From Desulfonatronum sp. (GTDB taxonomy: Bacteria; Desulfobacterota; Desulfovibrionia; Desulfovibrionales; Desulfonatronaceae): a stretch of DNA of 50,887 nucleotides. Below the pieces are notes generated by a model. That model worked only from the letters and a program-made list of their open reading frames with translations, was not told the DNA's origin and did not search any database. Where the stretch lies: contig DSBL01000145.1 of NCBI GenBank assembly GCA_011049455.1, positions 1 to 50,887 of the forward strand, given 5' to 3'. This document shows, in pieces, positions 1-50,887 of the stretch. The number at the start of each line of letters is the position of its first letter. Positions within the stretch are counted from its first letter, which is position 1. The position numbers were made by a program, and so were the translations under genes.

Positions 1-1
1 G

Positions 2-109
2 AAACGTCATGGACGCCCTACTACTCCCTTCATGTCAGCTGGGCTTACCGACCACGTCTGGAATATGAACGAATTGCTCAAAACACGTCCTGAAAACCTT
101 GTCATTTAA
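2..109 (+). mobile_element. C-terminal end of an insertion-sequence transposase (partial)
   Basis: The frame starting at base 2 is open to a TAA at 107-109 and reads as the last 35 residues of a protein, including TPFMSAGLTDHVWNMNELLK. From memory, the pattern R-x-TP-x-MxAGLTDHxWxxxELL is the usual tail of a group of IS1-like DDE transposases. The rest lies upstream of the window. The stop is followed without a gap by sequence that continues the SMC-like frame of the next gene. The simplest reading is that an insertion sequence landed inside that gene and that its end lies close to base 110. No terminal inverted repeat can be confirmed because the other end is not in view. The family assignment is moderately uncertain; that this is a foreign coding tail and not part of jetC is more secure. 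Confidence 0.55.
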
Positions 110-1762
110 AAGGGACCACGACCCGAGCTGGAGCAGGCCCTGGAATCAGACGCCCGGCGCAGGCAGGCCGCCCAGGAAAACCTGGATGAGGCGCAGCGGA
201 AGATTGATGCTGTGCTCTCCTTCATTCCCCTGCTGGAAGCCTATGCTGATCGCAACGCGCCAAAGCGGTCCTCGGACCTGGCCAGGTGCGTCCAGGATCT
301 GGAGGTCAGGAGGCCGGAGATCCTGCGCAGGGAGCAGCTGCTGGCCGAGCTGGACAGGGACGTTTTCCTGCTGGACTGGCGCGCCGCTCCGGAGCAGGTC
401 GAGGAACTGGAAAAGGCCCTGCTGGCGATCCGCCATGAGCTTCGGGAAATCGGCCGGGAGCTGGAGCGGCTTGCCGCGACAATGGGCCGACTGGAGCAGG
501 ACAAGCGGGACAAGGAGGCTCGGCGCGAGACACTGCTGGAGCAGCTTCGGTCCGCCGAAGTTTGCAAGGCGGTGCTGGAGAAGGAGGAACCCCTCGACGT
601 CCTGCTGGGCCGCGTGGATTTCCAGGAGGCCGAGACCCTGGAAACGGCTGTTCGCGAGCTGAAGGAAAACAGGGACCGGCAGGGAAAAGCGCGTGATGTA
701 CTCAATCAGGAACTTGGCGGGATCCAGTCTCAGCTGCTGAAGGTGACGGAGGACCTGGAGCGGTTTGTCAGGAAAGAAATGGAAGAGGCTGCGGAGCAGG
801 AAAACGCCCTGCGCGAGTGGCGGGTCTTTTTTCCTGACGAGGCCCCGCCCAGGCCGGGCGAAAGCCCCAGCCAGGGACTCGTGGAGCGGGCCAGGGTGCA
901 GCGGGAGTCCCTGCGCCAAACCCTTGGCCAGCGAATCGCCCAGGTGGGTTCCGGGCACGGCATTGCCGTGAACACGGAGCGTGAGCCGGACGAGTCAGCC
1001 GCGCTGCTGCTGGAAGCCATGATGCCCCAGGGCATTGATCTGGACAGGGAGCAAGAGCAGCTTGATCAGCTCCGGGCCGAGTTGAAAGGAATCGAGGACC
1101 GGATCAGGTCCTATGTGGAGGAGATCAAGCGAAACGTCGACGTGGACTTGAACGAACTCGGACGGCGGGTGCACCAGGTCAACCGCATCCTCTCGGATCT
1201 AAGTTTCGGCCGGATCAGACGGGTCCAGCTGGACCGGGAGTTCCTGCCGGCCTACGAAGGGCTCAAAAAACTCAAGGGCCAGCAGCTCACGCTCTTTTCC
1301 CATGGCGAGTCCCTGACCCTGCAGCAGTTCATCCAGCAGGTCCGGGGCATGGTCGCGCGGTATGCGAGAACCGAGGAGATCAGCGAGGAGCAGATCGCGG
1401 ACTATCGGACCTACGTCCGGATTCGTTGGACCATCACCGACGCGGAAGGCTCGACCCGGGACGCCGGCTTCTCCAGCGGCGAGGGGCTGGGCATCAATCT
1501 GGCCATCTGTCTGAGCCTGCTGTTCTATCTTTCCGGCGGTTCCGACCGGAGCAAGGTGCAAGGAATGCTGCTCATGGCCCTGGACGAAGCTGAACGGCTG
1601 GACGAGAAGGCCGTGCTCACGGTCAGATCCCTGCTGGACCGGGTCAACTGCCAACTTCTCGTGGCCCTGCCCAGAACGCTCCAGGTCCCCTCGTCCCTCT
1701 GTCACCTGCTCACCCCGCTCTCCCAGGGCGTGACCCACATCTCCGTCTACCACGAGGGCTGA
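110..1762 (+). pseudogene. jetC: JetC/MksB-like SMC ATPase, 5'-truncated
   Basis: About 550 codons of the C-terminal half of a MukB/JetC-type SMC ATPase. The first two thirds (to about base 1250) are charged coiled coil rich in Glu, Arg and Leu. The C-terminal head has an ABC-signature-like segment, SSGEGLGINLAICLSLLF, followed by a Walker B strand, LLMALDEAERLD, and then QLLVALP. MukB carries comparable elements in the same order. The N-terminal half with the Walker A motif is absent: the frame is closed upstream by a TAA at 107-109 that ends a transposase-like sequence. In Wadjet systems JetC (with JetA, JetB and JetD) compacts and cleaves small circular plasmids. This copy could not bind ATP normally, so it is taken as disrupted. 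An ATG at 212 could start a residual coiled-coil/head fragment. The stop is 2 bases before jetD. Confidence 0.75.
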
Positions 1763-1764
1763 TC

Positions 1765-2757
1765 ATGGGGGCAAGATGCCTTCTGAAAACCTGCCTGCGG
1801 CTGCGTGACCTTCAGGAGCAGCAAACAATCCGCCATACCAGCCTGCTTGACGAATACGTGTGGGCCGGCATCCTGGAGAGGACCGGCAATCTGGTCAAGA
1901 TCAAGGATCAAGACGCCCTGAGGGACATCCTTGATGTGCAATGCGCCGGACTTTTGCGGGACAAGGCCGAGGCGGAGCGTCTTCTCCAGGAGCTTGGGCT
2001 GGACATCGCGATCACTGCTCTGCCCCGGGAAGCGCTCCTGCTGGCCAGAGCCTTGCGATCAGCACCGGCCATCCCTGAACGAGCCTGGCACCAGCAGCTT
2101 TCCGCCGAGCTTTTCGGCGACTCGAAATTCCTCCAGAAGCACCACCTGCTCCTGCGTATCTATTCTCAATGGCGGGCCAATGCCGGAGGCAGCGGGGAAC
2201 TGCGGATCAAGGCCTTTGAGACGGTCCAGCACGAACAGGGGCTGGACCTGCTTCAGGTCACCGTATGCTGCGGCCAGGCGGTCCTGGACGCCGTCCATGC
2301 CTCGGGTCTGCAACACTGGGATTTTTCCAGGCTGGACCTTGTGGTCACCTGCGAAAACCTCTCCCCGTTCCTCCAGCTTGACCTGCCGCGAGGCCTGCTC
2401 GTCTCCACCTCAGGCTATGCCGGCGGCGCCGTGAACAATCTGCTGCGCGGCCTTCCGGATTCCTGCCGCTGGGTGCACTTCGGCGACCTTGATCCGGACG
2501 GTTTGTTCATTTTCGAGAGGATGCAGCAGACCACGGGACGAGACGGGCGCTTTTTCCCGACGGTTTCGTTCCTCGGAGAAACCGACCTGCCGGGATACCC
2601 GGCCAAGCGGACCTGGGAGCCGGAGCGCTACGTCTCGGAGCAGGCCAGGGAACTGGCCCGCTGGGGAGCGGAAAGGAATCTCTACGTGGAGCAGGAGACG
2701 ATCATGGCTGCTGTCAATGGGCCGGCACTCACTTTGCGACTTTTAAAGGGACAATGA
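1765..2757 (+). CDS. jetD: Wadjet/Jet nuclease subunit JetD (Toprim, DUF2220-like)
   Basis: A 330-residue protein two bases downstream of the jetC remnant, with a GAGGG ribosome site 6 bases before the ATG. The N-terminal part is helical and probably a winged-helix region. The C-terminal half has the marks of a Toprim fold: a Glu in VTCENLSPF (about residue 196) and the metal-binding DxD in HFGDLDPDG (about residue 240), preceded by a GYAGGAVNNLL helix. This is the arrangement of JetD/MksG, the topoisomerase VI-like nuclease of Wadjet plasmid-defence operons, and JetC-JetD adjacency supports it. The reading frame is intact although its SMC partner is truncated, so the protein probably has no functional complex here. 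jetA and jetB, if still present, would be beyond the left edge. The stop codon lies inside a large inverted repeat. Confidence 0.75.
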   Translation: MGARCLLKTCLRLRDLQEQQTIRHTSLLDEYVWAGILERTGNLVKIKDQDALRDILDVQCAGLLRDKAEAERLLQELGLDIAITALPREALLLARALRSAPAIPERAWHQQLSAELFGDSKFLQKHHLLLRIYSQWRANAGGSGELRIKAFETVQHEQGLDLLQVTVCCGQAVLDAVHASGLQHWDFSRLDLVVTCENLSPFLQLDLPRGLLVSTSGYAGGAVNNLLRGLPDSCRWVHFGDLDPDGLFIFERMQQTTGRDGRFFPTVSFLGETDLPGYPAKRTWEPERYVSEQARELARWGAERNLYVEQETIMAAVNGPALTLRLLKGQ

Positions 2758-2821
2758 TGTCATGGTGAAGCTGGCAGGCAGCAGACGTCATTACGATAAT
2801 GAGCAGCAAAGTGAGTGCCGG
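2722..2821. repeat. 16-bp perfect inverted repeat around the jetD stop codon
   Basis: CCGGCACTCACTTTGC at 2722-2737 is repeated exactly inverted at 2806-2821, with 68 bases between. About 13-15 bases inside each arm the match resumes imperfectly (AATGATGTC against AATGACGTC). The left arm is still inside the jetD coding region and the TGA (2755-2757) is in the loop. There is no U-run, so it is not a plain terminator. It could be a folded 3' end, an end remnant of a small mobile element, or an inverted micro-duplication. Confidence 0.6.
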
Positions 2822-3149
2822 GATGATCAGGATGGAATAGAAAGGGTGCCCCGACATGGTCTTGGCAGATGGAGCGCCGCTCTTTGGAGAAACATGGAGT
2901 CCCTTCCTAAAGACGGGGTCGCGGTATCGGGACGAATTCGATAACGCCATGGAGAAGGCTTGGAGCAAGGACGTTGCACTAAGCCAAAAACGGATGACAA
3001 AAGACCGAGAACGAAAAAACAATTGGTTGCGACAGCACGATTTTAAAGAACAGACAAAAACAGTCTTTTCAGTAGGATCAAACTGAGGCGTCAGGAGCAG
3101 TGCCAACTTTTGAATTGGCATCAAAAGACAAATGGGTACAATTGTACCC
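2758..3149. other. Intergenic stretch between jetD and the toxin gene
   Basis: No convincing gene is present. On the minus strand a 42-codon frame (2729-2857) starts ATG and would give a small protein with one hydrophobic segment, but it has no ribosome site and its end overlaps jetD. On the plus strand a 76-codon frame (2856-3086) also lacks a ribosome site and resembles nothing recognisable. The right end carries the promoter of the toxin-antitoxin pair. Confidence 0.5.
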
Positions 3150-3151
3150 AT
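3115..3151 (+). promoter_or_regulatory. Toxin-antitoxin promoter with 20-bp palindromic operator
   Basis: TTGGCA (3115-3120), a 16-base spacer and TACAAT (3137-3142) form a good sigma-70 promoter. The perfect palindrome ATGGGTACAATTGTACCCAT (3132-3151) covers the -10 element and runs into the toxin start codon at 3150. Its GTACA/TGTAC arms resemble the TGTACA cores bound by YefM-type antitoxins. The expected start of transcription (about 3149-3150) coincides with the ATG, so the mRNA is probably leaderless; no Shine-Dalgarno sequence is present. Confidence 0.7.
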
Positions 3152-3542
3152 GAAAGTTGTTGCCGATACCAATACGTTTCTTGCCGTTGCTTTGAACGAA
3201 CCGGAGAAAGATGCTCTGATCCGGACGACATCTGGGCACCAGCTCATTGCTCCCGAGGTTCTGCCATACGAAATCGGCAATGCTCTGACTGCGATGTTGA
3301 AAAAAGGCGTCCTTACTCCTCCAGAAGTTGCACTCACCTGGGACGCTGTTCGGCAAATTCCCGTGGAACTCAGGGCGGCTGACATGCGCGAGGCATTGCG
3401 CTTGACCGTAAGGTTCCAGATATATGCCTATGATGCGTATTTTCTTGATTGCGCGTTAAACGGCCGTTTTCCTCTCCTGACCCTTGATCGTGGCATGAGA
3501 CGGTGCGCGCAACAGCTGAATGTACAAATACTGGAGTTTTGA
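3150..3542 (+). CDS. PIN-domain toxin (VapC-like ribonuclease)
   Basis: A 130-residue PIN protein. The N-terminal strand KVVADTNTFLAVAL holds the first acidic residue. A Glu in PYEIGNAL, an Asp pair in YAYDAYFLDCAL and a late Asp in LLTLDRGM complete the usual acidic metal site of VapC-type RNases. The start at 3150 is chosen because the protein similarity begins at MKVVAD and because the promoter places the transcript start at this codon; an upstream in-frame ATG at 3132 lies inside the -10 palindrome. The antitoxin gene follows 2 bases after the stop, so the order is toxin first, the reverse of classical vapBC. PIN toxins typically cleave tRNA or rRNA; the target here is unknown. Confidence 0.85.
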   Translation: MKVVADTNTFLAVALNEPEKDALIRTTSGHQLIAPEVLPYEIGNALTAMLKKGVLTPPEVALTWDAVRQIPVELRAADMREALRLTVRFQIYAYDAYFLDCALNGRFPLLTLDRGMRRCAQQLNVQILEF

Positions 3543-3544
3543 TC

Positions 3545-3802
3545 ATGCAAGTATTTACCTATTCCCAGGCCCGCCAGGCATTGGCAACGGTCCTGAACAC
3601 CGCTCGCTCCGAGCGGGTTTTGATCACCCGTCGCAGCGGAGAAACTTTTGAGGTCACGCTCAGGCCCGCCCCCAAATCACCTTTTGACGTACCTGGAGTG
3701 ACAACCCGGGCTGCCACTCGGGATATTCTCGCTGCGATTCGAGAATCGAGGTCGCGGGCAAGCGAGCAGGATGCATCTCCGGTGGACAAGGCTTCTCAAT
3801 GA
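3545..3802 (+). CDS. Phd/YefM-type antitoxin
   Basis: An 85-residue protein starting ATG two bases after the toxin stop, so the two are surely co-translated. The N-terminal part, FTYSQARQALATVLNTA followed by ERVLITRRSGETF, is the DNA-binding fold of Phd/YefM antitoxins. The C-terminal tail (DILAAIRESRSR...) is charged and probably the flexible toxin-binding segment. It is expected to bind the palindrome over the operon's -10 region and to repress the pair together with the toxin. A degraded relative with the same RRSGETF block lies on the opposite strand near 36.6 kb. Confidence 0.83.
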   Translation: MQVFTYSQARQALATVLNTARSERVLITRRSGETFEVTLRPAPKSPFDVPGVTTRAATRDILAAIRESRSRASEQDASPVDKASQ

Positions 3803-3860
3803 CTCCATGCGCGTCAGAGGATGTGTGTCCAAGGCTGCCGGCTTCTTTGTTCGCTCTCCC

Positions 3861-5165
3861 TCAATCCTCCAGCCTAATATCCTTCCCCTCCTTGATCCGC
3901 TTCATGGTCCTAACCGCGCACACCTTGCCGCACATGGTGCAGGAGTCCTCGTGGGCCGGGCGGGAGGAGGCGCGAAAGGCCCGGGCTTTTTCCGGGTCCA
4001 GGGCCAGGCTGAACATGGCTTCCCAGTCCAGATCGGCCCGGGCCTTGGACATCGCGTCATCCCAGTCGCGTGCGCCAGAAATACCCTTGGCAATGTCCGC
4101 GGCGTGGGCCGCGATGCGGGCGGCCATGATGCCTTCCTTCATGTCCTCCAGGGTGGGCAGGCGCAGGTGCTCCGCCGGGGTGACGTAGCACAAAAAATCC
4201 GCGCCCGCGGCCGCGGCCACAGCCCCGCCGATGGCGCTGGTGATGTGGTCGTAGCCCGGGGCCACGTCCGTGACCAGGGGGCCGAGTACGTAGAAGGGCG
4301 CGCCGTGGCAGAGCCGTTTTTCCAGGACCATGTTCGCGGCGATCTCGTTCAGGGCCATGTGCCCGGGGCCTTCGATCATCACCTGGACGTTGCGCTCCCA
4401 GGCCCGTTTGGTCAGCTCGCCCAGGACGATCATCTCCTGGACCTGGACCGCGTCCGTGGCGTCGTGCAGCGACCCCGGGCGGCAGCCGTCGCCGAGACTC
4501 AAGGTCACGTCGTGCTTCACGCAGATGTCCAAAAGCCGGTCAAAGTGCTCGTAGAACGGGTTCTCGGCGTCGTTCTCCTTCATCCAGGCATAGAGCAGGG
4601 AGCCGCCGCGGGAGACCAGGGAGATCAAGCGGTCGGTTTTCTCGATCCGCTCCGCGGTCAGCCGGTTCAGTCCGCAGTGGATGGTCAGAAAGTCCACGCC
4701 GTCATCCACATGAGCTTGGACCACGTCATAGAATTCGTCCGCGCTGATATCGGAAAGATTCTTGTCGTAGAACCCAACCGCGTCGTAAATGGGCACCGTG
4801 CCGATCATGGCCGTGGATTCGGCGATCAGGGCTTGGCGAAACTCCCGGGTCTTGCCGTAGCAGCTCAGGTCCATGATCGCCTCGGCTCCCAGGCGCAGGG
4901 CGTGGCGGACCTTTTCCATTTCCAGGTCCATGTCGTGAGCGTCCTTGGAAATGCCCAGGTTCACGTTGATCTTGGTACGCAGCCCCCGGCCCACGCCCTC
5001 TGGGTCCAGGCGGGCATGATTTTTGTTCGCCGGGATGATCACCTCACCGATGGCCATGCGTTCTATCAAGGTTTCCAGAGGCAGGTTCTCCTTGGCCGCC
5101 ACGATGCGCATCTGCTTCGTGACAATGCCCCGCCGGGCCGCGTCCATCTGGGTGGTATACGTCAT
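3861..5165 (-). CDS. thiC: Phosphomethylpyrimidine synthase ThiC
   Basis: A 434-residue radical-SAM enzyme that turns aminoimidazole ribotide into HMP phosphate, the pyrimidine half of thiamine. It is the short bacterial form. The C-terminal cluster motif is C-T-M-C-G-K-V-C near residues 411-418 (CX2CX3C), binding the 4Fe-4S cluster. Conserved core blocks include [30 protein letters not shown] and [17 protein letters not shown]. The ATG overlaps the thiE stop (ATGA), so the two are translationally coupled and thiE is upstream. Both are under the TPP riboswitch at about 6.0 kb. The gene ends tail to tail with the antitoxin gene, 58 bases away. Confidence 0.98.
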
Positions 5166-5815
5166 TGTTGCGCCTCCTGCAGAGCCGTGTGCATGATCCG
5201 GCGCAGCATCCTCACCTGATGGCCGATGTCCGGCTTGGAAACGATTTCCGAAACCATGGCCATGCAGCGCGCCCCATGCCGGACCACTTCCGCGATATTA
5301 CTTTCTTTGATGCCGCCAATAGCCACGACAGGCAGGGCAACATTTTGCAGAACCCAGGTGAGAAGATCCAGACCCACCGGCGCGCAGGCGTCTTCCTTGG
5401 TCCTGGTGGCGTAGATCGGGCCCACGCCGATGTAGTCGACGCCCAGACTCAACGCGTCAACAGCTTCCTGCCGGGTTTGCGTGGACAGACCGATGATTTT
5501 TCCGGACCCGAGCAGCTTGCGGATGGCAGGTACCGGCAAATCGTCCTGCCCGACGTGCACGCCGTCCGCGTCCACGACCTGCGCCAAAGCAACATCGTCA
5601 TTGACCACGAAGAGCGCGCCGTACCGGCTGGTCAATGCCCGGATAATCTCACATTCCTGTAGTTTTTGAACCGGAGTTTTTTTCTTTTCCCGGTACTGGA
5701 CAAGCTTCACACCCGCGTCCAGCATCGCTTGAACCACGTCCAGATTGGATCTGCCCAGGGAATGCTCCTCGCTGGTCAAGGCATAGAGATCCACGTCACG
5801 CAACGGATTGTCCAC
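5162..5815 (-). CDS. thiE: Thiamine-phosphate synthase ThiE
   Basis: Couples HMP-PP and thiazole phosphate to make thiamine phosphate. A 217-residue TIM barrel with the family blocks [45 protein letters not shown] and VVAIGGI. The GTG at 5815 is preferred as start because GGAGGG sits 5 bases upstream and the family similarity begins at LYALT; an open frame extends 27 codons further but would add an unlike N terminus. The stop overlaps the thiC start. A TPP riboswitch lies about 180 bases upstream on the same strand. Confidence 0.96.
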
Positions 5816-5998
5816 GAAAGTCCCTCCCTTTGTCAGCAATGTCCGGACGCTATGGCCGGGCGGCCGGCTTGGCAAAATCACATCCGCGAAGAACAAGGGG
5901 AGGGCAAGGAACGCCTTTTACGGAATTTGATCAAAAGGGCGCGGCCAGGAAGGTTCGGCCTGAAGCGGTGCAAATCCGATGAGGCGATGTGCGCGGCG

Positions 5999-6078
5999 CT
6001 TCCCTACGACGGCATGATCCGTGTCAGGTTCCAAGGGTCGGGGCGCGTGCCCCCTCTCAGCCTTGCGGCTCCCCCAGC
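5999..6078 (-). promoter_or_regulatory. TPP riboswitch (THI element)
   Basis: Read on the minus strand, this segment has the conserved THI-box blocks in order: GGGGGAGCC, GGCTGAGA, a GC-rich variable stem, GACCCTTGGAACCTGA, and CGGATCATGCCGTCGTAGGG. These form the pyrimidine- and pyrophosphate-sensing arms of the TPP aptamer. It precedes thiE-thiC by about 180 bases. No clear intrinsic terminator is visible between aptamer and thiE, so control could be at translation initiation or through Rho. Confidence 0.96.
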
Positions 6079-6197
6079 AAAAAATACAAGCGGCTCTTTC
6101 AACCGGCGCCGTTATCCTGATGCCGGCTGAAAGTGTTGCCGAATGTCAAGACAAGACGACGTTTACCAACATTTTCTTGAAAACAAAAGAATCCTGG

Positions 6198-6512
6198 CTA
6201 TAAAATCTTGCGCTCCAATTTCGCGTCCTGCTCCAAAAAAACCGGACCAAGAACGTACACGCGGATCTTGCTGCTGCGCGGAAACTCCTTGCGCAACAGG
6301 GATTGCAGAAGCTTGCGCAACTTGTCCCGGGGCACGCCTTGATGCAGCCTGTGTTCAAACCCCTCCTGCAGGATGCTCCAGGTTGCTTGGGCGTCACGGC
6401 GGAACATGATCCGCCGATTGCGTTTGTAGGTCCGGATTTCCAGGCAGTGCCCCGACGGCAGCTTTTCCAGCCGCTCAAGCAGGGTCTGAATAGCTGAACT
6501 CTTGTCGATCAT
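6198..6512 (-). CDS. Small basic protein of unknown function
   Basis: A 104-residue protein, last gene of the long minus-strand cluster, 6 bases after the transglycosylase gene. It is rich in Arg and Lys and has no signal peptide or membrane segment. It has a helical start (QTLLERLEKL), a strand-like CLEIRTYKRNRRIMFRR and an RKLLQSLLRKEFP helix. I do not recognise the family. The close spacing suggests co-expression with the transglycosylase. No clear ribosome site precedes the ATG, which would fit translational coupling. Confidence 0.6.
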   Translation of the reverse strand: MIDKSSAIQTLLERLEKLPSGHCLEIRTYKRNRRIMFRRDAQATWSILQEGFEHRLHQGVPRDKLRKLLQSLLRKEFPRSSKIRVYVLGPVFLEQDAKLERKIL

Positions 6513-6518
6513 GCATTG

Positions 6519-8411
6519 TCAGTGTCCGACCAGGCAGATGCTGGCCTTGTCCAGGGCCTCTTGTCTGACCCAATCCCATTTTTCCCGAAACAGACTGTCG
6601 TTGCGGTACAATTTGTCGTCGCTCAAGCGCTGCATGAAACGGTCTCGTTGGCCCGGACCGCCGTTGTACATGGCATAGAGCAGGCCCGCGACAGTATCCG
6701 CGTCCCACGTCCGGTCAGGTTCGCGGCGCATTTTGGGTTCGGCGTATTTGGTCAGGTAAAGTTCCAAAATTTTGGTTCCGGCGCGGGCGTTGTAAGCGAT
6801 ATCCCAGCGCAACTTGTACTGATCGTAAATGCCCCGCCAGACCCGTTCGTTGATTTGCATCAGGCCCACGGAGGTATTGTTGTAGGAGCGCAAAAACGTG
6901 ACCTGTTCCCCGGTGGCGACGAACTGTCGAAAACAGCTTTCCTGCCAGGCCGTGGCCAGAACCAAGTCTTCAAACATGAGCGCATGTTCCTTGACCATGC
7001 TGCTCTCTGACACCGTAATCGTGGCCTGCTCCCTGAGCAGGGTCTGCACCCTGTCCAGGTAGCCGTGCAGGTCGCTGCGACGAAAAATCCAAGGATCATC
7101 TCGGCCGAAGCCGAAGGACTCGGCCCTGGCCGGTGCCGCAAAAAGTCTGCCCAGCAGGCTAAAAAACCAAGGCAGCGCGTGCGACGGCAAAGGAGCCTCG
7201 TCCAGGGTGGAGTGGTCCTCCAGACCCAACGTACGCAGCAAATCCGGAAGCACCTCGGGACCATAGTCCAAAAGCGTTTCTTTGCCCTCCGCCAACAAAT
7301 GGGCCAGGCGCAACAGCCCTTCCCTGCTGATGTCCAAACCCAGGGCCGGTCCAAGCTTGTCCAGGGCCACCAGGGCGTCGGATGCCGAGAAAAAGGCAAA
7401 ATATCCCAGCATGGAGCCTGATCCGGGGCTTGCCAAATGGCTGCGGAAAAGCGGCCCCAAGACCCCCCACGCCTCGACGAATTGAGCTCGCACCAGATCC
7501 CTGCCGGGCTCCGGGGCCTCCAACTCCTCCAGGAAAGCGTGACGCAAGCGCAGCAGAACATCTAGCAGCAGCAACCGTTCCTCGGCCTCCAGTTCCTTGC
7601 CGGCCAGGGTCGTGATGATGTTCACCAGGAAGGCGTCCCAGACCTCCCAGCCGGCGATGAACCGCTCCAGTTCCTCATCTGTGAGTTGCTCCTCCGCAGC
7701 CTCTTCCTGAACATCCTCGTGGAACAATCCCCATGGGACGCTGATTTCATTTTCCAACCGCAGCCCAAGGGGTTCCACCGTGACCACGCCGGGACGTAGG
7801 CTGGCAAGCATTGCCAACATCAGGTCCGGCTGGTCCTTGGGCATGATCAAGGGAAGAAACTCGCGCAGCTCCATAATTGGTGGACCCAAGTCCACGCGAA
7901 TGGTTTCCTGATGACCGAACACATGTTCTTCAACCATGCTCCAGGCCAGATTGGCCAATCGGGCGGGTTTCCTGTCCGCGGTCAACAGCAGGGAGGACTC
8001 TGTGGAGAATCCCAGGGTCCAGTCCGCAGGATTGATCGCGGGTGTTTTATGCATCACCAAAAAGCCATCAAAAGTCACGGGAAGCAGGCACACACTGCCC
8101 ACGCCCAACCCGTGTCGAACATACAGCCGGATTTCCAAAAAAAGTTTCTGATCCTCCTCGTAAAATCGCGGGGAAGAAACCACCACGTCACGACACCCAT
8201 CCTGCTCGTGCAGCAGCACAGTTTCCTGCTTCGTTCCAGCAAAAAACGATTGCGCCACCAGGGTATTCAACAGGGAAAAGTCAATGGTCATGGGCACGAC
8301 GGCGGTCCGGTCTTCTGCCCGGCCTTGCTTCGGCATCAAGGGTGGAAACAATGCCAAAAAAAATAAACCCAGAATAATAAGTCGGCGGATGGTTGCGAAT
8401 TTGTTGTTCAT
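6519..8411 (-). CDS. Exported lytic transglycosylase (SLT domain, C-terminal)
   Basis: A 630-residue protein with a signal peptide (hydrophobic residues about 11-27, then Ala-x-Ala-like cleavage near GRAE). A long helical domain with several Leu/Glu-rich segments fills residues 40-440. The last 170 residues are a lysozyme-like SLT domain: TAWQESCFRQF carries the catalytic Glu, followed by SVGLMQIN, YNARAGTKILELY and LLYAMYNGGPG. It should cleave peptidoglycan in the periplasm. The large N-terminal part is not recognised. It follows two glycosyltransferase genes and a stator pair in the same cluster, so a role in opening the wall for a surface structure is possible but unproven. Confidence 0.88.
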   Translation of the reverse strand: MNNKFATIRRLIILGLFFLALFPPLMPKQGRAEDRTAVVPMTIDFSLLNTLVAQSFFAGTKQETVLLHEQDGCRDVVVSSPRFYEEDQKLFLEIRLYVRHGLGVGSVCLLPVTFDGFLVMHKTPAINPADWTLGFSTESSLLLTADRKPARLANLAWSMVEEHVFGHQETIRVDLGPPIMELREFLPLIMPKDQPDLMLAMLASLRPGVVTVEPLGLRLENEISVPWGLFHEDVQEEAAEEQLTDEELERFIAGWEVWDAFLVNIITTLAGKELEAEERLLLLDVLLRLRHAFLEELEAPEPGRDLVRAQFVEAWGVLGPLFRSHLASPGSGSMLGYFAFFSASDALVALDKLGPALGLDISREGLLRLAHLLAEGKETLLDYGPEVLPDLLRTLGLEDHSTLDEAPLPSHALPWFFSLLGRLFAAPARAESFGFGRDDPWIFRRSDLHGYLDRVQTLLREQATITVSESSMVKEHALMFEDLVLATAWQESCFRQFVATGEQVTFLRSYNNTSVGLMQINERVWRGIYDQYKLRWDIAYNARAGTKILELYLTKYAEPKMRREPDRTWDADTVAGLLYAMYNGGPGQRDRFMQRLSDDKLYRNDSLFREKWDWVRQEALDKASICLVGH

Positions 8412-8450
8412 GGCAGGAAGGGGAGGAGGTTGTGACGAAGCAGCGTATCT

Positions 8451-9857
8451 TTATTCTTCTTTCTCGACAACAATCAACAGCAATTCCTCCACGATTTTCA
8501 TGGCTTGGCGCTTGCCGGCCGGAGAAAAGTCGGTATTCTGCAAGACAAGGTGCATGTAGCTGTATAACGGTCTCAATAACGGGGCTCCTCGGCTCCAGAA
8601 CAGGGAGTCCCATGCCTGGCGCAGATTGCGTCGAAAGTCTGCCAGGGACCGGACAAAGGCCGCGGACAGAGCCGGGTAGGCCCGCTGCAGGCTGGTCCAG
8701 GCTGTTTGGGTGGGCTCTCGGGTCCATAGGCCGAACAAGGCTCCCCAAAACAGACTCCAGAACCGGTTCAGCAGCTCCCTTGCACGCGGTGTTGCATCAA
8801 CGCACAAGGCATGATGCAGGAAATAAAGTCCCTCGGGCGAGCGACCTGAGGTCAACAGCCCGAGACCGCTGCGGTGCAGCGCCCGCATGCTTTCGCTTGG
8901 CCGCCTGACCGCTTCATATGTCATCCTGGCGATGATCCGGGGCAGGTACCGTTCATGGCAGAAATATCCGGGACGGCTGCACTGCCAGCATCCTGCGCAG
9001 CTCATCCTGGCCTGGAGCACGAAGTGCCCCGGCTGGTAAGGGCCGGTTTCCCAAGGATTGACCGGGCCCATGGACAGGTTGAGCACGTGCAGCCCGGTCC
9101 AGGCCGCCAAATGCATGGGGCCGGTGTCCGGCGTTATCAGCAGTTCCAGGCTTTGCCCCAGGTTCGCCAACTGGGCCAGGTTCAAACGACCGGCCAGGTT
9201 CAGAACATTCTGCCCTGAAAGCTTCCGGACCTTTTCGGCCATCTCCATTTCCGCAGGCCCGCCCAGCAGAATGGGCCGCAAATCGTGGTGCAGCAGCTCC
9301 CTGACCAGGACTGCCCAAAATGTTGGCGCCGGCCTTTTAGCTGGCTCGCTGGCCCCTAAAAACAGGCCGATCCTTCGTCCGTCCCCGACACCTGTCCTGG
9401 GTCTGGGCCACGTGGTGGTCCGAATGCGTTTCAATGGAATACAGTCCAAAGCGTTCAGATCGGCCCAGTGAAAACAGTTATGCCGGTTGGCGTGAACCAA
9501 GCCGGTGCGGTAAAGCTGCCAATTGCCGTGGACATACCGGCCCCTTGCCGGCACCTCCACCGCGCCCCAGGTCTTCTCAGCGCGTATTTTACCGGCCAGG
9601 GCCGCCGCTGCGGAGTCGTGGCTTAAATTGATGCACAGGATGAACTGTTCGGTGTGCAGGTTCGACGCTGCGTCCCAGGGCATGTAGGTGGCCTCGGGAC
9701 TGATGGGCATGAGCGCGTTGTAAAAACGCTGCTCGCCTACCACCCACAGCGGATGGCCGGGATATTCCCGATGCAGCCAAAGAAAAAGGGGAAAGGAAAG
9801 AATCAGGTCCCCCATGCGGTGCATTTGGAAGATGAGAATCGGTTTCAAGGCCATCAT
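8451..9857 (-). CDS. Glycosyltransferase family 9 (heptosyltransferase-like)
   Basis: A 468-residue protein with the GT9 layout. The N-terminal block [18 protein letters not shown] is the acceptor-domain start. The donor-domain blocks are [38 protein letters not shown] and the signature [15 protein letters not shown]9 enzymes move heptose or related sugars onto LPS core or glycoproteins. The C-terminal 120 residues, Trp- and Arg-rich, exceed the usual family length and are unassigned. The start codon overlaps the stop of the upstream glycosyltransferase gene (ATGA), so the two are coupled. Confidence 0.9.
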
Positions 9858-11554
9858 CCGTAAATCGCCAGCATCGTCTGAAGCAGCTTGGCTAAACGCA
9901 GATCATAGGTATGTTCCTGAAGAACCCGTTTTCTGGCAGCCAGACTGATCCGCTTTCTCTCACGTGGATTCCGCAGATAGAAACGGAGCAGATCCGGGAT
10001 TTCCTCCGGCGAAGCATAGGCCGCCACTTCCCGTCCCGGTTCAAAGAGCATGTCCATCTGGCGACGCTGATCCGTGATCAGAAAGGCCCCGCAGGCCGGG
10101 ACGTCAAATACCCGCTGGTTGACCGCGCCCTTCATCTGCATGCTGGTGCAGTTGAAATTAATCTCCGAACAGGGATAAAAACAGGGAAGGTCGCGGTAGT
10201 AGTTCAGTTCCGGGTGCCAGCACCAGGTCTCAGGAACGCGACGCAGGGCGATTTTCCAATACTTGTCCCCGACGATCAAAGGATCAAAGGGAAGAATCAT
10301 CTGAACGCAACGGTGGCGATAGCTGCGGGTAGCCTCCCAGGTCACCGCAGTTTCAAAGGCCAGTTGTTGCTCAATGTCGGACAGTTTTGCGAACTCTTGA
10401 AAAATGTCCGGATGGCATCGACGCAGATGCTCGCGCACGCTGTCGTCCTCGGAAGCGCAAAAGGAGCGTGCGACGTTTCGATAGCCCAAAAGCATAAGCC
10501 TGGGAAATCTCCCGGCTTTGAGCCGGGCCGCGACCTTGGCAAGCATGGAATTGCCCACAAAAGACACACCGGCGCGCCACGAGTCCTGGCAGCCCCTGGA
10601 CACTGAGGGATGAAAGCGGTGGATGTCCGTGCCCAAGGGAAGATAATGGACGTTTTCAAATCCCAGGGCCTTCAGGGAGTCCACATTGTCCGCATCCCAA
10701 GTGAAAATGACTGCCCACGGGCTGGCCAGCTTCGAGTAGACATAGAGCACGAGATGCGGATTGTCCACAAACCAGGAGGCCAAAGGCAAACGACACTTTT
10801 CCAGGAGTCCCATGAGCACGCCTTCCCGATCCACTCCCAAATGATTGATGGTTAGGACGCAGTCAGGCTTGAATTCCAGGACGGCCGTGAGCAGACCGTG
10901 GATAAACTCGGACCGTCCGGTCTCGCGGGCCTCAAATTCCAGGAGCCGGTGGGGCACGCCCATGCGTTCAAAAGCGCTGACCACCTCGCCCAAAAGAAAA
11001 TACTGGCTGGTCAGAAGCAGCACGCGCGGCGGCCAGGAGCGGAATCTGGCGCAGTTGGCGCGGGTCCAGATGTTGAAGCGGGAACTTGCCTCAGCATGGG
11101 ACTGGATGATTTTGTAGTAATCGGGGTCCAGACGCACGTACAGAGGCATCACCAAAGGCCGCAGAGGCAACCCCTGGTGCTCCATCTGCCATTCGGTCAA
11201 ACGATTCAAAGCCATTTGGGGATCGTGGTCGTCAATCCAGAGCACCTGTGGGTGATCGGCGAAACGTTTGCTTTGCGTGGTCTCCTGCAGGCATGTTTCC
11301 TTGTCCACCACGGCCAAAGGGCCGGCTTGGGCTTCAAGAAGACACCCCAGGGCCACGCCAAGCCCCGCGCCCAACAGCACTGGCAGTCCTCCAGAAGGCA
11401 GCTCCCTGGCCAATCGCTCTTCCTTATCGCGACCATCGCGGCCCCAGAGATGCCATGTGCGGCCCGAATCAAGAACCAGGCGAAGGTCCTCCAAACATTG
11501 CGGCGAGCCTACGGCTTCGACCTGGACAATGCATTGCTGCTCACTCATGGACAT
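9854..11554 (-). CDS. CgeB-like glycosyltransferase
   Basis: About 566 residues. The middle part ([70 protein letters not shown]) and the end ([34 protein letters not shown]) match the two-domain pattern of CgeB/DUF3880-type glycosyltransferases. In related bacteria these often sit near flagellar genes and have been linked to maturation of surface structures or glycosylation. The ATG at 11554 is chosen because it follows the motB stop directly (TAATATG), which indicates coupling. A longer open frame into motB exists but is only overlap. Donor and acceptor are unknown. Confidence 0.82.
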
Positions 11555-11555
11555 A

Positions 11556-12287
11556 TTACCAGGAAGAGGAATCGGGTGAATGATAATAAAACTCCACCCG
11601 GTTGTTTTTCTTCCGATTTTCCTCGGTGTTGTTGGGCACCAGCGGCCGGCTGTCCGCATATCCCACGGCTCTCATCCGGGTCGGGGAAAGTCCGCCGCGT
11701 TCCAGGATGTATCGCAACGCGGCGGTGGCTCTGGCTGCGGAGAGTTCCCAGTTGGAAGGGAACTGGGCGGAACGAAACAAAACGTTGTCGGTATGGCCGC
11801 GAATAACCAAGTTCATATTATAATCCTTGAGAGTGCTGCTCACCGTATCCAGAACCTGCCGGGCCTCGGGTTTGAGTTCGGCCGAGCCCCGCTCAAACAG
11901 CGCCCGGCTATCCACCCGCAAGACCACGCCCTGATCATCGGCCTCCACCTTGGAACTGTTTTTCAGGGCTTCATCAACTTGCAGGATTGTCCGTAACTGC
12001 GCCACCATGCTTAAAATCTGCTCCTTGTCCTGGTTGAGTTCCATGTCCTTGCGTTCAAACTGCATCGGTGAAAAAGCCACATAATCCGCTTCCCGGCGCT
12101 TGACCTGCACGCCGAAGGCCTGTTGGATCGAACCGAGCATTTCCCGGAAGCGGACGACGTCCAGGTTGGCAAAGGACAATACAAGGATGAAAAAGGTCAA
12201 CAGCAGGGACATCAAATCCGCGAAGGTGACCATCCAGCTGGGCGCTCCCTCTTCGCTTTGCAAGGTTTCGTGTTTCTTCAAGGCCAT
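11556..12287 (-). CDS. motB: MotB-type stator protein with OmpA domain
   Basis: A 243-residue flagellar stator subunit. An N-terminal plug region leads into one membrane helix, [20 protein letters not shown], whose FAD Asp is the ion-carrying residue. A periplasmic linker with a helical segment ([14 protein letters not shown]) follows, then an OmpA-like peptidoglycan-binding domain with [10 protein letters not shown] and NRVEFYY. The ATG at 12287 is used; a TTG two codons upstream is also possible. motA is directly upstream and a glycosyltransferase follows 1 base after the stop. The [10 protein letters not shown] stretch is closer to PomB-like proteins than to E. coli MotB, so Na+ use is possible but not shown. 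Confidence 0.93.
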
Positions 12288-12326
12288 ACGCAATCGCTCT
12301 TGCGGGAAGTGACGTGTTCCGTTGGA

Positions 12327-13070
12327 CTATCTTTGGCTGGGGGGGAGAAAAGCTTCCAGCTTTTCCTGGATCAGTCGAGGGTTTTCACCGCGCAAAATGG
12401 AGATCACGCCTTCCAGGGTCAATTCCATTTTTGAAAGTTCCTCCTGAGAGCGTTCTTCCAGTTTTTTGGCGATGGGAATAAAAATCAAGTTGGCCATCAA
12501 TGCCCCGTATAACGTGGTCAGCAGGGCCAAGGCCATACCCGGACCAATGGCCGTGGGGTCATCCAGCACCTGAAGCATGTTCACCAAGCCGATCAGCGTG
12601 CCGATCATGCCGAAGGCCGGGGCCATGGCCCCCATGCCCTTAAATACGCCTTGGCCTCGCTGATGTCGTTGTTTGGTGAAATTGATCTCCGTTTCCAGGA
12701 TGGTCAGGATCAATCGTTCCTCAGAGCCGTCCGCCACGAGAAGAGCGCCTTTTTTTAAAAACCAATCATCAATGGGCGCCTTTTCCAGGGAGACCAGACT
12801 TTCCTTGCGCGCCTTGTTGGCCAGGGTGACGATTTCATTGATCACCAGTTTGGAGTTTGGGCTGCGGGAAAAAAAAGCCTTCAGGGCCACCTTGAACGAG
12901 CCGAGAACTACGCCCATGGGGAACATGATAAACGTCACGGCAACGGTTCCTCCGATGACGATCAGTGCGGAGGGGGCGTTCACAAACCCCCAAAAATCCC
13001 CTCCGAGCAAGATGGCAACCAGCACCAGGACAATCCCGCTGATCAGGCCCAGCAGGGTTCCAATATCCAT
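12327..13070 (-). CDS. motA: MotA-type stator protein
   Basis: A 247-residue inner-membrane protein with four predicted helices. Helices 1-2 are in LISGIVLVLVAILLG and SALIVIGGTVAVTFIMFPM. A cytoplasmic loop carries charged residues for rotor contact, and helices 3-4 contain MGAMAPAFGMIGTLIGLVNML and MALALLTTLYGALMANLIFIPIA. The ATG at 13070 (MDIGTLLGL) has GGAAG 7 bases upstream. It is the short PomA-like form. It starts 5 bases after fapA and precedes motB by 39 bases, so the three are one unit. A longer frame into fapA is not needed. Confidence 0.94.
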   Translation of the reverse strand: MDIGTLLGLISGIVLVLVAILLGGDFWGFVNAPSALIVIGGTVAVTFIMFPMGVVLGSFKVALKAFFSRSPNSKLVINEIVTLANKARKESLVSLEKAPIDDWFLKKGALLVADGSEERLILTILETEINFTKQRHQRGQGVFKGMGAMAPAFGMIGTLIGLVNMLQVLDDPTAIGPGMALALLTTLYGALMANLIFIPIAKKLEERSQEELSKMELTLEGVISILRGENPRLIQEKLEAFLPPSQR

Positions 13071-13075
13071 ATCGC

Positions 13076-14185
13076 TTACTTCCCCGGTTCCGCCGGACTT
13101 TCCACGGCGATCTGATTGTTTTTGCAGCGTATCCGGACGTTGCGCAAAAAATCCGCGATGGAGTGGAACAACTGCCCGATACTGACCTCCACCCCGGGGC
13201 GGACCTCTCCCGGCGCAACAACAGCACAAGTGGACACGTCCTCTGCCGCCAATTTTCCCGACAATATTGTCAGCTGCTTTTGAAACAGATCGACTTCGTG
13301 TTCCAAATCCTTGAACCGTTGATCAGCGTTCGGGAGTTTTTTGGCGGCCTGAGCCGCCATCCTGGGTCGCTCTCTTTGGAGCGCCTCGATTCTGCCCTCG
13401 ATTTCGGACATTTTATGCAATAAAAAGGGATCATATCCCAGGACGATATTCGTGACGGTGCTCAAGCCGCCCCCAAGCTGCTCGCCGACATGGACCATCC
13501 TCCGGCAGACGACTTGTCCGCCGATCAATTTTTCACCTACAGCCAAGGCATTGCCCGCATATATTTTGCAATGCATTGCCGAGCCCTGGACAAAAACATT
13601 CTTCCCGGCGGAAACAAGGGCGTTTTCGCAAAATTTCAGCTTGATGCTACCGTTGGCCCGGATCTCAGCACGATTGTCCCCCCTGACGCCGGCATCGATT
13701 TGCATGGCCCCGGAAGCTTCTACCGCAGCCCCCTCTACCGGTCCATTGACCAGGATGTTTCTCCCCTTGACGCTGAAACCGGAACGAATGGCGCCGTGCA
13801 CGACAATATCGCCGACAAAGGAAATATTGCCCGTGGCGTAATCCACGTCGCAGCGGATGTTGAGTAAGGTCTTGACGGCGATTTTCCGGTCGAGGTCATA
13901 GTATACATACCCGTTCACTCCCGCCAGAAAGCGATCCTGATTGGTTGGATCCACCAGGCAGTTGGGACCAATGGGGAAGGTTTTATGGTCGAAAAGAAAT
14001 CTTGGATCGTAGGCGCCCTCCATTTCCTCGGGCACCTCGATCCATTCGGCAAGCACTTCTCCGGCCACAACGTTGTGAACATAGTCGCGGTTCAGGTGGT
14101 CCACGCGGTCGCCTTGACCGACCTTGGCCTTGATGTCCAGGTGGTTGAAGTCCGGATCAAAGTGGTGCTTGAGAAAAAAGGCCAT
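13076..14185 (-). CDS. fapA: FapA-family protein (DUF342, flagellar assembly protein A)
   Basis: A 369-residue DUF342/FapA protein. The N-terminal segment AKVGQGDRVDHLN and the long beta-helical middle (GNISFVGDIVVHGAIRSGFSVKGRNILVNGPVEGA, shown in pieces by repeating hydrophobic-Gly patterns) are typical. A coiled-coil segment (EIEGRIEALQRERPRM) follows, then PGVEVSIGQL near the C terminus. In Bacillus and Vibrio FapA is tied to flagellar or pole assembly; its biochemical role is unsettled. It lies between the STAS protein and motA with short gaps, placing it inside a motility/regulation operon. Confidence 0.88.
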   Translation of the reverse strand: MAFFLKHHFDPDFNHLDIKAKVGQGDRVDHLNRDYVHNVVAGEVLAEWIEVPEEMEGAYDPRFLFDHKTFPIGPNCLVDPTNQDRFLAGVNGYVYYDLDRKIAVKTLLNIRCDVDYATGNISFVGDIVVHGAIRSGFSVKGRNILVNGPVEGAAVEASGAMQIDAGVRGDNRAEIRANGSIKLKFCENALVSAGKNVFVQGSAMHCKIYAGNALAVGEKLIGGQVVCRRMVHVGEQLGGGLSTVTNIVLGYDPFLLHKMSEIEGRIEALQRERPRMAAQAAKKLPNADQRFKDLEHEVDLFQKQLTILSGKLAAEDVSTCAVVAPGEVRPGVEVSIGQLFHSIADFLRNVRIRCKNNQIAVESPAEPGK

Positions 14186-14215
14186 GCAGGCTTTCCAGAT
14201 AAGAAGGGACCATGG

Positions 14216-14560
14216 TCAGGGGAATTGGCCCAAAAATTCCATCTCGTCGTCAATGAGTTCAAAAAACGATAAGAGCTGCACCAAATCCAGGGTTTTCCTG
14301 ACCGCAACGCTGGGCTGGTATAGATAGAGCCTGCCGACTTTTTGGCGCAGTTTGTTGTGCAAAAAAACCAGCATGCCGATCCCGGAACTGTCCAGGAAAC
14401 GGACCCGGGCCATGTCGCAAACCACGATTGGCCGCGGAGAGCTGTTGTCCAGCAAGGTTTCGATTTCGTTTTTGATCTGCCGAGTCAGTTCGCTGGTCAC
14501 GTCCCCGGACAAGAGGATTTTGAGCCAGCCTTCACGGATTTCGTATTCCATATTCCTCAT
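14216..14560 (-). CDS. STAS-domain anti-sigma-factor antagonist-like protein
   Basis: A 114-residue single STAS domain. The block VRFLDSSGIGMLVFL contains the Ser pair at the place where SpoIIAA/RsbV-like proteins are phosphorylated. The usual flanks are present (LLSGDVTSEL, PIVVCDMARV). The ATG at 14560 is preferred (AAGG upstream, spacing 5); a longer version starts at 14602 and a shorter ATG lies 9 bases inside. It follows a response-regulator/PP2C phosphatase gene by 48 bases, which is the natural enzyme to dephosphorylate it. No serine kinase/anti-sigma partner is encoded nearby. Confidence 0.88.
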   Translation of the reverse strand: MRNMEYEIREGWLKILLSGDVTSELTRQIKNEIETLLDNSSPRPIVVCDMARVRFLDSSGIGMLVFLHNKLRQKVGRLYLYQPSVAVRKTLDLVQLLSFFELIDDEMEFLGQFP

Positions 14561-14608
14561 GGAACCTTGCGTGCCCCGGGCCGCATCCAACTGTTTTTTC
14601 AAGGAAAA

Positions 14609-15808
14609 TCAAGCCTGTTTACGGATCATGCCGTTTTTGATTGTATGCATTTCTCCAGACCGCTGCAATCGAATCCATAGCGCGCTGGCATCGTCTCGCA
14701 GGGGGGGCTTTTCGGGCCAGCCCAAAAGAGGAAACAGTTCGTTCAAGACAAAGCCTTCCTTGTCCACCTCAGCGGCGCAACGATCCCAAAATGTTTCCAA
14801 ATCGTGCATGGCGCCTGAAGATGACTCCCATTCGTAGCAGCCGTCGGTAAACAAAAAAACAATGGATGTTTCGCCAAGTTGAGTGGATTGGGTTGTGAAC
14901 GCGATCGGAAAAACGCCCAGGGCCGGCATGGTCGCCTTCAACCGTTGAGGTGAAGCATGGTCAATGACGACCATGACCGGGGTATGACCGGCGTTGATGA
15001 ATTCCATGATTCCCCGCCCCGGGTGGATATCCGCAGCGAAAAGGGTCACAAAGTCTCCTTCATCGCTCACAAAGAATCTTAGCTGGTCGTTAATCAAGCT
15101 GAACAGCCGGGCAAGGTCTCTGCCATGGCCGTTCGTGAATCTGATCATGGTCCGAACCATGGACATGATGAATGCGGCCCTGGCCCCATGGCCCGAGACA
15201 TCGGCCATCACCACCCGCAGGCCGCCGTCCGGCAGGGTAAAATAGTCAAAATAATCCCCGCTGGCCTGGCTCGACGGCACGTAAAGACTTTGCACTGCAA
15301 TGCCGGGAATCAAGGGGCTGGCGGTGGGAAGAAGGCGGCGTTGCAGTTGGGCGATCTGATCGATTTCCTGATATATGGCGGCATAAGCGCGGCGCAAGCT
15401 GCGGGTCAACCGAACCTGACGTTCGGCAACGCCGATGCGAGCCAGGAGTTCCGCTTCCTCCACGGGCTTGATCAGATAGTCATTGGCCCCTGCATTCAAA
15501 GCGGTAGTTTTCTGCTCCGAGGAATCGTCCGCGGTAAGCACCAATATATAAAGATCATTGTCCCGTAGCGTGTTTCGAACATGGCGAATGACTTCCAAAC
15601 CGTCCATACGCGGCATGTTCATGTCCAAAAGACATATTTCCGATCCTTGCTCTCTCAAGCACCGCACAGCCTCCATACCGTCGGCGGCCAGCATGAGCAG
15701 ATATCTTCCCCGTAAAAAACTTTCCAGATATCTGCGGACCGTTTTGGAGTCGTCCACGATCAGCACGCTGATGGGCGCATCGCCGGACTGCATGCCTTGA
15801 TCAATCAT
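14609..15808 (-). CDS. Response regulator with PP2C (SpoIIE/RsbU-type) phosphatase output
   Basis: About 399 residues. The receiver domain (residues 12-130) has SVLIVDDSKTVRRYL, the phospho-acceptor Asp in EICLLDMNMPRMDGL, VLTADDSSEQ and NDYLIKPVEEAEL. A helical linker (DQIAQLQRRLLPTASP) leads to a PP2C-like phosphatase domain: SGDYFDYFTLPDG, VVMADVSGHGARAAFIMSM, EFINAGHTPVM, FLFTDGCYEWE and RDDASALWIRL, which together hold the metal-binding Asp residues. Such proteins dephosphorylate a STAS antagonist when the receiver is phosphorylated; the STAS gene is the next gene. The start at 15808 overlaps the dtd stop (ATGA). The input kinase is not in the window. Confidence 0.93.
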   Translation of the reverse strand: MIDQGMQSGDAPISVLIVDDSKTVRRYLESFLRGRYLLMLAADGMEAVRCLREQGSEICLLDMNMPRMDGLEVIRHVRNTLRDNDLYILVLTADDSSEQKTTALNAGANDYLIKPVEEAELLARIGVAERQVRLTRSLRRAYAAIYQEIDQIAQLQRRLLPTASPLIPGIAVQSLYVPSSQASGDYFDYFTLPDGGLRVVMADVSGHGARAAFIMSMVRTMIRFTNGHGRDLARLFSLINDQLRFFVSDEGDFVTLFAADIHPGRGIMEFINAGHTPVMVVIDHASPQRLKATMPALGVFPIAFTTQSTQLGETSIVFLFTDGCYEWESSSGAMHDLETFWDRCAAEVDKEGFVLNELFPLLGWPEKPPLRDDASALWIRLQRSGEMHTIKNGMIRKQA

Positions 15809-16299
15809 CCTGCCCCCAGCAGCTCTTGCGAGTCCCAAAAAAAGGTCAATGGTCCCCAGTTATGCAGATGCACGTCCATAAGCGCCCCGAAAATGCCGGA
15901 CTGCACCCTGTCCTCGGACAGGGACGTCCGCAACGCGTGAACAAAGATCAAGAAAAGTTTCTGGGCCGTGTCCGGTTTGGCCGCGAAATGCAGGGAAGGG
16001 CGGCGCCCCTTGCGGCAGTCCGCGTGCAGGGTGAATTGGGATACAGCCAGGATCTGCCCGCCGGTATCGGCCAGGCTGAGGTTAAGCTTGTCCGCGTGGT
16101 CCGGAAACAACCTGGCCTGAACCACCTTGCGGGCCATGCGGCCCAGGAGGCGCTCTGCCTCAGGACACTGCTCATCCTCTTGGCCGAAACCGACAAAAAG
16201 CAACAACCCCGGGCCAATGGAGGCGACACTTTGTCCGGCCACGTCGACCCGGGCCGATTTGACCCGTTGCAAAATCAGACGCACGCCACTTGTCCTCAC
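15805..16299 (-). CDS. dtd: D-aminoacyl-tRNA deacylase Dtd
   Basis: A 164-residue cytoplasmic enzyme that removes D-amino acids (and glycine from tRNA-Ala) wrongly attached to tRNA. The family blocks are RLILQRVKSARVDV, FVGFGQEDE, MARKVVQARLF, the SQFTL active-site strand, KGRRPSLHFAA, and the Gly-cisPro-type motif in NWGPLTFF near the C terminus, where GPVTF is more usual. It is the first gene of the long minus-strand cluster and its stop overlaps the start of the RR/PP2C gene. This links a housekeeping gene with the signalling genes, perhaps only through transcription. Confidence 0.94.
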   Translation of the reverse strand: MRTSGVRLILQRVKSARVDVAGQSVASIGPGLLLFVGFGQEDEQCPEAERLLGRMARKVVQARLFPDHADKLNLSLADTGGQILAVSQFTLHADCRKGRRPSLHFAAKPDTAQKLFLIFVHALRTSLSEDRVQSGIFGALMDVHLHNWGPLTFFWDSQELLGAG

Positions 16300-16301
16300 T
16301 C

Positions 16302-16360
16302 GTTTCCATCCGAAAATTTATTTACTTCCAAACTGAAAGAAAAAGTTTTCCATTCGGAAA
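16302..16360. repeat. Pair of imperfect direct repeats upstream of dtd
   Basis: GTTTCCATCCGAAAA (16302-16316) and TTTTCCATTCGGAAA (16346-16360) match at 12 of 15 positions and are spaced 44 bases start to start, four helical turns. They lie directly upstream of the first gene of the dtd-signalling-motility cluster. The second copy has TTTCC/GGAAA arms. They may be operator half-sites; no activator or repressor is known. Confidence 0.4.
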
Positions 16361-16484
16361 CAAACGATGTATTCTTTTGGCAAGAAACGCAGGGCAATTA
16401 GGCAAAGACGTAATCAATACGTTGACGAATAATTGTACTGAAATGACGCAGCCAAAAGCAAAGGCACCGATTCTGGATGAAAAC

Positions 16485-16874
16485 TCATTCATCCTCAATA
16501 TAGGTGGCCATGGAGGTCGGTCCTTCGGCCACGGAAACACTGTACACGCGTACACTTGGAGTATCCAGGCCGGCCTGCAGTTCCTTGAAAATGAAGCGAG
16601 CCAGATTTTCCGAAGACGGATTTTCGGCCTGAAACGCCGGATGTTCGTTCACATTGCAGTGGTCCAGTTCGGACAGAACCTGCTTGAGACGAGCTTTCAG
16701 CTCCTTGAAATCCATGACAACGCCCAGTTTGGGGTCCAATTGACGACCCTGGATCTGTGCCTCGACCCGAAAGTTGTGGCCGTGGAGCCGTTCGCACTTG
16801 CCCTGGTAATGGCGCAGCTGGTGAGCCGAACTGAAATGATCGGCCACGGTCAGTCGCCAGAAGCCCTCAGCCAC
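16485..16874 (-). CDS. queD: 6-carboxy-tetrahydropterin synthase QueD
   Basis: A 129-residue tunnelling-fold enzyme of queuosine synthesis, converting dihydroneopterin triphosphate to 6-carboxytetrahydropterin. Zinc ligands are the His in HFSSAHQLRH and the HGH in CERLHGHNF. The catalytic Cys is in GKCERL, and DHCNVNE, PSSENLARFIF and VAEGPTSMATY match the family. The start overlaps the last codons of dnaE by 8 bases. The GTP-derived substrate could be made by FolE2, encoded 7 kb away in this window, and queA lies near 47 kb. Confidence 0.95.
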   Translation of the reverse strand: MAEGFWRLTVADHFSSAHQLRHYQGKCERLHGHNFRVEAQIQGRQLDPKLGVVMDFKELKARLKQVLSELDHCNVNEHPAFQAENPSSENLARFIFKELQAGLDTPSVRVYSVSVAEGPTSMATYIEDE

Positions 16875-19800
16875 GGACTACCTCCTGCCATTGTTCAACG
16901 TCCCTCCAAAATTGCGGCCCAGGCAGGACTTGGTGATTGGGACCCAGTTCCAGTGTGCAACGCCCCTCGGGCAGGTTCAACAGCACATGCACCGGGGCCT
17001 GTCCGGGGTGTTTTTCCAGGACGTCCCGCAAGGCGCTGATCCTGTTCGGTGACACGGACTCGGCCGCAACGTGCAACCGCACCGGCACGAGACACTGACT
17101 GCATGCATCGCAAAGAGCGACCACGCTGAGCACCTCCAGCTTGAGTTGCGGCGGCCCGCTCTCTCCTCCGTTGTCCATCCGGCCTTCGTAATCGCTGACC
17201 TTGGCCCGCATCAGCAAAGGCGTATCTTCGACAAAGAGCTCCATGGCCTGGGCATAGACGTCTGGAAACACCGTGGCTTCGGCCATGCCCGTGAGGTCCT
17301 CCACCTGGCAAAAGGCCATTCTATCGCCCTTGCGTGTTTGGTGCAGCTTGATGCCGGTAATCAGAACCCCCAGGACCACCTCACTTTTGGCAGGCAACTC
17401 CAAGCACTCTTGGACAGACTTCAATCCCAATCTGTCTGCTTCCGGCTGATAGGGCCACAACGGATTGCTGCTCAAAAAAAAGCCCAACGCTTCTTTTTCG
17501 AAACGGGATTTATCCTCGTCGCTCCAATCCGGCAACGGCCCGTCCTTGCCCATTTCGGGCTCCACCATCAGCTCGGCCACCAGTTTATCCGCCCCGCCCT
17601 CGGCCGCGGCAAACAAGGACAGCTGGGACCGCTTGCGTTCCTTGGCCTTTTTCTGGGCCGCGGCCAGGATCTGATCCAGGCTCACGAGCATGGCCGCGCG
17701 GTTGGACTCCAGGCAGTCCATGGCCCCGCTTTTGATCAGATATTCCAAAACCCGTTTGGTGACCTTGCGCAGATTGACGCGCAGGCAAAGATCCAAAAGA
17801 CTCGTATAGGGCCCCTGGGCCCGTCCGGTCACGATCTCCCGGATGGCTTCCTCGCCGACGTTTTTCACCCCGGACAGGCCGAACCGGATTTTTTCGTCCT
17901 GCACGCTGAAGCTGTCCTGGCTGTTATTGATGTCCGGAGGAAGCACGTCGATACCCATGTCCCGGCAGTCGTTGCGATACTTGAGAATCTTGTCCGCGTT
18001 CTCCACTTCCGAACTGATCAGCGCGGCCATGAACTCCACGGGGTAGTGGGCCTTGAGAAAAGCGGTCTGATAGGAGATCAGGGCGTAGGCCGCACTGTGG
18101 GATTTATTGAATCCATAGCCCGCGAATTTTTCCATGAGATCAAAAATCTGCGCGGCCTTGGCCTCCGGGATACTGTTCTTGAGTGCGCCCCGCATGAACC
18201 GGGAGCGTTGCTGGGCCATGACTTGAGGATCCTTCTTGCCCATGGCCCGGCGCAGGATGTCCGCCTCCCCCAGGGAATACGTGGCCAATGTGGAGGCAAT
18301 CTTCATCACCTGTTCCTGGTACAGAATCACGCCGTAGGTGTCCCTGAGGATAGGCTCAAGTTGGGGCAGCTGGTATTCCACCCTGTTCTGCCCGTGCTTG
18401 CAGCGGATGAATGTGGTCACCATGCCGCTTTCCAGGGGGCCGGGACGGTACAGGGCCAAAAGGGCGATGACGTCCTCAAAGCAGGACGGCTTGAGGTCCA
18501 TTAGAACCCGGCGCATGCCGGAACTTTCCAGCTGAAATACGCCCTCCGTGCGGCCCTGGCACAACAGGCCGTAGGTCTCGGCGTCGTCCAGGGGCAGCAT
18601 GTCCATGTCCGGGACGGGCTTGCCGCCCTCGCGGATCAGGCTTAGGGCGTCATGGATCACGGTCAGGGTTTTCAACCCCAGAAAGTCGAACTTGATCAGC
18701 CCGACCTTTTCCACGCATTTCATGTCCCATTGGGTGACCACCTCGTCCTTCTTGCCCGAACACAGCGGCAGGTGCTCAACCATGGGCCGATCCGAGAGGA
18801 CCACCCCGGCGGCGTGGGTCGAGGCATGGCGTGCCAATCCTTCCAAGCGCAGGGAGATGCTGATCAATTTACCCACCGTGGGATCAGTCTCGGCCAGCAT
18901 CTTCAAATCCGGCTCCTGCTCCAGGGCCTTGGCAATGGTCATGTTCAGGGAACCAGGTACAAGCTTGGCGATCTTGTCCGTTTCCGCGGGTTTAAGCCCC
19001 AGGGCCCGGCCCACGTCCCGGACCACGGCCCTAGCCTTCATCCGGCCGAAGGTAATGATCTGAGCCACGTTGTCGGCCCCGTACTTTTCCGAGACGTAAC
19101 GCAGCACCTCCTCGCGGCGGTTGAAGCAAAAGTCCACGTCGATATCCGGAAGGCTGACCCGTTCGGCGTTCAGGAAACGCTCAAACAAAAGATTGTAGGG
19201 CAGAGGGTCCAGATCCGTGATGCGCAGGGCAAATGCCACAAGGCTGCCCGCGGCCGATCCCCGACCCGGCCCCACGGGGATGCCCTGGGACTTGGCCCAA
19301 TTGATGAAATCCTGGACGATCAAAAAATACCCGGCAAAGCCCTGGGAGCAAATTACGTCCAGCTCCGAGGCCATGCGCTGCTCATACGTTTCCCGGTCCG
19401 TCTCCAGGGGCATTCTAGCCAGTCGATCGGCCAGCCCTTCCCGGGCATGACCGCGCAGTTCCTGCTCCAGGGTCACTCCTTCGGGCAGACTGTAGGCCGG
19501 AAAATGAACCTTGCTGAAATCCAGTTCCACGTCGCAGGCTTGGGCGATTTCCGCGGTAGCTGCCAATGCCTGGGGGCAATGGGCAAAGGCCGCTTCCATC
19601 TCCTCCGGCGTCCGGTAATACAGTTCCCGAGTATTGAAACGCATCCGTTTCTGGTCGGACTCACGGGCATTTGTTTGAATGCACAACAAAATGTCATGCG
19701 CCTCGGCATCCTCGGCATTCAAGTAATGGCAATCATTGGTGGCCACCAACGGCAATTTGGCCGCTTCGGCCAACTCCAGCAGGCGTTCATTCAATGCGAG

Positions 19801-20349
19801 CTGTTCCGGCAAACCATTGGCCTGCATTTCCAAATAGAAACGGCCAGGAAAAATATCGGCGTAGAGTGTGGCGGTTTCCAGGCCTGCATCAAAACCTTCG
19901 TGCATCAGACGCTGGGGCACCTCGCCCTTGAGGCAGGCCGAAAGAGCGATCAGCCCCTGGCCATGCCGGGCCAGCAGTTCCTTATCCACGCGCGGCTTGT
20001 AGTGGAATCCCTCCAGATGCCCCAGGGAGACCAGCCGGATCAGGTTGCGGTAGCCGACGGCGTCCTTTGCCAAAAGAATCAGATGGTAACCGGCCTGGGA
20101 CGGGGAACGGGCGTCCCGGTCATGTCGGCTGCCCATGGCCACGTAGACCTCGCAGCCGATGATCGGCTTGAGTCCATAGTCCTTGGCTGATCTGTAGAAA
20201 TGGATCGCGCCGTAGAGATTGCCATGATCCGTGAGGGCCACGGCGCTCAGGCCGAAATCCTTGGCTTTGGCGCAGAGGTCTTTGATCCGGATGGCACCGT
20301 CCAGCAGGCTGTATTCGGTATGGCAGTGCAAATGGACGAAGTCTGGCAT
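16867..20349 (-). CDS. dnaE: DNA polymerase III alpha subunit DnaE
   Basis: The 1160-residue replicative polymerase. It opens with the PHP domain (FVHLHCHTEYSLLDGA). GRGSAAGSLVAFALRI and the palm motif LPDIDVDFCFNRREEV with catalytic Asp residues follow. GYGFNKSHSAAYALISYQTAFLKAHYP marks the finger/helix-hairpin region, and an OB-fold region sits near residues 985-1065 (VVLGVLITGIKLHQTRKG). The length is normal for DnaE1 and no DnaQ-like exonuclease insertion is seen. It heads a two-gene unit with queD. The upstream gap to the gap gene is 74 bases. Confidence 0.98.
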   Translation of the reverse strand: MPDFVHLHCHTEYSLLDGAIRIKDLCAKAKDFGLSAVALTDHGNLYGAIHFYRSAKDYGLKPIIGCEVYVAMGSRHDRDARSPSQAGYHLILLAKDAVGYRNLIRLVSLGHLEGFHYKPRVDKELLARHGQGLIALSACLKGEVPQRLMHEGFDAGLETATLYADIFPGRFYLEMQANGLPEQLALNERLLELAEAAKLPLVATNDCHYLNAEDAEAHDILLCIQTNARESDQKRMRFNTRELYYRTPEEMEAAFAHCPQALAATAEIAQACDVELDFSKVHFPAYSLPEGVTLEQELRGHAREGLADRLARMPLETDRETYEQRMASELDVICSQGFAGYFLIVQDFINWAKSQGIPVGPGRGSAAGSLVAFALRITDLDPLPYNLLFERFLNAERVSLPDIDVDFCFNRREEVLRYVSEKYGADNVAQIITFGRMKARAVVRDVGRALGLKPAETDKIAKLVPGSLNMTIAKALEQEPDLKMLAETDPTVGKLISISLRLEGLARHASTHAAGVVLSDRPMVEHLPLCSGKKDEVVTQWDMKCVEKVGLIKFDFLGLKTLTVIHDALSLIREGGKPVPDMDMLPLDDAETYGLLCQGRTEGVFQLESSGMRRVLMDLKPSCFEDVIALLALYRPGPLESGMVTTFIRCKHGQNRVEYQLPQLEPILRDTYGVILYQEQVMKIASTLATYSLGEADILRRAMGKKDPQVMAQQRSRFMRGALKNSIPEAKAAQIFDLMEKFAGYGFNKSHSAAYALISYQTAFLKAHYPVEFMAALISSEVENADKILKYRNDCRDMGIDVLPPDINNSQDSFSVQDEKIRFGLSGVKNVGEEAIREIVTGRAQGPYTSLLDLCLRVNLRKVTKRVLEYLIKSGAMDCLESNRAAMLVSLDQILAAAQKKAKERKRSQLSLFAAAEGGADKLVAELMVEPEMGKDGPLPDWSDEDKSRFEKEALGFFLSSNPLWPYQPEADRLGLKSVQECLELPAKSEVVLGVLITGIKLHQTRKGDRMAFCQVEDLTGMAEATVFPDVYAQAMELFVEDTPLLMRAKVSDYEGRMDNGGESGPPQLKLEVLSVVALCDACSQCLVPVRLHVAAESVSPNRISALRDVLEKHPGQAPVHVLLNLPEGRCTLELGPNHQVLPGPQFWRDVEQWQEVVRG

Positions 20350-20423
20350 GGAGGATGCGGAAGTTCCGGTGGTTCAGGGTTTAAAGACTTCTGAAGTGCG
20401 CGGTTCCCCGCGCACTGGGGCCA

Positions 20424-21428
<1,005 letters not shown>

Positions 21429-21730
21429 GAGTTCATCCTCCTTAGAAAATTATAAAAAATCTCGTATTAACCGAGAATAAAATATGCCTACAGGATGCAG
21501 CCGGTCTGCTGCATCATTCTGCGGGGGCTGAGCCCCAACCAACCTTGGCGCTTCTTAAGAAGACTATTTAAAAATCCTTTCTTCAGCAGGCCGTCTCAAA
21601 AATCCCAAACGCGGAGTAATCCGGCAACAACTTGCGCCCGAAATGGGCTGAACGTATTTCAACATGAAGATACAAGCAAATACCGGAGCAACGATGCAGC
21701 AATTGGGATAGTTACAACGGTCTATCAGGG
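21429..21730. other. Intergenic region between fba and gap
   Basis: No gene is supported. Besides the gap promoter it holds three hairpin-prone motifs: GATGCAGC-N6-GCTGCATC near 21497-21518, GGGGC-TGA-GCCCC near 21523-21535 and the palindrome CTTCTTAAGAAG near 21552. None is followed by a T-run on the minus strand, so no intrinsic terminator for fba is claimed. Confidence 0.5.
21449..21476 (-). promoter_or_regulatory. Candidate gap promoter with inverted repeat
   Basis: On the minus strand, TCTCG-N7-CGAGA (21476-21460) is followed by six T and overlaps TATAAT (21454-21449), a perfect -10 hexamer about 20 bases before the gap ATG. The repeat sits in the spacer just upstream of the -10. It could be an operator; as a terminator the 5-bp stem would be weak. 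The -35 match is poor. Confidence 0.4.
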
Positions 21731-22654
21731 TTACGCCTTGCCGGAGCAGCCCAGGACGTTGCGCATCTTGTGCCGGACCAGTCCTGCGATGGCCTCCCGC
21801 GCCGGCTTGAGGTAGGTACGCGGATCAAATGCTTCCGGATTCTCGGCAAAGCATTTGCGGATCGTGGCGGTCATGGCCAGCCGCAGGTCCGTATCGATGT
21901 TGATCTTGCAGACCCCTAGCGTGGCGGCCCGGCGCAACATGTCCTCGGGCACGCCCCTGGCGCCGCCTATTTTCCCGCCGTACTGGTTGGCCATGGCCAC
22001 GAATTCCGGGAGCACTGAAGACGCGCCATGCAGCACCAAGGGATAGTTGGGCATCAGGGCGCTGATTTTTTCCAAGCGCTCAAAATCCAGGCGAGGTTCT
22101 CCCTTGAATTTGTAAGCGCCGTGGCTGGTGCCAATGGCGATGGCCAGGGAGTCGCAGCCGGTGCGCTGCACGAATTCCACGGCCTGGTCCGGATCAGTGT
22201 ATACGTTTTCCGCAGAGCTGACTTCGTCCTCCACGCCTGCCAGACGCCCCAGTTCAGCCTCAACAAACACGCCGCGCCCATGGGCGTATTCCACGACCTG
22301 TTTGGTAAGCGCTATGTTTTCCTCATACGGCAGGTGGGACCCGTCGATCATCACGGAAGTAAATCCACCGTCAATGACCGCCTTGCAGATCTCAAAATCC
22401 TGGCCGTGATCCAGATGCAGGACCACCGGCAGGTCCGTGTCCGATACAGCGGCCTCCATCAATTTGAGGATGTAGGTCTGACCGGCGTATTTGCGCGCAC
22501 CGGCGGACACCTGGAGGATCAGGGGGGAACGCTCTTCTTTTGCCGCGGACATTATCCCCTGGACAATTTCCATGTTGTTGACATTGAACGCACCCACAGC
22601 GAATCCTTCGGCGTAGGCCCTGGTAAACATGGCTTGAGGCGAGGTCAAAGGCAT
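21731..22654 (-). CDS. fba: Class II fructose-1,6-bisphosphate aldolase
   Basis: A 307-residue zinc enzyme of glycolysis/gluconeogenesis. VVLHLDHGQDFE carries the catalytic Asp and the first zinc His, VMIDGSHLPYEENI and VEAELGRLAGVED supply further ligands, and LVLHGASSVLPEFV and KINIDTDLRLAMT bind the substrate phosphates. The ATG at 22654 has GGAGG 6 bases upstream; a longer open frame upstream is rejected for this reason and for lack of similarity. The gene stands alone, with a 400-base upstream region that contains an 18-bp perfect palindrome. Confidence 0.97.
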   Translation of the reverse strand: MPLTSPQAMFTRAYAEGFAVGAFNVNNMEIVQGIMSAAKEERSPLILQVSAGARKYAGQTYILKLMEAAVSDTDLPVVLHLDHGQDFEICKAVIDGGFTSVMIDGSHLPYEENIALTKQVVEYAHGRGVFVEAELGRLAGVEDEVSSAENVYTDPDQAVEFVQRTGCDSLAIAIGTSHGAYKFKGEPRLDFERLEKISALMPNYPLVLHGASSVLPEFVAMANQYGGKIGGARGVPEDMLRRAATLGVCKINIDTDLRLAMTATIRKCFAENPEAFDPRTYLKPAREAIAGLVRHKMRNVLGCSGKA

Positions 22655-22721
22655 GGTTTCCTCCTTCTTGAAAAGAATAGGGATGATATATGTGTTGCAG
22701 GCGGCGGACATTCTCAGCCGA

Positions 22722-22739
22722 CCAGCGGATATCCGCTGG
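22722..22739. promoter_or_regulatory. 18-bp perfect palindrome upstream of fba
   Basis: CCAGCGGATATCCGCTGG lies 68 bases upstream of the fba start codon. It is a perfect dyad with no spacer, as expected for a dimeric repressor operator. It is within promoter distance of fba on the minus strand. No neighbouring regulator gene points to an owner. Confidence 0.55.
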
Positions 22740-22948
22740 CGAAAAGCATAACCGATCTTTGGAAATAATGCACCCCTGCCGGACAGACATGATCGGGGCC
22801 AAAGTGATCCGTGATGTCCGCGAATAGGGCGTTCAATTCTGCCGTTATCCTGCGAGACAACTCTTGCCCCTGCCGGCACAAAAGCCCAACAGCCTGTTTT
22901 TATAAGAAAAAATATTATTCTTTGGATTCAGCCGGCCTTGAATTATGG

Positions 22949-23002
22949 ATTTTAAACAGATATGTTTAAAATTTCTCATTGTGTATAAAGTTGAACTATA
23001 AT
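22949..23002 (+). promoter_or_regulatory. Promoter and 10-bp inverted repeat upstream of the methyltransferase-nikR-folE2 operon
   Basis: ATTTTAAACA (22949-22958), four bases, then TGTTTAAAAT (22963-22972) is a perfect inverted repeat. It is followed at once by a weak -35 (TTCTCA, 22973-22978) and, 18 bases on, a perfect TATAAT (22997-23002). The first gene starts 60 bases downstream. The repeat abuts the -35, a classical operator or activator position. NikR, encoded in the operon, is one candidate, but the known NikR operator of E. coli has a different sequence and spacing. Confidence 0.6.
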
Positions 23003-23061
23003 GCTTTTCCACGCAAGCGCGCTGGCTCCATGCATGGCTGAATGATGAGGTCCCGGTTGGA

Positions 23062-23703
23062 ATGCAAATGATGGTTGTGAATGTTCATCAGCGGCAGTGG
23101 AAGGTGCATCGGCCGGGCAACCTGGAAGAGCTTTGGGAAAAACTGGGAAAGGACGATTTCGGCCCTGACGAGAGAATTCCTTATTGGGTTGACCTGTGGC
23201 CCTCGAGCAATGCTTTGGTTGAATGGTTGGAACTGAACCAGGGCCAACTCAAGGGGGCGGTTTGTTTGGATGTGGGTTGCGGCTTGGGTTTAAGCGCCTG
23301 TGTGGCATCCTCGCGAGGGGCACGGGTCATTGGGCTGGATTACATGGCCGAAGCGTTGCGCTTCGCAGGAATAAACGCCAGGGCCAACGCGGTTGCCTCT
23401 CCGCTCTGGGTGCAGATGGATTGGCGGTTCCCGGCCATCAAAGCACAAAGCTTTGATCTGATATGGGGAGCGGATATTTTTTATGAAAGCCGGTTCGCCA
23501 AACCGCTGATCGCACTCTTCAACCGGGCTTTGGCGCCAGGGGGGCGGATCTGGCTGGCCGAACCGAAGCGCAGTGTTTCCTCGCTGGCCTGGGACATGTT
23601 ACGCGCGCATGGCTGGACCCTGCGTCCAGCCATGCGCCAAGCGGTGCAGACCGAAGGCTACTACGTGGACATAACCATTTGGGAAGCTGAAAAAAAGGAG
23701 TAA
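23062..23703 (+). CDS. Class I SAM-dependent methyltransferase
   Basis: A 213-residue protein. The SAM-binding motif I is CLDVGCGLGLSA (about residues 68-79), motif II has VIGLDYMAEAL, and FDLIWGADIFYE and LAPGGRIWLAEPKRS are the later conserved strands. The N-terminal PYWVDLWPSS block and overall layout resemble Methyltransf_16/Nnt1-type protein lysine methyltransferases, but the substrate cannot be read from sequence. It is the first gene of an operon with nikR (3 bases apart) and folE2. An alternative ATG lies two codons downstream. Confidence 0.85.
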   Translation: MQMMVVNVHQRQWKVHRPGNLEELWEKLGKDDFGPDERIPYWVDLWPSSNALVEWLELNQGQLKGAVCLDVGCGLGLSACVASSRGARVIGLDYMAEALRFAGINARANAVASPLWVQMDWRFPAIKAQSFDLIWGADIFYESRFAKPLIALFNRALAPGGRIWLAEPKRSVSSLAWDMLRAHGWTLRPAMRQAVQTEGYYVDITIWEAEKKE

Positions 23704-23706
23704 CCC

Positions 23707-24126
23707 ATGGGCAAGACGATTCGCTTCGGCGTTTCCCTGGATTCCGATTTGCTGGAAAAATTTGACGCCCTATGTGATGAACGGTCCTACCAAACCCGCT
23801 CCGAAGCCATTCGCGACCTGATCCGAAACATGCTTATCCAGAAGGAATGGGAAAATGTGCAAGGAGAGACCGCAGGCACCCTGAGCATGGTTTTCGACCA
23901 TCATCAGAGTGATTTGGCTCAAAAACTGACGGAATTACAGCACGACTACCTGGATATCATCGTGGCCTCTTTGCATGTGCATCTGGATCACAACAATTGC
24001 ATGGAAATTCTTGTGTTGCGCGGTATTGGCGAAAGGCTGCGCGATTTAGGTCAAAAACTGACCTCAACCAAGGGCGTGAAGCACGGTAAGCTGACATTGA
24101 CCACCACGGGCAAAAACCTGAAATGA
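23707..24126 (+). CDS. nikR: Nickel-responsive regulator NikR
   Basis: A 139-residue ribbon-helix-helix/ACT regulator. The N-terminal RHH part is [18 protein letters not shown] with SEAIRDLIR. All four high-affinity nickel ligands seem to be kept: His79 (LQHDY), His90 and His92 (LHVHLDH) and Cys98 (NNCMEI), matching His76, His87, His89 and Cys95 of the E. coli protein. NikR normally represses nickel uptake genes. None is present here; the gene lies between a methyltransferase and folE2, whose start overlaps the nikR stop (ATGA). Confidence 0.94.
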
Positions 24127-24980
24127 AACCTTGGTGCGTCTTGCGTGATGTTCAAAAAACGCCGGCCTCCGTACCCGTGGACATCGACAGGGTCGGGGTG
24201 CGGCACTTGCGCTTTCCTCTGGTTGTCCGGGAACGCGGTCAAGGGCGGCAAAATACCGTGGCCAAAGTGGAGATGGGCGTGGATCTGCCGGCCTGCTTCA
24301 AGGGCACGCACATGAGCCGGTTCGTGGAAACACTGCGGGATTGGTCCGGCATTTTGGATTATTACAGCCTGAAACATCTGCTGTCTGACATCAAGAACCG
24401 ACTGGAGGCACAAAAAGCCTGGATCAGCTTTCAATTCCCTTTTTTTCTGGAGCATGCCTCCCCGTCCACCGGCAGTTCGGCCCGGATGGATTATCAATGC
24501 CAGGTTTCCGGAGAGTATGCCGGGCGTGACCTGCTGTTCCACCTGGCTGTCGAAGTGCCGGTGATGACGGTCTGTCCATGTTCCTTGGCCATCTGCGAAC
24601 AGGGAGCCCACAGCCAGCGGGCCATGGTCCGGATCGCCACCCGGAACAAAGGCCTGATCTGGCTGGAGGACCTGATTGAACTGGCCCAAGATGCGGGCTC
24701 ATCCCCGGTCTATGCGCTGTTGAAACGCGAGGATGAAAAAAAAGTAATCGAGCAGGCCTTCGGCAAACCCTGTTTTGTGGAGGATGTGGTCCGCAACGTA
24801 AGCAGCGGCCTCGGCAGGCTGCCCCAAGTGCTCTGGTGCCACGTGGAAGTTGAAAGCCAGGAATCCATTCACAATCACAGCGCATACGCATGCATTGAAC
24901 GAACCATTGTTCAAGATCCCGACACAACAAGCCAAACCTGGGATCCAGGCTTGAACAAGCAGCAAAAGGGGACGCCGTGA
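24123..24980 (+). CDS. folE2: GTP cyclohydrolase IB (FolE2)
   Basis: A 285-residue enzyme turning GTP into dihydroneopterin triphosphate, the first step of tetrahydrofolate and queuosine synthesis. The metal site residues are in [17 protein letters not shown] (Cys151/Cys153 region and His163). [10 protein letters not shown] and HNHSAYA are further family blocks. FolE2 is the non-FolE type and can work with several metals. In many bacteria it is controlled by zinc; here it is translationally coupled to nikR, which is unusual. No folE was seen in the window, so its product may feed QueD as well as folate. Confidence 0.95.
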
Positions 24981-24986
24981 AATATT

Positions 24987-25012
24987 TACGCAACATCGTA
25001 AGACGTTGCGTA
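24987..25012. repeat. Hairpin just after folE2
   Basis: TACGCAAC (24987-24994) and GTTGCGTA (25005-25012) form a perfect 8-bp stem with a 10-base loop, 6 bases after the folE2 stop. No T-run follows, so a Rho-independent terminator is not clear. The remainder of 24981-25268 shows no gene with a ribosome site and family similarity. Confidence 0.5.
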
Positions 25013-25268
25013 TGTGGGTGACAGGACCTTCCCCGACGATCGTGAGATCATCGAGAGGCAAGGGGAAACCGCGCTTTTCCGTTGGCCGAAACGTCATAAA
25101 TGCAGGAAGGATTTACGGCGCCATGCATGGAAGCGGAGTCCGCCTTGGCGCGACAACCAAGCTTTTGCTCCAAGGGTATGCATCGATTTATGGCCGACAA
25201 AACACCCAGCCGCGGCTGTCTGACCTTCTGCCCTTGAACAGACGACGGCTTTTTCCAAAGGAGGCGTC

Positions 25269-25649
25269 ATGACCGTCAGCCCCAATGTCCAGGCCCTGCA
25301 GGCGTTTTCCTTGTCCCGTCAGATCGGCGCCAACAATGTCGCCAACCTGAACACGCCGGAATTCAAAGCCTCTGGCATGACCCTTGAGACCGGTCCACGA
25401 GGGCTTGGAGTCCGTCCGGGAAGCATTGATCAGGACACCCGGCCCGGCCCCCTGGAGCCTGCCATGAAAGGCGTCCAGGATAAGCAGGGACGGCTGGAAA
25501 CTGTTTGGGGCGTCCACGAAGGCAGCAATACCGACTTGGTCAGGGAAATGGGTTCTTCCATTCAGGATGAGCGAGCGTTCCAGGCCAATGTCGCCGCGAT
25601 CCGAACCTGGGATAAAATGGTCGGCCATCTGCTGGATTTGCGTGTGTGA
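25269..25649 (+). CDS. Short flagellar rod/hook-like protein (FlgC/FlgG-like termini)
   Basis: A 126-residue protein preceded by AAAGGAGG at good spacing. The N-terminal block LSRQIGANNVANLNTPEFKAS is the ANNxANxxTPxF signature of flagellar rod/hook proteins. The C-terminal block NTDLVREMGSSIQDERAFQANVAAIRTWDKM corresponds to the family's C-terminal coiled-coil segment (its middle runs VxEMxxxIxxxRAFxAN). The length is near that of FlgC (about 135-150), but no flgB or fliE is adjacent, so it may be a solitary rod-like paralogue. The stop overlaps the GTG start of the rhomboid gene. Confidence 0.75.
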   Translation: MTVSPNVQALQAFSLSRQIGANNVANLNTPEFKASGMTLETGPRGLGVRPGSIDQDTRPGPLEPAMKGVQDKQGRLETVWGVHEGSNTDLVREMGSSIQDERAFQANVAAIRTWDKMVGHLLDLRV

Positions 25650-26620
25650 GTGACTTCACAAACTACGAGCACCAGGCGGACGGAAAGCGCCGGCCTCATC
25701 CTTGGGAAGAGGGCGGCTTCCAAAAGCAATTCCGTGTTCTCGGCGAAAACCTTTCCTGGGAAGAGGCCGATGCGTATGCCCTGGTCTTGGCGGCTGTCAG
25801 CATCGAGTATCGCTTCCGCAGATCAGGCTGGGGATGGAGTCTGGAGGTTCCCGCAGCAATGGGTGACCGGGCCTGGACCGAGATACGGCGCTTCCAGGAC
25901 GAAAATCCGCCCGCCCAAGAAATCCATGAACCCTTGGCAACGGCTTCGTCGAGCATATCCGGGATGGTGACCGCCCTAATGCTGCTTTCCTTTCACCTGG
26001 CCACCACTCGCCATGGGGTACATGAAGGGTTCATCCTTCAGGGAGGGGCCAGCGCGGAACAGATTCTCCAAGGGGAATACTGGCGCACCGTCACAGCACT
26101 GACCCTGCACGGGGACGCCAAACACTTGGCCGGGAACATGCTGGCCATTGCGGTTTTTGGAACCCTGCTCTGCAAGCGCATCGGATACGGCGCCGCCTGG
26201 TTGTTGATCCTGCTCGCCGGCGCAGGCGGGAACATGCTTAACGCTTTGCTTCATCAGAGCCAGCACCTCTCCATCGGCGCATCAACAGCGGTTTTCGGAG
26301 CTGTCGGTCTTTTGGGCGGGGTCAAGATCCATCACGGTGTAAACGCTGCGCGGTCAAAGAAGGCCTTGTTCAGACGAGACGGCATCAGGGCTTGGCTCCT
26401 GCCTCTGGGCGCGGCATTGGGGCTTTTGGCCATGCTCGGCAGCGACGTCCAGACTGACGTGGGCGCCCATTTGTTCGGCTGTCTATGCGGTTTGATACTG
26501 GGGTCTTTGTATGCGTTTCGCTTCTCCCGCTTAGTGGATGAAGGTCCTCAATTGCTGCTTTTACTTGCATCCCTGGCCTTGCTTGCCGGATGCTGGTGGC
26601 GTGTCGGAGTGCTCTTTTAG
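25646..26620 (+). CDS. Rhomboid-family intramembrane serine protease
   Basis: A 324-residue protein starting GTG in overlap with the preceding stop. A soluble N-terminal domain (1-100) leads to a rhomboid core with about six membrane helices. Features are EYWRTVTALTLHGDAKHLAGNM (WR motif and His/Asn), the catalytic Ser213 in SIGASTAVFG, and the catalytic His275 in DVGAHLFG. It should cleave membrane proteins within the bilayer. The substrate is unknown. Coupling to a rod-like gene is odd and may only reflect expression. Confidence 0.92.
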   Translation: MSDFTNYEHQADGKRRPHPWEEGGFQKQFRVLGENLSWEEADAYALVLAAVSIEYRFRRSGWGWSLEVPAAMGDRAWTEIRRFQDENPPAQEIHEPLATASSSISGMVTALMLLSFHLATTRHGVHEGFILQGGASAEQILQGEYWRTVTALTLHGDAKHLAGNMLAIAVFGTLLCKRIGYGAAWLLILLAGAGGNMLNALLHQSQHLSIGASTAVFGAVGLLGGVKIHHGVNAARSKKALFRRDGIRAWLLPLGAALGLLAMLGSDVQTDVGAHLFGCLCGLILGSLYAFRFSRLVDEGPQLLLLLASLALLAGCWWRVGVLF

Positions 26621-26692
26621 GCAGAAAGAGCACGCCGCTGTTTTCATCAACTCTGACCCGAGCTCTGCCGGCTCGAAGCAAGGAGCCTTCCC

Positions 26693-28111
26693 ATGCATTG
26701 CAAAATCGTCGTCACCCTGGGGCCGGCCTCGTTGGATTATGACGTCATGAAAGCCATGGTGCGCTATGGGACAAGAATTTTCAGGCTGAATTTTTCCCAT
26801 GCCGACGCCGTGTTCTTCAAACCTGCCATGGAGCTGATCCGTGATCTGGAGCAGGAGTTGGACATCCCCTTGACGGCCATGGCTGACCTGTGCGGACCCA
26901 AGGTGCGCATCGGCGAAGTTGAGGGCTCACCGTTGCAGGTGAACAAAGGCGAATACCTCCATTTGGGCTCGCCCGATCAAAAACAGCCAAAAGTCGAACC
27001 CTTCATCAGCCTGGAAATGCCCGCCTTGTTGCGCGGCCTGGATGTGGGCATGCCCGTCAATTTAAGCGACGGCATGCTCCAGTTCAAGGTGTCCAGGGTG
27101 ATCCGCCAGGATGAAATCTATGAATTGGAGGCCCAAAACGCCGGCCTGCTCTCCTCGCACAAGGGAATTTCGTTTCCCGGGAAAAGCCACCCCATCAAGG
27201 CCCTGACCGAAAAAGACCGCAAGGACGTGCGCGAAGCGCTGGAAATCGGCATCGATGCGGTGGCCTTATCCTTTGTGCAGGAAGCCGCCGACGTCGTCGA
27301 ACTCCAGGAGCTTATCAAAAGCCTTGGCTTTTGGGTGCCGGTGATCGCCAAGCTGGAGCGCCAGAACGCCGTGGACAACCTGGATGCAATCCTGGCCAAG
27401 GCCGATGGGGTAATGGTCGCCCGCGGGGACCTGGGGCTGGAGTGTCCCATTGCGGCCCTGCCGATCATTCAGAAGCGCATCCTGCGGGCCTGCCGTCACG
27501 TCCAGAAGCCGGCCATAGTGGCTACACAGATGCTTCTCTCCATGGTCAAAAATCCCTTGCCCACTCGGGCGGAGAGCACGGACGTGGCCAACGCCATCCT
27601 GGACGGAACCGATTGTATCATGCTTTCCGAGGAGACAGCCATAGGAAACCATCCAGTTGAAGCGGTGCGTTACATGAACGACATCGCCCGGGAAGCCGAA
27701 GCCTACTATCTGGAACGTCTTGGTGAACCGTATTTCCCGAAAAAGGAAAAAAATCCGGCTAAATATCTGGCCTACTCGGCCTGTCTGCTGGCGGACAATG
27801 CCGAAAGCAAGGCTCTCGTTTGCCATACCACCTCGGGTCGCACCGCCAGACTGGTTTCCTCGCGCAGGCCGGCCAAGCCCATTGCGGCGCTGACGCCGCA
27901 TTCCACGGTAATGCGGGCCCTGAACTTCGTCTGGGGAGTACATCCTCGATTGGTGGACACCGCCGTGGAAAACCATACGGCCAGGGCCGAGCAGTTTGTC
28001 CGGCAGTCCAAAGAATATCTCCCCGGGGACAACGTGATTATCACTTCGGGCCAGGCCACGCCGGGGCAAACGGACATCTCCACCAACGAAGTGAAAATAT
28101 ACTACAAGTAA
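26693..28111 (+). CDS. pyk: Pyruvate kinase
   Basis: A 472-residue glycolytic enzyme making pyruvate and ATP from phosphoenolpyruvate and ADP. Motifs include KIVVTLGPAS, FRLNFSHAD, DLCGPKVRIG, PVIAKLERQNAVDNLD, the active-site block MVARGDLGLECPIAALPIIQK, ATQMLLSM and PTRAESTDVANAILDG. The C-terminal regulatory domain is complete. AAGGAG lies 8 bases before the ATG. It is 72 bases downstream of the rhomboid gene, and gap and fba are a few kb away. Confidence 0.97.
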   Translation: MHCKIVVTLGPASLDYDVMKAMVRYGTRIFRLNFSHADAVFFKPAMELIRDLEQELDIPLTAMADLCGPKVRIGEVEGSPLQVNKGEYLHLGSPDQKQPKVEPFISLEMPALLRGLDVGMPVNLSDGMLQFKVSRVIRQDEIYELEAQNAGLLSSHKGISFPGKSHPIKALTEKDRKDVREALEIGIDAVALSFVQEAADVVELQELIKSLGFWVPVIAKLERQNAVDNLDAILAKADGVMVARGDLGLECPIAALPIIQKRILRACRHVQKPAIVATQMLLSMVKNPLPTRAESTDVANAILDGTDCIMLSEETAIGNHPVEAVRYMNDIAREAEAYYLERLGEPYFPKKEKNPAKYLAYSACLLADNAESKALVCHTTSGRTARLVSSRRPAKPIAALTPHSTVMRALNFVWGVHPRLVDTAVENHTARAEQFVRQSKEYLPGDNVIITSGQATPGQTDISTNEVKIYYK

Positions 28112-28243
28112 TGGGCGCATGCCGGTGCGACTTTCACACCCCCGTGACCTTGCGCACGACGTCTTTGCCGGTCTGCTTCGCATGCGTTGTTGAACCTGAA
28201 GAACAAGGACTTTTCACGAACCTTTGCGCATCCTCTTGACTTT

Positions 28244-28261
28244 GTGTCAGCTATTTGACAC
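28244..28261. promoter_or_regulatory. GTGTCA-N6-TGACAC operator-like dyad
   Basis: GTGTCA (28244-28249) and TGACAC (28256-28261) form a perfect 18-bp dyad with a 6-base centre, 75 bases upstream of the sigma-54 activator's ATG and following a TTGACT (-35-like) at about 28236. The geometry (5-6 bp arms, N6) is that of a CRP/FNR-family site, although the sequence differs from both consensus sites. Confidence 0.5.
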
Positions 28262-28335
28262 CACAGCAACTTCCAACACAGCATTTCGGCCTTCCTCTTG
28301 TTTCTTTACGGGAATCCAAGGAGTTGCATTCGATC

Positions 28336-29346
28336 ATGGTCTTGGACTGCAACGGCATCATTGGTCGGAGTTCCAGCCTGCAACGGGTTTTTGCCATGCT
28401 GGCCAAGGTTTCGCCTACGGACAGCACGGTCCTGGTCAGCGGTGAATCCGGAACAGGAAAGGAACTCCTTGTCCGCGCCCTGCATTTCAACAGCAGGCGG
28501 CGCGATAAGCCCTTCATTCCCGTGAATTGCGGAGCCATTCCCAGGGACCTCATTGAATCCGAACTTTTCGGCCACGAAAAAGGGGCCTTCACCCACGCCA
28601 TCCGATCCAGGGCCGGACGTTTCGAAGTCGCCGACGGAGGGACAATTTTCCTGGATGAAATCGGTGAGCTTGATTTGCCCCTGCAAGTGAAAATTTTACG
28701 GGTCATTCAGGAGAAGGAATTCGAACGCGTGGGAAGCACTTCGACGAACAGGGTCGATGTGCGCATTATCGCGGCCACCAACAGAGACTTGGAAAATGAG
28801 GTGGCTCAAGGGCGTTTTCGCGAAGACCTGTTTTATCGCCTGAACGTGATCCCCATTCACCTGCCTCCGCTCAGGGAGCGGAACGGCGACATCCTCCTGC
28901 TTGTGGACCACTTTTTACGCATTTTCTGCGAACAAAAGCAGCGGCCCATACTGCGAATGTCCCCGGACTCCAAGGAGTTGCTCTTGGCTTATCCCTGGCC
29001 AGGCAACGTACGCGAGCTGGAAAACTTCATGGAACGGATTTCCATCCTCTGCGAAAACCGGGAAGTACTGCCCGAGGATCTGCCGGAAAAAATCCTGCAC
29101 GTGGTGGGCCTGCAACCGCCGCAGGTTCAGACGACATCGCCTCCTGGCGGTTTTTGTTGGCCCAGGCTTAACGACCTTCACGGCCGCAACCAGGGGTTGA
29201 AGGACTTCATGGATGAAATCGAAGAGCGGCTCCTTCATGAAGCTCTGGAAACCAGCGGCGGCGTAAAAAACCAGGCCGCCGAGCTGTTGGGCATCAAACG
29301 GACGACCTTGATCGAAAAACTCAAAAAACGGAACATCCCCCTCTGA
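28336..29346 (+). CDS. Sigma-54-dependent activator without receiver domain (GAFTHA variant)
   Basis: About 336 residues. It starts almost directly with the AAA+ domain: Walker A in VSGESGTGKELLVRAL, Walker B in GGTIFLDEIGEL, the arginine-finger region REDLFYRLNV and the WPGNVRELENF block. A Fis-type helix-turn-helix follows (QAAELLGIKRTTLIEKLKK). There is no receiver or GAF domain, as in PspF-like proteins. The sigma-54-contacting loop reads GAFTHA where GAFTGA is almost invariant. The ATG at 28336 has AAGGAG about 12 bases upstream; a TTG at 28255 would add 27 unlike residues. The neighbouring exported TPR gene and flagellar-type genes are possible targets. Confidence 0.9.
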   Translation: MVLDCNGIIGRSSSLQRVFAMLAKVSPTDSTVLVSGESGTGKELLVRALHFNSRRRDKPFIPVNCGAIPRDLIESELFGHEKGAFTHAIRSRAGRFEVADGGTIFLDEIGELDLPLQVKILRVIQEKEFERVGSTSTNRVDVRIIAATNRDLENEVAQGRFREDLFYRLNVIPIHLPPLRERNGDILLLVDHFLRIFCEQKQRPILRMSPDSKELLLAYPWPGNVRELENFMERISILCENREVLPEDLPEKILHVVGLQPPQVQTTSPPGGFCWPRLNDLHGRNQGLKDFMDEIEERLLHEALETSGGVKNQAAELLGIKRTTLIEKLKKRNIPL

Positions 29347-29503
29347 TTGGCGGATGCGCCCATTGGCATGGCAATTTTTCCCTAAACACGCTCGCACTGC
29401 TGCGGTCTTGTCATGATTTTTGCTTGGCTTCTTTGAATCGAAACAGGCACGCCTATCCAGCAAACACTTCCTTCGCTTCCAGCAAAGTCAAAGGAGTGTG
29501 AGC

Positions 29504-29542
29504 ATGGCTGCTTGCCAGGGCATGCTCCAGGGCTACATGTGA
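29504..29542 (+). CDS. 12-codon leader ORF before the large TPR gene
   Basis: AAGGAG with good spacing precedes an ATG at 29504. The frame encodes MAACQGMLQGYM and stops at 29540-29542. An in-frame ATG of the large TPR gene lies 5 bases after this stop (29548) and another at 29581, and neither has a ribosome site of its own. The leader may therefore deliver ribosomes to the TPR gene by termination-reinitiation. There is no run of a single amino acid that would suggest classical attenuation. Confidence 0.5.
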   Translation: MAACQGMLQGYM

Positions 29543-29580
29543 CATCCATGTTCTTTTCTTGCCGACCGTTCCTTTCTTTC

Positions 29581-32500
29581 ATGGAGAAGAAAAAGTCTCG
29601 TGCGGGATGGTGTTTTCTTCTCCTAATCGTCCTGCTTCTGGCATTGCTCGTGTTTGCCCAAAACGCCCTCTGCGCGAAAATCGCCTGGTGGCAGCATCCT
29701 CAGCACGAGCAGGTGGAAATCGTCTTTTCTCGGGATCTTCCCGCGCCGGATGTCCGGCGCGTTGATCCTCTGACCGTACGTATCCTGGCCCACAAGGATG
29801 CCTGGGGGCCGCCTCGGGATTTGACTCTGCCGGCCTTTACCGGCGCCGACCTTCTGCAGGCCCTTGTTCCGGAAGGCAACGCCCTGCTGGTAAAGCTGCA
29901 ATCCAAAGCCTTTGGTTTTGTGACGCAGTATGATGACGCCGCGCGGCGCTTGACCATAGATTTTTTCCCCGACCCTTTGGGCGGGCGATGGTTGTTTGAT
30001 CCGCCAACACCATGGATTCAAACGCAAGAAGACGCCGCCCCAGCCAGGGCGACTTCAACTCCAGTTGCGCCCGCCCAAACCGCAAGACCCCTGGAAACAG
30101 CGCACCCGCAGCCTGCTCCACCACTATCAAGCAAGCCCCTCAGCCCGCCGGAACCGCTCCAGGGAACACGTTCTCCGGATACATCAACGCCAGAGCAGCT
30201 TGTTCCCGAAGCCCCGTTGATCCAGGCATCCCCTGAAGCCGGCGTGCGCGGTCCGGTTCATGCGCCCCTGGCGCGTTCTGCGCCGGAAATCCCTGCCCCA
30301 ACGCACACCTCGAACGTGCTTCGATCCCGAATCGAGCGGGTCGGCCCCGAGGATGCCCGATCCGTGGCCGCGAATCAGGAAGTACCCCCCGCCCTTGTCG
30401 CTGAAGTTTCATCTCTGCCCCAGGAAAAACAGGATTCTCTGACGGACAAACCAGCGACGGATATTCCGCCCGAACATCATGACCACTTGCCTGAGCCGAT
30501 GCCGATTCGTCGCGAGATCACCCGCTCGGACATGCCGATGCAGGTTGCTGAGCCCGAAGAACCCGAACGCCTTGAAACAACGTCGACAGTTGAAGAAGTC
30601 GCATCCAACGATGAAATCGAAGAGCCTCAACCTTCGAAACCTCCGGCGACCATCGACGCAAAACCGGTTGATCCCGCGGAAAATTATCAAAGACGCCTGT
30701 CCAATGCCAGGACCGCCATGATGAACGGAGAGTTCGCCGATGCGGTGCTTGCCCTCCGGACTCTTGCCTCCCTTGCCGACCTGCCCGAAAGCCTCCGGGA
30801 GGACGTGCTCTACGACTTGGCCGACGCATTGTTCTCTCTCCACCTGGAGGATTTGGCCGGCAACTTCGCAGAGGTTGCCAAAGCTTACGAACAGGCCATG
30901 AACGTTAATCCCGCGTCTCCCCGGGCAGCCACGGCGTTGCGCAACCTGGGAGTTCTGCACTTGCGCGTGAACAACCTGCCCGAGGCCAAGGCCTTCTTTA
31001 ACGTACTCCGTCAAGAGCATCCCCACGATCCTTTGGTGCCGACAACGGAGTATTACCTGGGCGAATATTTTTTAGAACGAGGTGATTACGCCCAGGCCGC
31101 GGATCATTTTCAGACCGTGATTGAAAAATATCCCGAGCACAACATTGCCCGGCAGTGTTCCATCAGTCTGGCCAGGGCTTTGTATGCCCTGGGCTATGAC
31201 GATCAAGCTTTCCAGATCATGGACTTCCTGGAAAAACGCTGGCCCAGGTACTACATTGACGATCCTTCCCTGCTGGAACTGGCCGGAATTATCGCCTTGC
31301 GGGTGAACAGCCTTGAATCTGCCAAAGAACGACTTTCTACCTATTACAACCTCGTTCCGGACAATCCGGAAGCGCACATGCTCTTGGCCCGCCTGGGAGA
31401 TATCTATCTGCTCACCGGGAAACCCGACGCAGCCGAGCATGTGTTTGAGAAAACAGCCCGAGAATATCCGGAAGAAGAGGGGGGCTTAGTCGCCCGGATG
31501 CGTCTGGTCGAAGGCGGTATTCATGACGATCCAACCCTGGACGACGTCTTCGCGACCTTGCGAGCCGCCCAGGTATATACACACATCATTGAAAAACATC
31601 CCCAAAGCCCCCTGGCCGCCGTGGCCACGGTCAAACTGGCCATTTGGCAAGTCTGGAACAAACGACTGGAGGACAGCCTAGTCACCATTCGCGACTTCCT
31701 GGCCAACAGACCGCATCATTCCCTGGCCCCCAAGGCCCTGGAAATCGGCGTGGAGGCGTTCAGTCAGTTGGTGGACAGAAACCTGCGGGATGGACGTTTT
31801 TCGGAAATCATTGACCAATGGCAGCTACATCCTTTTTTGCACCCGCTGGAACCGGAGCTCGGCGCGCAGACCATCCTGGGTTTGGCCATGGGATTTTGGA
31901 AAACCGGCGATCACCAACGGGCCATTCAACTTGCCCGGCCGCACCTTAGCGAGATTACGCCCCAGCATGCCCAAAACTTCGCTCTGGATCTCCTTTTGGG
32001 TATTTATCTGGAACAGCAGCAATGGGCAGAGATTGTCGCCTTGGAGTCGTTGCGCGAAGAACTGGAACTCTCTTTGGATCGGATCAGGGAGTTGAATTAT
32101 GCTGTGGCATTGGCCCTGGAAAACCTGGACCGCCCGAATGAAGCCGGGGAGTACTGGCTCACCCTGGCCGAGGACCTGCAGCTTTCCGAAACGCGGCGTG
32201 GCTATGCGCTGTATTTTTTGGCCCGCAGGGCATTGCGGGATGAAAATTTGGAAAAAGTCTACCAGTACGCCCAGGAAGCCTTGAGCCTACTCCTCCTGGA
32301 TCGCAAGGATTCGGGAAAAATCAGGGATTCCATCGCCTGGCTGACCCAAGTCACGGAGCGAACCGGCAGGATGCAGGAAGCCCTTGCCTGGGCTTTGGAA
32401 TTTGATCAGCTCATCAAGGAGGATGATCCGGACTGGGCCATGTCCCGGTATCGGTTGGCCCAGCTCTATCAACGCATGCAACACCACGATCAATGGCGCA

Positions 32501-32613
32501 AAATCCTTGTGGATCTGCAGCAAAAAAATCCTGACGGCCTGTACGGTCGACTGGCCGGCTCCGCTCTGCAAGGTCGGGAACTGGAAGACAGCGTCGGCCG
32601 ATTCCTGCAATAG
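29581..32613 (+). CDS. Large exported TPR protein with AMIN-like N-terminal domain
   Basis: About 1010 residues. A Lys-rich start and hydrophobic segment (FLLLIVLLLALLVFAQNALC) form a signal peptide or anchor ending at an Ala-Leu-Cys-Ala site. Residues about 35-130 (WWQHPQHEQVEIVFSRDLP...) look like an AMIN-type beta domain. A Pro-, Ala- and Glu-rich linker of about 250 residues follows. The C-terminal 600 residues are TPR repeats (for example ALRNLGVLHLRVNNLPEAKAFF and EYYLGEYFLERGDYAQAADHF). It is likely a periplasmic scaffold, perhaps for a wall-linked motility or envelope complex. The start at 29581 fits the signal peptide; 29548 is an alternative 5 bases after a leader ORF. It follows a sigma-54 activator gene. 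Confidence 0.85.
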   Translation: MEKKKSRAGWCFLLLIVLLLALLVFAQNALCAKIAWWQHPQHEQVEIVFSRDLPAPDVRRVDPLTVRILAHKDAWGPPRDLTLPAFTGADLLQALVPEGNALLVKLQSKAFGFVTQYDDAARRLTIDFFPDPLGGRWLFDPPTPWIQTQEDAAPARATSTPVAPAQTARPLETAHPQPAPPLSSKPLSPPEPLQGTRSPDTSTPEQLVPEAPLIQASPEAGVRGPVHAPLARSAPEIPAPTHTSNVLRSRIERVGPEDARSVAANQEVPPALVAEVSSLPQEKQDSLTDKPATDIPPEHHDHLPEPMPIRREITRSDMPMQVAEPEEPERLETTSTVEEVASNDEIEEPQPSKPPATIDAKPVDPAENYQRRLSNARTAMMNGEFADAVLALRTLASLADLPESLREDVLYDLADALFSLHLEDLAGNFAEVAKAYEQAMNVNPASPRAATALRNLGVLHLRVNNLPEAKAFFNVLRQEHPHDPLVPTTEYYLGEYFLERGDYAQAADHFQTVIEKYPEHNIARQCSISLARALYALGYDDQAFQIMDFLEKRWPRYYIDDPSLLELAGIIALRVNSLESAKERLSTYYNLVPDNPEAHMLLARLGDIYLLTGKPDAAEHVFEKTAREYPEEEGGLVARMRLVEGGIHDDPTLDDVFATLRAAQVYTHIIEKHPQSPLAAVATVKLAIWQVWNKRLEDSLVTIRDFLANRPHHSLAPKALEIGVEAFSQLVDRNLRDGRFSEIIDQWQLHPFLHPLEPELGAQTILGLAMGFWKTGDHQRAIQLARPHLSEITPQHAQNFALDLLLGIYLEQQQWAEIVALESLREELELSLDRIRELNYAVALALENLDRPNEAGEYWLTLAEDLQLSETRRGYALYFLARRALRDENLEKVYQYAQEALSLLLLDRKDSGKIRDSIAWLTQVTERTGRMQEALAWALEFDQLIKEDDPDWAMSRYRLAQLYQRMQHHDQWRKILVDLQQKNPDGLYGRLAGSALQGRELEDSVGRFLQ

Positions 32614-32639
32614 CCGAAACAACCCCTGGAGAATCGAGA

Positions 32640-32864
32640 ATGGCGAATCAGGCGGACGATACTGTCGACGTTGGGCTGGATTTGGAGCATTGCTCCGGAT
32701 GTCAGGGGTGCGTGGAGATGTGCCCCGAAGTCTTTGGCTGGGACGACACCCTGGAGCTGCCCGTGCTTAAGGATTCCACTGGCCGGCGGGAGCAGGTGCT
32801 TCAGGCCGCCGCCTTTTGTCCCAAGGACTGCATCCGGGTCGCCGGCTGGAAGCGGGACTGGTAG
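32640..32864 (+). CDS. 4Fe-4S ferredoxin
   Basis: A 74-residue small electron carrier. The N-terminal cluster motif is CSGCQGCVEMCP (CX2CX2CX3CP); a further Cys pair occurs in FCPKDCIRV, where the second CP motif would supply the remaining ligand or a structural role. A single 4Fe-4S cluster is most likely. GGAG lies 11 bases before the ATG. It starts 26 bases after the TPR gene and may be co-transcribed. A partner enzyme is not adjacent. Confidence 0.88.
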   Translation: MANQADDTVDVGLDLEHCSGCQGCVEMCPEVFGWDDTLELPVLKDSTGRREQVLQAAAFCPKDCIRVAGWKRDW

Positions 32865-33015
32865 AGCACGTCGTTGACGCCAAGTCTGGCTTGGTTTTGC
32901 TCCCGGCGGACATCACAATCAAAGCCGCCATTGCTCTTTTGCCCCGCCACGCGCTTTCGGTTCATTCGTTGCCGAAAGCCATCCCAATGGAGGAAACAGA
33001 CAAACAGTAGCGCCT

Positions 33016-35451
33016 TCAGTTCGCGCGTTCCCTGGCCAGGGCCGCCTCTTCCCGCCTGCCCTGGGCTTCAAGGGCGTCGGCCAAGACTTCCCAGAACATA
33101 CCCTGTTCCGGTTTCAGAGCTGCGCTTTGCCTGGCCAGGGTTTCGGCGATTTCCGGATCCTCTCCTTGCTCCAGGTACAATTTGGCCAAAAGATGCATGG
33201 CCAGGGCGTCTCTGGGATTGAAGACCAATGCCTGATGCAGATGCTCCCGGGCCTGTTCGGCGTTGCCCCGGCGCAGCTCCAGTCTGGCCAGATGGCGATG
33301 GGTCAACCCCTTGCCTCCGGGCAAAAGACTGGCCTGTTCAAAATAATGTTTTGATGCTTTGTCGTCACCACGCTCCTCGGCCAGCTGGCCCAGGCGCAGC
33401 AGACTGAAGACATGGCGCGGATCAAGATCCAGGCAACGCTTAAACGCCTGTTCGGCCCGTTCCGATTCCCCCTGCTTGAAAAACGTGTGACCCTGATTAT
33501 AGGTGGCCATAATGTCCTGGGGATTCAGGGCAAGAATTTTCGCGAACTGCTCCTGGGCCTCGTTGAGTTTGCCTAGCCGGGCATAACACACCCCCAGCGA
33601 ATTTCTGGCCAGATGGTTCAGCTCATCGGTCAGCAAAGCCAGCTTGTATTCCTCCACGGCGGAAAAAATATCGCCGCGGGTGAAAAACCGGTCTGCGCTG
33701 ATGGTCAGAGACGTGGAGCAGAATTCCATGGCGCAAGGTCGCGGCAGCATCAGGGCGTGCTCCAGGGCCTTGCGGCAGTTGCCCATAATGACTGATTTGT
33801 CGAAATTCAAAAAAGGATAGCCAGCCACCCCTGCATACACCGCCATTCCCAATTGTTCCCGGGCCTGCTGAACAAAGGTTTCGGCCAAGGATGCATACGC
33901 CCTCGGCTCGATCCCCGCGACAAAGCCGGCCAGGCTGCTGAAACTGAATCTGCCCAGCATGACCTCGGAACCAAAGACGGTTCCGGCCAGCTCAGCCAGA
34001 CTCCTGATGCGATGTTCGGCTTGGACGTACCGGCCTTTTTCAGGCTCGTTGGCAATCCCTTCCAGATGAGCCAGAAAAATGGAAAAATGGGAACTGTGAC
34101 GACGCGCCTCGGCCCAATGCTTCATAAAGGCCTGGGAGCTGAGCAGCCCCGGAGCGTTGTCCGCGAACTGTTCCTCTTGGTGCGCATGCGGCTCGCCGAA
34201 AAGATACGCGCGCTTCCCATGGCCGATGATGCTCAAGCGGTCCCCCGGAAGAACGCTGAAACCCGGATCATGCAACAGAACTATCTCGGCCACGGATGTT
34301 TCCCGGTAGACCTCAATCAGCTGGAGTTCCCCCTTGCAAAACCGGGAACGACCATCTTCTTCTCCTGCATCCGTCATCGCGGCCTGCCGCTCTCCCACGC
34401 CGGACCAGAGCAAAAATCGCTGGCCCTCCTGAGCGTCCACGGACCGTCCCAGGTTCACCAGAACCCGGTTCATGGGCAGGACATCCAGGACAAGACCGCT
34501 GGAGCGGACAATTTCTGCAAAACCGCTGATCTGGCTTTCGCCGCGCTCCCGGGCGTCCCGCAATGCCCGCTGGGCCTTTTCCAACATCAAACCGGTCAGT
34601 TCGCGCAGAGACTTACGCAGCTGCCGACCGTGAAAATCCTGTGGGTACGTGGCAAAGCCCTGGCTGATGGAAAGGTGCAAGCGCTCCCCGGTAATGCTGT
34701 TTTCGCACTCCAGACGATCAACTTCCACAGCGACGACTTCAGCCAATTGCCGACACTTTGCTGACGTGGCCCCGGAAAGACAAATGGCCAGGGTGTCTTC
34801 CTGGAGCCTGGCGCAAAGCGCCTGTTCCGGGGCAACCCGGCAAAGCAGGTCGGCCAAGTCCCTTAAAATCCGGTCCCCGAAACGGAATCCGAAGCGTTCA
34901 TTGATGCGGGAAAAACCGTCCACATCCAGGCAGATCAGGCCAACGCTGGCGCTGAACTCGGACAGGCTCTCCTCCAGGCAGGCCGGGGTGTCCAGCCACA
35001 GTCCTCGCTGTACAAGGCGGATATCCTTGCTCAGACTTTCTTCCAGACAGGCGGCGGTATGCAACCCCGTGCGGGTGTCCGTGCGCGCCATCTTCTGCAA
35101 CAGCAAATTGTCCATGATCTGGACGCACAGCGAGGACCATAGGGACAGCACGGTTTTTGTGATCCGGCCCGGAACCCCGCGGGCCACGAAAATGCCCAGC
35201 AGTTCGCCGTGCCGATGCAACGGGAGCAAGGCTTTCCGCTCAGAGGGATAAAACGCGGGGAAGATCTCTCGGCCGCCGTCCTTGCCCAAGATGACCATTT
35301 CCGGAGGCGGGCTTGCGGGAAAATAGAGGCCATGGGAGGAAAAGGTCAAAAACTTGGAGATCGTTTCCCTTAGCAAGGGTTCAAAGACGATCAAATCCTG
35401 CCTTTCCAGGGTGATGGATGCCGCAATGGAGCCCCAGTCTTCCGTGGACAT
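33016..35451 (-). CDS. Protein with two degenerate GGDEF-like domains and C-terminal TPRs
   Basis: An 811-residue cytoplasmic protein. Residues 1-120 look like a GAF-type sensor. A GGDEF-like domain follows (DTRTGL..., ICLDVDGFSRINERFGFRFGD), but the signature position reads RLQEDTLAI (215-223), so it should be catalytically dead. A second, weaker GGDEF-like domain is around residues 430-600 (LGRFSFSSLAGF in place of the signature, then AVYAGVAGYPFLNFDKS). Residues about 610-800 are TPR repeats. The first GGDEF domain contains an internal repeat, TAACLEESLS (132-141) and TPACLEESLS (155-164). It may bind c-di-GMP or simply act as a scaffold. It is convergent with the ferredoxin gene, and a broken transporter gene follows upstream. 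Confidence 0.85.
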   Translation of the reverse strand: MSTEDWGSIAASITLERQDLIVFEPLLRETISKFLTFSSHGLYFPASPPPEMVILGKDGGREIFPAFYPSERKALLPLHRHGELLGIFVARGVPGRITKTVLSLWSSLCVQIMDNLLLQKMARTDTRTGLHTAACLEESLSKDIRLVQRGLWLDTPACLEESLSEFSASVGLICLDVDGFSRINERFGFRFGDRILRDLADLLCRVAPEQALCARLQEDTLAICLSGATSAKCRQLAEVVAVEVDRLECENSITGERLHLSISQGFATYPQDFHGRQLRKSLRELTGLMLEKAQRALRDARERGESQISGFAEIVRSSGLVLDVLPMNRVLVNLGRSVDAQEGQRFLLWSGVGERQAAMTDAGEEDGRSRFCKGELQLIEVYRETSVAEIVLLHDPGFSVLPGDRLSIIGHGKRAYLFGEPHAHQEEQFADNAPGLLSSQAFMKHWAEARRHSSHFSIFLAHLEGIANEPEKGRYVQAEHRIRSLAELAGTVFGSEVMLGRFSFSSLAGFVAGIEPRAYASLAETFVQQAREQLGMAVYAGVAGYPFLNFDKSVIMGNCRKALEHALMLPRPCAMEFCSTSLTISADRFFTRGDIFSAVEEYKLALLTDELNHLARNSLGVCYARLGKLNEAQEQFAKILALNPQDIMATYNQGHTFFKQGESERAEQAFKRCLDLDPRHVFSLLRLGQLAEERGDDKASKHYFEQASLLPGGKGLTHRHLARLELRRGNAEQAREHLHQALVFNPRDALAMHLLAKLYLEQGEDPEIAETLARQSAALKPEQGMFWEVLADALEAQGRREEAALARERAN

Positions 35452-35457
35452 GACCGT

Positions 35458-36467
35458 TTATGCGTTCCTCTTTTCAAGATTGAACGATTTTTGGGCCAAG
35501 CGGGCATCTTTCTCCTGGGCCTGCACGGCCGATTTTTTAAACCACCCGGCAACGAAGGTGTCCATGAACATCTGCACAAGGTGATAAGCGATCCCGGGCA
35601 CCATGGCCAGGGGAAAGGCCTGGGAGAAATATCCGGCCCAGACCACATAGGAAATGGTCAAGGTTTTCTGGGAGGTATGGATGGTGAAAGCGGAAGTGGA
35701 GGGCCTGTCCAGGCGGATCATTTTGGCAAGGGCCAGGTTCAAGGCCAGGATCAAGGCGTGCAAAAAAATCATGAACACGAACAGGCCTACCAGGCCTGCT
35801 CCCATACCGCTGATCACGCCGGTGGAGCTGGATACCGCGTTGAAGATGATCAACAGCACGATGCATTGAGAAAAGACGGAAAAAAAAATTTGTATCTGGC
35901 CACGGCCTCCTTGAGCCAGGGCCGCAGTGCCTGCCCCAAAAGCGTGGGAATGAGCAGGGTCAATGCCAGGGTGCCAACGATCTGACCCACAGGCAGCGCA
36001 ATGCCCTGATCCGCGCCGAGCAGCAGTTTGAGCACCAGCGGAATGCTCAGCAAGGAGGCGAAATTGCACAGCACGCAGATGAATAGGCTCAAAGGCACGT
36101 TGCCCAGGGCCATGGCCGTCATGACCGTGCCAGAGGCCACAGTCACCGGCGCCGCGGCAATGATGACCGCACCGACGACGAAATCGGGATTTTTTGGGAA
36201 GACCAGCCCGGCCAGGACAGCCGTGACCACTGGAATGAGCAGCAGAGCCGAGAACAGGGCTGCCGCCAGCACCCGGATGTTGCGAAACTGCTCCAGGACC
36301 GTGCGCGTATCCAGGGAAAGGCCCGTGATCAAAAAAGTCAGAAAAATGCCGATATTGAGGATCTTGTGTTGCTTGACGAACAGCCCCAATGCCGGGAAGT
36401 GCAAGGCCAGAACAACAACCACGGCGATGCCGACGAAGAACCAGTTTTTTTTGAGAAAGGTATGCAT
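35458..36467 (-). pseudogene. Na+/bile-acid-symporter-family transporter, frameshifted
   Basis: About 335 codons of a ten-helix transporter of the SBF/bile-acid symporter class. The N-terminal two thirds (from MHTFLKKNWFF at 36467) run in one frame through GLSLDTRTVLEQFRNIRV, AAPVTVASGTVMTAM and LALTLLIPTLLGQALRPWLKE. The last third, with several membrane helices and a Lys-rich end (SFNLEKRNA), is in another frame. The break is at a nine-A run (35880-35888 on the plus strand); one more A would join the frames. This is either a real phase-type indel, a dead gene, or an assembly error. Substrate unknown. Confidence 0.8.
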
Positions 36468-36499
36468 GATCGAATCTGTTTCGAAATGCCGAGTTCTCC

Positions 36500-36710
36500 A
36501 AGAGCAGGGCAGTCCTTGTCCATTCGCGCGCTCGCGGCGCTTCTTTGAAGACGCTCTAAACGGATTCCAAATCAGGGGCAAGTCAAAGGGAGATTTGGAC
36601 GCGAGACTGAACGTGACCACAAATGTTTCTCCACTGCGGCGGAAGATCAAAACCCGCTCGGTGCGGGTAGGCGTGGTCTGATTCAACGGCGTGCAAGAGG
36701 TGCTTGCATG
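36500..36710 (-). pseudogene. Broken second copy of the toxin-antitoxin locus
   Basis: Reading minus from ATGCAAG at 36708, the DNA resembles the antitoxin gene at 3545-3802: the same ATGCAAG start, then after an internal deletion and frameshift the stretch RTERVLIFRRSGETFVVTFSLASKSPFDLP, shared with the live antitoxin in RRSGETF, KSPFD and the flanking DNA. A stop interrupts the start frame after eight codons. Just upstream (about 36725-36740) the codons CILEF match the QILEF end of the live toxin, so the toxin tail seems to be there too, fused without its stop. No intact toxin is present. It adjoins the transporter gene and a REP-like hairpin. Confidence 0.7.
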
Positions 36711-36768
36711 ATTGCCCTGGGGTCGAATTCCAGGATACAGACAACTTTCAGCCATGACGGGAAAAGTC

Positions 36769-36799
36769 TGGATTCCCGCTATCACGGGTATGACGGATG
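36769..36799. repeat. REP-like hairpin element (single copy)
   Basis: CTGGATTCCCGCTATCACGG and the following GTATGACGGATG match the widespread short REP-like pattern GGATTCCCGC-loop-GCGGGAATGACGG, here degenerate in the right arm (CCCG-CTATCA-CGGG). Only one copy was noticed in the window. It lies between the dead antitoxin and the dead peroxiredoxin gene. Confidence 0.45.
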
Positions 36800-36849
36800 C
36801 GGAGACAACACGGTGAATCCTTTCCCCGATACCCTTCTGGAGGCATATC

Positions 36850-37265
36850 ATGAGCAATTCCATGCCCGCAGCGGGCGCGCAGGCCTTGAATTTCCGGCTG
36901 CCAGACGGCGAGGGGAGGGAAGTCGGCCTAGCGGATTTGCGGGGCAGATGGGTGGTGGTGTATGTTTCTACCCCAAGGACAACACCTCCGGCTGCACGGC
37001 CGAAGCCCGAGAATTCACTGAGCTGCTGCCGGAGTTCGCGGCCCTGAGCGCGGAGGTGCTGGGAGTGAGCAAGGACAACGTCGCCTCCCACGCCGAGTTC
37101 GCAAAAAAGCACGACCTGAAAGTGCGCCTGCTGGCCGACCCTGGGCTGGCGGTGCTCATCGACCCGGCGGGCGTGGTGCGTGAAACCTGGCCGAAAGTGC
37201 CCAAGGGAGCCGGACACGCGGCCCAGGTGCTGGCAACGCTGCTTAGGCTGGCCAGATCAGGGTGA
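36850..37265 (+). pseudogene. Bcp-type peroxiredoxin, frameshifted and internally deleted
   Basis: The start (MSNSMPAAGAQALNFRLPD, then LADLRGRWVVVY) is in one frame. The continuation FYPKDNTSGCTAEAREF, with the peroxidatic Cys, is in another frame; the break is at about 36960. Later, LLADPGLAV runs straight into LIDPAGVVRETWPKV, where intact Bcp proteins have about 25-30 residues between these blocks, so an in-frame deletion is also present. Two independent lesions make a sequencing error unlikely as the full explanation. The gene would have encoded a thiol peroxidase. Confidence 0.82.
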
Positions 37266-37418
37266 ACCACTGCCATGAAAACACGTCCGCCCCGATGCTT
37301 CCCTTGCGGCTGCTTGCGTTTCATGGCGTTTTTGGCACAACAACCTGAAAAGGGCCGCGGATCTTTTCCAGACCGGTCCCTGCAACCAGCGTAATCCACG
37401 CTGACCCCCGGTGACCTC

Positions 37419-37760
37419 ATGCACCCCGCCAAAGTCGACCGCGACCGTCTTCAGAATCTCACGGACCTGCCGAACATCGGCCGGGCCATGGCCGAGGATC
37501 TGCGGCAGCTGGGCATTCGCCAGCCCGCTCAGCTCGCGGGCATGGACCCCCTGGAAATGTATGATAGGCTGTGCGCAACAATTGGCGCCCGCCAGGACCC
37601 CTGCGTCCTGGACGTGTTCATGTCCATTGTATCCTTCATGAACGGCGAGGCGCCTCGGCCCTGGTGGGAGTTCACCGAAAAACGCATGCTGCTGCGAGAA
37701 AACCACCATGCTCGTCCCACTGCCGGGGTCGCCAATGCCCGACCTGAAAAAACCCTTTGA
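37419..37760 (+). CDS. Cdd1-like helix-hairpin-helix protein
   Basis: A 113-residue protein. LQNLTDLPNIGRAMAEDLRQLGI is a helix-hairpin-helix of the kind that binds DNA backbones. DPLEMYDRLCATIGARQDPCVLDVFMSIVSF and the WW of PRPWWEF match the Cdd1 (pathogenicity locus protein) family, whose function is not established. No good ribosome site precedes the ATG. It ends 17 bases before yejA and may be in its transcript. Confidence 0.75.
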   Translation: MHPAKVDRDRLQNLTDLPNIGRAMAEDLRQLGIRQPAQLAGMDPLEMYDRLCATIGARQDPCVLDVFMSIVSFMNGEAPRPWWEFTEKRMLLRENHHARPTAGVANARPEKTL

Positions 37761-37776
37761 CGCTGGAGGCGATGAC

Positions 37777-39639
37777 ATGACCATGATGTCCGGGAACCGT
37801 CGGAAACGCATTGGCAGCGTCTGGCCTGAACAACCCGTTGCCGCCCTTTTGTGTCTTGCCTGCGCCGCCTTCTTGGCCGCGGCAGGCCCTGCCTGGTCCG
37901 AGGAGCCCGGTTGGAGGCACGGTTTGGCCCTGCACGGGGACCTTAAGTACGGTCCGAACTTTTCCCGCTTCGAGTACGTCAGTCCCGCAGCGCCCAAAGG
38001 GGGAGAGATGCGCTTGGCCGGCATCGGCACGTTCGACAGCCTCAACCCCTTTATCCTGCGCGGAACCCCGCCCACGGGCCTGGGCATGACCTTTGACACC
38101 CTGACGGTCCAATCCCTGGACGAACCCTTTTCCGAGTACGGCCTGGTCGCGGAATCCGTCCAGGTGCCCGAGGACCACTCCTGGGTAGCCTTTTTCCTGA
38201 GGCCCCAGGCCAGGTTCCATGACGGAACTCCGATTACGGCCGAGGACGTGGTCTTCACCTTGGAAATTCTGAAGACCAAGGGCCATCCTTTCTACCGCGC
38301 CTATTACGCCAATGTATCCACGGTGGAGATGATCACTCCGCTCCAGGTCAAATTTCATTTCAGCGGGCCTGAAAACCGCGAACTGCCCCTGATCATCGGC
38401 CAGATGCCGGTATTGTCCAAGGCCTATTGGCAAAACCGCGAGTTCGACCGGACCTCCCTGGACATTCCCCTGGGCAGCGGCCCCTACCGGGTGGCGCAGC
38501 TGGATTCCGGCAGATCCATTACCTATGAACGCGATCCCCAGTATTGGGGGGCCGATCTGCCGGTGAACGTGGGCCGCAACAACCTGGACCGCTTGCGATA
38601 CGAGTATTTTCGCGACGCCAACGTGGCCCTGGAAGCGTTCAAGGCCGGCCAGTACGATTTCCGGCAGGAGAACGTGGCCCGGCTTTGGGCCACGGGCTAT
38701 GACGGACCGGCCTTGCGCCAGGGCAAAATCATCATGGAGGAAATTCCCCATGAATTGCCCACAGGCATGCAGGGTTTCGTCTTCAACACACGCCGGGCGG
38801 TGTTCCGAGATCCCCTGGTCCGGGAGGCTTTGGGCCTGGTTTTTGACTTTGAATGGTCCAACCAGAACCTGTTTCACAACGCTTACACCCGAACCAGAAG
38901 CTATTTCTCCAATTCCGAGCTGGCTTCCACGGACCTGCCCTCGGCCGCGGAACTCGAGCTTCTGGAACCGCACCGGGAGAGTCTGCCCGAACGGGTTTTC
39001 ACCCAGCATTATCAGCCGCCGGTCACGGACGGATCAGGCAACATCCGGCCGCAGATCCGCCAGGCCCTGGACCTGCTGGCAAAGGCCGGCTGGGAGATAT
39101 CCTTGAAGGACAGGAAGCTGCGGCATGAGTCCGGCGGCCAAACCATGGAGTTCGAAATCCTCTTGAATGATCCGGCCTTTGAGCGGATCTGCCTGCCCTA
39201 TGCGCGCAATCTGGAGCGGCTGGGAATCACGGCCCGGGTGCGCACTGTGGACGCGACCCAGTACCAGAACCGACTCAATGATTTCGACTTCGACATGACC
39301 GTGCATGTTTTTCCGCAATCCCTTTCGCCGGGAAACGAGCAACGCGACTTCTGGGCTTCCCAGGCCGCGGACATCCCGGGCTCCCGGAACATCGCCGGGG
39401 TACGCGATCCCATTGTGGACGAACTGGTGGACTTGGTGATCAGCGCGCCGGATCGGACCAGCCTGGTGACGCGCAGCCGGGCCCTGGACCGGGTCCTGCT
39501 CTGGGGGCACTACGTGGTCCCGCATTGGCATTCCCGGGTGTTTCGCGTGGCGTATTGGGACAAATACGCCAAGCCGGACATCACGCCACAATACGGCCTG
39601 GCCCTGGACGCCTGGTGGTTCAGGGAACAGCTACGGTAA
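37777..39639 (+). CDS. yejA: ABC transporter substrate-binding protein, YejA-like
   Basis: A 620-residue periplasmic family-5 solute-binding protein. The signal peptide is [12 protein letters not shown] followed by a hydrophobic stretch and an AWSEEP cleavage region. [55 protein letters not shown] and [13 protein letters not shown] are typical of the YejA/microcin C and oligopeptide branch. GGAGG lies 8 bases before the chosen ATG at 37777. The permease yejB follows 16 bases on. Likely cargo is a peptide or peptide-like compound. Confidence 0.93.
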
Positions 39640-39655
39640 TGGGCAGGAGTCGCGC

Positions 39656-40750
39656 ATGACCGCATACATCCTCAGGCGGCTGTTGCTGATGATCCCCACG
39701 CTCTTCGGGATCATGGTGCTCAACTTCGTGATCATCCAGGCCGCGCCCGGCGGTCCGGTGGAGCGGGTCATCGCCCAGTTGCGCGGCCACGACACCGGAG
39801 CCACGGCCCGCTTCGCCGGCTCGGAACAAGGCGAATTCCAGACCCGACAGGCCGCCCAGCAGGATTCCAAATATCGGGGCGCCCAAGGCATTGACCCGGC
39901 CCTGATCGCCGAACTGGAGCGGATGTATGGGTTTGATCAGCCGCCGGCAAAGCGTTTTTTGCAGATGATGGGCAACTATCTTCGGTTTGATTTTGGTCAG
40001 AGCTTTTACCGCGACAGTTCCGTGGTGGAACTGATCCTGGAAAAGCTGCCCGTTTCCATCTCCCTGGGGCTGTGGACCACCCTGCTGGTTTACGCCGTCT
40101 CCATTCCCCTGGGCATCCGCAAGGCCGTCAGGGACGGCTCCACCTTTGACGTGGCCACCAGCGCAGTGGTCATCGTGGGCTACGCCATTCCTTCATTTCT
40201 CTTCGCCGTGCTGCTCATCGTGCTTTTCGCCGGAGGCAGCTTCCTGGATCTTTTTCCACTCCGCGGACTGACTTCGGATGCCTGGCCGGACTTAAGCTGG
40301 CCCATGCGCATTCTGGACTATTTCTGGCATCTGGCCCTGCCCGTGACAGCCATGGTCATCGGCGGATTCGCCGGACTGACCATGCTCACCAAAAATTCTT
40401 TTTTGGAGGAGATCAACAAGCAGTATGTGCTCACGGCCCGCTCCAAGGGGCTGACCGAACGGCAGGTGCTCTACGGTCACGTGTTCCGCAACGCCATGCT
40501 CATCGTGGTGGCCGGATTTCCCGGTGCGTTCATCGGCATCCTGTTCACCAGCGCCCTACTCATCGAGGTTATTTTTTCTCTGGACGGGCTGGGGCTGCTG
40601 GGATTCGAAGCGGCCATCAACAGGGATTACCCCGTGATGTTCGGCACCTTGTATATTTTCACCCTGCTCGGACTGCTCTTGAACCTGGCAGGAGACGTGA
40701 TCTACACGGTCATTGACCCGCGTATCGATTTTGAGTCGCGGAATCGCTGA
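39656..40750 (+). CDS. yejB: ABC transporter permease YejB
   Basis: A 364-residue inner-membrane permease of the oligopeptide class. The start [19 protein letters not shown] is the first helix; a periplasmic insert ([18 protein letters not shown]) typical of YejB follows. [29 protein letters not shown] is the EAA loop that contacts the ATPase. The usual partner genes yejE and yejF do not follow; instead the last 41 bases overlap the 3' end of rlmB on the other strand. The importer is therefore incomplete at this locus and would need partners from elsewhere. Confidence 0.94.
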
Positions 40751-41519
40751 ACAGTTCAAGACTGTCGTGTCTGGCCTTGGCGAACATGCCCAGGCAGATG
40801 GCCCCGGCCTGAGCCACGTTCAAAGACTGCATCCCGCCGGGCATGGGGATGTACACCCTGTGTGAGCAGTGTTTGAGCACTCCGGGCCGAATGCCTTTTT
40901 CCTCGTTGCCCAAAACCAGGACAGCGGGGAATGGCGGAGTGATTCGCAAAATGTTTTCCGCTTGGCTATCCATGGTAGCGCCAAAAACAACAAACCCTTG
41001 CGCAGCACATTGTTCCAAGGCGCGGGAGAGGTTGACCACATGGGCCACGGGCAGCCTGTTCAATGCGCCGGCACTGGTCTTCGCGGCCACCGGCCCAAGG
41101 GCAGCGGTTCTGTTTTTGGGCAATATCAAGCCCCCACCGCCCAATGCCAGGACGCTCCTGGCCAAGACACCCACATTGCCGGGGTCCTGAATTTGATCCA
41201 AAGCCAAAAGCAAAGGCAGAACCGCGGCTCTGGATTGTTCCATAACAGCGTCCAGATCGAAAAAACCAGGTTGAAAAACCCGGGCCAACACGCCTTGGTG
41301 ATTACCGCCATACAATCTAGACAGATCCTGGGAGGAAACAAGGCGATAACGGACCTTCAGCCTTTTGCACATGTCCACGAATCGTCCCAGGGAGCGGGAG
41401 CGAACATTGTCCTGGATGTACACCAAATCCACCTGTTCCGGTCGTGCCAACAGCAATTCTTGAACCGGTTTGCGTCCCACTGTCCAAAAATCGCTTATGG
41501 ATTCTGATTGAACGCGCAT
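40710..41519 (-). CDS. rlmB: 23S rRNA 2'-O-methyltransferase-like (SpoU/TrmH family, RlmB)
   Basis: A 269-residue SPOUT methyltransferase. The N-terminal substrate-binding domain is [13 protein letters not shown] through [11 protein letters not shown]. The trefoil-knot motifs are [17 protein letters not shown] (motif 1), [11 protein letters not shown] (motif 2) and [18 protein letters not shown] (motif 3). AGGAAG precedes the ATG. RlmB methylates G2251 of 23S rRNA in E. coli; assignment to the exact target is by family. Its end overlaps yejB tail to tail. Confidence 0.9.
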
Positions 41520-41597
41520 TGCTGCACTTCCTTTCCTATGGTCACAATAATGTCACACAGGTTTTTTAATTTTTACCACATGCCAGTCTTGCCCTGA

Positions 41598-41671
41598 AGC
41601 GCAATATGCGCTAGGCACACACAATTACATTGGCCATAACTGTCTTATTACCGGACGAAATACATATTTCG
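41598..41671. promoter_or_regulatory. Two inverted repeats in the rlmB/mltD divergent region
   Basis: AGCGCA-ATA-TGCGCT (41598-41612) and CGAAATA-CA-TATTTCG (41656-41671) are perfect dyads, 44 bases apart between inner edges, in the 194-base region between the divergent rlmB and mltD starts. The second lies 43 bases before the mltD ATG, close to where its promoter should be. Confidence 0.5.
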
Positions 41672-41713
41672 CCTGTATATTTTTTTCTTTAGCAACATCC
41701 TATGGAGGTGTGC

Positions 41714-43345
41714 ATGCACCTGCGCTTCATGATTTTCACTGGTATTTTTCTCTTGGCGCTATTCGGTTGCGCTGGGCGCCATCAACAGGACCAGTTAGCT
41801 TCAACACCCACGGATGTACAAGCCCCCATTGATCATGGCTTGGATACCGCCGCCGTGCTTGACGAGCCCCATGCGCCGCTTGAGCAGATGTTATTGGACG
41901 CAGACGCAATACCTGATGTCGATCAGCAGACGCCGCTGACTCCAGCGGAACAAAAAGCCTTGGACACGCCGACCCAGGTTGAGTTCGTTCTGGATATTGA
42001 GGAGACCAAAGAGGTCGAACTGTTTTTTCGCTACTTCACTCATGACGCCCGGGATCGTTTCAGCGCATGGTTGAAACGATCAGAGCACTACCTGCCCCAT
42101 GTGCGCGATGTTTTTCTCAGCCATGGCCTGCCCCATGATCTGATCTACCTGCCCTTCATCGAGAGCGGGTACAACCCCATGGCCTACTCCAGGGCAGGTG
42201 CCGGGGGAATGTGGCAGTTCATGCCCGGTACCGGCAGGCTATACGGACTCACCTTTGACTGGTGGATCGACCAACGCAGGGACCCTTGCCTCTCCACCCA
42301 GGCCGCGGCCGCCCATCTGACCAAGCTGTATGAGATGTTCAACGACTGGAACTTGGCCCTGGCCGCCTACAATGCCGGGGAAGGCCGCATTTCCCGAGCC
42401 ATGCAACGCAGCGGCAAGGACAATTATTTCGCCCTTGCAAGCGTGAACAGACTTCTGGCCCGTGAAACCCGCCATTATGTTCCAAAGTTCATGGCGGTCT
42501 TGAAAATCATCCAGAACCTCGAAGAACTCGGTTTTGAGCCCATCAACTGGGACAACGGCCCACAGGTGGCCACGTTGGAGGTCAAGGGTGGAACGGATTT
42601 GATGGCCCTTGCGCAATACTGCAATCTGAGCTGGGAGGACTTTCGGCAGTTGAACCCCTCGTTTCGACGGCAGGTAAGCCCCCCGGACAAGGTGTTGACC
42701 GTGTATGTCCCCGAACAACAACAAGACAGGGCCGTGGCCTTTTTGAGCACGCCGTCATCGCGCCCGTATCAGGGTTTTGATCGGTATCAGGTCCGCAGCG
42801 GCGACTCCTGGTGGCGCTTGGCCAATCGTTTCAACGTGCCCGTTGATGTTCTCAAGCGCATCAACAACCGCAGCAACAACCTGCTGAGCATCGGCGAATC
42901 CCTGATGGTGCCCCGTTCGGCGAGCGCAGCCGTGGCCGCGGCTTCCCCAGCGGAAAGTTCGGTGTCTTCCACCAGAAACTTGGCGCAACAGCGGGCCAAT
43001 TACGTGGTCCAACGCGGCGACACCTTATGGAATCTGTCCCGCAAATTCGGCGTTGCCGTCTCCACGTTGACCCAGGCAAACGGCCTGAAAAACCAGCACT
43101 CCCTGAAAATCGGGCAGCGGTTGTATATCCCCCGGCATTCCCCAGCATCCAGCGTTACGGCGTCTTCCGCATCCTCCGCCAACAAATCCGGTCAGATGGT
43201 GCAGTACCGGGTGCGACGCGGCGACACGCTCTGGCAGATCGCCCAGCGCTTTGGCGTGACCACGGCCAATCTCACCAGCTGGAACAAGCTCCCGCGCAGC
43301 GGATTGATTCGACCGGGCGACAACTTGAAGATTTATATTCCCTGA
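41714..43345 (+). CDS. mltD: MltD-like lytic transglycosylase lipoprotein with three LysM domains
   Basis: About 543 residues. MHLRFMIFTGIFLLALFGCAG is a lipoprotein signal with a FGC lipobox. The SLT domain has the catalytic Glu in LPFIESGYNPMAYS, then AGGMWQFMPGTGRLYGL and LALAAYNAGEGR. Three C-terminal LysM modules bind peptidoglycan: YQVRSGDSWWRLANRFNV, YVVQRGDTLWNLSRKFGV and YRVRRGDTLWQIAQRFGV, separated by Ser/Ala-rich linkers. GGAGGTG lies 5 bases before the ATG at 41714, so this start is preferred over 41702. It should cleave septal or side-wall murein from the outer membrane. Confidence 0.95.
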   Translation: MHLRFMIFTGIFLLALFGCAGRHQQDQLASTPTDVQAPIDHGLDTAAVLDEPHAPLEQMLLDADAIPDVDQQTPLTPAEQKALDTPTQVEFVLDIEETKEVELFFRYFTHDARDRFSAWLKRSEHYLPHVRDVFLSHGLPHDLIYLPFIESGYNPMAYSRAGAGGMWQFMPGTGRLYGLTFDWWIDQRRDPCLSTQAAAAHLTKLYEMFNDWNLALAAYNAGEGRISRAMQRSGKDNYFALASVNRLLARETRHYVPKFMAVLKIIQNLEELGFEPINWDNGPQVATLEVKGGTDLMALAQYCNLSWEDFRQLNPSFRRQVSPPDKVLTVYVPEQQQDRAVAFLSTPSSRPYQGFDRYQVRSGDSWWRLANRFNVPVDVLKRINNRSNNLLSIGESLMVPRSASAAVAAASPAESSVSSTRNLAQQRANYVVQRGDTLWNLSRKFGVAVSTLTQANGLKNQHSLKIGQRLYIPRHSPASSVTASSASSANKSGQMVQYRVRRGDTLWQIAQRFGVTTANLTSWNKLPRSGLIRPGDNLKIYIP

Positions 43346-43366
43346 CGCTTGCGGCAGGGAGGAGTA

Positions 43367-44233
43367 TTACTCGAAACTGGTCGCATGTCTGACGGCAATG
43401 TCTCTGAGTCGAGACAAGGGAAAAGAACGCCCGGTCCATAGGGTAAATTGGGCGGCTGCCTGCCCCAGAAACATCTCCAGGCCATTGATCGTGGCAATGT
43501 TTTCATTTTTTGCTTGCAAAATCAACCGCGTTTCCAGGGGATTATAGACCAGGTCATAAATCGTTCTGATCCCCTTCAGAGACAGCCCCGCAGGCCAGGG
43601 GCTTAACTGGCCATATTTCCCGCTCATGCCCAGCGGGGTGGCGTTGATCAGCAGATCGCCCTGCCATTGTCCTCTGCAAGCCCAATCAAGAACGTGCACC
43701 CTGAATTCTTCGGCCAATACCGCAGCCCGCTCTTGATCCCGCCCGCAGATCGTCACGTGGCCCACACCAACTTTGGCCAATCCGATCAGTACGGCCCGGG
43801 CCGCGCCTCCGTATCCCAGAACCAGCGCGCGTTGCATTCTCCGCCACTCTTCCGGCGACATCGGACTTAAAAAACCGTGAATGTCCGTATTCTCCCCCCA
43901 CAGCCGGTCGTCGCGCCAGAATATCGTGTTCACGGCGCCGGCGCGCATGGCATTGCCGGTGCAGCCGTCAAGCAGGACCATGACGGCCCGCTTATGCGGA
44001 ATGGTCACACTGAGGCCTGAAATGGGCAAGGTTCTTGCCGCCTGAACAAAATTCGCCAAACCGGAAGGTTTGAGGGGCCACCGGAAATAGACTGCATCCA
44101 GACCAATGGACTGGAAACCGAAATTATGCGCCAAGGGGCTCAAGCTGTGGTCCAGGGGCTGACCGATTATCCCATAGAGTTCCTGGGGAAGGAAGACGTC
44201 GCCATTGTAGGCGGTTTTGGCGTTGGAAATCAT
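43367..44233 (-). CDS. aroE: Shikimate dehydrogenase AroE
   Basis: A 288-residue NADPH enzyme of aromatic amino acid synthesis. YGIIGQPLDHSLSPLAHN and GLSVTIPHKRAVM bind shikimate; GAVNTIF and NTDIHGF follow, the latter with a conserved Asp, and VLGYGGAARAVLIGL is the nucleotide loop. INATPLGMSG and YDLVYNPLETRL complete the family pattern. The ATG at 44233 is used; an open frame extends 11 codons upstream to a TTG. It is the last gene after the oxidoreductase operon, 40 bases on, and converges with mltD. Confidence 0.95.
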   Translation of the reverse strand: MISNAKTAYNGDVFLPQELYGIIGQPLDHSLSPLAHNFGFQSIGLDAVYFRWPLKPSGLANFVQAARTLPISGLSVTIPHKRAVMVLLDGCTGNAMRAGAVNTIFWRDDRLWGENTDIHGFLSPMSPEEWRRMQRALVLGYGGAARAVLIGLAKVGVGHVTICGRDQERAAVLAEEFRVHVLDWACRGQWQGDLLINATPLGMSGKYGQLSPWPAGLSLKGIRTIYDLVYNPLETRLILQAKNENIATINGLEMFLGQAAAQFTLWTGRSFPLSRLRDIAVRHATSFE

Positions 44234-44272
44234 GGCAGACCTGCTTTTCCCGCCTTTGGACAGCAACGTCCG

Positions 44273-44821
44273 CTATGGTCCGACGCTGTCGGCCCCGGCT
44301 TGAAGAGCTTTTTCATTGGCCGGAATCATTTTGGCGTAATGCGGGGAGATGACTTTTTTCAGACTCTGTTTGACCGCTTCCAGGGGAACGATTTGGGTCA
44401 GCTGGACATAAGCGCCCAGCGCGACCATGTTCGCCATCTTGGTGTTGCCCAAGGCGTCGGCGATTTCATTGGCCGCAACCGCAAAGGTTTTCAGGCGCTC
44501 CTTTTGGGCCAGCTCCATTTCCACCAAAGAAGAATTGATCACCACCACGCCTTGGTCAACGACCCGGGGCTGAAATTTTTCCAGCGAGGGACGATTCATG
44601 GCGATCAGGCTTCTGGGGTGGTGGATAATGGGCGAACCGATATCCTCCGTGGAAACGACCACGGTGCAATTTGCCGTGCCGCCGCGCATCTCCACCCCGT
44701 AAACAGGCATATAGGTGACGTTCTGGCCGTCCTCCATGGCGGCATAGGCCAAAAGCGTGCCGATGAGCATTACGCCCTGACCGCCAAACCCGGCGATGAT
44801 CACATCCTGGTATCTGTTCAT
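44273..44821 (-). CDS. 2-oxoacid:ferredoxin oxidoreductase gamma subunit
   Basis: A 182-residue subunit. [22 protein letters not shown] is the family's N-terminal block, and [21 protein letters not shown] and [11 protein letters not shown] follow. With the upstream beta, VorB-like alpha and ferredoxin-like delta genes it forms a four-subunit enzyme that oxidises a 2-oxoacid to an acyl-CoA and reduces ferredoxin. The start overlaps the beta-subunit stop by 4 bases. Substrate (2-oxoisovalerate, 2-oxoglutarate or similar) cannot be fixed from this subunit. Confidence 0.92.
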
Positions 44822-45582
44822 CCCTTGTCCTCCGCGCTTGTCACGTCCTTGAACACTCCCAGCGGAAAATACGGGATCATCTCTTCACTGATCCGCTTGT
44901 TGGCCTGAACCGGTGTCATTTTCCAATTCGTGGGGCAGGTGGAAAGAATCTCCACGAATCCCAAACCTTTTTTCTCAAGCTGGACTTCAAACGCCTTATG
45001 CACGGCCTTCTTGGCCTGTTTGACGTTTTTGACCGTGTCAAGGGCGACCCGTGCGGCATAGGCAGTGCCGCCGAGCCCGGCGACAATCTCGCACATCTTG
45101 ATGGCCTGTCCCTCATGTTCCTTGCAACGGCCCTCAGGGCAGGTCGTGGTTCTTTGGCCGAGCAAGGTCGTGGGTGCCATTTGCCCGCCGGTCATTCCAT
45201 AGACGGTGTTGTTCACGAACACTATGGTCACCCGCTCTCCGCGGTTCGCGCAGTGCAGTATTTCAGCCAATCCGATGGATGCCAGATCCCCATCCCCCTG
45301 ATAGGTGAAAACCACATTGTCCGGCCTGGCCCTTTTTACGCCGGTGGCCACGGCCGGAGCGCGGCCATGCGGTGCCTCCACTGTATCGACCAGCAGATAA
45401 TTATAGATGAATACGGAACACCCGATGGATCCGATACAAATGGCCTTTTCCGCGACCCCAAGTTCCTCAAGACATTCGGCCACCAATCTGTGGGCCAGGC
45501 CATGCTGGCATCCAGGGCAATAATGCATGGGTACGTCGGCCAATACGCTGGGCAGCGAATAAACCGCTTTATTCTGTGTCAT
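44818..45582 (-). CDS. 2-oxoacid:ferredoxin oxidoreductase beta subunit (TPP-binding)
   Basis: A 254-residue subunit. YCPGCQHGLAH has the CxxC of cluster or TPP-domain beta subunits. The thiamine diphosphate motif is YQGDGDLASIGLAEILH with the GDG and NN (IVFVNNTVYGMTGGQ) ends. It overlaps alpha and gamma genes by 4 bases each, so all three are coupled. The cell's thiamine supply could come from thiC-thiE in the same window. Confidence 0.94.
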   Translation of the reverse strand: MTQNKAVYSLPSVLADVPMHYCPGCQHGLAHRLVAECLEELGVAEKAICIGSIGCSVFIYNYLLVDTVEAPHGRAPAVATGVKRARPDNVVFTYQGDGDLASIGLAEILHCANRGERVTIVFVNNTVYGMTGGQMAPTTLLGQRTTTCPEGRCKEHEGQAIKMCEIVAGLGGTAYAARVALDTVKNVKQAKKAVHKAFEVQLEKKGLGFVEILSTCPTNWKMTPVQANKRISEEMIPYFPLGVFKDVTSAEDKG

Positions 45583-46649
45583 CTGGCAACTCCCATGACC
45601 TGTAAAATAGGCTGCTCAAAATCATCCGGCGTGGGCAGATTGCCCGGAAGATGTCCATAAAAAAAGGAATCCGCGTGCTTGCGCACGGCCAACCGAACAT
45701 CGTCCACCATTTGACCCAAATTATGTTCAATGGTTAAAAAAAGTTTTCTTTGCTCAGCCAGAGCTCCTAACACCGCGCTGGGAAACGGAAACAGGGTGAT
45801 GGGCCGGAGCAGTCCCACTTTATGGCCCTTTTCACGCAAGCCGCGCACCGTGCTTTTCGCGATTCGCCCAATGGAGCCGAAAGCCACTACGATCAGCTCG
45901 GCGTCGTTGACCATGAAACTTTCATAGAGCACCTCCTTTTCCATGGAGGCGTATTTTTCCCGCAACAGCGCATTATGCCCGGCCAAGGCGCTGTCTTCCA
46001 GATACAACGACTTCAAGACGCGAGGAGGGCGGCTGCCTTTGCCCATCAGGTTCCAGCCCAAGTCCTCGGACGCGGGCGGGGCTTCAACCTCCCGGACAGC
46101 GACCGGCTCCATCATTTGCGCGATGATCGCATCGCCGAGCACCATCACCGGATTTCTATAGGCAAACGCCAGATCAAAGGCCTTGATGACAAGGTCATAA
46201 GCCTCTTGGACCGTACCCGGGGCAAGCACCAGTTGACGGTAGTCTCCATGCCCGCCGCCCTTGACGGCCTGGTAGTAGTCTCCTTGGGACGGTCCGATAT
46301 CCCCGAGCCCCGGCCCTCCACGGCTCATATTCACGATGACCGCCGGCAACTGGCTTCCGGCCATATAGGAAATCGCTTCCTGCTTCAAAGAAATGCCCGG
46401 GCTGGAGGAGGAAGTCATGGCCCGCACGCCGCAGGCCGCGGCCCCCAGAAGCATGTTTGCGGCGGCGATTTCACTCTCAGCCTGCACAAAAACACGTCCC
46501 AGCTTGGGCATGACCTTGGAGAGATATTCCGGGATGTCGTTTTGCGGGGTTATGGGATAACCGAAATAACATTGGCAGCCCGCGGCCACGGCCCCCCGGC
46601 AGATGGCTTCGTTTCCCTTGACCAGTATACGTTTAGGCTTCCCGGGCAT
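45579..46649 (-). CDS. vorB: 2-oxoacid:ferredoxin oxidoreductase alpha subunit (VorB type)
   Basis: A 356-residue subunit. ILVKGNEAICRGAVAAGCQ, YFGYPITPQNDIPEYL, VRAMTSSSSPGISLKQEAIS and GGGHGDYRQLVLAP are the VorB/KorA blocks. VorB-type proteins were first defined in 3-methyl-2-oxobutanoate oxidoreductases, but 2-oxoglutarate enzymes are close relatives. The ATG at 46649 lies inside the end of the ferredoxin-subunit gene (17-base overlap), with AGGAG about 13 bases upstream. A longer frame into the ferredoxin gene is rejected. Confidence 0.93.
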   Translation of the reverse strand: MPGKPKRILVKGNEAICRGAVAAGCQCYFGYPITPQNDIPEYLSKVMPKLGRVFVQAESEIAAANMLLGAAACGVRAMTSSSSPGISLKQEAISYMAGSQLPAVIVNMSRGGPGLGDIGPSQGDYYQAVKGGGHGDYRQLVLAPGTVQEAYDLVIKAFDLAFAYRNPVMVLGDAIIAQMMEPVAVREVEAPPASEDLGWNLMGKGSRPPRVLKSLYLEDSALAGHNALLREKYASMEKEVLYESFMVNDAELIVVAFGSIGRIAKSTVRGLREKGHKVGLLRPITLFPFPSAVLGALAEQRKLFLTIEHNLGQMVDDVRLAVRKHADSFFYGHLPGNLPTPDDFEQPILQVMGVAR

Positions 46650-46887
46650 CCGCCACCTCTCCTTTTTTACGTCGTTTCCTCGGCCCCAAAATGATGGCGT
46701 TGTCCGGGCAGACGAGCGCACAAGCAGCGCAACTCGTGCACTTGTCCACGTTTTTTTCCAGGACTTCCACCACTTTATATCCAGCTTTGTTGAAACGGTT
46801 CGAAACGATGATGATCTGTTTGGGGCAAACCGTCATGCACAACAAGCATCCTTTGCAGCGGTCCTCCCTGAACGCGATAGCTCTCAT
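46633..46887 (-). CDS. Ferredoxin-like delta subunit of the 2-oxoacid oxidoreductase
   Basis: An 84-residue protein with two 4Fe-4S motifs, CKGCLLCMTVCP and CTSCAACALVCP, and a Lys/Arg-rich tail. It is the electron-wiring subunit and first gene of the operon. AGGAG lies 5 bases before the ATG at 46887. The long open frame to 47085 has no ribosome site and is not used. queA is upstream at 94 bases. Confidence 0.93.
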   Translation of the reverse strand: MRAIAFREDRCKGCLLCMTVCPKQIIIVSNRFNKAGYKVVEVLEKNVDKCTSCAACALVCPDNAIILGPRKRRKKGEVADAREA

Positions 46888-46940
46888 TGGAAACTCCTGT
46901 TCAATTGCAAAACACAAGCTTAGGTGAAGACAGTCATTTT

Positions 46941-46964
46941 GAAAAGCGCCAGCAGGCGTTGAGG
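46941..46964 (-). terminator. Weak intrinsic terminator candidate after queA
   Basis: On the minus strand, CGCC-TGCT-GGCG (46958-46947) is followed by CTTTT. The stem is only 4 bp and the T-run is short, so it would be weak. It is about 25 bases after the queA stop. Confidence 0.3.
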
Positions 46965-46981
46965 CCTCGTTCACACTCGAT

Positions 46982-48076
46982 TCACATCTCAATGAACATC
47001 GCGTCTCCATAGGAAAAAAAGCGCATGTTTTCCTCCATTGCCTTTCGGTAGGCGGAAAGAATCCGCTCACGACCGGCAAGAGCACTGACCAGAACCAGAA
47101 GACTGGAACGGGGCAGATGGAAGTTGGTGATCAGACCGTTGACCACTTTGAACGTGAACCCAGGATAGATGTATGTATCCAGCCAGCCTTGATATGGCGT
47201 CAGACATCCTTGCTTTTGCATGACCCCCTCGATGGTGCGCAGGGAAGTCGTGCCCACGGCGATGACGGGCTGTTCCGTCTCAACGGCGCTTTGAATTGCT
47301 TCCGCGGCATGTGTGGATATTTTGACGTACTCCGCGTGCATGACATGGTTTCGAATATCCTGGCACCGAATCGGGCTGAATGTTCCGTACCCCACGAAAA
47401 GTGTCAGTTCGCACCATGCATGCCCGGCATGAACAATCTCGGCCTGCATTCTTTTTGAGAAATGAAGGCCCGCGGTCGGCGCCGCAACTGAACCTTGCTC
47501 GTTTTCGCTGGCGTATACGGTCTGATATCGTTGCGCATCCTCCTGTTCCGGTTTCCGCCGGATGTACGGAGGCAAGGGCACCTCTCCATGGGCATTGAGA
47601 AGCTCGACGAATTCCCCTTGTTCCCAAACAAGCCTGACCACACATTGACCAAACATTCCCTTGCTCAGGATTGTGGCCGTGAATCCCGGAAAAAGAAGCG
47701 TCATGCCCACCTTCAGGCGCCTGCTCGGTCGCAACAGCACGCTTGCTTCCACGGACAAGCCAACACCCGCTGGTCTGGCCTGTTCCGCCAAAACCTTCAA
47801 CGGAGAAAGCAAAACCATTTCTACACGTCCATGGCTTTCCTTTTCACCCAGGAGTCTTGCAGGCACTACCCTGGAATTGTTTACAACAAGCAGCGATTTT
47901 TTGGGCAAATACTCCAACAAGCAGGAAAACGAGGTGATCTCCATTTTTTTTTTCTTCCTGCTCAGCACCAAAAGACGCGATTCATCTCTTTTTTTCAGCG
48001 GCACCTGGGCTATCAGGTGCTCCGGAAGATTATAATCGTATGCGTTCAGCTGAAAATCCGGCATCATGGTCATCAT
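46982..48076 (-). CDS. queA: tRNA ribosyltransferase-isomerase QueA
   Basis: A 364-residue enzyme that moves the ribosyl part of SAM onto preQ1 in tRNA, forming epoxyqueuosine. Family blocks: NLPEHLIAQVPLKKRDESRLLVL, LVVNNSRVVPARLLG, VPLPPYIRR, SVAAPTAGLHF, VGYGTFSPI, AVGTTSLRTIEG and ITNFHLPRSSLLVLVSA. The ATG at 48076 or those a few codons inside (MTMM, MMP) could start it; no strong ribosome site picks one. queD is at 16.7 kb, so the queuosine genes are scattered. Confidence 0.96.
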   Translation of the reverse strand: MMTMMPDFQLNAYDYNLPEHLIAQVPLKKRDESRLLVLSRKKKKMEITSFSCLLEYLPKKSLLVVNNSRVVPARLLGEKESHGRVEMVLLSPLKVLAEQARPAGVGLSVEASVLLRPSRRLKVGMTLLFPGFTATILSKGMFGQCVVRLVWEQGEFVELLNAHGEVPLPPYIRRKPEQEDAQRYQTVYASENEQGSVAAPTAGLHFSKRMQAEIVHAGHAWCELTLFVGYGTFSPIRCQDIRNHVMHAEYVKISTHAAEAIQSAVETEQPVIAVGTTSLRTIEGVMQKQGCLTPYQGWLDTYIYPGFTFKVVNGLITNFHLPRSSLLVLVSALAGRERILSAYRKAMEENMRFFSYGDAMFIEM

Positions 48077-48351
48077 TTTATGCCTGCAGCTGCTTCGGGT
48101 TTGTGCTGGATAACGGGTTTTTCAAAATAACATTTTGATTTTGTTTTTAAAAACTAGAGCTGTTGGATCTCAACCACGTCAGCCACATCAGCCAGGAGCG
48201 GATACGTAATAATTTTCGCCATTGCTCTCTCGTTTAGACACTTCTTGTGCTCTCTTCTGTTTTTTTGAATATTTTCTTTCCAGGAACCGAGTAATCCAGG
48301 AATACTATTCACGCTTTGTCAGGAATTACGATTTTCCATCCATTATCATGC

Positions 48352-48380
48352 TTGAATTATGGTAATTATTTCTTTATAAG
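48352..48380 (+). promoter_or_regulatory. Promoter of the lipoprotein-coaBC operon
   Basis: TTGAAT (48352-48357), 17 bases, then TATAAG (48375-48380) is a good sigma-70 match 61 bases upstream of the lipoprotein start. The rest of 48077-48441 is AT-rich and shows no gene; no preQ1 riboswitch pattern was found upstream of queA. Confidence 0.6.
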
Positions 48381-48441
48381 CAAAATACAAATGTTGAAGA
48401 CAACCCTATCTCCGGATGCCGCCGGACAGTGGAGATGCCTC

Positions 48442-48924
48442 ATGACTTCAAAAACGCTGTTGTGCTTGTTTTTCCTGCTGATCCTCTTGCCAGCCTGCTC
48501 AACCAAATTTTTCGGCTCTTCCGCGGAGGAACAACCTGTACAGGAAACACAGAAAACGGAATCCTCGAGCTACTACTATGATTTTGACGACATTCTCGTC
48601 CCGCGCGACATGAAGCTTCAGCCGAAGCTTTCCTTTGTTTTCGAAGGTCCCCACGTCAAGGCCGGGGTATTGGTTTTCAAGGGACGGGTTGATTCCGTAT
48701 CCTTGAGTAATTATTTCATCAACAACATGCTTAAGGACGGCTGGCAGCTCAGCAGCTCGTTCAAGTATCGACGGACCATACTCGTGTTCACCAAACCTGA
48801 CCGCGACTGCATCATCAACATCATTGACGATCGCTTATCCACGTCCCTGGAGATCTGGATTGCACCCAAGGAAGGCGGAGCAGTCACCTCTCCATCACGC
48901 TTGGAGCGAACATTGACTCAATGA
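48442..48924 (+). CDS. Lipoprotein of unknown function
   Basis: A 160-residue protein. MTSKTLLCLFFLLILLPACS is a lipoprotein signal with the lipobox LPAC. A Ser/Glu-rich segment follows, then a compact domain (LSFVFEGPHVKAGVLVFKGRVDS, NYFINNMLKDGWQLSSSFKY). I do not recognise the family beyond similar Desulfovibrionales proteins. GGAGATG precedes the ATG at 48442; an open frame to 48316 has no such site. It overlaps coaBC by ATGA and is expressed with it. Confidence 0.75.
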   Translation: MTSKTLLCLFFLLILLPACSTKFFGSSAEEQPVQETQKTESSSYYYDFDDILVPRDMKLQPKLSFVFEGPHVKAGVLVFKGRVDSVSLSNYFINNMLKDGWQLSSSFKYRRTILVFTKPDRDCIINIIDDRLSTSLEIWIAPKEGGAVTSPSRLERTLTQ

Positions 48925-50153
48925 TCCTTCCACATACCGATTTTACCGGTTTTTCCTGCGGTCGCGTCCATCTGGGAGTCACCGGAAGCGTCTCCGCGTA
49001 CCGGGCCATCGAAATCATGCGACGCCTGCAAAGGGCCGGCCTGAGCGTCAGCGTAACACTGACATCCTCGGCCCAGGAATTCATCCAGCCCCTCCAGTTT
49101 CGATCGCTCACCGAGGCGCCTGTATATGAAGCACTTTTTGCCAGGGATCAAGCTGAATTTGCGCATCTGTATCCTGCTGGCAACTGCCGGTCATTTCTGG
49201 TCGCGCCTTGTACGGCCAACATCCTGGCCAAGCATGCCCACGGCTTGGCCGACGATCTTTTGAGCACACAACTCCTCGCTTTTACAAGCACAATCATCCA
49301 TGCTCCGGCCATGAATCCCAGATTATGGCATTCCTTTGCAGTGCAGAATAATATTTCCATTCTCCGCGACCAAGGCATTTGCTTTGTTGAGCCGGAAACA
49401 GGGCTTATGGCATGTGGTGAATCCGGCACTGGAAGACTTGCGTCCACAGAAGAAATCTTCCTAACCACCCTAAAATCTCTCATGCCTCAAGACCTTTCCG
49501 GGCTGCGCGTCCTTGTCAATCTGGGGCCCACACAGGAACCTTTTGACCCTGTACGCTACCTGACCAATCCATCCTCCGGAATCATGGGCGCCTCCATTGC
49601 CATCGCCGCCTGGCTGCGCGGAGCAGCAGTGACCGTTATAAGCGGACCTGTTTCATCCCTGTGGTTCCCCCGATTTATCACCCCTATATATATCCAAACC
49701 GCACAGGAGATGCATCAAGCTTGCCTTGATCACTCCCGTACAATGAATATTATTTGTTTGACGGCAGCGGTCTGTGATTTTCGTTTCAAGGACTCTTTTC
49801 CAGATAAAGTTAAGAAAACTTCCCTTGACCAGGCTTTTTCCCTTCCCATGGGAAAAAACCCCGATATACTCGCTGATATCGGCAGGCAAAAAAAATCTGG
49901 TCAAATCTTAATCGGCTTTGCCGCTGAAACATCTGACCCGACAAACGAAGCCCGAAGAAAGCTTCAAGAAAAAAATCTCGACATGATCGTGGCAAACCGC
50001 ATCGACCTTCCGAATTCGGGTTTCCGTTCCCCCATGAACCAGGTTATGGTCCTTGACCGGCACGGTAGGGTCGAAACATGGCCAACACTCCCTAAAAGTG
50101 AAATCAGCTTGCGCCTTTTTGATTGGGTCTTTCACGCCTTTGTGGACGTGTAG
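48921..50153 (+). CDS. coaBC: Bifunctional CoaBC (phosphopantothenoylcysteine synthase/decarboxylase)
   Basis: A 410-residue coenzyme A biosynthesis enzyme. The CoaC part has VHLGVTGSVSAYRAIEIM, VAPCTANILAKHAHGLADDLL, HAPAMNPRLW and GLMACGESGTGRL. The CoaB part (from about residue 195) has RVLVNLGPTQEPFDPVRYLTNPSSGIMG, TAAVCDF and IGFAAETSD. The start ATG overlaps the lipoprotein stop. It decarboxylates and ligates phosphopantothenate with cysteine. Confidence 0.96.
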   Translation: MILPHTDFTGFSCGRVHLGVTGSVSAYRAIEIMRRLQRAGLSVSVTLTSSAQEFIQPLQFRSLTEAPVYEALFARDQAEFAHLYPAGNCRSFLVAPCTANILAKHAHGLADDLLSTQLLAFTSTIIHAPAMNPRLWHSFAVQNNISILRDQGICFVEPETGLMACGESGTGRLASTEEIFLTTLKSLMPQDLSGLRVLVNLGPTQEPFDPVRYLTNPSSGIMGASIAIAAWLRGAAVTVISGPVSSLWFPRFITPIYIQTAQEMHQACLDHSRTMNIICLTAAVCDFRFKDSFPDKVKKTSLDQAFSLPMGKNPDILADIGRQKKSGQILIGFAAETSDPTNEARRKLQEKNLDMIVANRIDLPNSGFRSPMNQVMVLDRHGRVETWPTLPKSEISLRLFDWVFHAFVDV

Positions 50154-50212
50154 CCCGATAATTTTTCACATACCCAGTCGTTGACAACTCTATTTTTTTT
50201 GAATTATTTCTT

Positions 50213-50782
50213 ATGCTTGAATATCAACGAATTTGGCGCGCTGCGGGATTGCAACATGTATTTTCTGTTTCGACTAAGAATATTGATCCCTGTATTACCC
50301 TATCCCCAACGAGGAGGATAACCCGGTTACATCCGGATATTCTTGTTGAGCCGTTTTCATTTTACTGGCATCGTGTTTGCCACCCCATCCGCCTTATATG
50401 GACGTATTGGGAATTGGATGAGGATATGCGAGGGACGCCTAACATGGAACGTGTTGACCTCATGAAATCCATTATGCGAGCCAAACATCTTTGTGATGAA
50501 CAGATCTGCTGGTGGCCTGTTGCAATCGGCACGGGCACACAACAGCCGCGCACGGAAAGGCCGGATATTATGGCCTCCATGATCCGGCTGTTCGCGCCAA
50601 CCCATGTTTTTTGCTTCGGTGAACAGCCGCAGCATTCATTGAAATACTACTTGTCGTGCAGGCATGATCATATTCCTGACCAAACCACGATCATCTCCCT
50701 TCCAGCGCCGGAGGAAATGTTGCCTGACAATCAAGACAAAAAAATGCAGACTTGGTGCATTATCAAAGACCTTCACCTCTAG
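50213..50782 (+). CDS. Uncharacterised protein
   Basis: A 189-residue soluble protein without signal peptide. Blocks such as FYWHRVCHPIRLIWTYWELDEDM, LCDEQICWWPVAIG and FCFGEQPQHSLKYY are Trp/His/Cys-rich. I do not recognise the family. A TTGACA at 50181 lies 32 bases before the ATG and AATTAT at 50202 is a weak -10; no Shine-Dalgarno is seen, so the mRNA may be leaderless or nearly so. It follows coaBC by 60 bases. Confidence 0.6.
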   Translation: MLEYQRIWRAAGLQHVFSVSTKNIDPCITLSPTRRITRLHPDILVEPFSFYWHRVCHPIRLIWTYWELDEDMRGTPNMERVDLMKSIMRAKHLCDEQICWWPVAIGTGTQQPRTERPDIMASMIRLFAPTHVFCFGEQPQHSLKYYLSCRHDHIPDQTTIISLPAPEEMLPDNQDKKMQTWCIIKDLHL

Positions 50783-50791
50783 TTGGCAACC

Positions 50792-50887
50792 ATGTTTCGA
50801 AACTTCATCTCTCTCGCATTCTTATCATATTTTTTGCTTGTTACGCCTTTTGCGTGGGCAGCTTCGCCCGTCAATGTCCTTTATTTA
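50792..50887 (+). CDS. Start of an exported protein (partial)
   Basis: The ATG at 50792, 9 bases after the previous stop, begins a signal peptide (FISLAFLSYFLLVTPFAWAA with an AWAA cleavage site) and then SPVNVLYL to the window edge. The product cannot be named from 32 residues. Confidence 0.6.
   Translation, partial: MFRNFISLAFLSYFLLVTPFAWAASPVNVLYL

Follow-up and report, generated by a model that had tools for sequence, protein, structure and literature searches.

An order-wide operon joining the nickel regulator NikR to GTP cyclohydrolase IB in the Desulfovibrionales, with candidate nickel control of folE2 in part of the Desulfovibrionaceae

The window analyzed here, that is, the whole stretch of 50,887 nucleotides from a Desulfonatronum contig, contains three consecutive genes on the forward strand. 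These encode a Methyltransf_16/METTL21-like methyltransferase of the seven-beta-strand AdoMet type with 213 amino acids (23062-23703), the nickel-responsive ribbon-helix-helix regulator NikR of 139 amino acids (23707-24126), and the GTP cyclohydrolase IB FolE2 of 285 amino acids (24123-24980). Only 3 nucleotides separate the stop codon of the methyltransferase gene from the start codon of nikR, and folE2 starts inside nikR, with the stop codon of the latter overlapping the start codon of the former in an ATGA at 24123-24126. The preliminary description of this DNA had proposed a three-gene operon, and the open reading frames were indeed recovered at these coordinates, with their families above the Pfam or NCBIfam cut-offs. 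Upstream of the first gene, TATAAT at 22997-23002 on the forward strand is a putative -10 element for transcription of the operon, and sequence inspection suggested a weak candidate -35 box, TTCTCA, at 22973-22978. The three genes are presumably co-transcribed, which would place a nickel regulator and the sole GTP cyclohydrolase I of the organism in one transcript.

The NikR protein contains an N-terminal ribbon-helix-helix domain (RHH_1, 37 bits) and a C-terminal NikR_C domain (115 bits) according to Pfam, and scored 215 bits against the NCBIfam model PRK04460 (NF003381; cut-off 105). As previously described, all four nickel ligands are present (H79, H90, H92 and C98 in the window numbering), and this His-His-His-Cys set is invariant in 32 order-mates. 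The protein, which is encoded in a single copy in the 2.87-Mb genome, is predicted to be a canonical NikR that would bind both nickel and DNA and control the uptake of nickel as well as nickel-hydrogenase genes. The nickel enzymes in its own genome include two [NiFe] hydrogenase large-subunit loci, the second of which (L292, G000:C41:20530-21783) has an in-frame TGA near the C-terminal part, possibly encoding a selenocysteine. In a search for CbiM-type permeases, we likewise found no nickel transporter gene near the operon; the only such permease gene of the genome is found on another contig. This permease was rejected as a nickel transporter, as its gene has a cobalamin riboswitch in front.

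The methyltransferase had been described as protein-lysine-type, and at the level of the family this was borne out. It exceeded the Pfam cut-offs for both Methyltransf_11 (43 bits, the higher score) and Methyltransf_16 (PF10294; 28 bits versus a cut-off of 21), and with a profile of 28 relatives of the METHYLTRANSFERASE, the best match to a solved structure was human METTL21A (4lec; E 1.6e-17), closely followed by METTL21B and C. Calmodulin-lysine methyltransferase and METTL21A/B/C/D were also matched by the predicted model (pLDDT 92), and the residues D138 and Y141, which form the DxxY motif of methyltransferase family 16, are invariant in the 28 relatives. The protein thus shares profile similarity, fold similarity and DxxY with the METTL21 and family 16 protein-lysine methyltransferases, but differs from the METTL21 family in being bacterial, with about 20% identity, and in being encoded together with folE2. 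By these comparisons it is a Methyltransf_16/METTL21-like enzyme with a predicted lysine methylation activity. A perfect inverted repeat, CGCATGGCTGGAC...GTCCAGCCATGCG, was also observed inside its coding sequence at 23606-23636.

Next to the candidate promoter is a perfect dyad, ATTTTAAACA-GATA-TGTTTAAAAT, at 22949-22972 (24 bp), in which two 10-bp arms are separated by 4 bp. When the local sequence was shuffled 1000 times, such a dyad appeared in only 5 cases, so that it reflects more than base composition. The preliminary description had called it an operator-like dyad adjoining the promoter and envisaged that NikR binds to it, bringing folE2 under nickel control in the window organism. The perfect arms and the neighboring TATAAT speak for this idea and were confirmed, but the operator label is unsupported as far as NikR is concerned. 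The NikR box of Desulfovibrio is a 27-28 bp inverted repeat, GTGTTAC-N13/14-GTAACAC (Rodionov 2004, PMC545781), to which the dyad showed no match, either in its half-site or in its geometry of 24 bp with N4. Moreover, the N-terminal strand of the window NikR, RFGVSL, is the same as in the NikR of species that use GTGTTAC, and the best NikR-box match upstream of the operon was 8/14, which is the commonest value in shuffles. The dyad is also the sole match in the 2.87-Mb genome at up to 3 mismatches and has no counterpart in congeners, where the region is filled by another gene. We therefore rejected the dyad as a NikR operator and consider it highly improbable that NikR acts on folE2 through this element, which is probably not a nickel site.

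A less strained, if still doubtful, explanation is that the dyad serves another regulator, which would control either the operon or the divergent gene fba. In the window, fba (21731-22879, reverse strand) is located between gap and the operon, whereas the congeners (L063, L064, L065 and L067) have gap and, in the place of fba, a conserved open reading frame for 187 amino acids that is coupled to the methyltransferase gene and for which no Pfam or NCBIfam match was found. The dyad is specific to the arrangement with fba, but it matched no known motif and has no second copy in the genome.

To place the locus in a broader context, we searched for the NikR and FolE2 families in 199 genomes of the order, which is the Desulfovibrionales as judged from named relatives (Desulfovibrio piger, Solidesulfovibrio, Salidesulfovibrio, Pseudodesulfovibrio, Desulfomicrobiaceae and Desulfohalobiaceae). 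NikR was identified in 190 and FolE2 in 191 of these genomes. Both coordinates were among the matches listed for 126 genomes, a non-random sample of the better-scoring matches. In 124 of these, nikR immediately precedes folE2 in the same orientation, mostly with a gap of less than 100 nucleotides between the domain matches; in the other two, the matches are located at contig ends. For comparison, 80 NikR loci were drawn from all prokaryotes, 26 from inside the order and 54 from outside it. A folE2 gene was identified at 23 of the 26 loci inside the order and at none of the 54 outside, whereas a CbiM/NikM permease gene was found within 3 kb of nikR at 19 of the 54 loci outside the order and at none inside. 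It therefore looks as if folE2 took the place of the usual partner of NikR, a nickel transporter, at the base of the order. The adjacency had been taken as meaningful unless it was limited to one strain, and it extends throughout the order; a strain-specific coincidence was rejected on the basis of these counts.

The loci inspected span six families, and the flanking genes vary by family while the block stays. The upstream neighbors are ftsEX, a xanthine phosphoribosyltransferase gene with an ABC ATPase gene, or an unknown open reading frame, and the downstream neighbors are recA-alaS or genes for a flagellar-rod-like protein and a rhomboid protein. In the window, the protein of 126 amino acids encoded at 25269-25649 resembles flagellar rod/hook proteins reduced to their N- and C-terminal parts (Pfam), and this type of protein recurs downstream of folE2 in several families. 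The methyltransferase gene precedes nikR in most loci and is absent in family f3; in most families it forms part of the block, yet it is dispensable. In the closest congener (G025, NikR 96% identical), it is reduced to a C-terminal remnant (L066:654-776), with nikR-folE2 intact. Two genomes without NikR (G180 and G185) have the methyltransferase gene directly before folE2, and in two without FolE2 (G061 and G157) it is missing, so that the association leans, on few cases, toward folE2. Since nikR was found without folE2 in two genomes of the order and folE2 without nikR in four, neither gene needs the other. We conclude that the methyltransferase-nikR-folE2 block is an old operon that has been conserved order-wide. 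It has apparently not been reported, a novelty that is provisional, as the search covered open-access papers, none of which was found to treat NikR and folE2 together.

The enzyme at the end of the operon is likewise well defined. It scored 277 bits against GCHY-1 in Pfam (cut-off 25) and 255 bits against NCBIfam NF010200 (cut-off 215), and was aligned nearly end to end with the solved FolE2 chains 2r5r, 8g6c and 3d2o, including the CPCS and GAHxQR blocks and a further block of 10 residues. We assign it to the GTP cyclohydrolase IB family, with a predicted metal-flexible activity. GTP cyclohydrolase catalyzes the first step to folate, and no GTP cyclohydrolase I other than FolE2, present once, was found in the 2.87-Mb genome. 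The zinc-type FolE (type IA, PF01227) was over the cut-off in only 2 of 120 order genomes, which are exactly those without FolE2. FolE is thus nearly absent from the order, which leaves FolE2 as the housekeeping GTP cyclohydrolase I; a role as a metal-sparing paralog for metal starvation was rejected, as there is no FolE partner. It was also observed that FolE2 is replaced by the zinc-type FolE in G061 and G090.

In other bacteria, FolE2 is Zur-linked, and it had been suggested that the usual link of folE2 to zinc control is of relevance here. If so, folE2 would be under the control of Zur, with nikR as a passenger. However, no Zur-like box (at least 11/14 against ATGCAAC-N3-GTTGCAT) was found upstream of any operon examined, and there is no zinc-dependent FolE that FolE2 could spare. 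We give this explanation virtually no credence, and the link to zinc control seems inapplicable to these operons. The parallel with the Zur-controlled folE2 of Bacillus and Pseudomonas is that a metal-dependent regulator is tied to a metal-flexible cyclohydrolase, but FolE2 backs up a zinc-dependent FolE in those bacteria, whereas it is the sole enzyme here and the regulator is a nickel sensor.

Evidence that bears on nickel control came from the alignment of operon promoters within genera. In the genus g22 (family f5, Desulfovibrionaceae; 20 species), a 28-bp inverted repeat, GTNNTAC-N14-(A/G)T(A/G)(A/G)CAC, is located at -88 to -122 from the methyltransferase start in 17 of the 20 species by the strict pattern. 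It has the geometry of the published Desulfovibrio NikR box (PMC545781) and encloses TTGAC, the likely -35 box, which suggests a repressor position. A 28-bp repeat, GTGTATA-N14-NTNACAC, was also identified near the start of nikM/cbiM in all five g22 species considered. When 193 positions were ranked with a matrix built from the nikM sites, the operon box came first in 10 of the 20 species and never below ninth, and the converse matrix, built from the operon boxes, ranked the nikM box first in three of the five. Beyond g22, the operons of g28, g5, g21 and g16 retain an intact half-site GTGTTAC/GTAACAC, and g23 has GTGGCAT-N14-ATACCAC; no such signal was seen outside f5. The exact half-site GTGTTAC is present upstream of the operon in 26 of 121 loci as compared to 2.4 expected by shuffling, an excess inflated by relatedness, as related species do not provide independent observations. 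The loci belong to seven genera, but the highest-scoring of 200 shuffles reached this number as well.

In the previously described regulon of Desulfovibrio and Geobacter, NikR boxes are found at nikMQO, nikK and hydAB, the last of which was already predicted as a NikR target, and neither folE nor GTP cyclohydrolase is mentioned in the text (PMC545781). Our data share with that regulon the regulator family, the 27-28 bp inverted-repeat box and the predicted hydrogenase targets, but differ in that the box precedes methyltransferase-nikR-folE2 in a Desulfovibrionaceae genus, as well as hdr-mvh operons. Near CbiM genes, strict matching yielded no convincing consensus boxes; the divergent 28-bp GTGTATA-N14-TTAACAC sites in g22 surfaced by alignment only. 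The operon promoters of five of the six families, namely the family of the window and f2, f3, f4 and f6, yielded no NikR box, nor was any found in the congeners, either before the operon or before a second, riboswitch-free CbiM gene. NikR control of folE2 therefore cannot be general.

In the genome of the window organism, the only NikR-box match with at most 2 mismatches is a box-like dyad, GTGTTACGATTTTCAATATTGTAACGG (L291:399-425, on contig C72), located 89 bp before hdrA in the Hdr-Mvh nickel-hydrogenase operon hdrA-hdrC-hdrB-mvhD-mvhG-mvhA-protease. The number of box-like matches genome-wide is at or below that expected by chance, and the site is thus weak alone. However, the orthologous hdrA-hdrC-hdrB-mvhD operon in G196, a g22 species from another family (L293), has GTGTTACGTATTACTAATTTGTAATAC upstream, a 13/14 match that was reached by none of 4000 shuffles. 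Considered together, the two boxes indicate that the window NikR most likely regulates this electron-bifurcating hydrogenase operon.

We favor the hypothesis that, in part of the Desulfovibrionaceae, the 28-bp box across the -35 element of the operon would allow nickel-bound NikR to repress its own operon, folE2 included, and that this negative autoregulation would take in the synthesis of pterin, folate and queuosine precursors. The window genus lacks the box; there, nikR is still adjacent to folE2 and translationally coupled with it, folE2 is probably not nickel-controlled through the operon promoter, and NikR would act elsewhere, most likely on the hdr-mvh operon. The nickel-linked control of folE2 that had been proposed is thus credible in a related genus, where a NikR box overlies the promoter, but not in the window genus, in which there is no such box. 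Nickel control of folE2 in part of the Desulfovibrionaceae seems fairly probable from the promoter alignments and is unsupported in the window organism. We have moderate confidence in the model as a whole, with its order-wide operon, partial repression of folE2 and hydrogenase target, in which nickel binding, DNA binding, the direction of regulation and co-transcription are presumed.

We also considered the possibility that the linkage exists without regulation, such that folE2 does not respond to nickel to any meaningful extent. The ancestral operon would then have been retained either to keep co-expression steady or because folE2 relies on the promoter of nikR and on the start-codon coupling. 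Such a scenario would fit with the missing NikR box in five of the six families, with the continuation of the operon from an unrelated upstream open reading frame in the congeners, and with the persistence of nikR or folE2 alone. On the other hand, the block has been kept through at least 40 genera with both flanks changing, and the NikR box is located over the operon promoter in f5 genera. We regard linkage without regulation as rather unlikely and prefer nickel repression in part of the Desulfovibrionaceae.

A more speculative extension of the repression hypothesis is that nickel, via NikR, sets the level of the sole GTP cyclohydrolase I in the Desulfovibrionaceae while the METTL21-like methyltransferase acts on a protein of the pathway, perhaps FolE2; we propose this only tentatively. 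If true, the supply of folate and queuosine precursors would be tied to the nickel status of the cell, and hence to hydrogenase and one-carbon metabolism, and the entry step of folate and queuosine synthesis would join a nickel regulon. The operon would also give genetic access to a bacterial relative of human METTL21 lysine methyltransferases, and the substrate of this relative might be read from the neighboring genes. With short boxes and a linkage that extends throughout the order, these ideas are directly testable in tractable species of Desulfovibrio and Pseudodesulfovibrio.

Additional sequence elements were observed in the window. Directly after folE2, at 24987-25012, is a perfect dyad, TACGCAAC-N10-GTTGCGTA, and the best match in the window to a combined NikR-site matrix, at 24977-25004, overlaps with it, probably by chance. 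Further away, we identified a perfect 20-bp palindrome, ATGGGTACAATTGTACCCAT, at 3132-3151 and a TPP riboswitch (69 bits) at 5984-6085 on the reverse strand.
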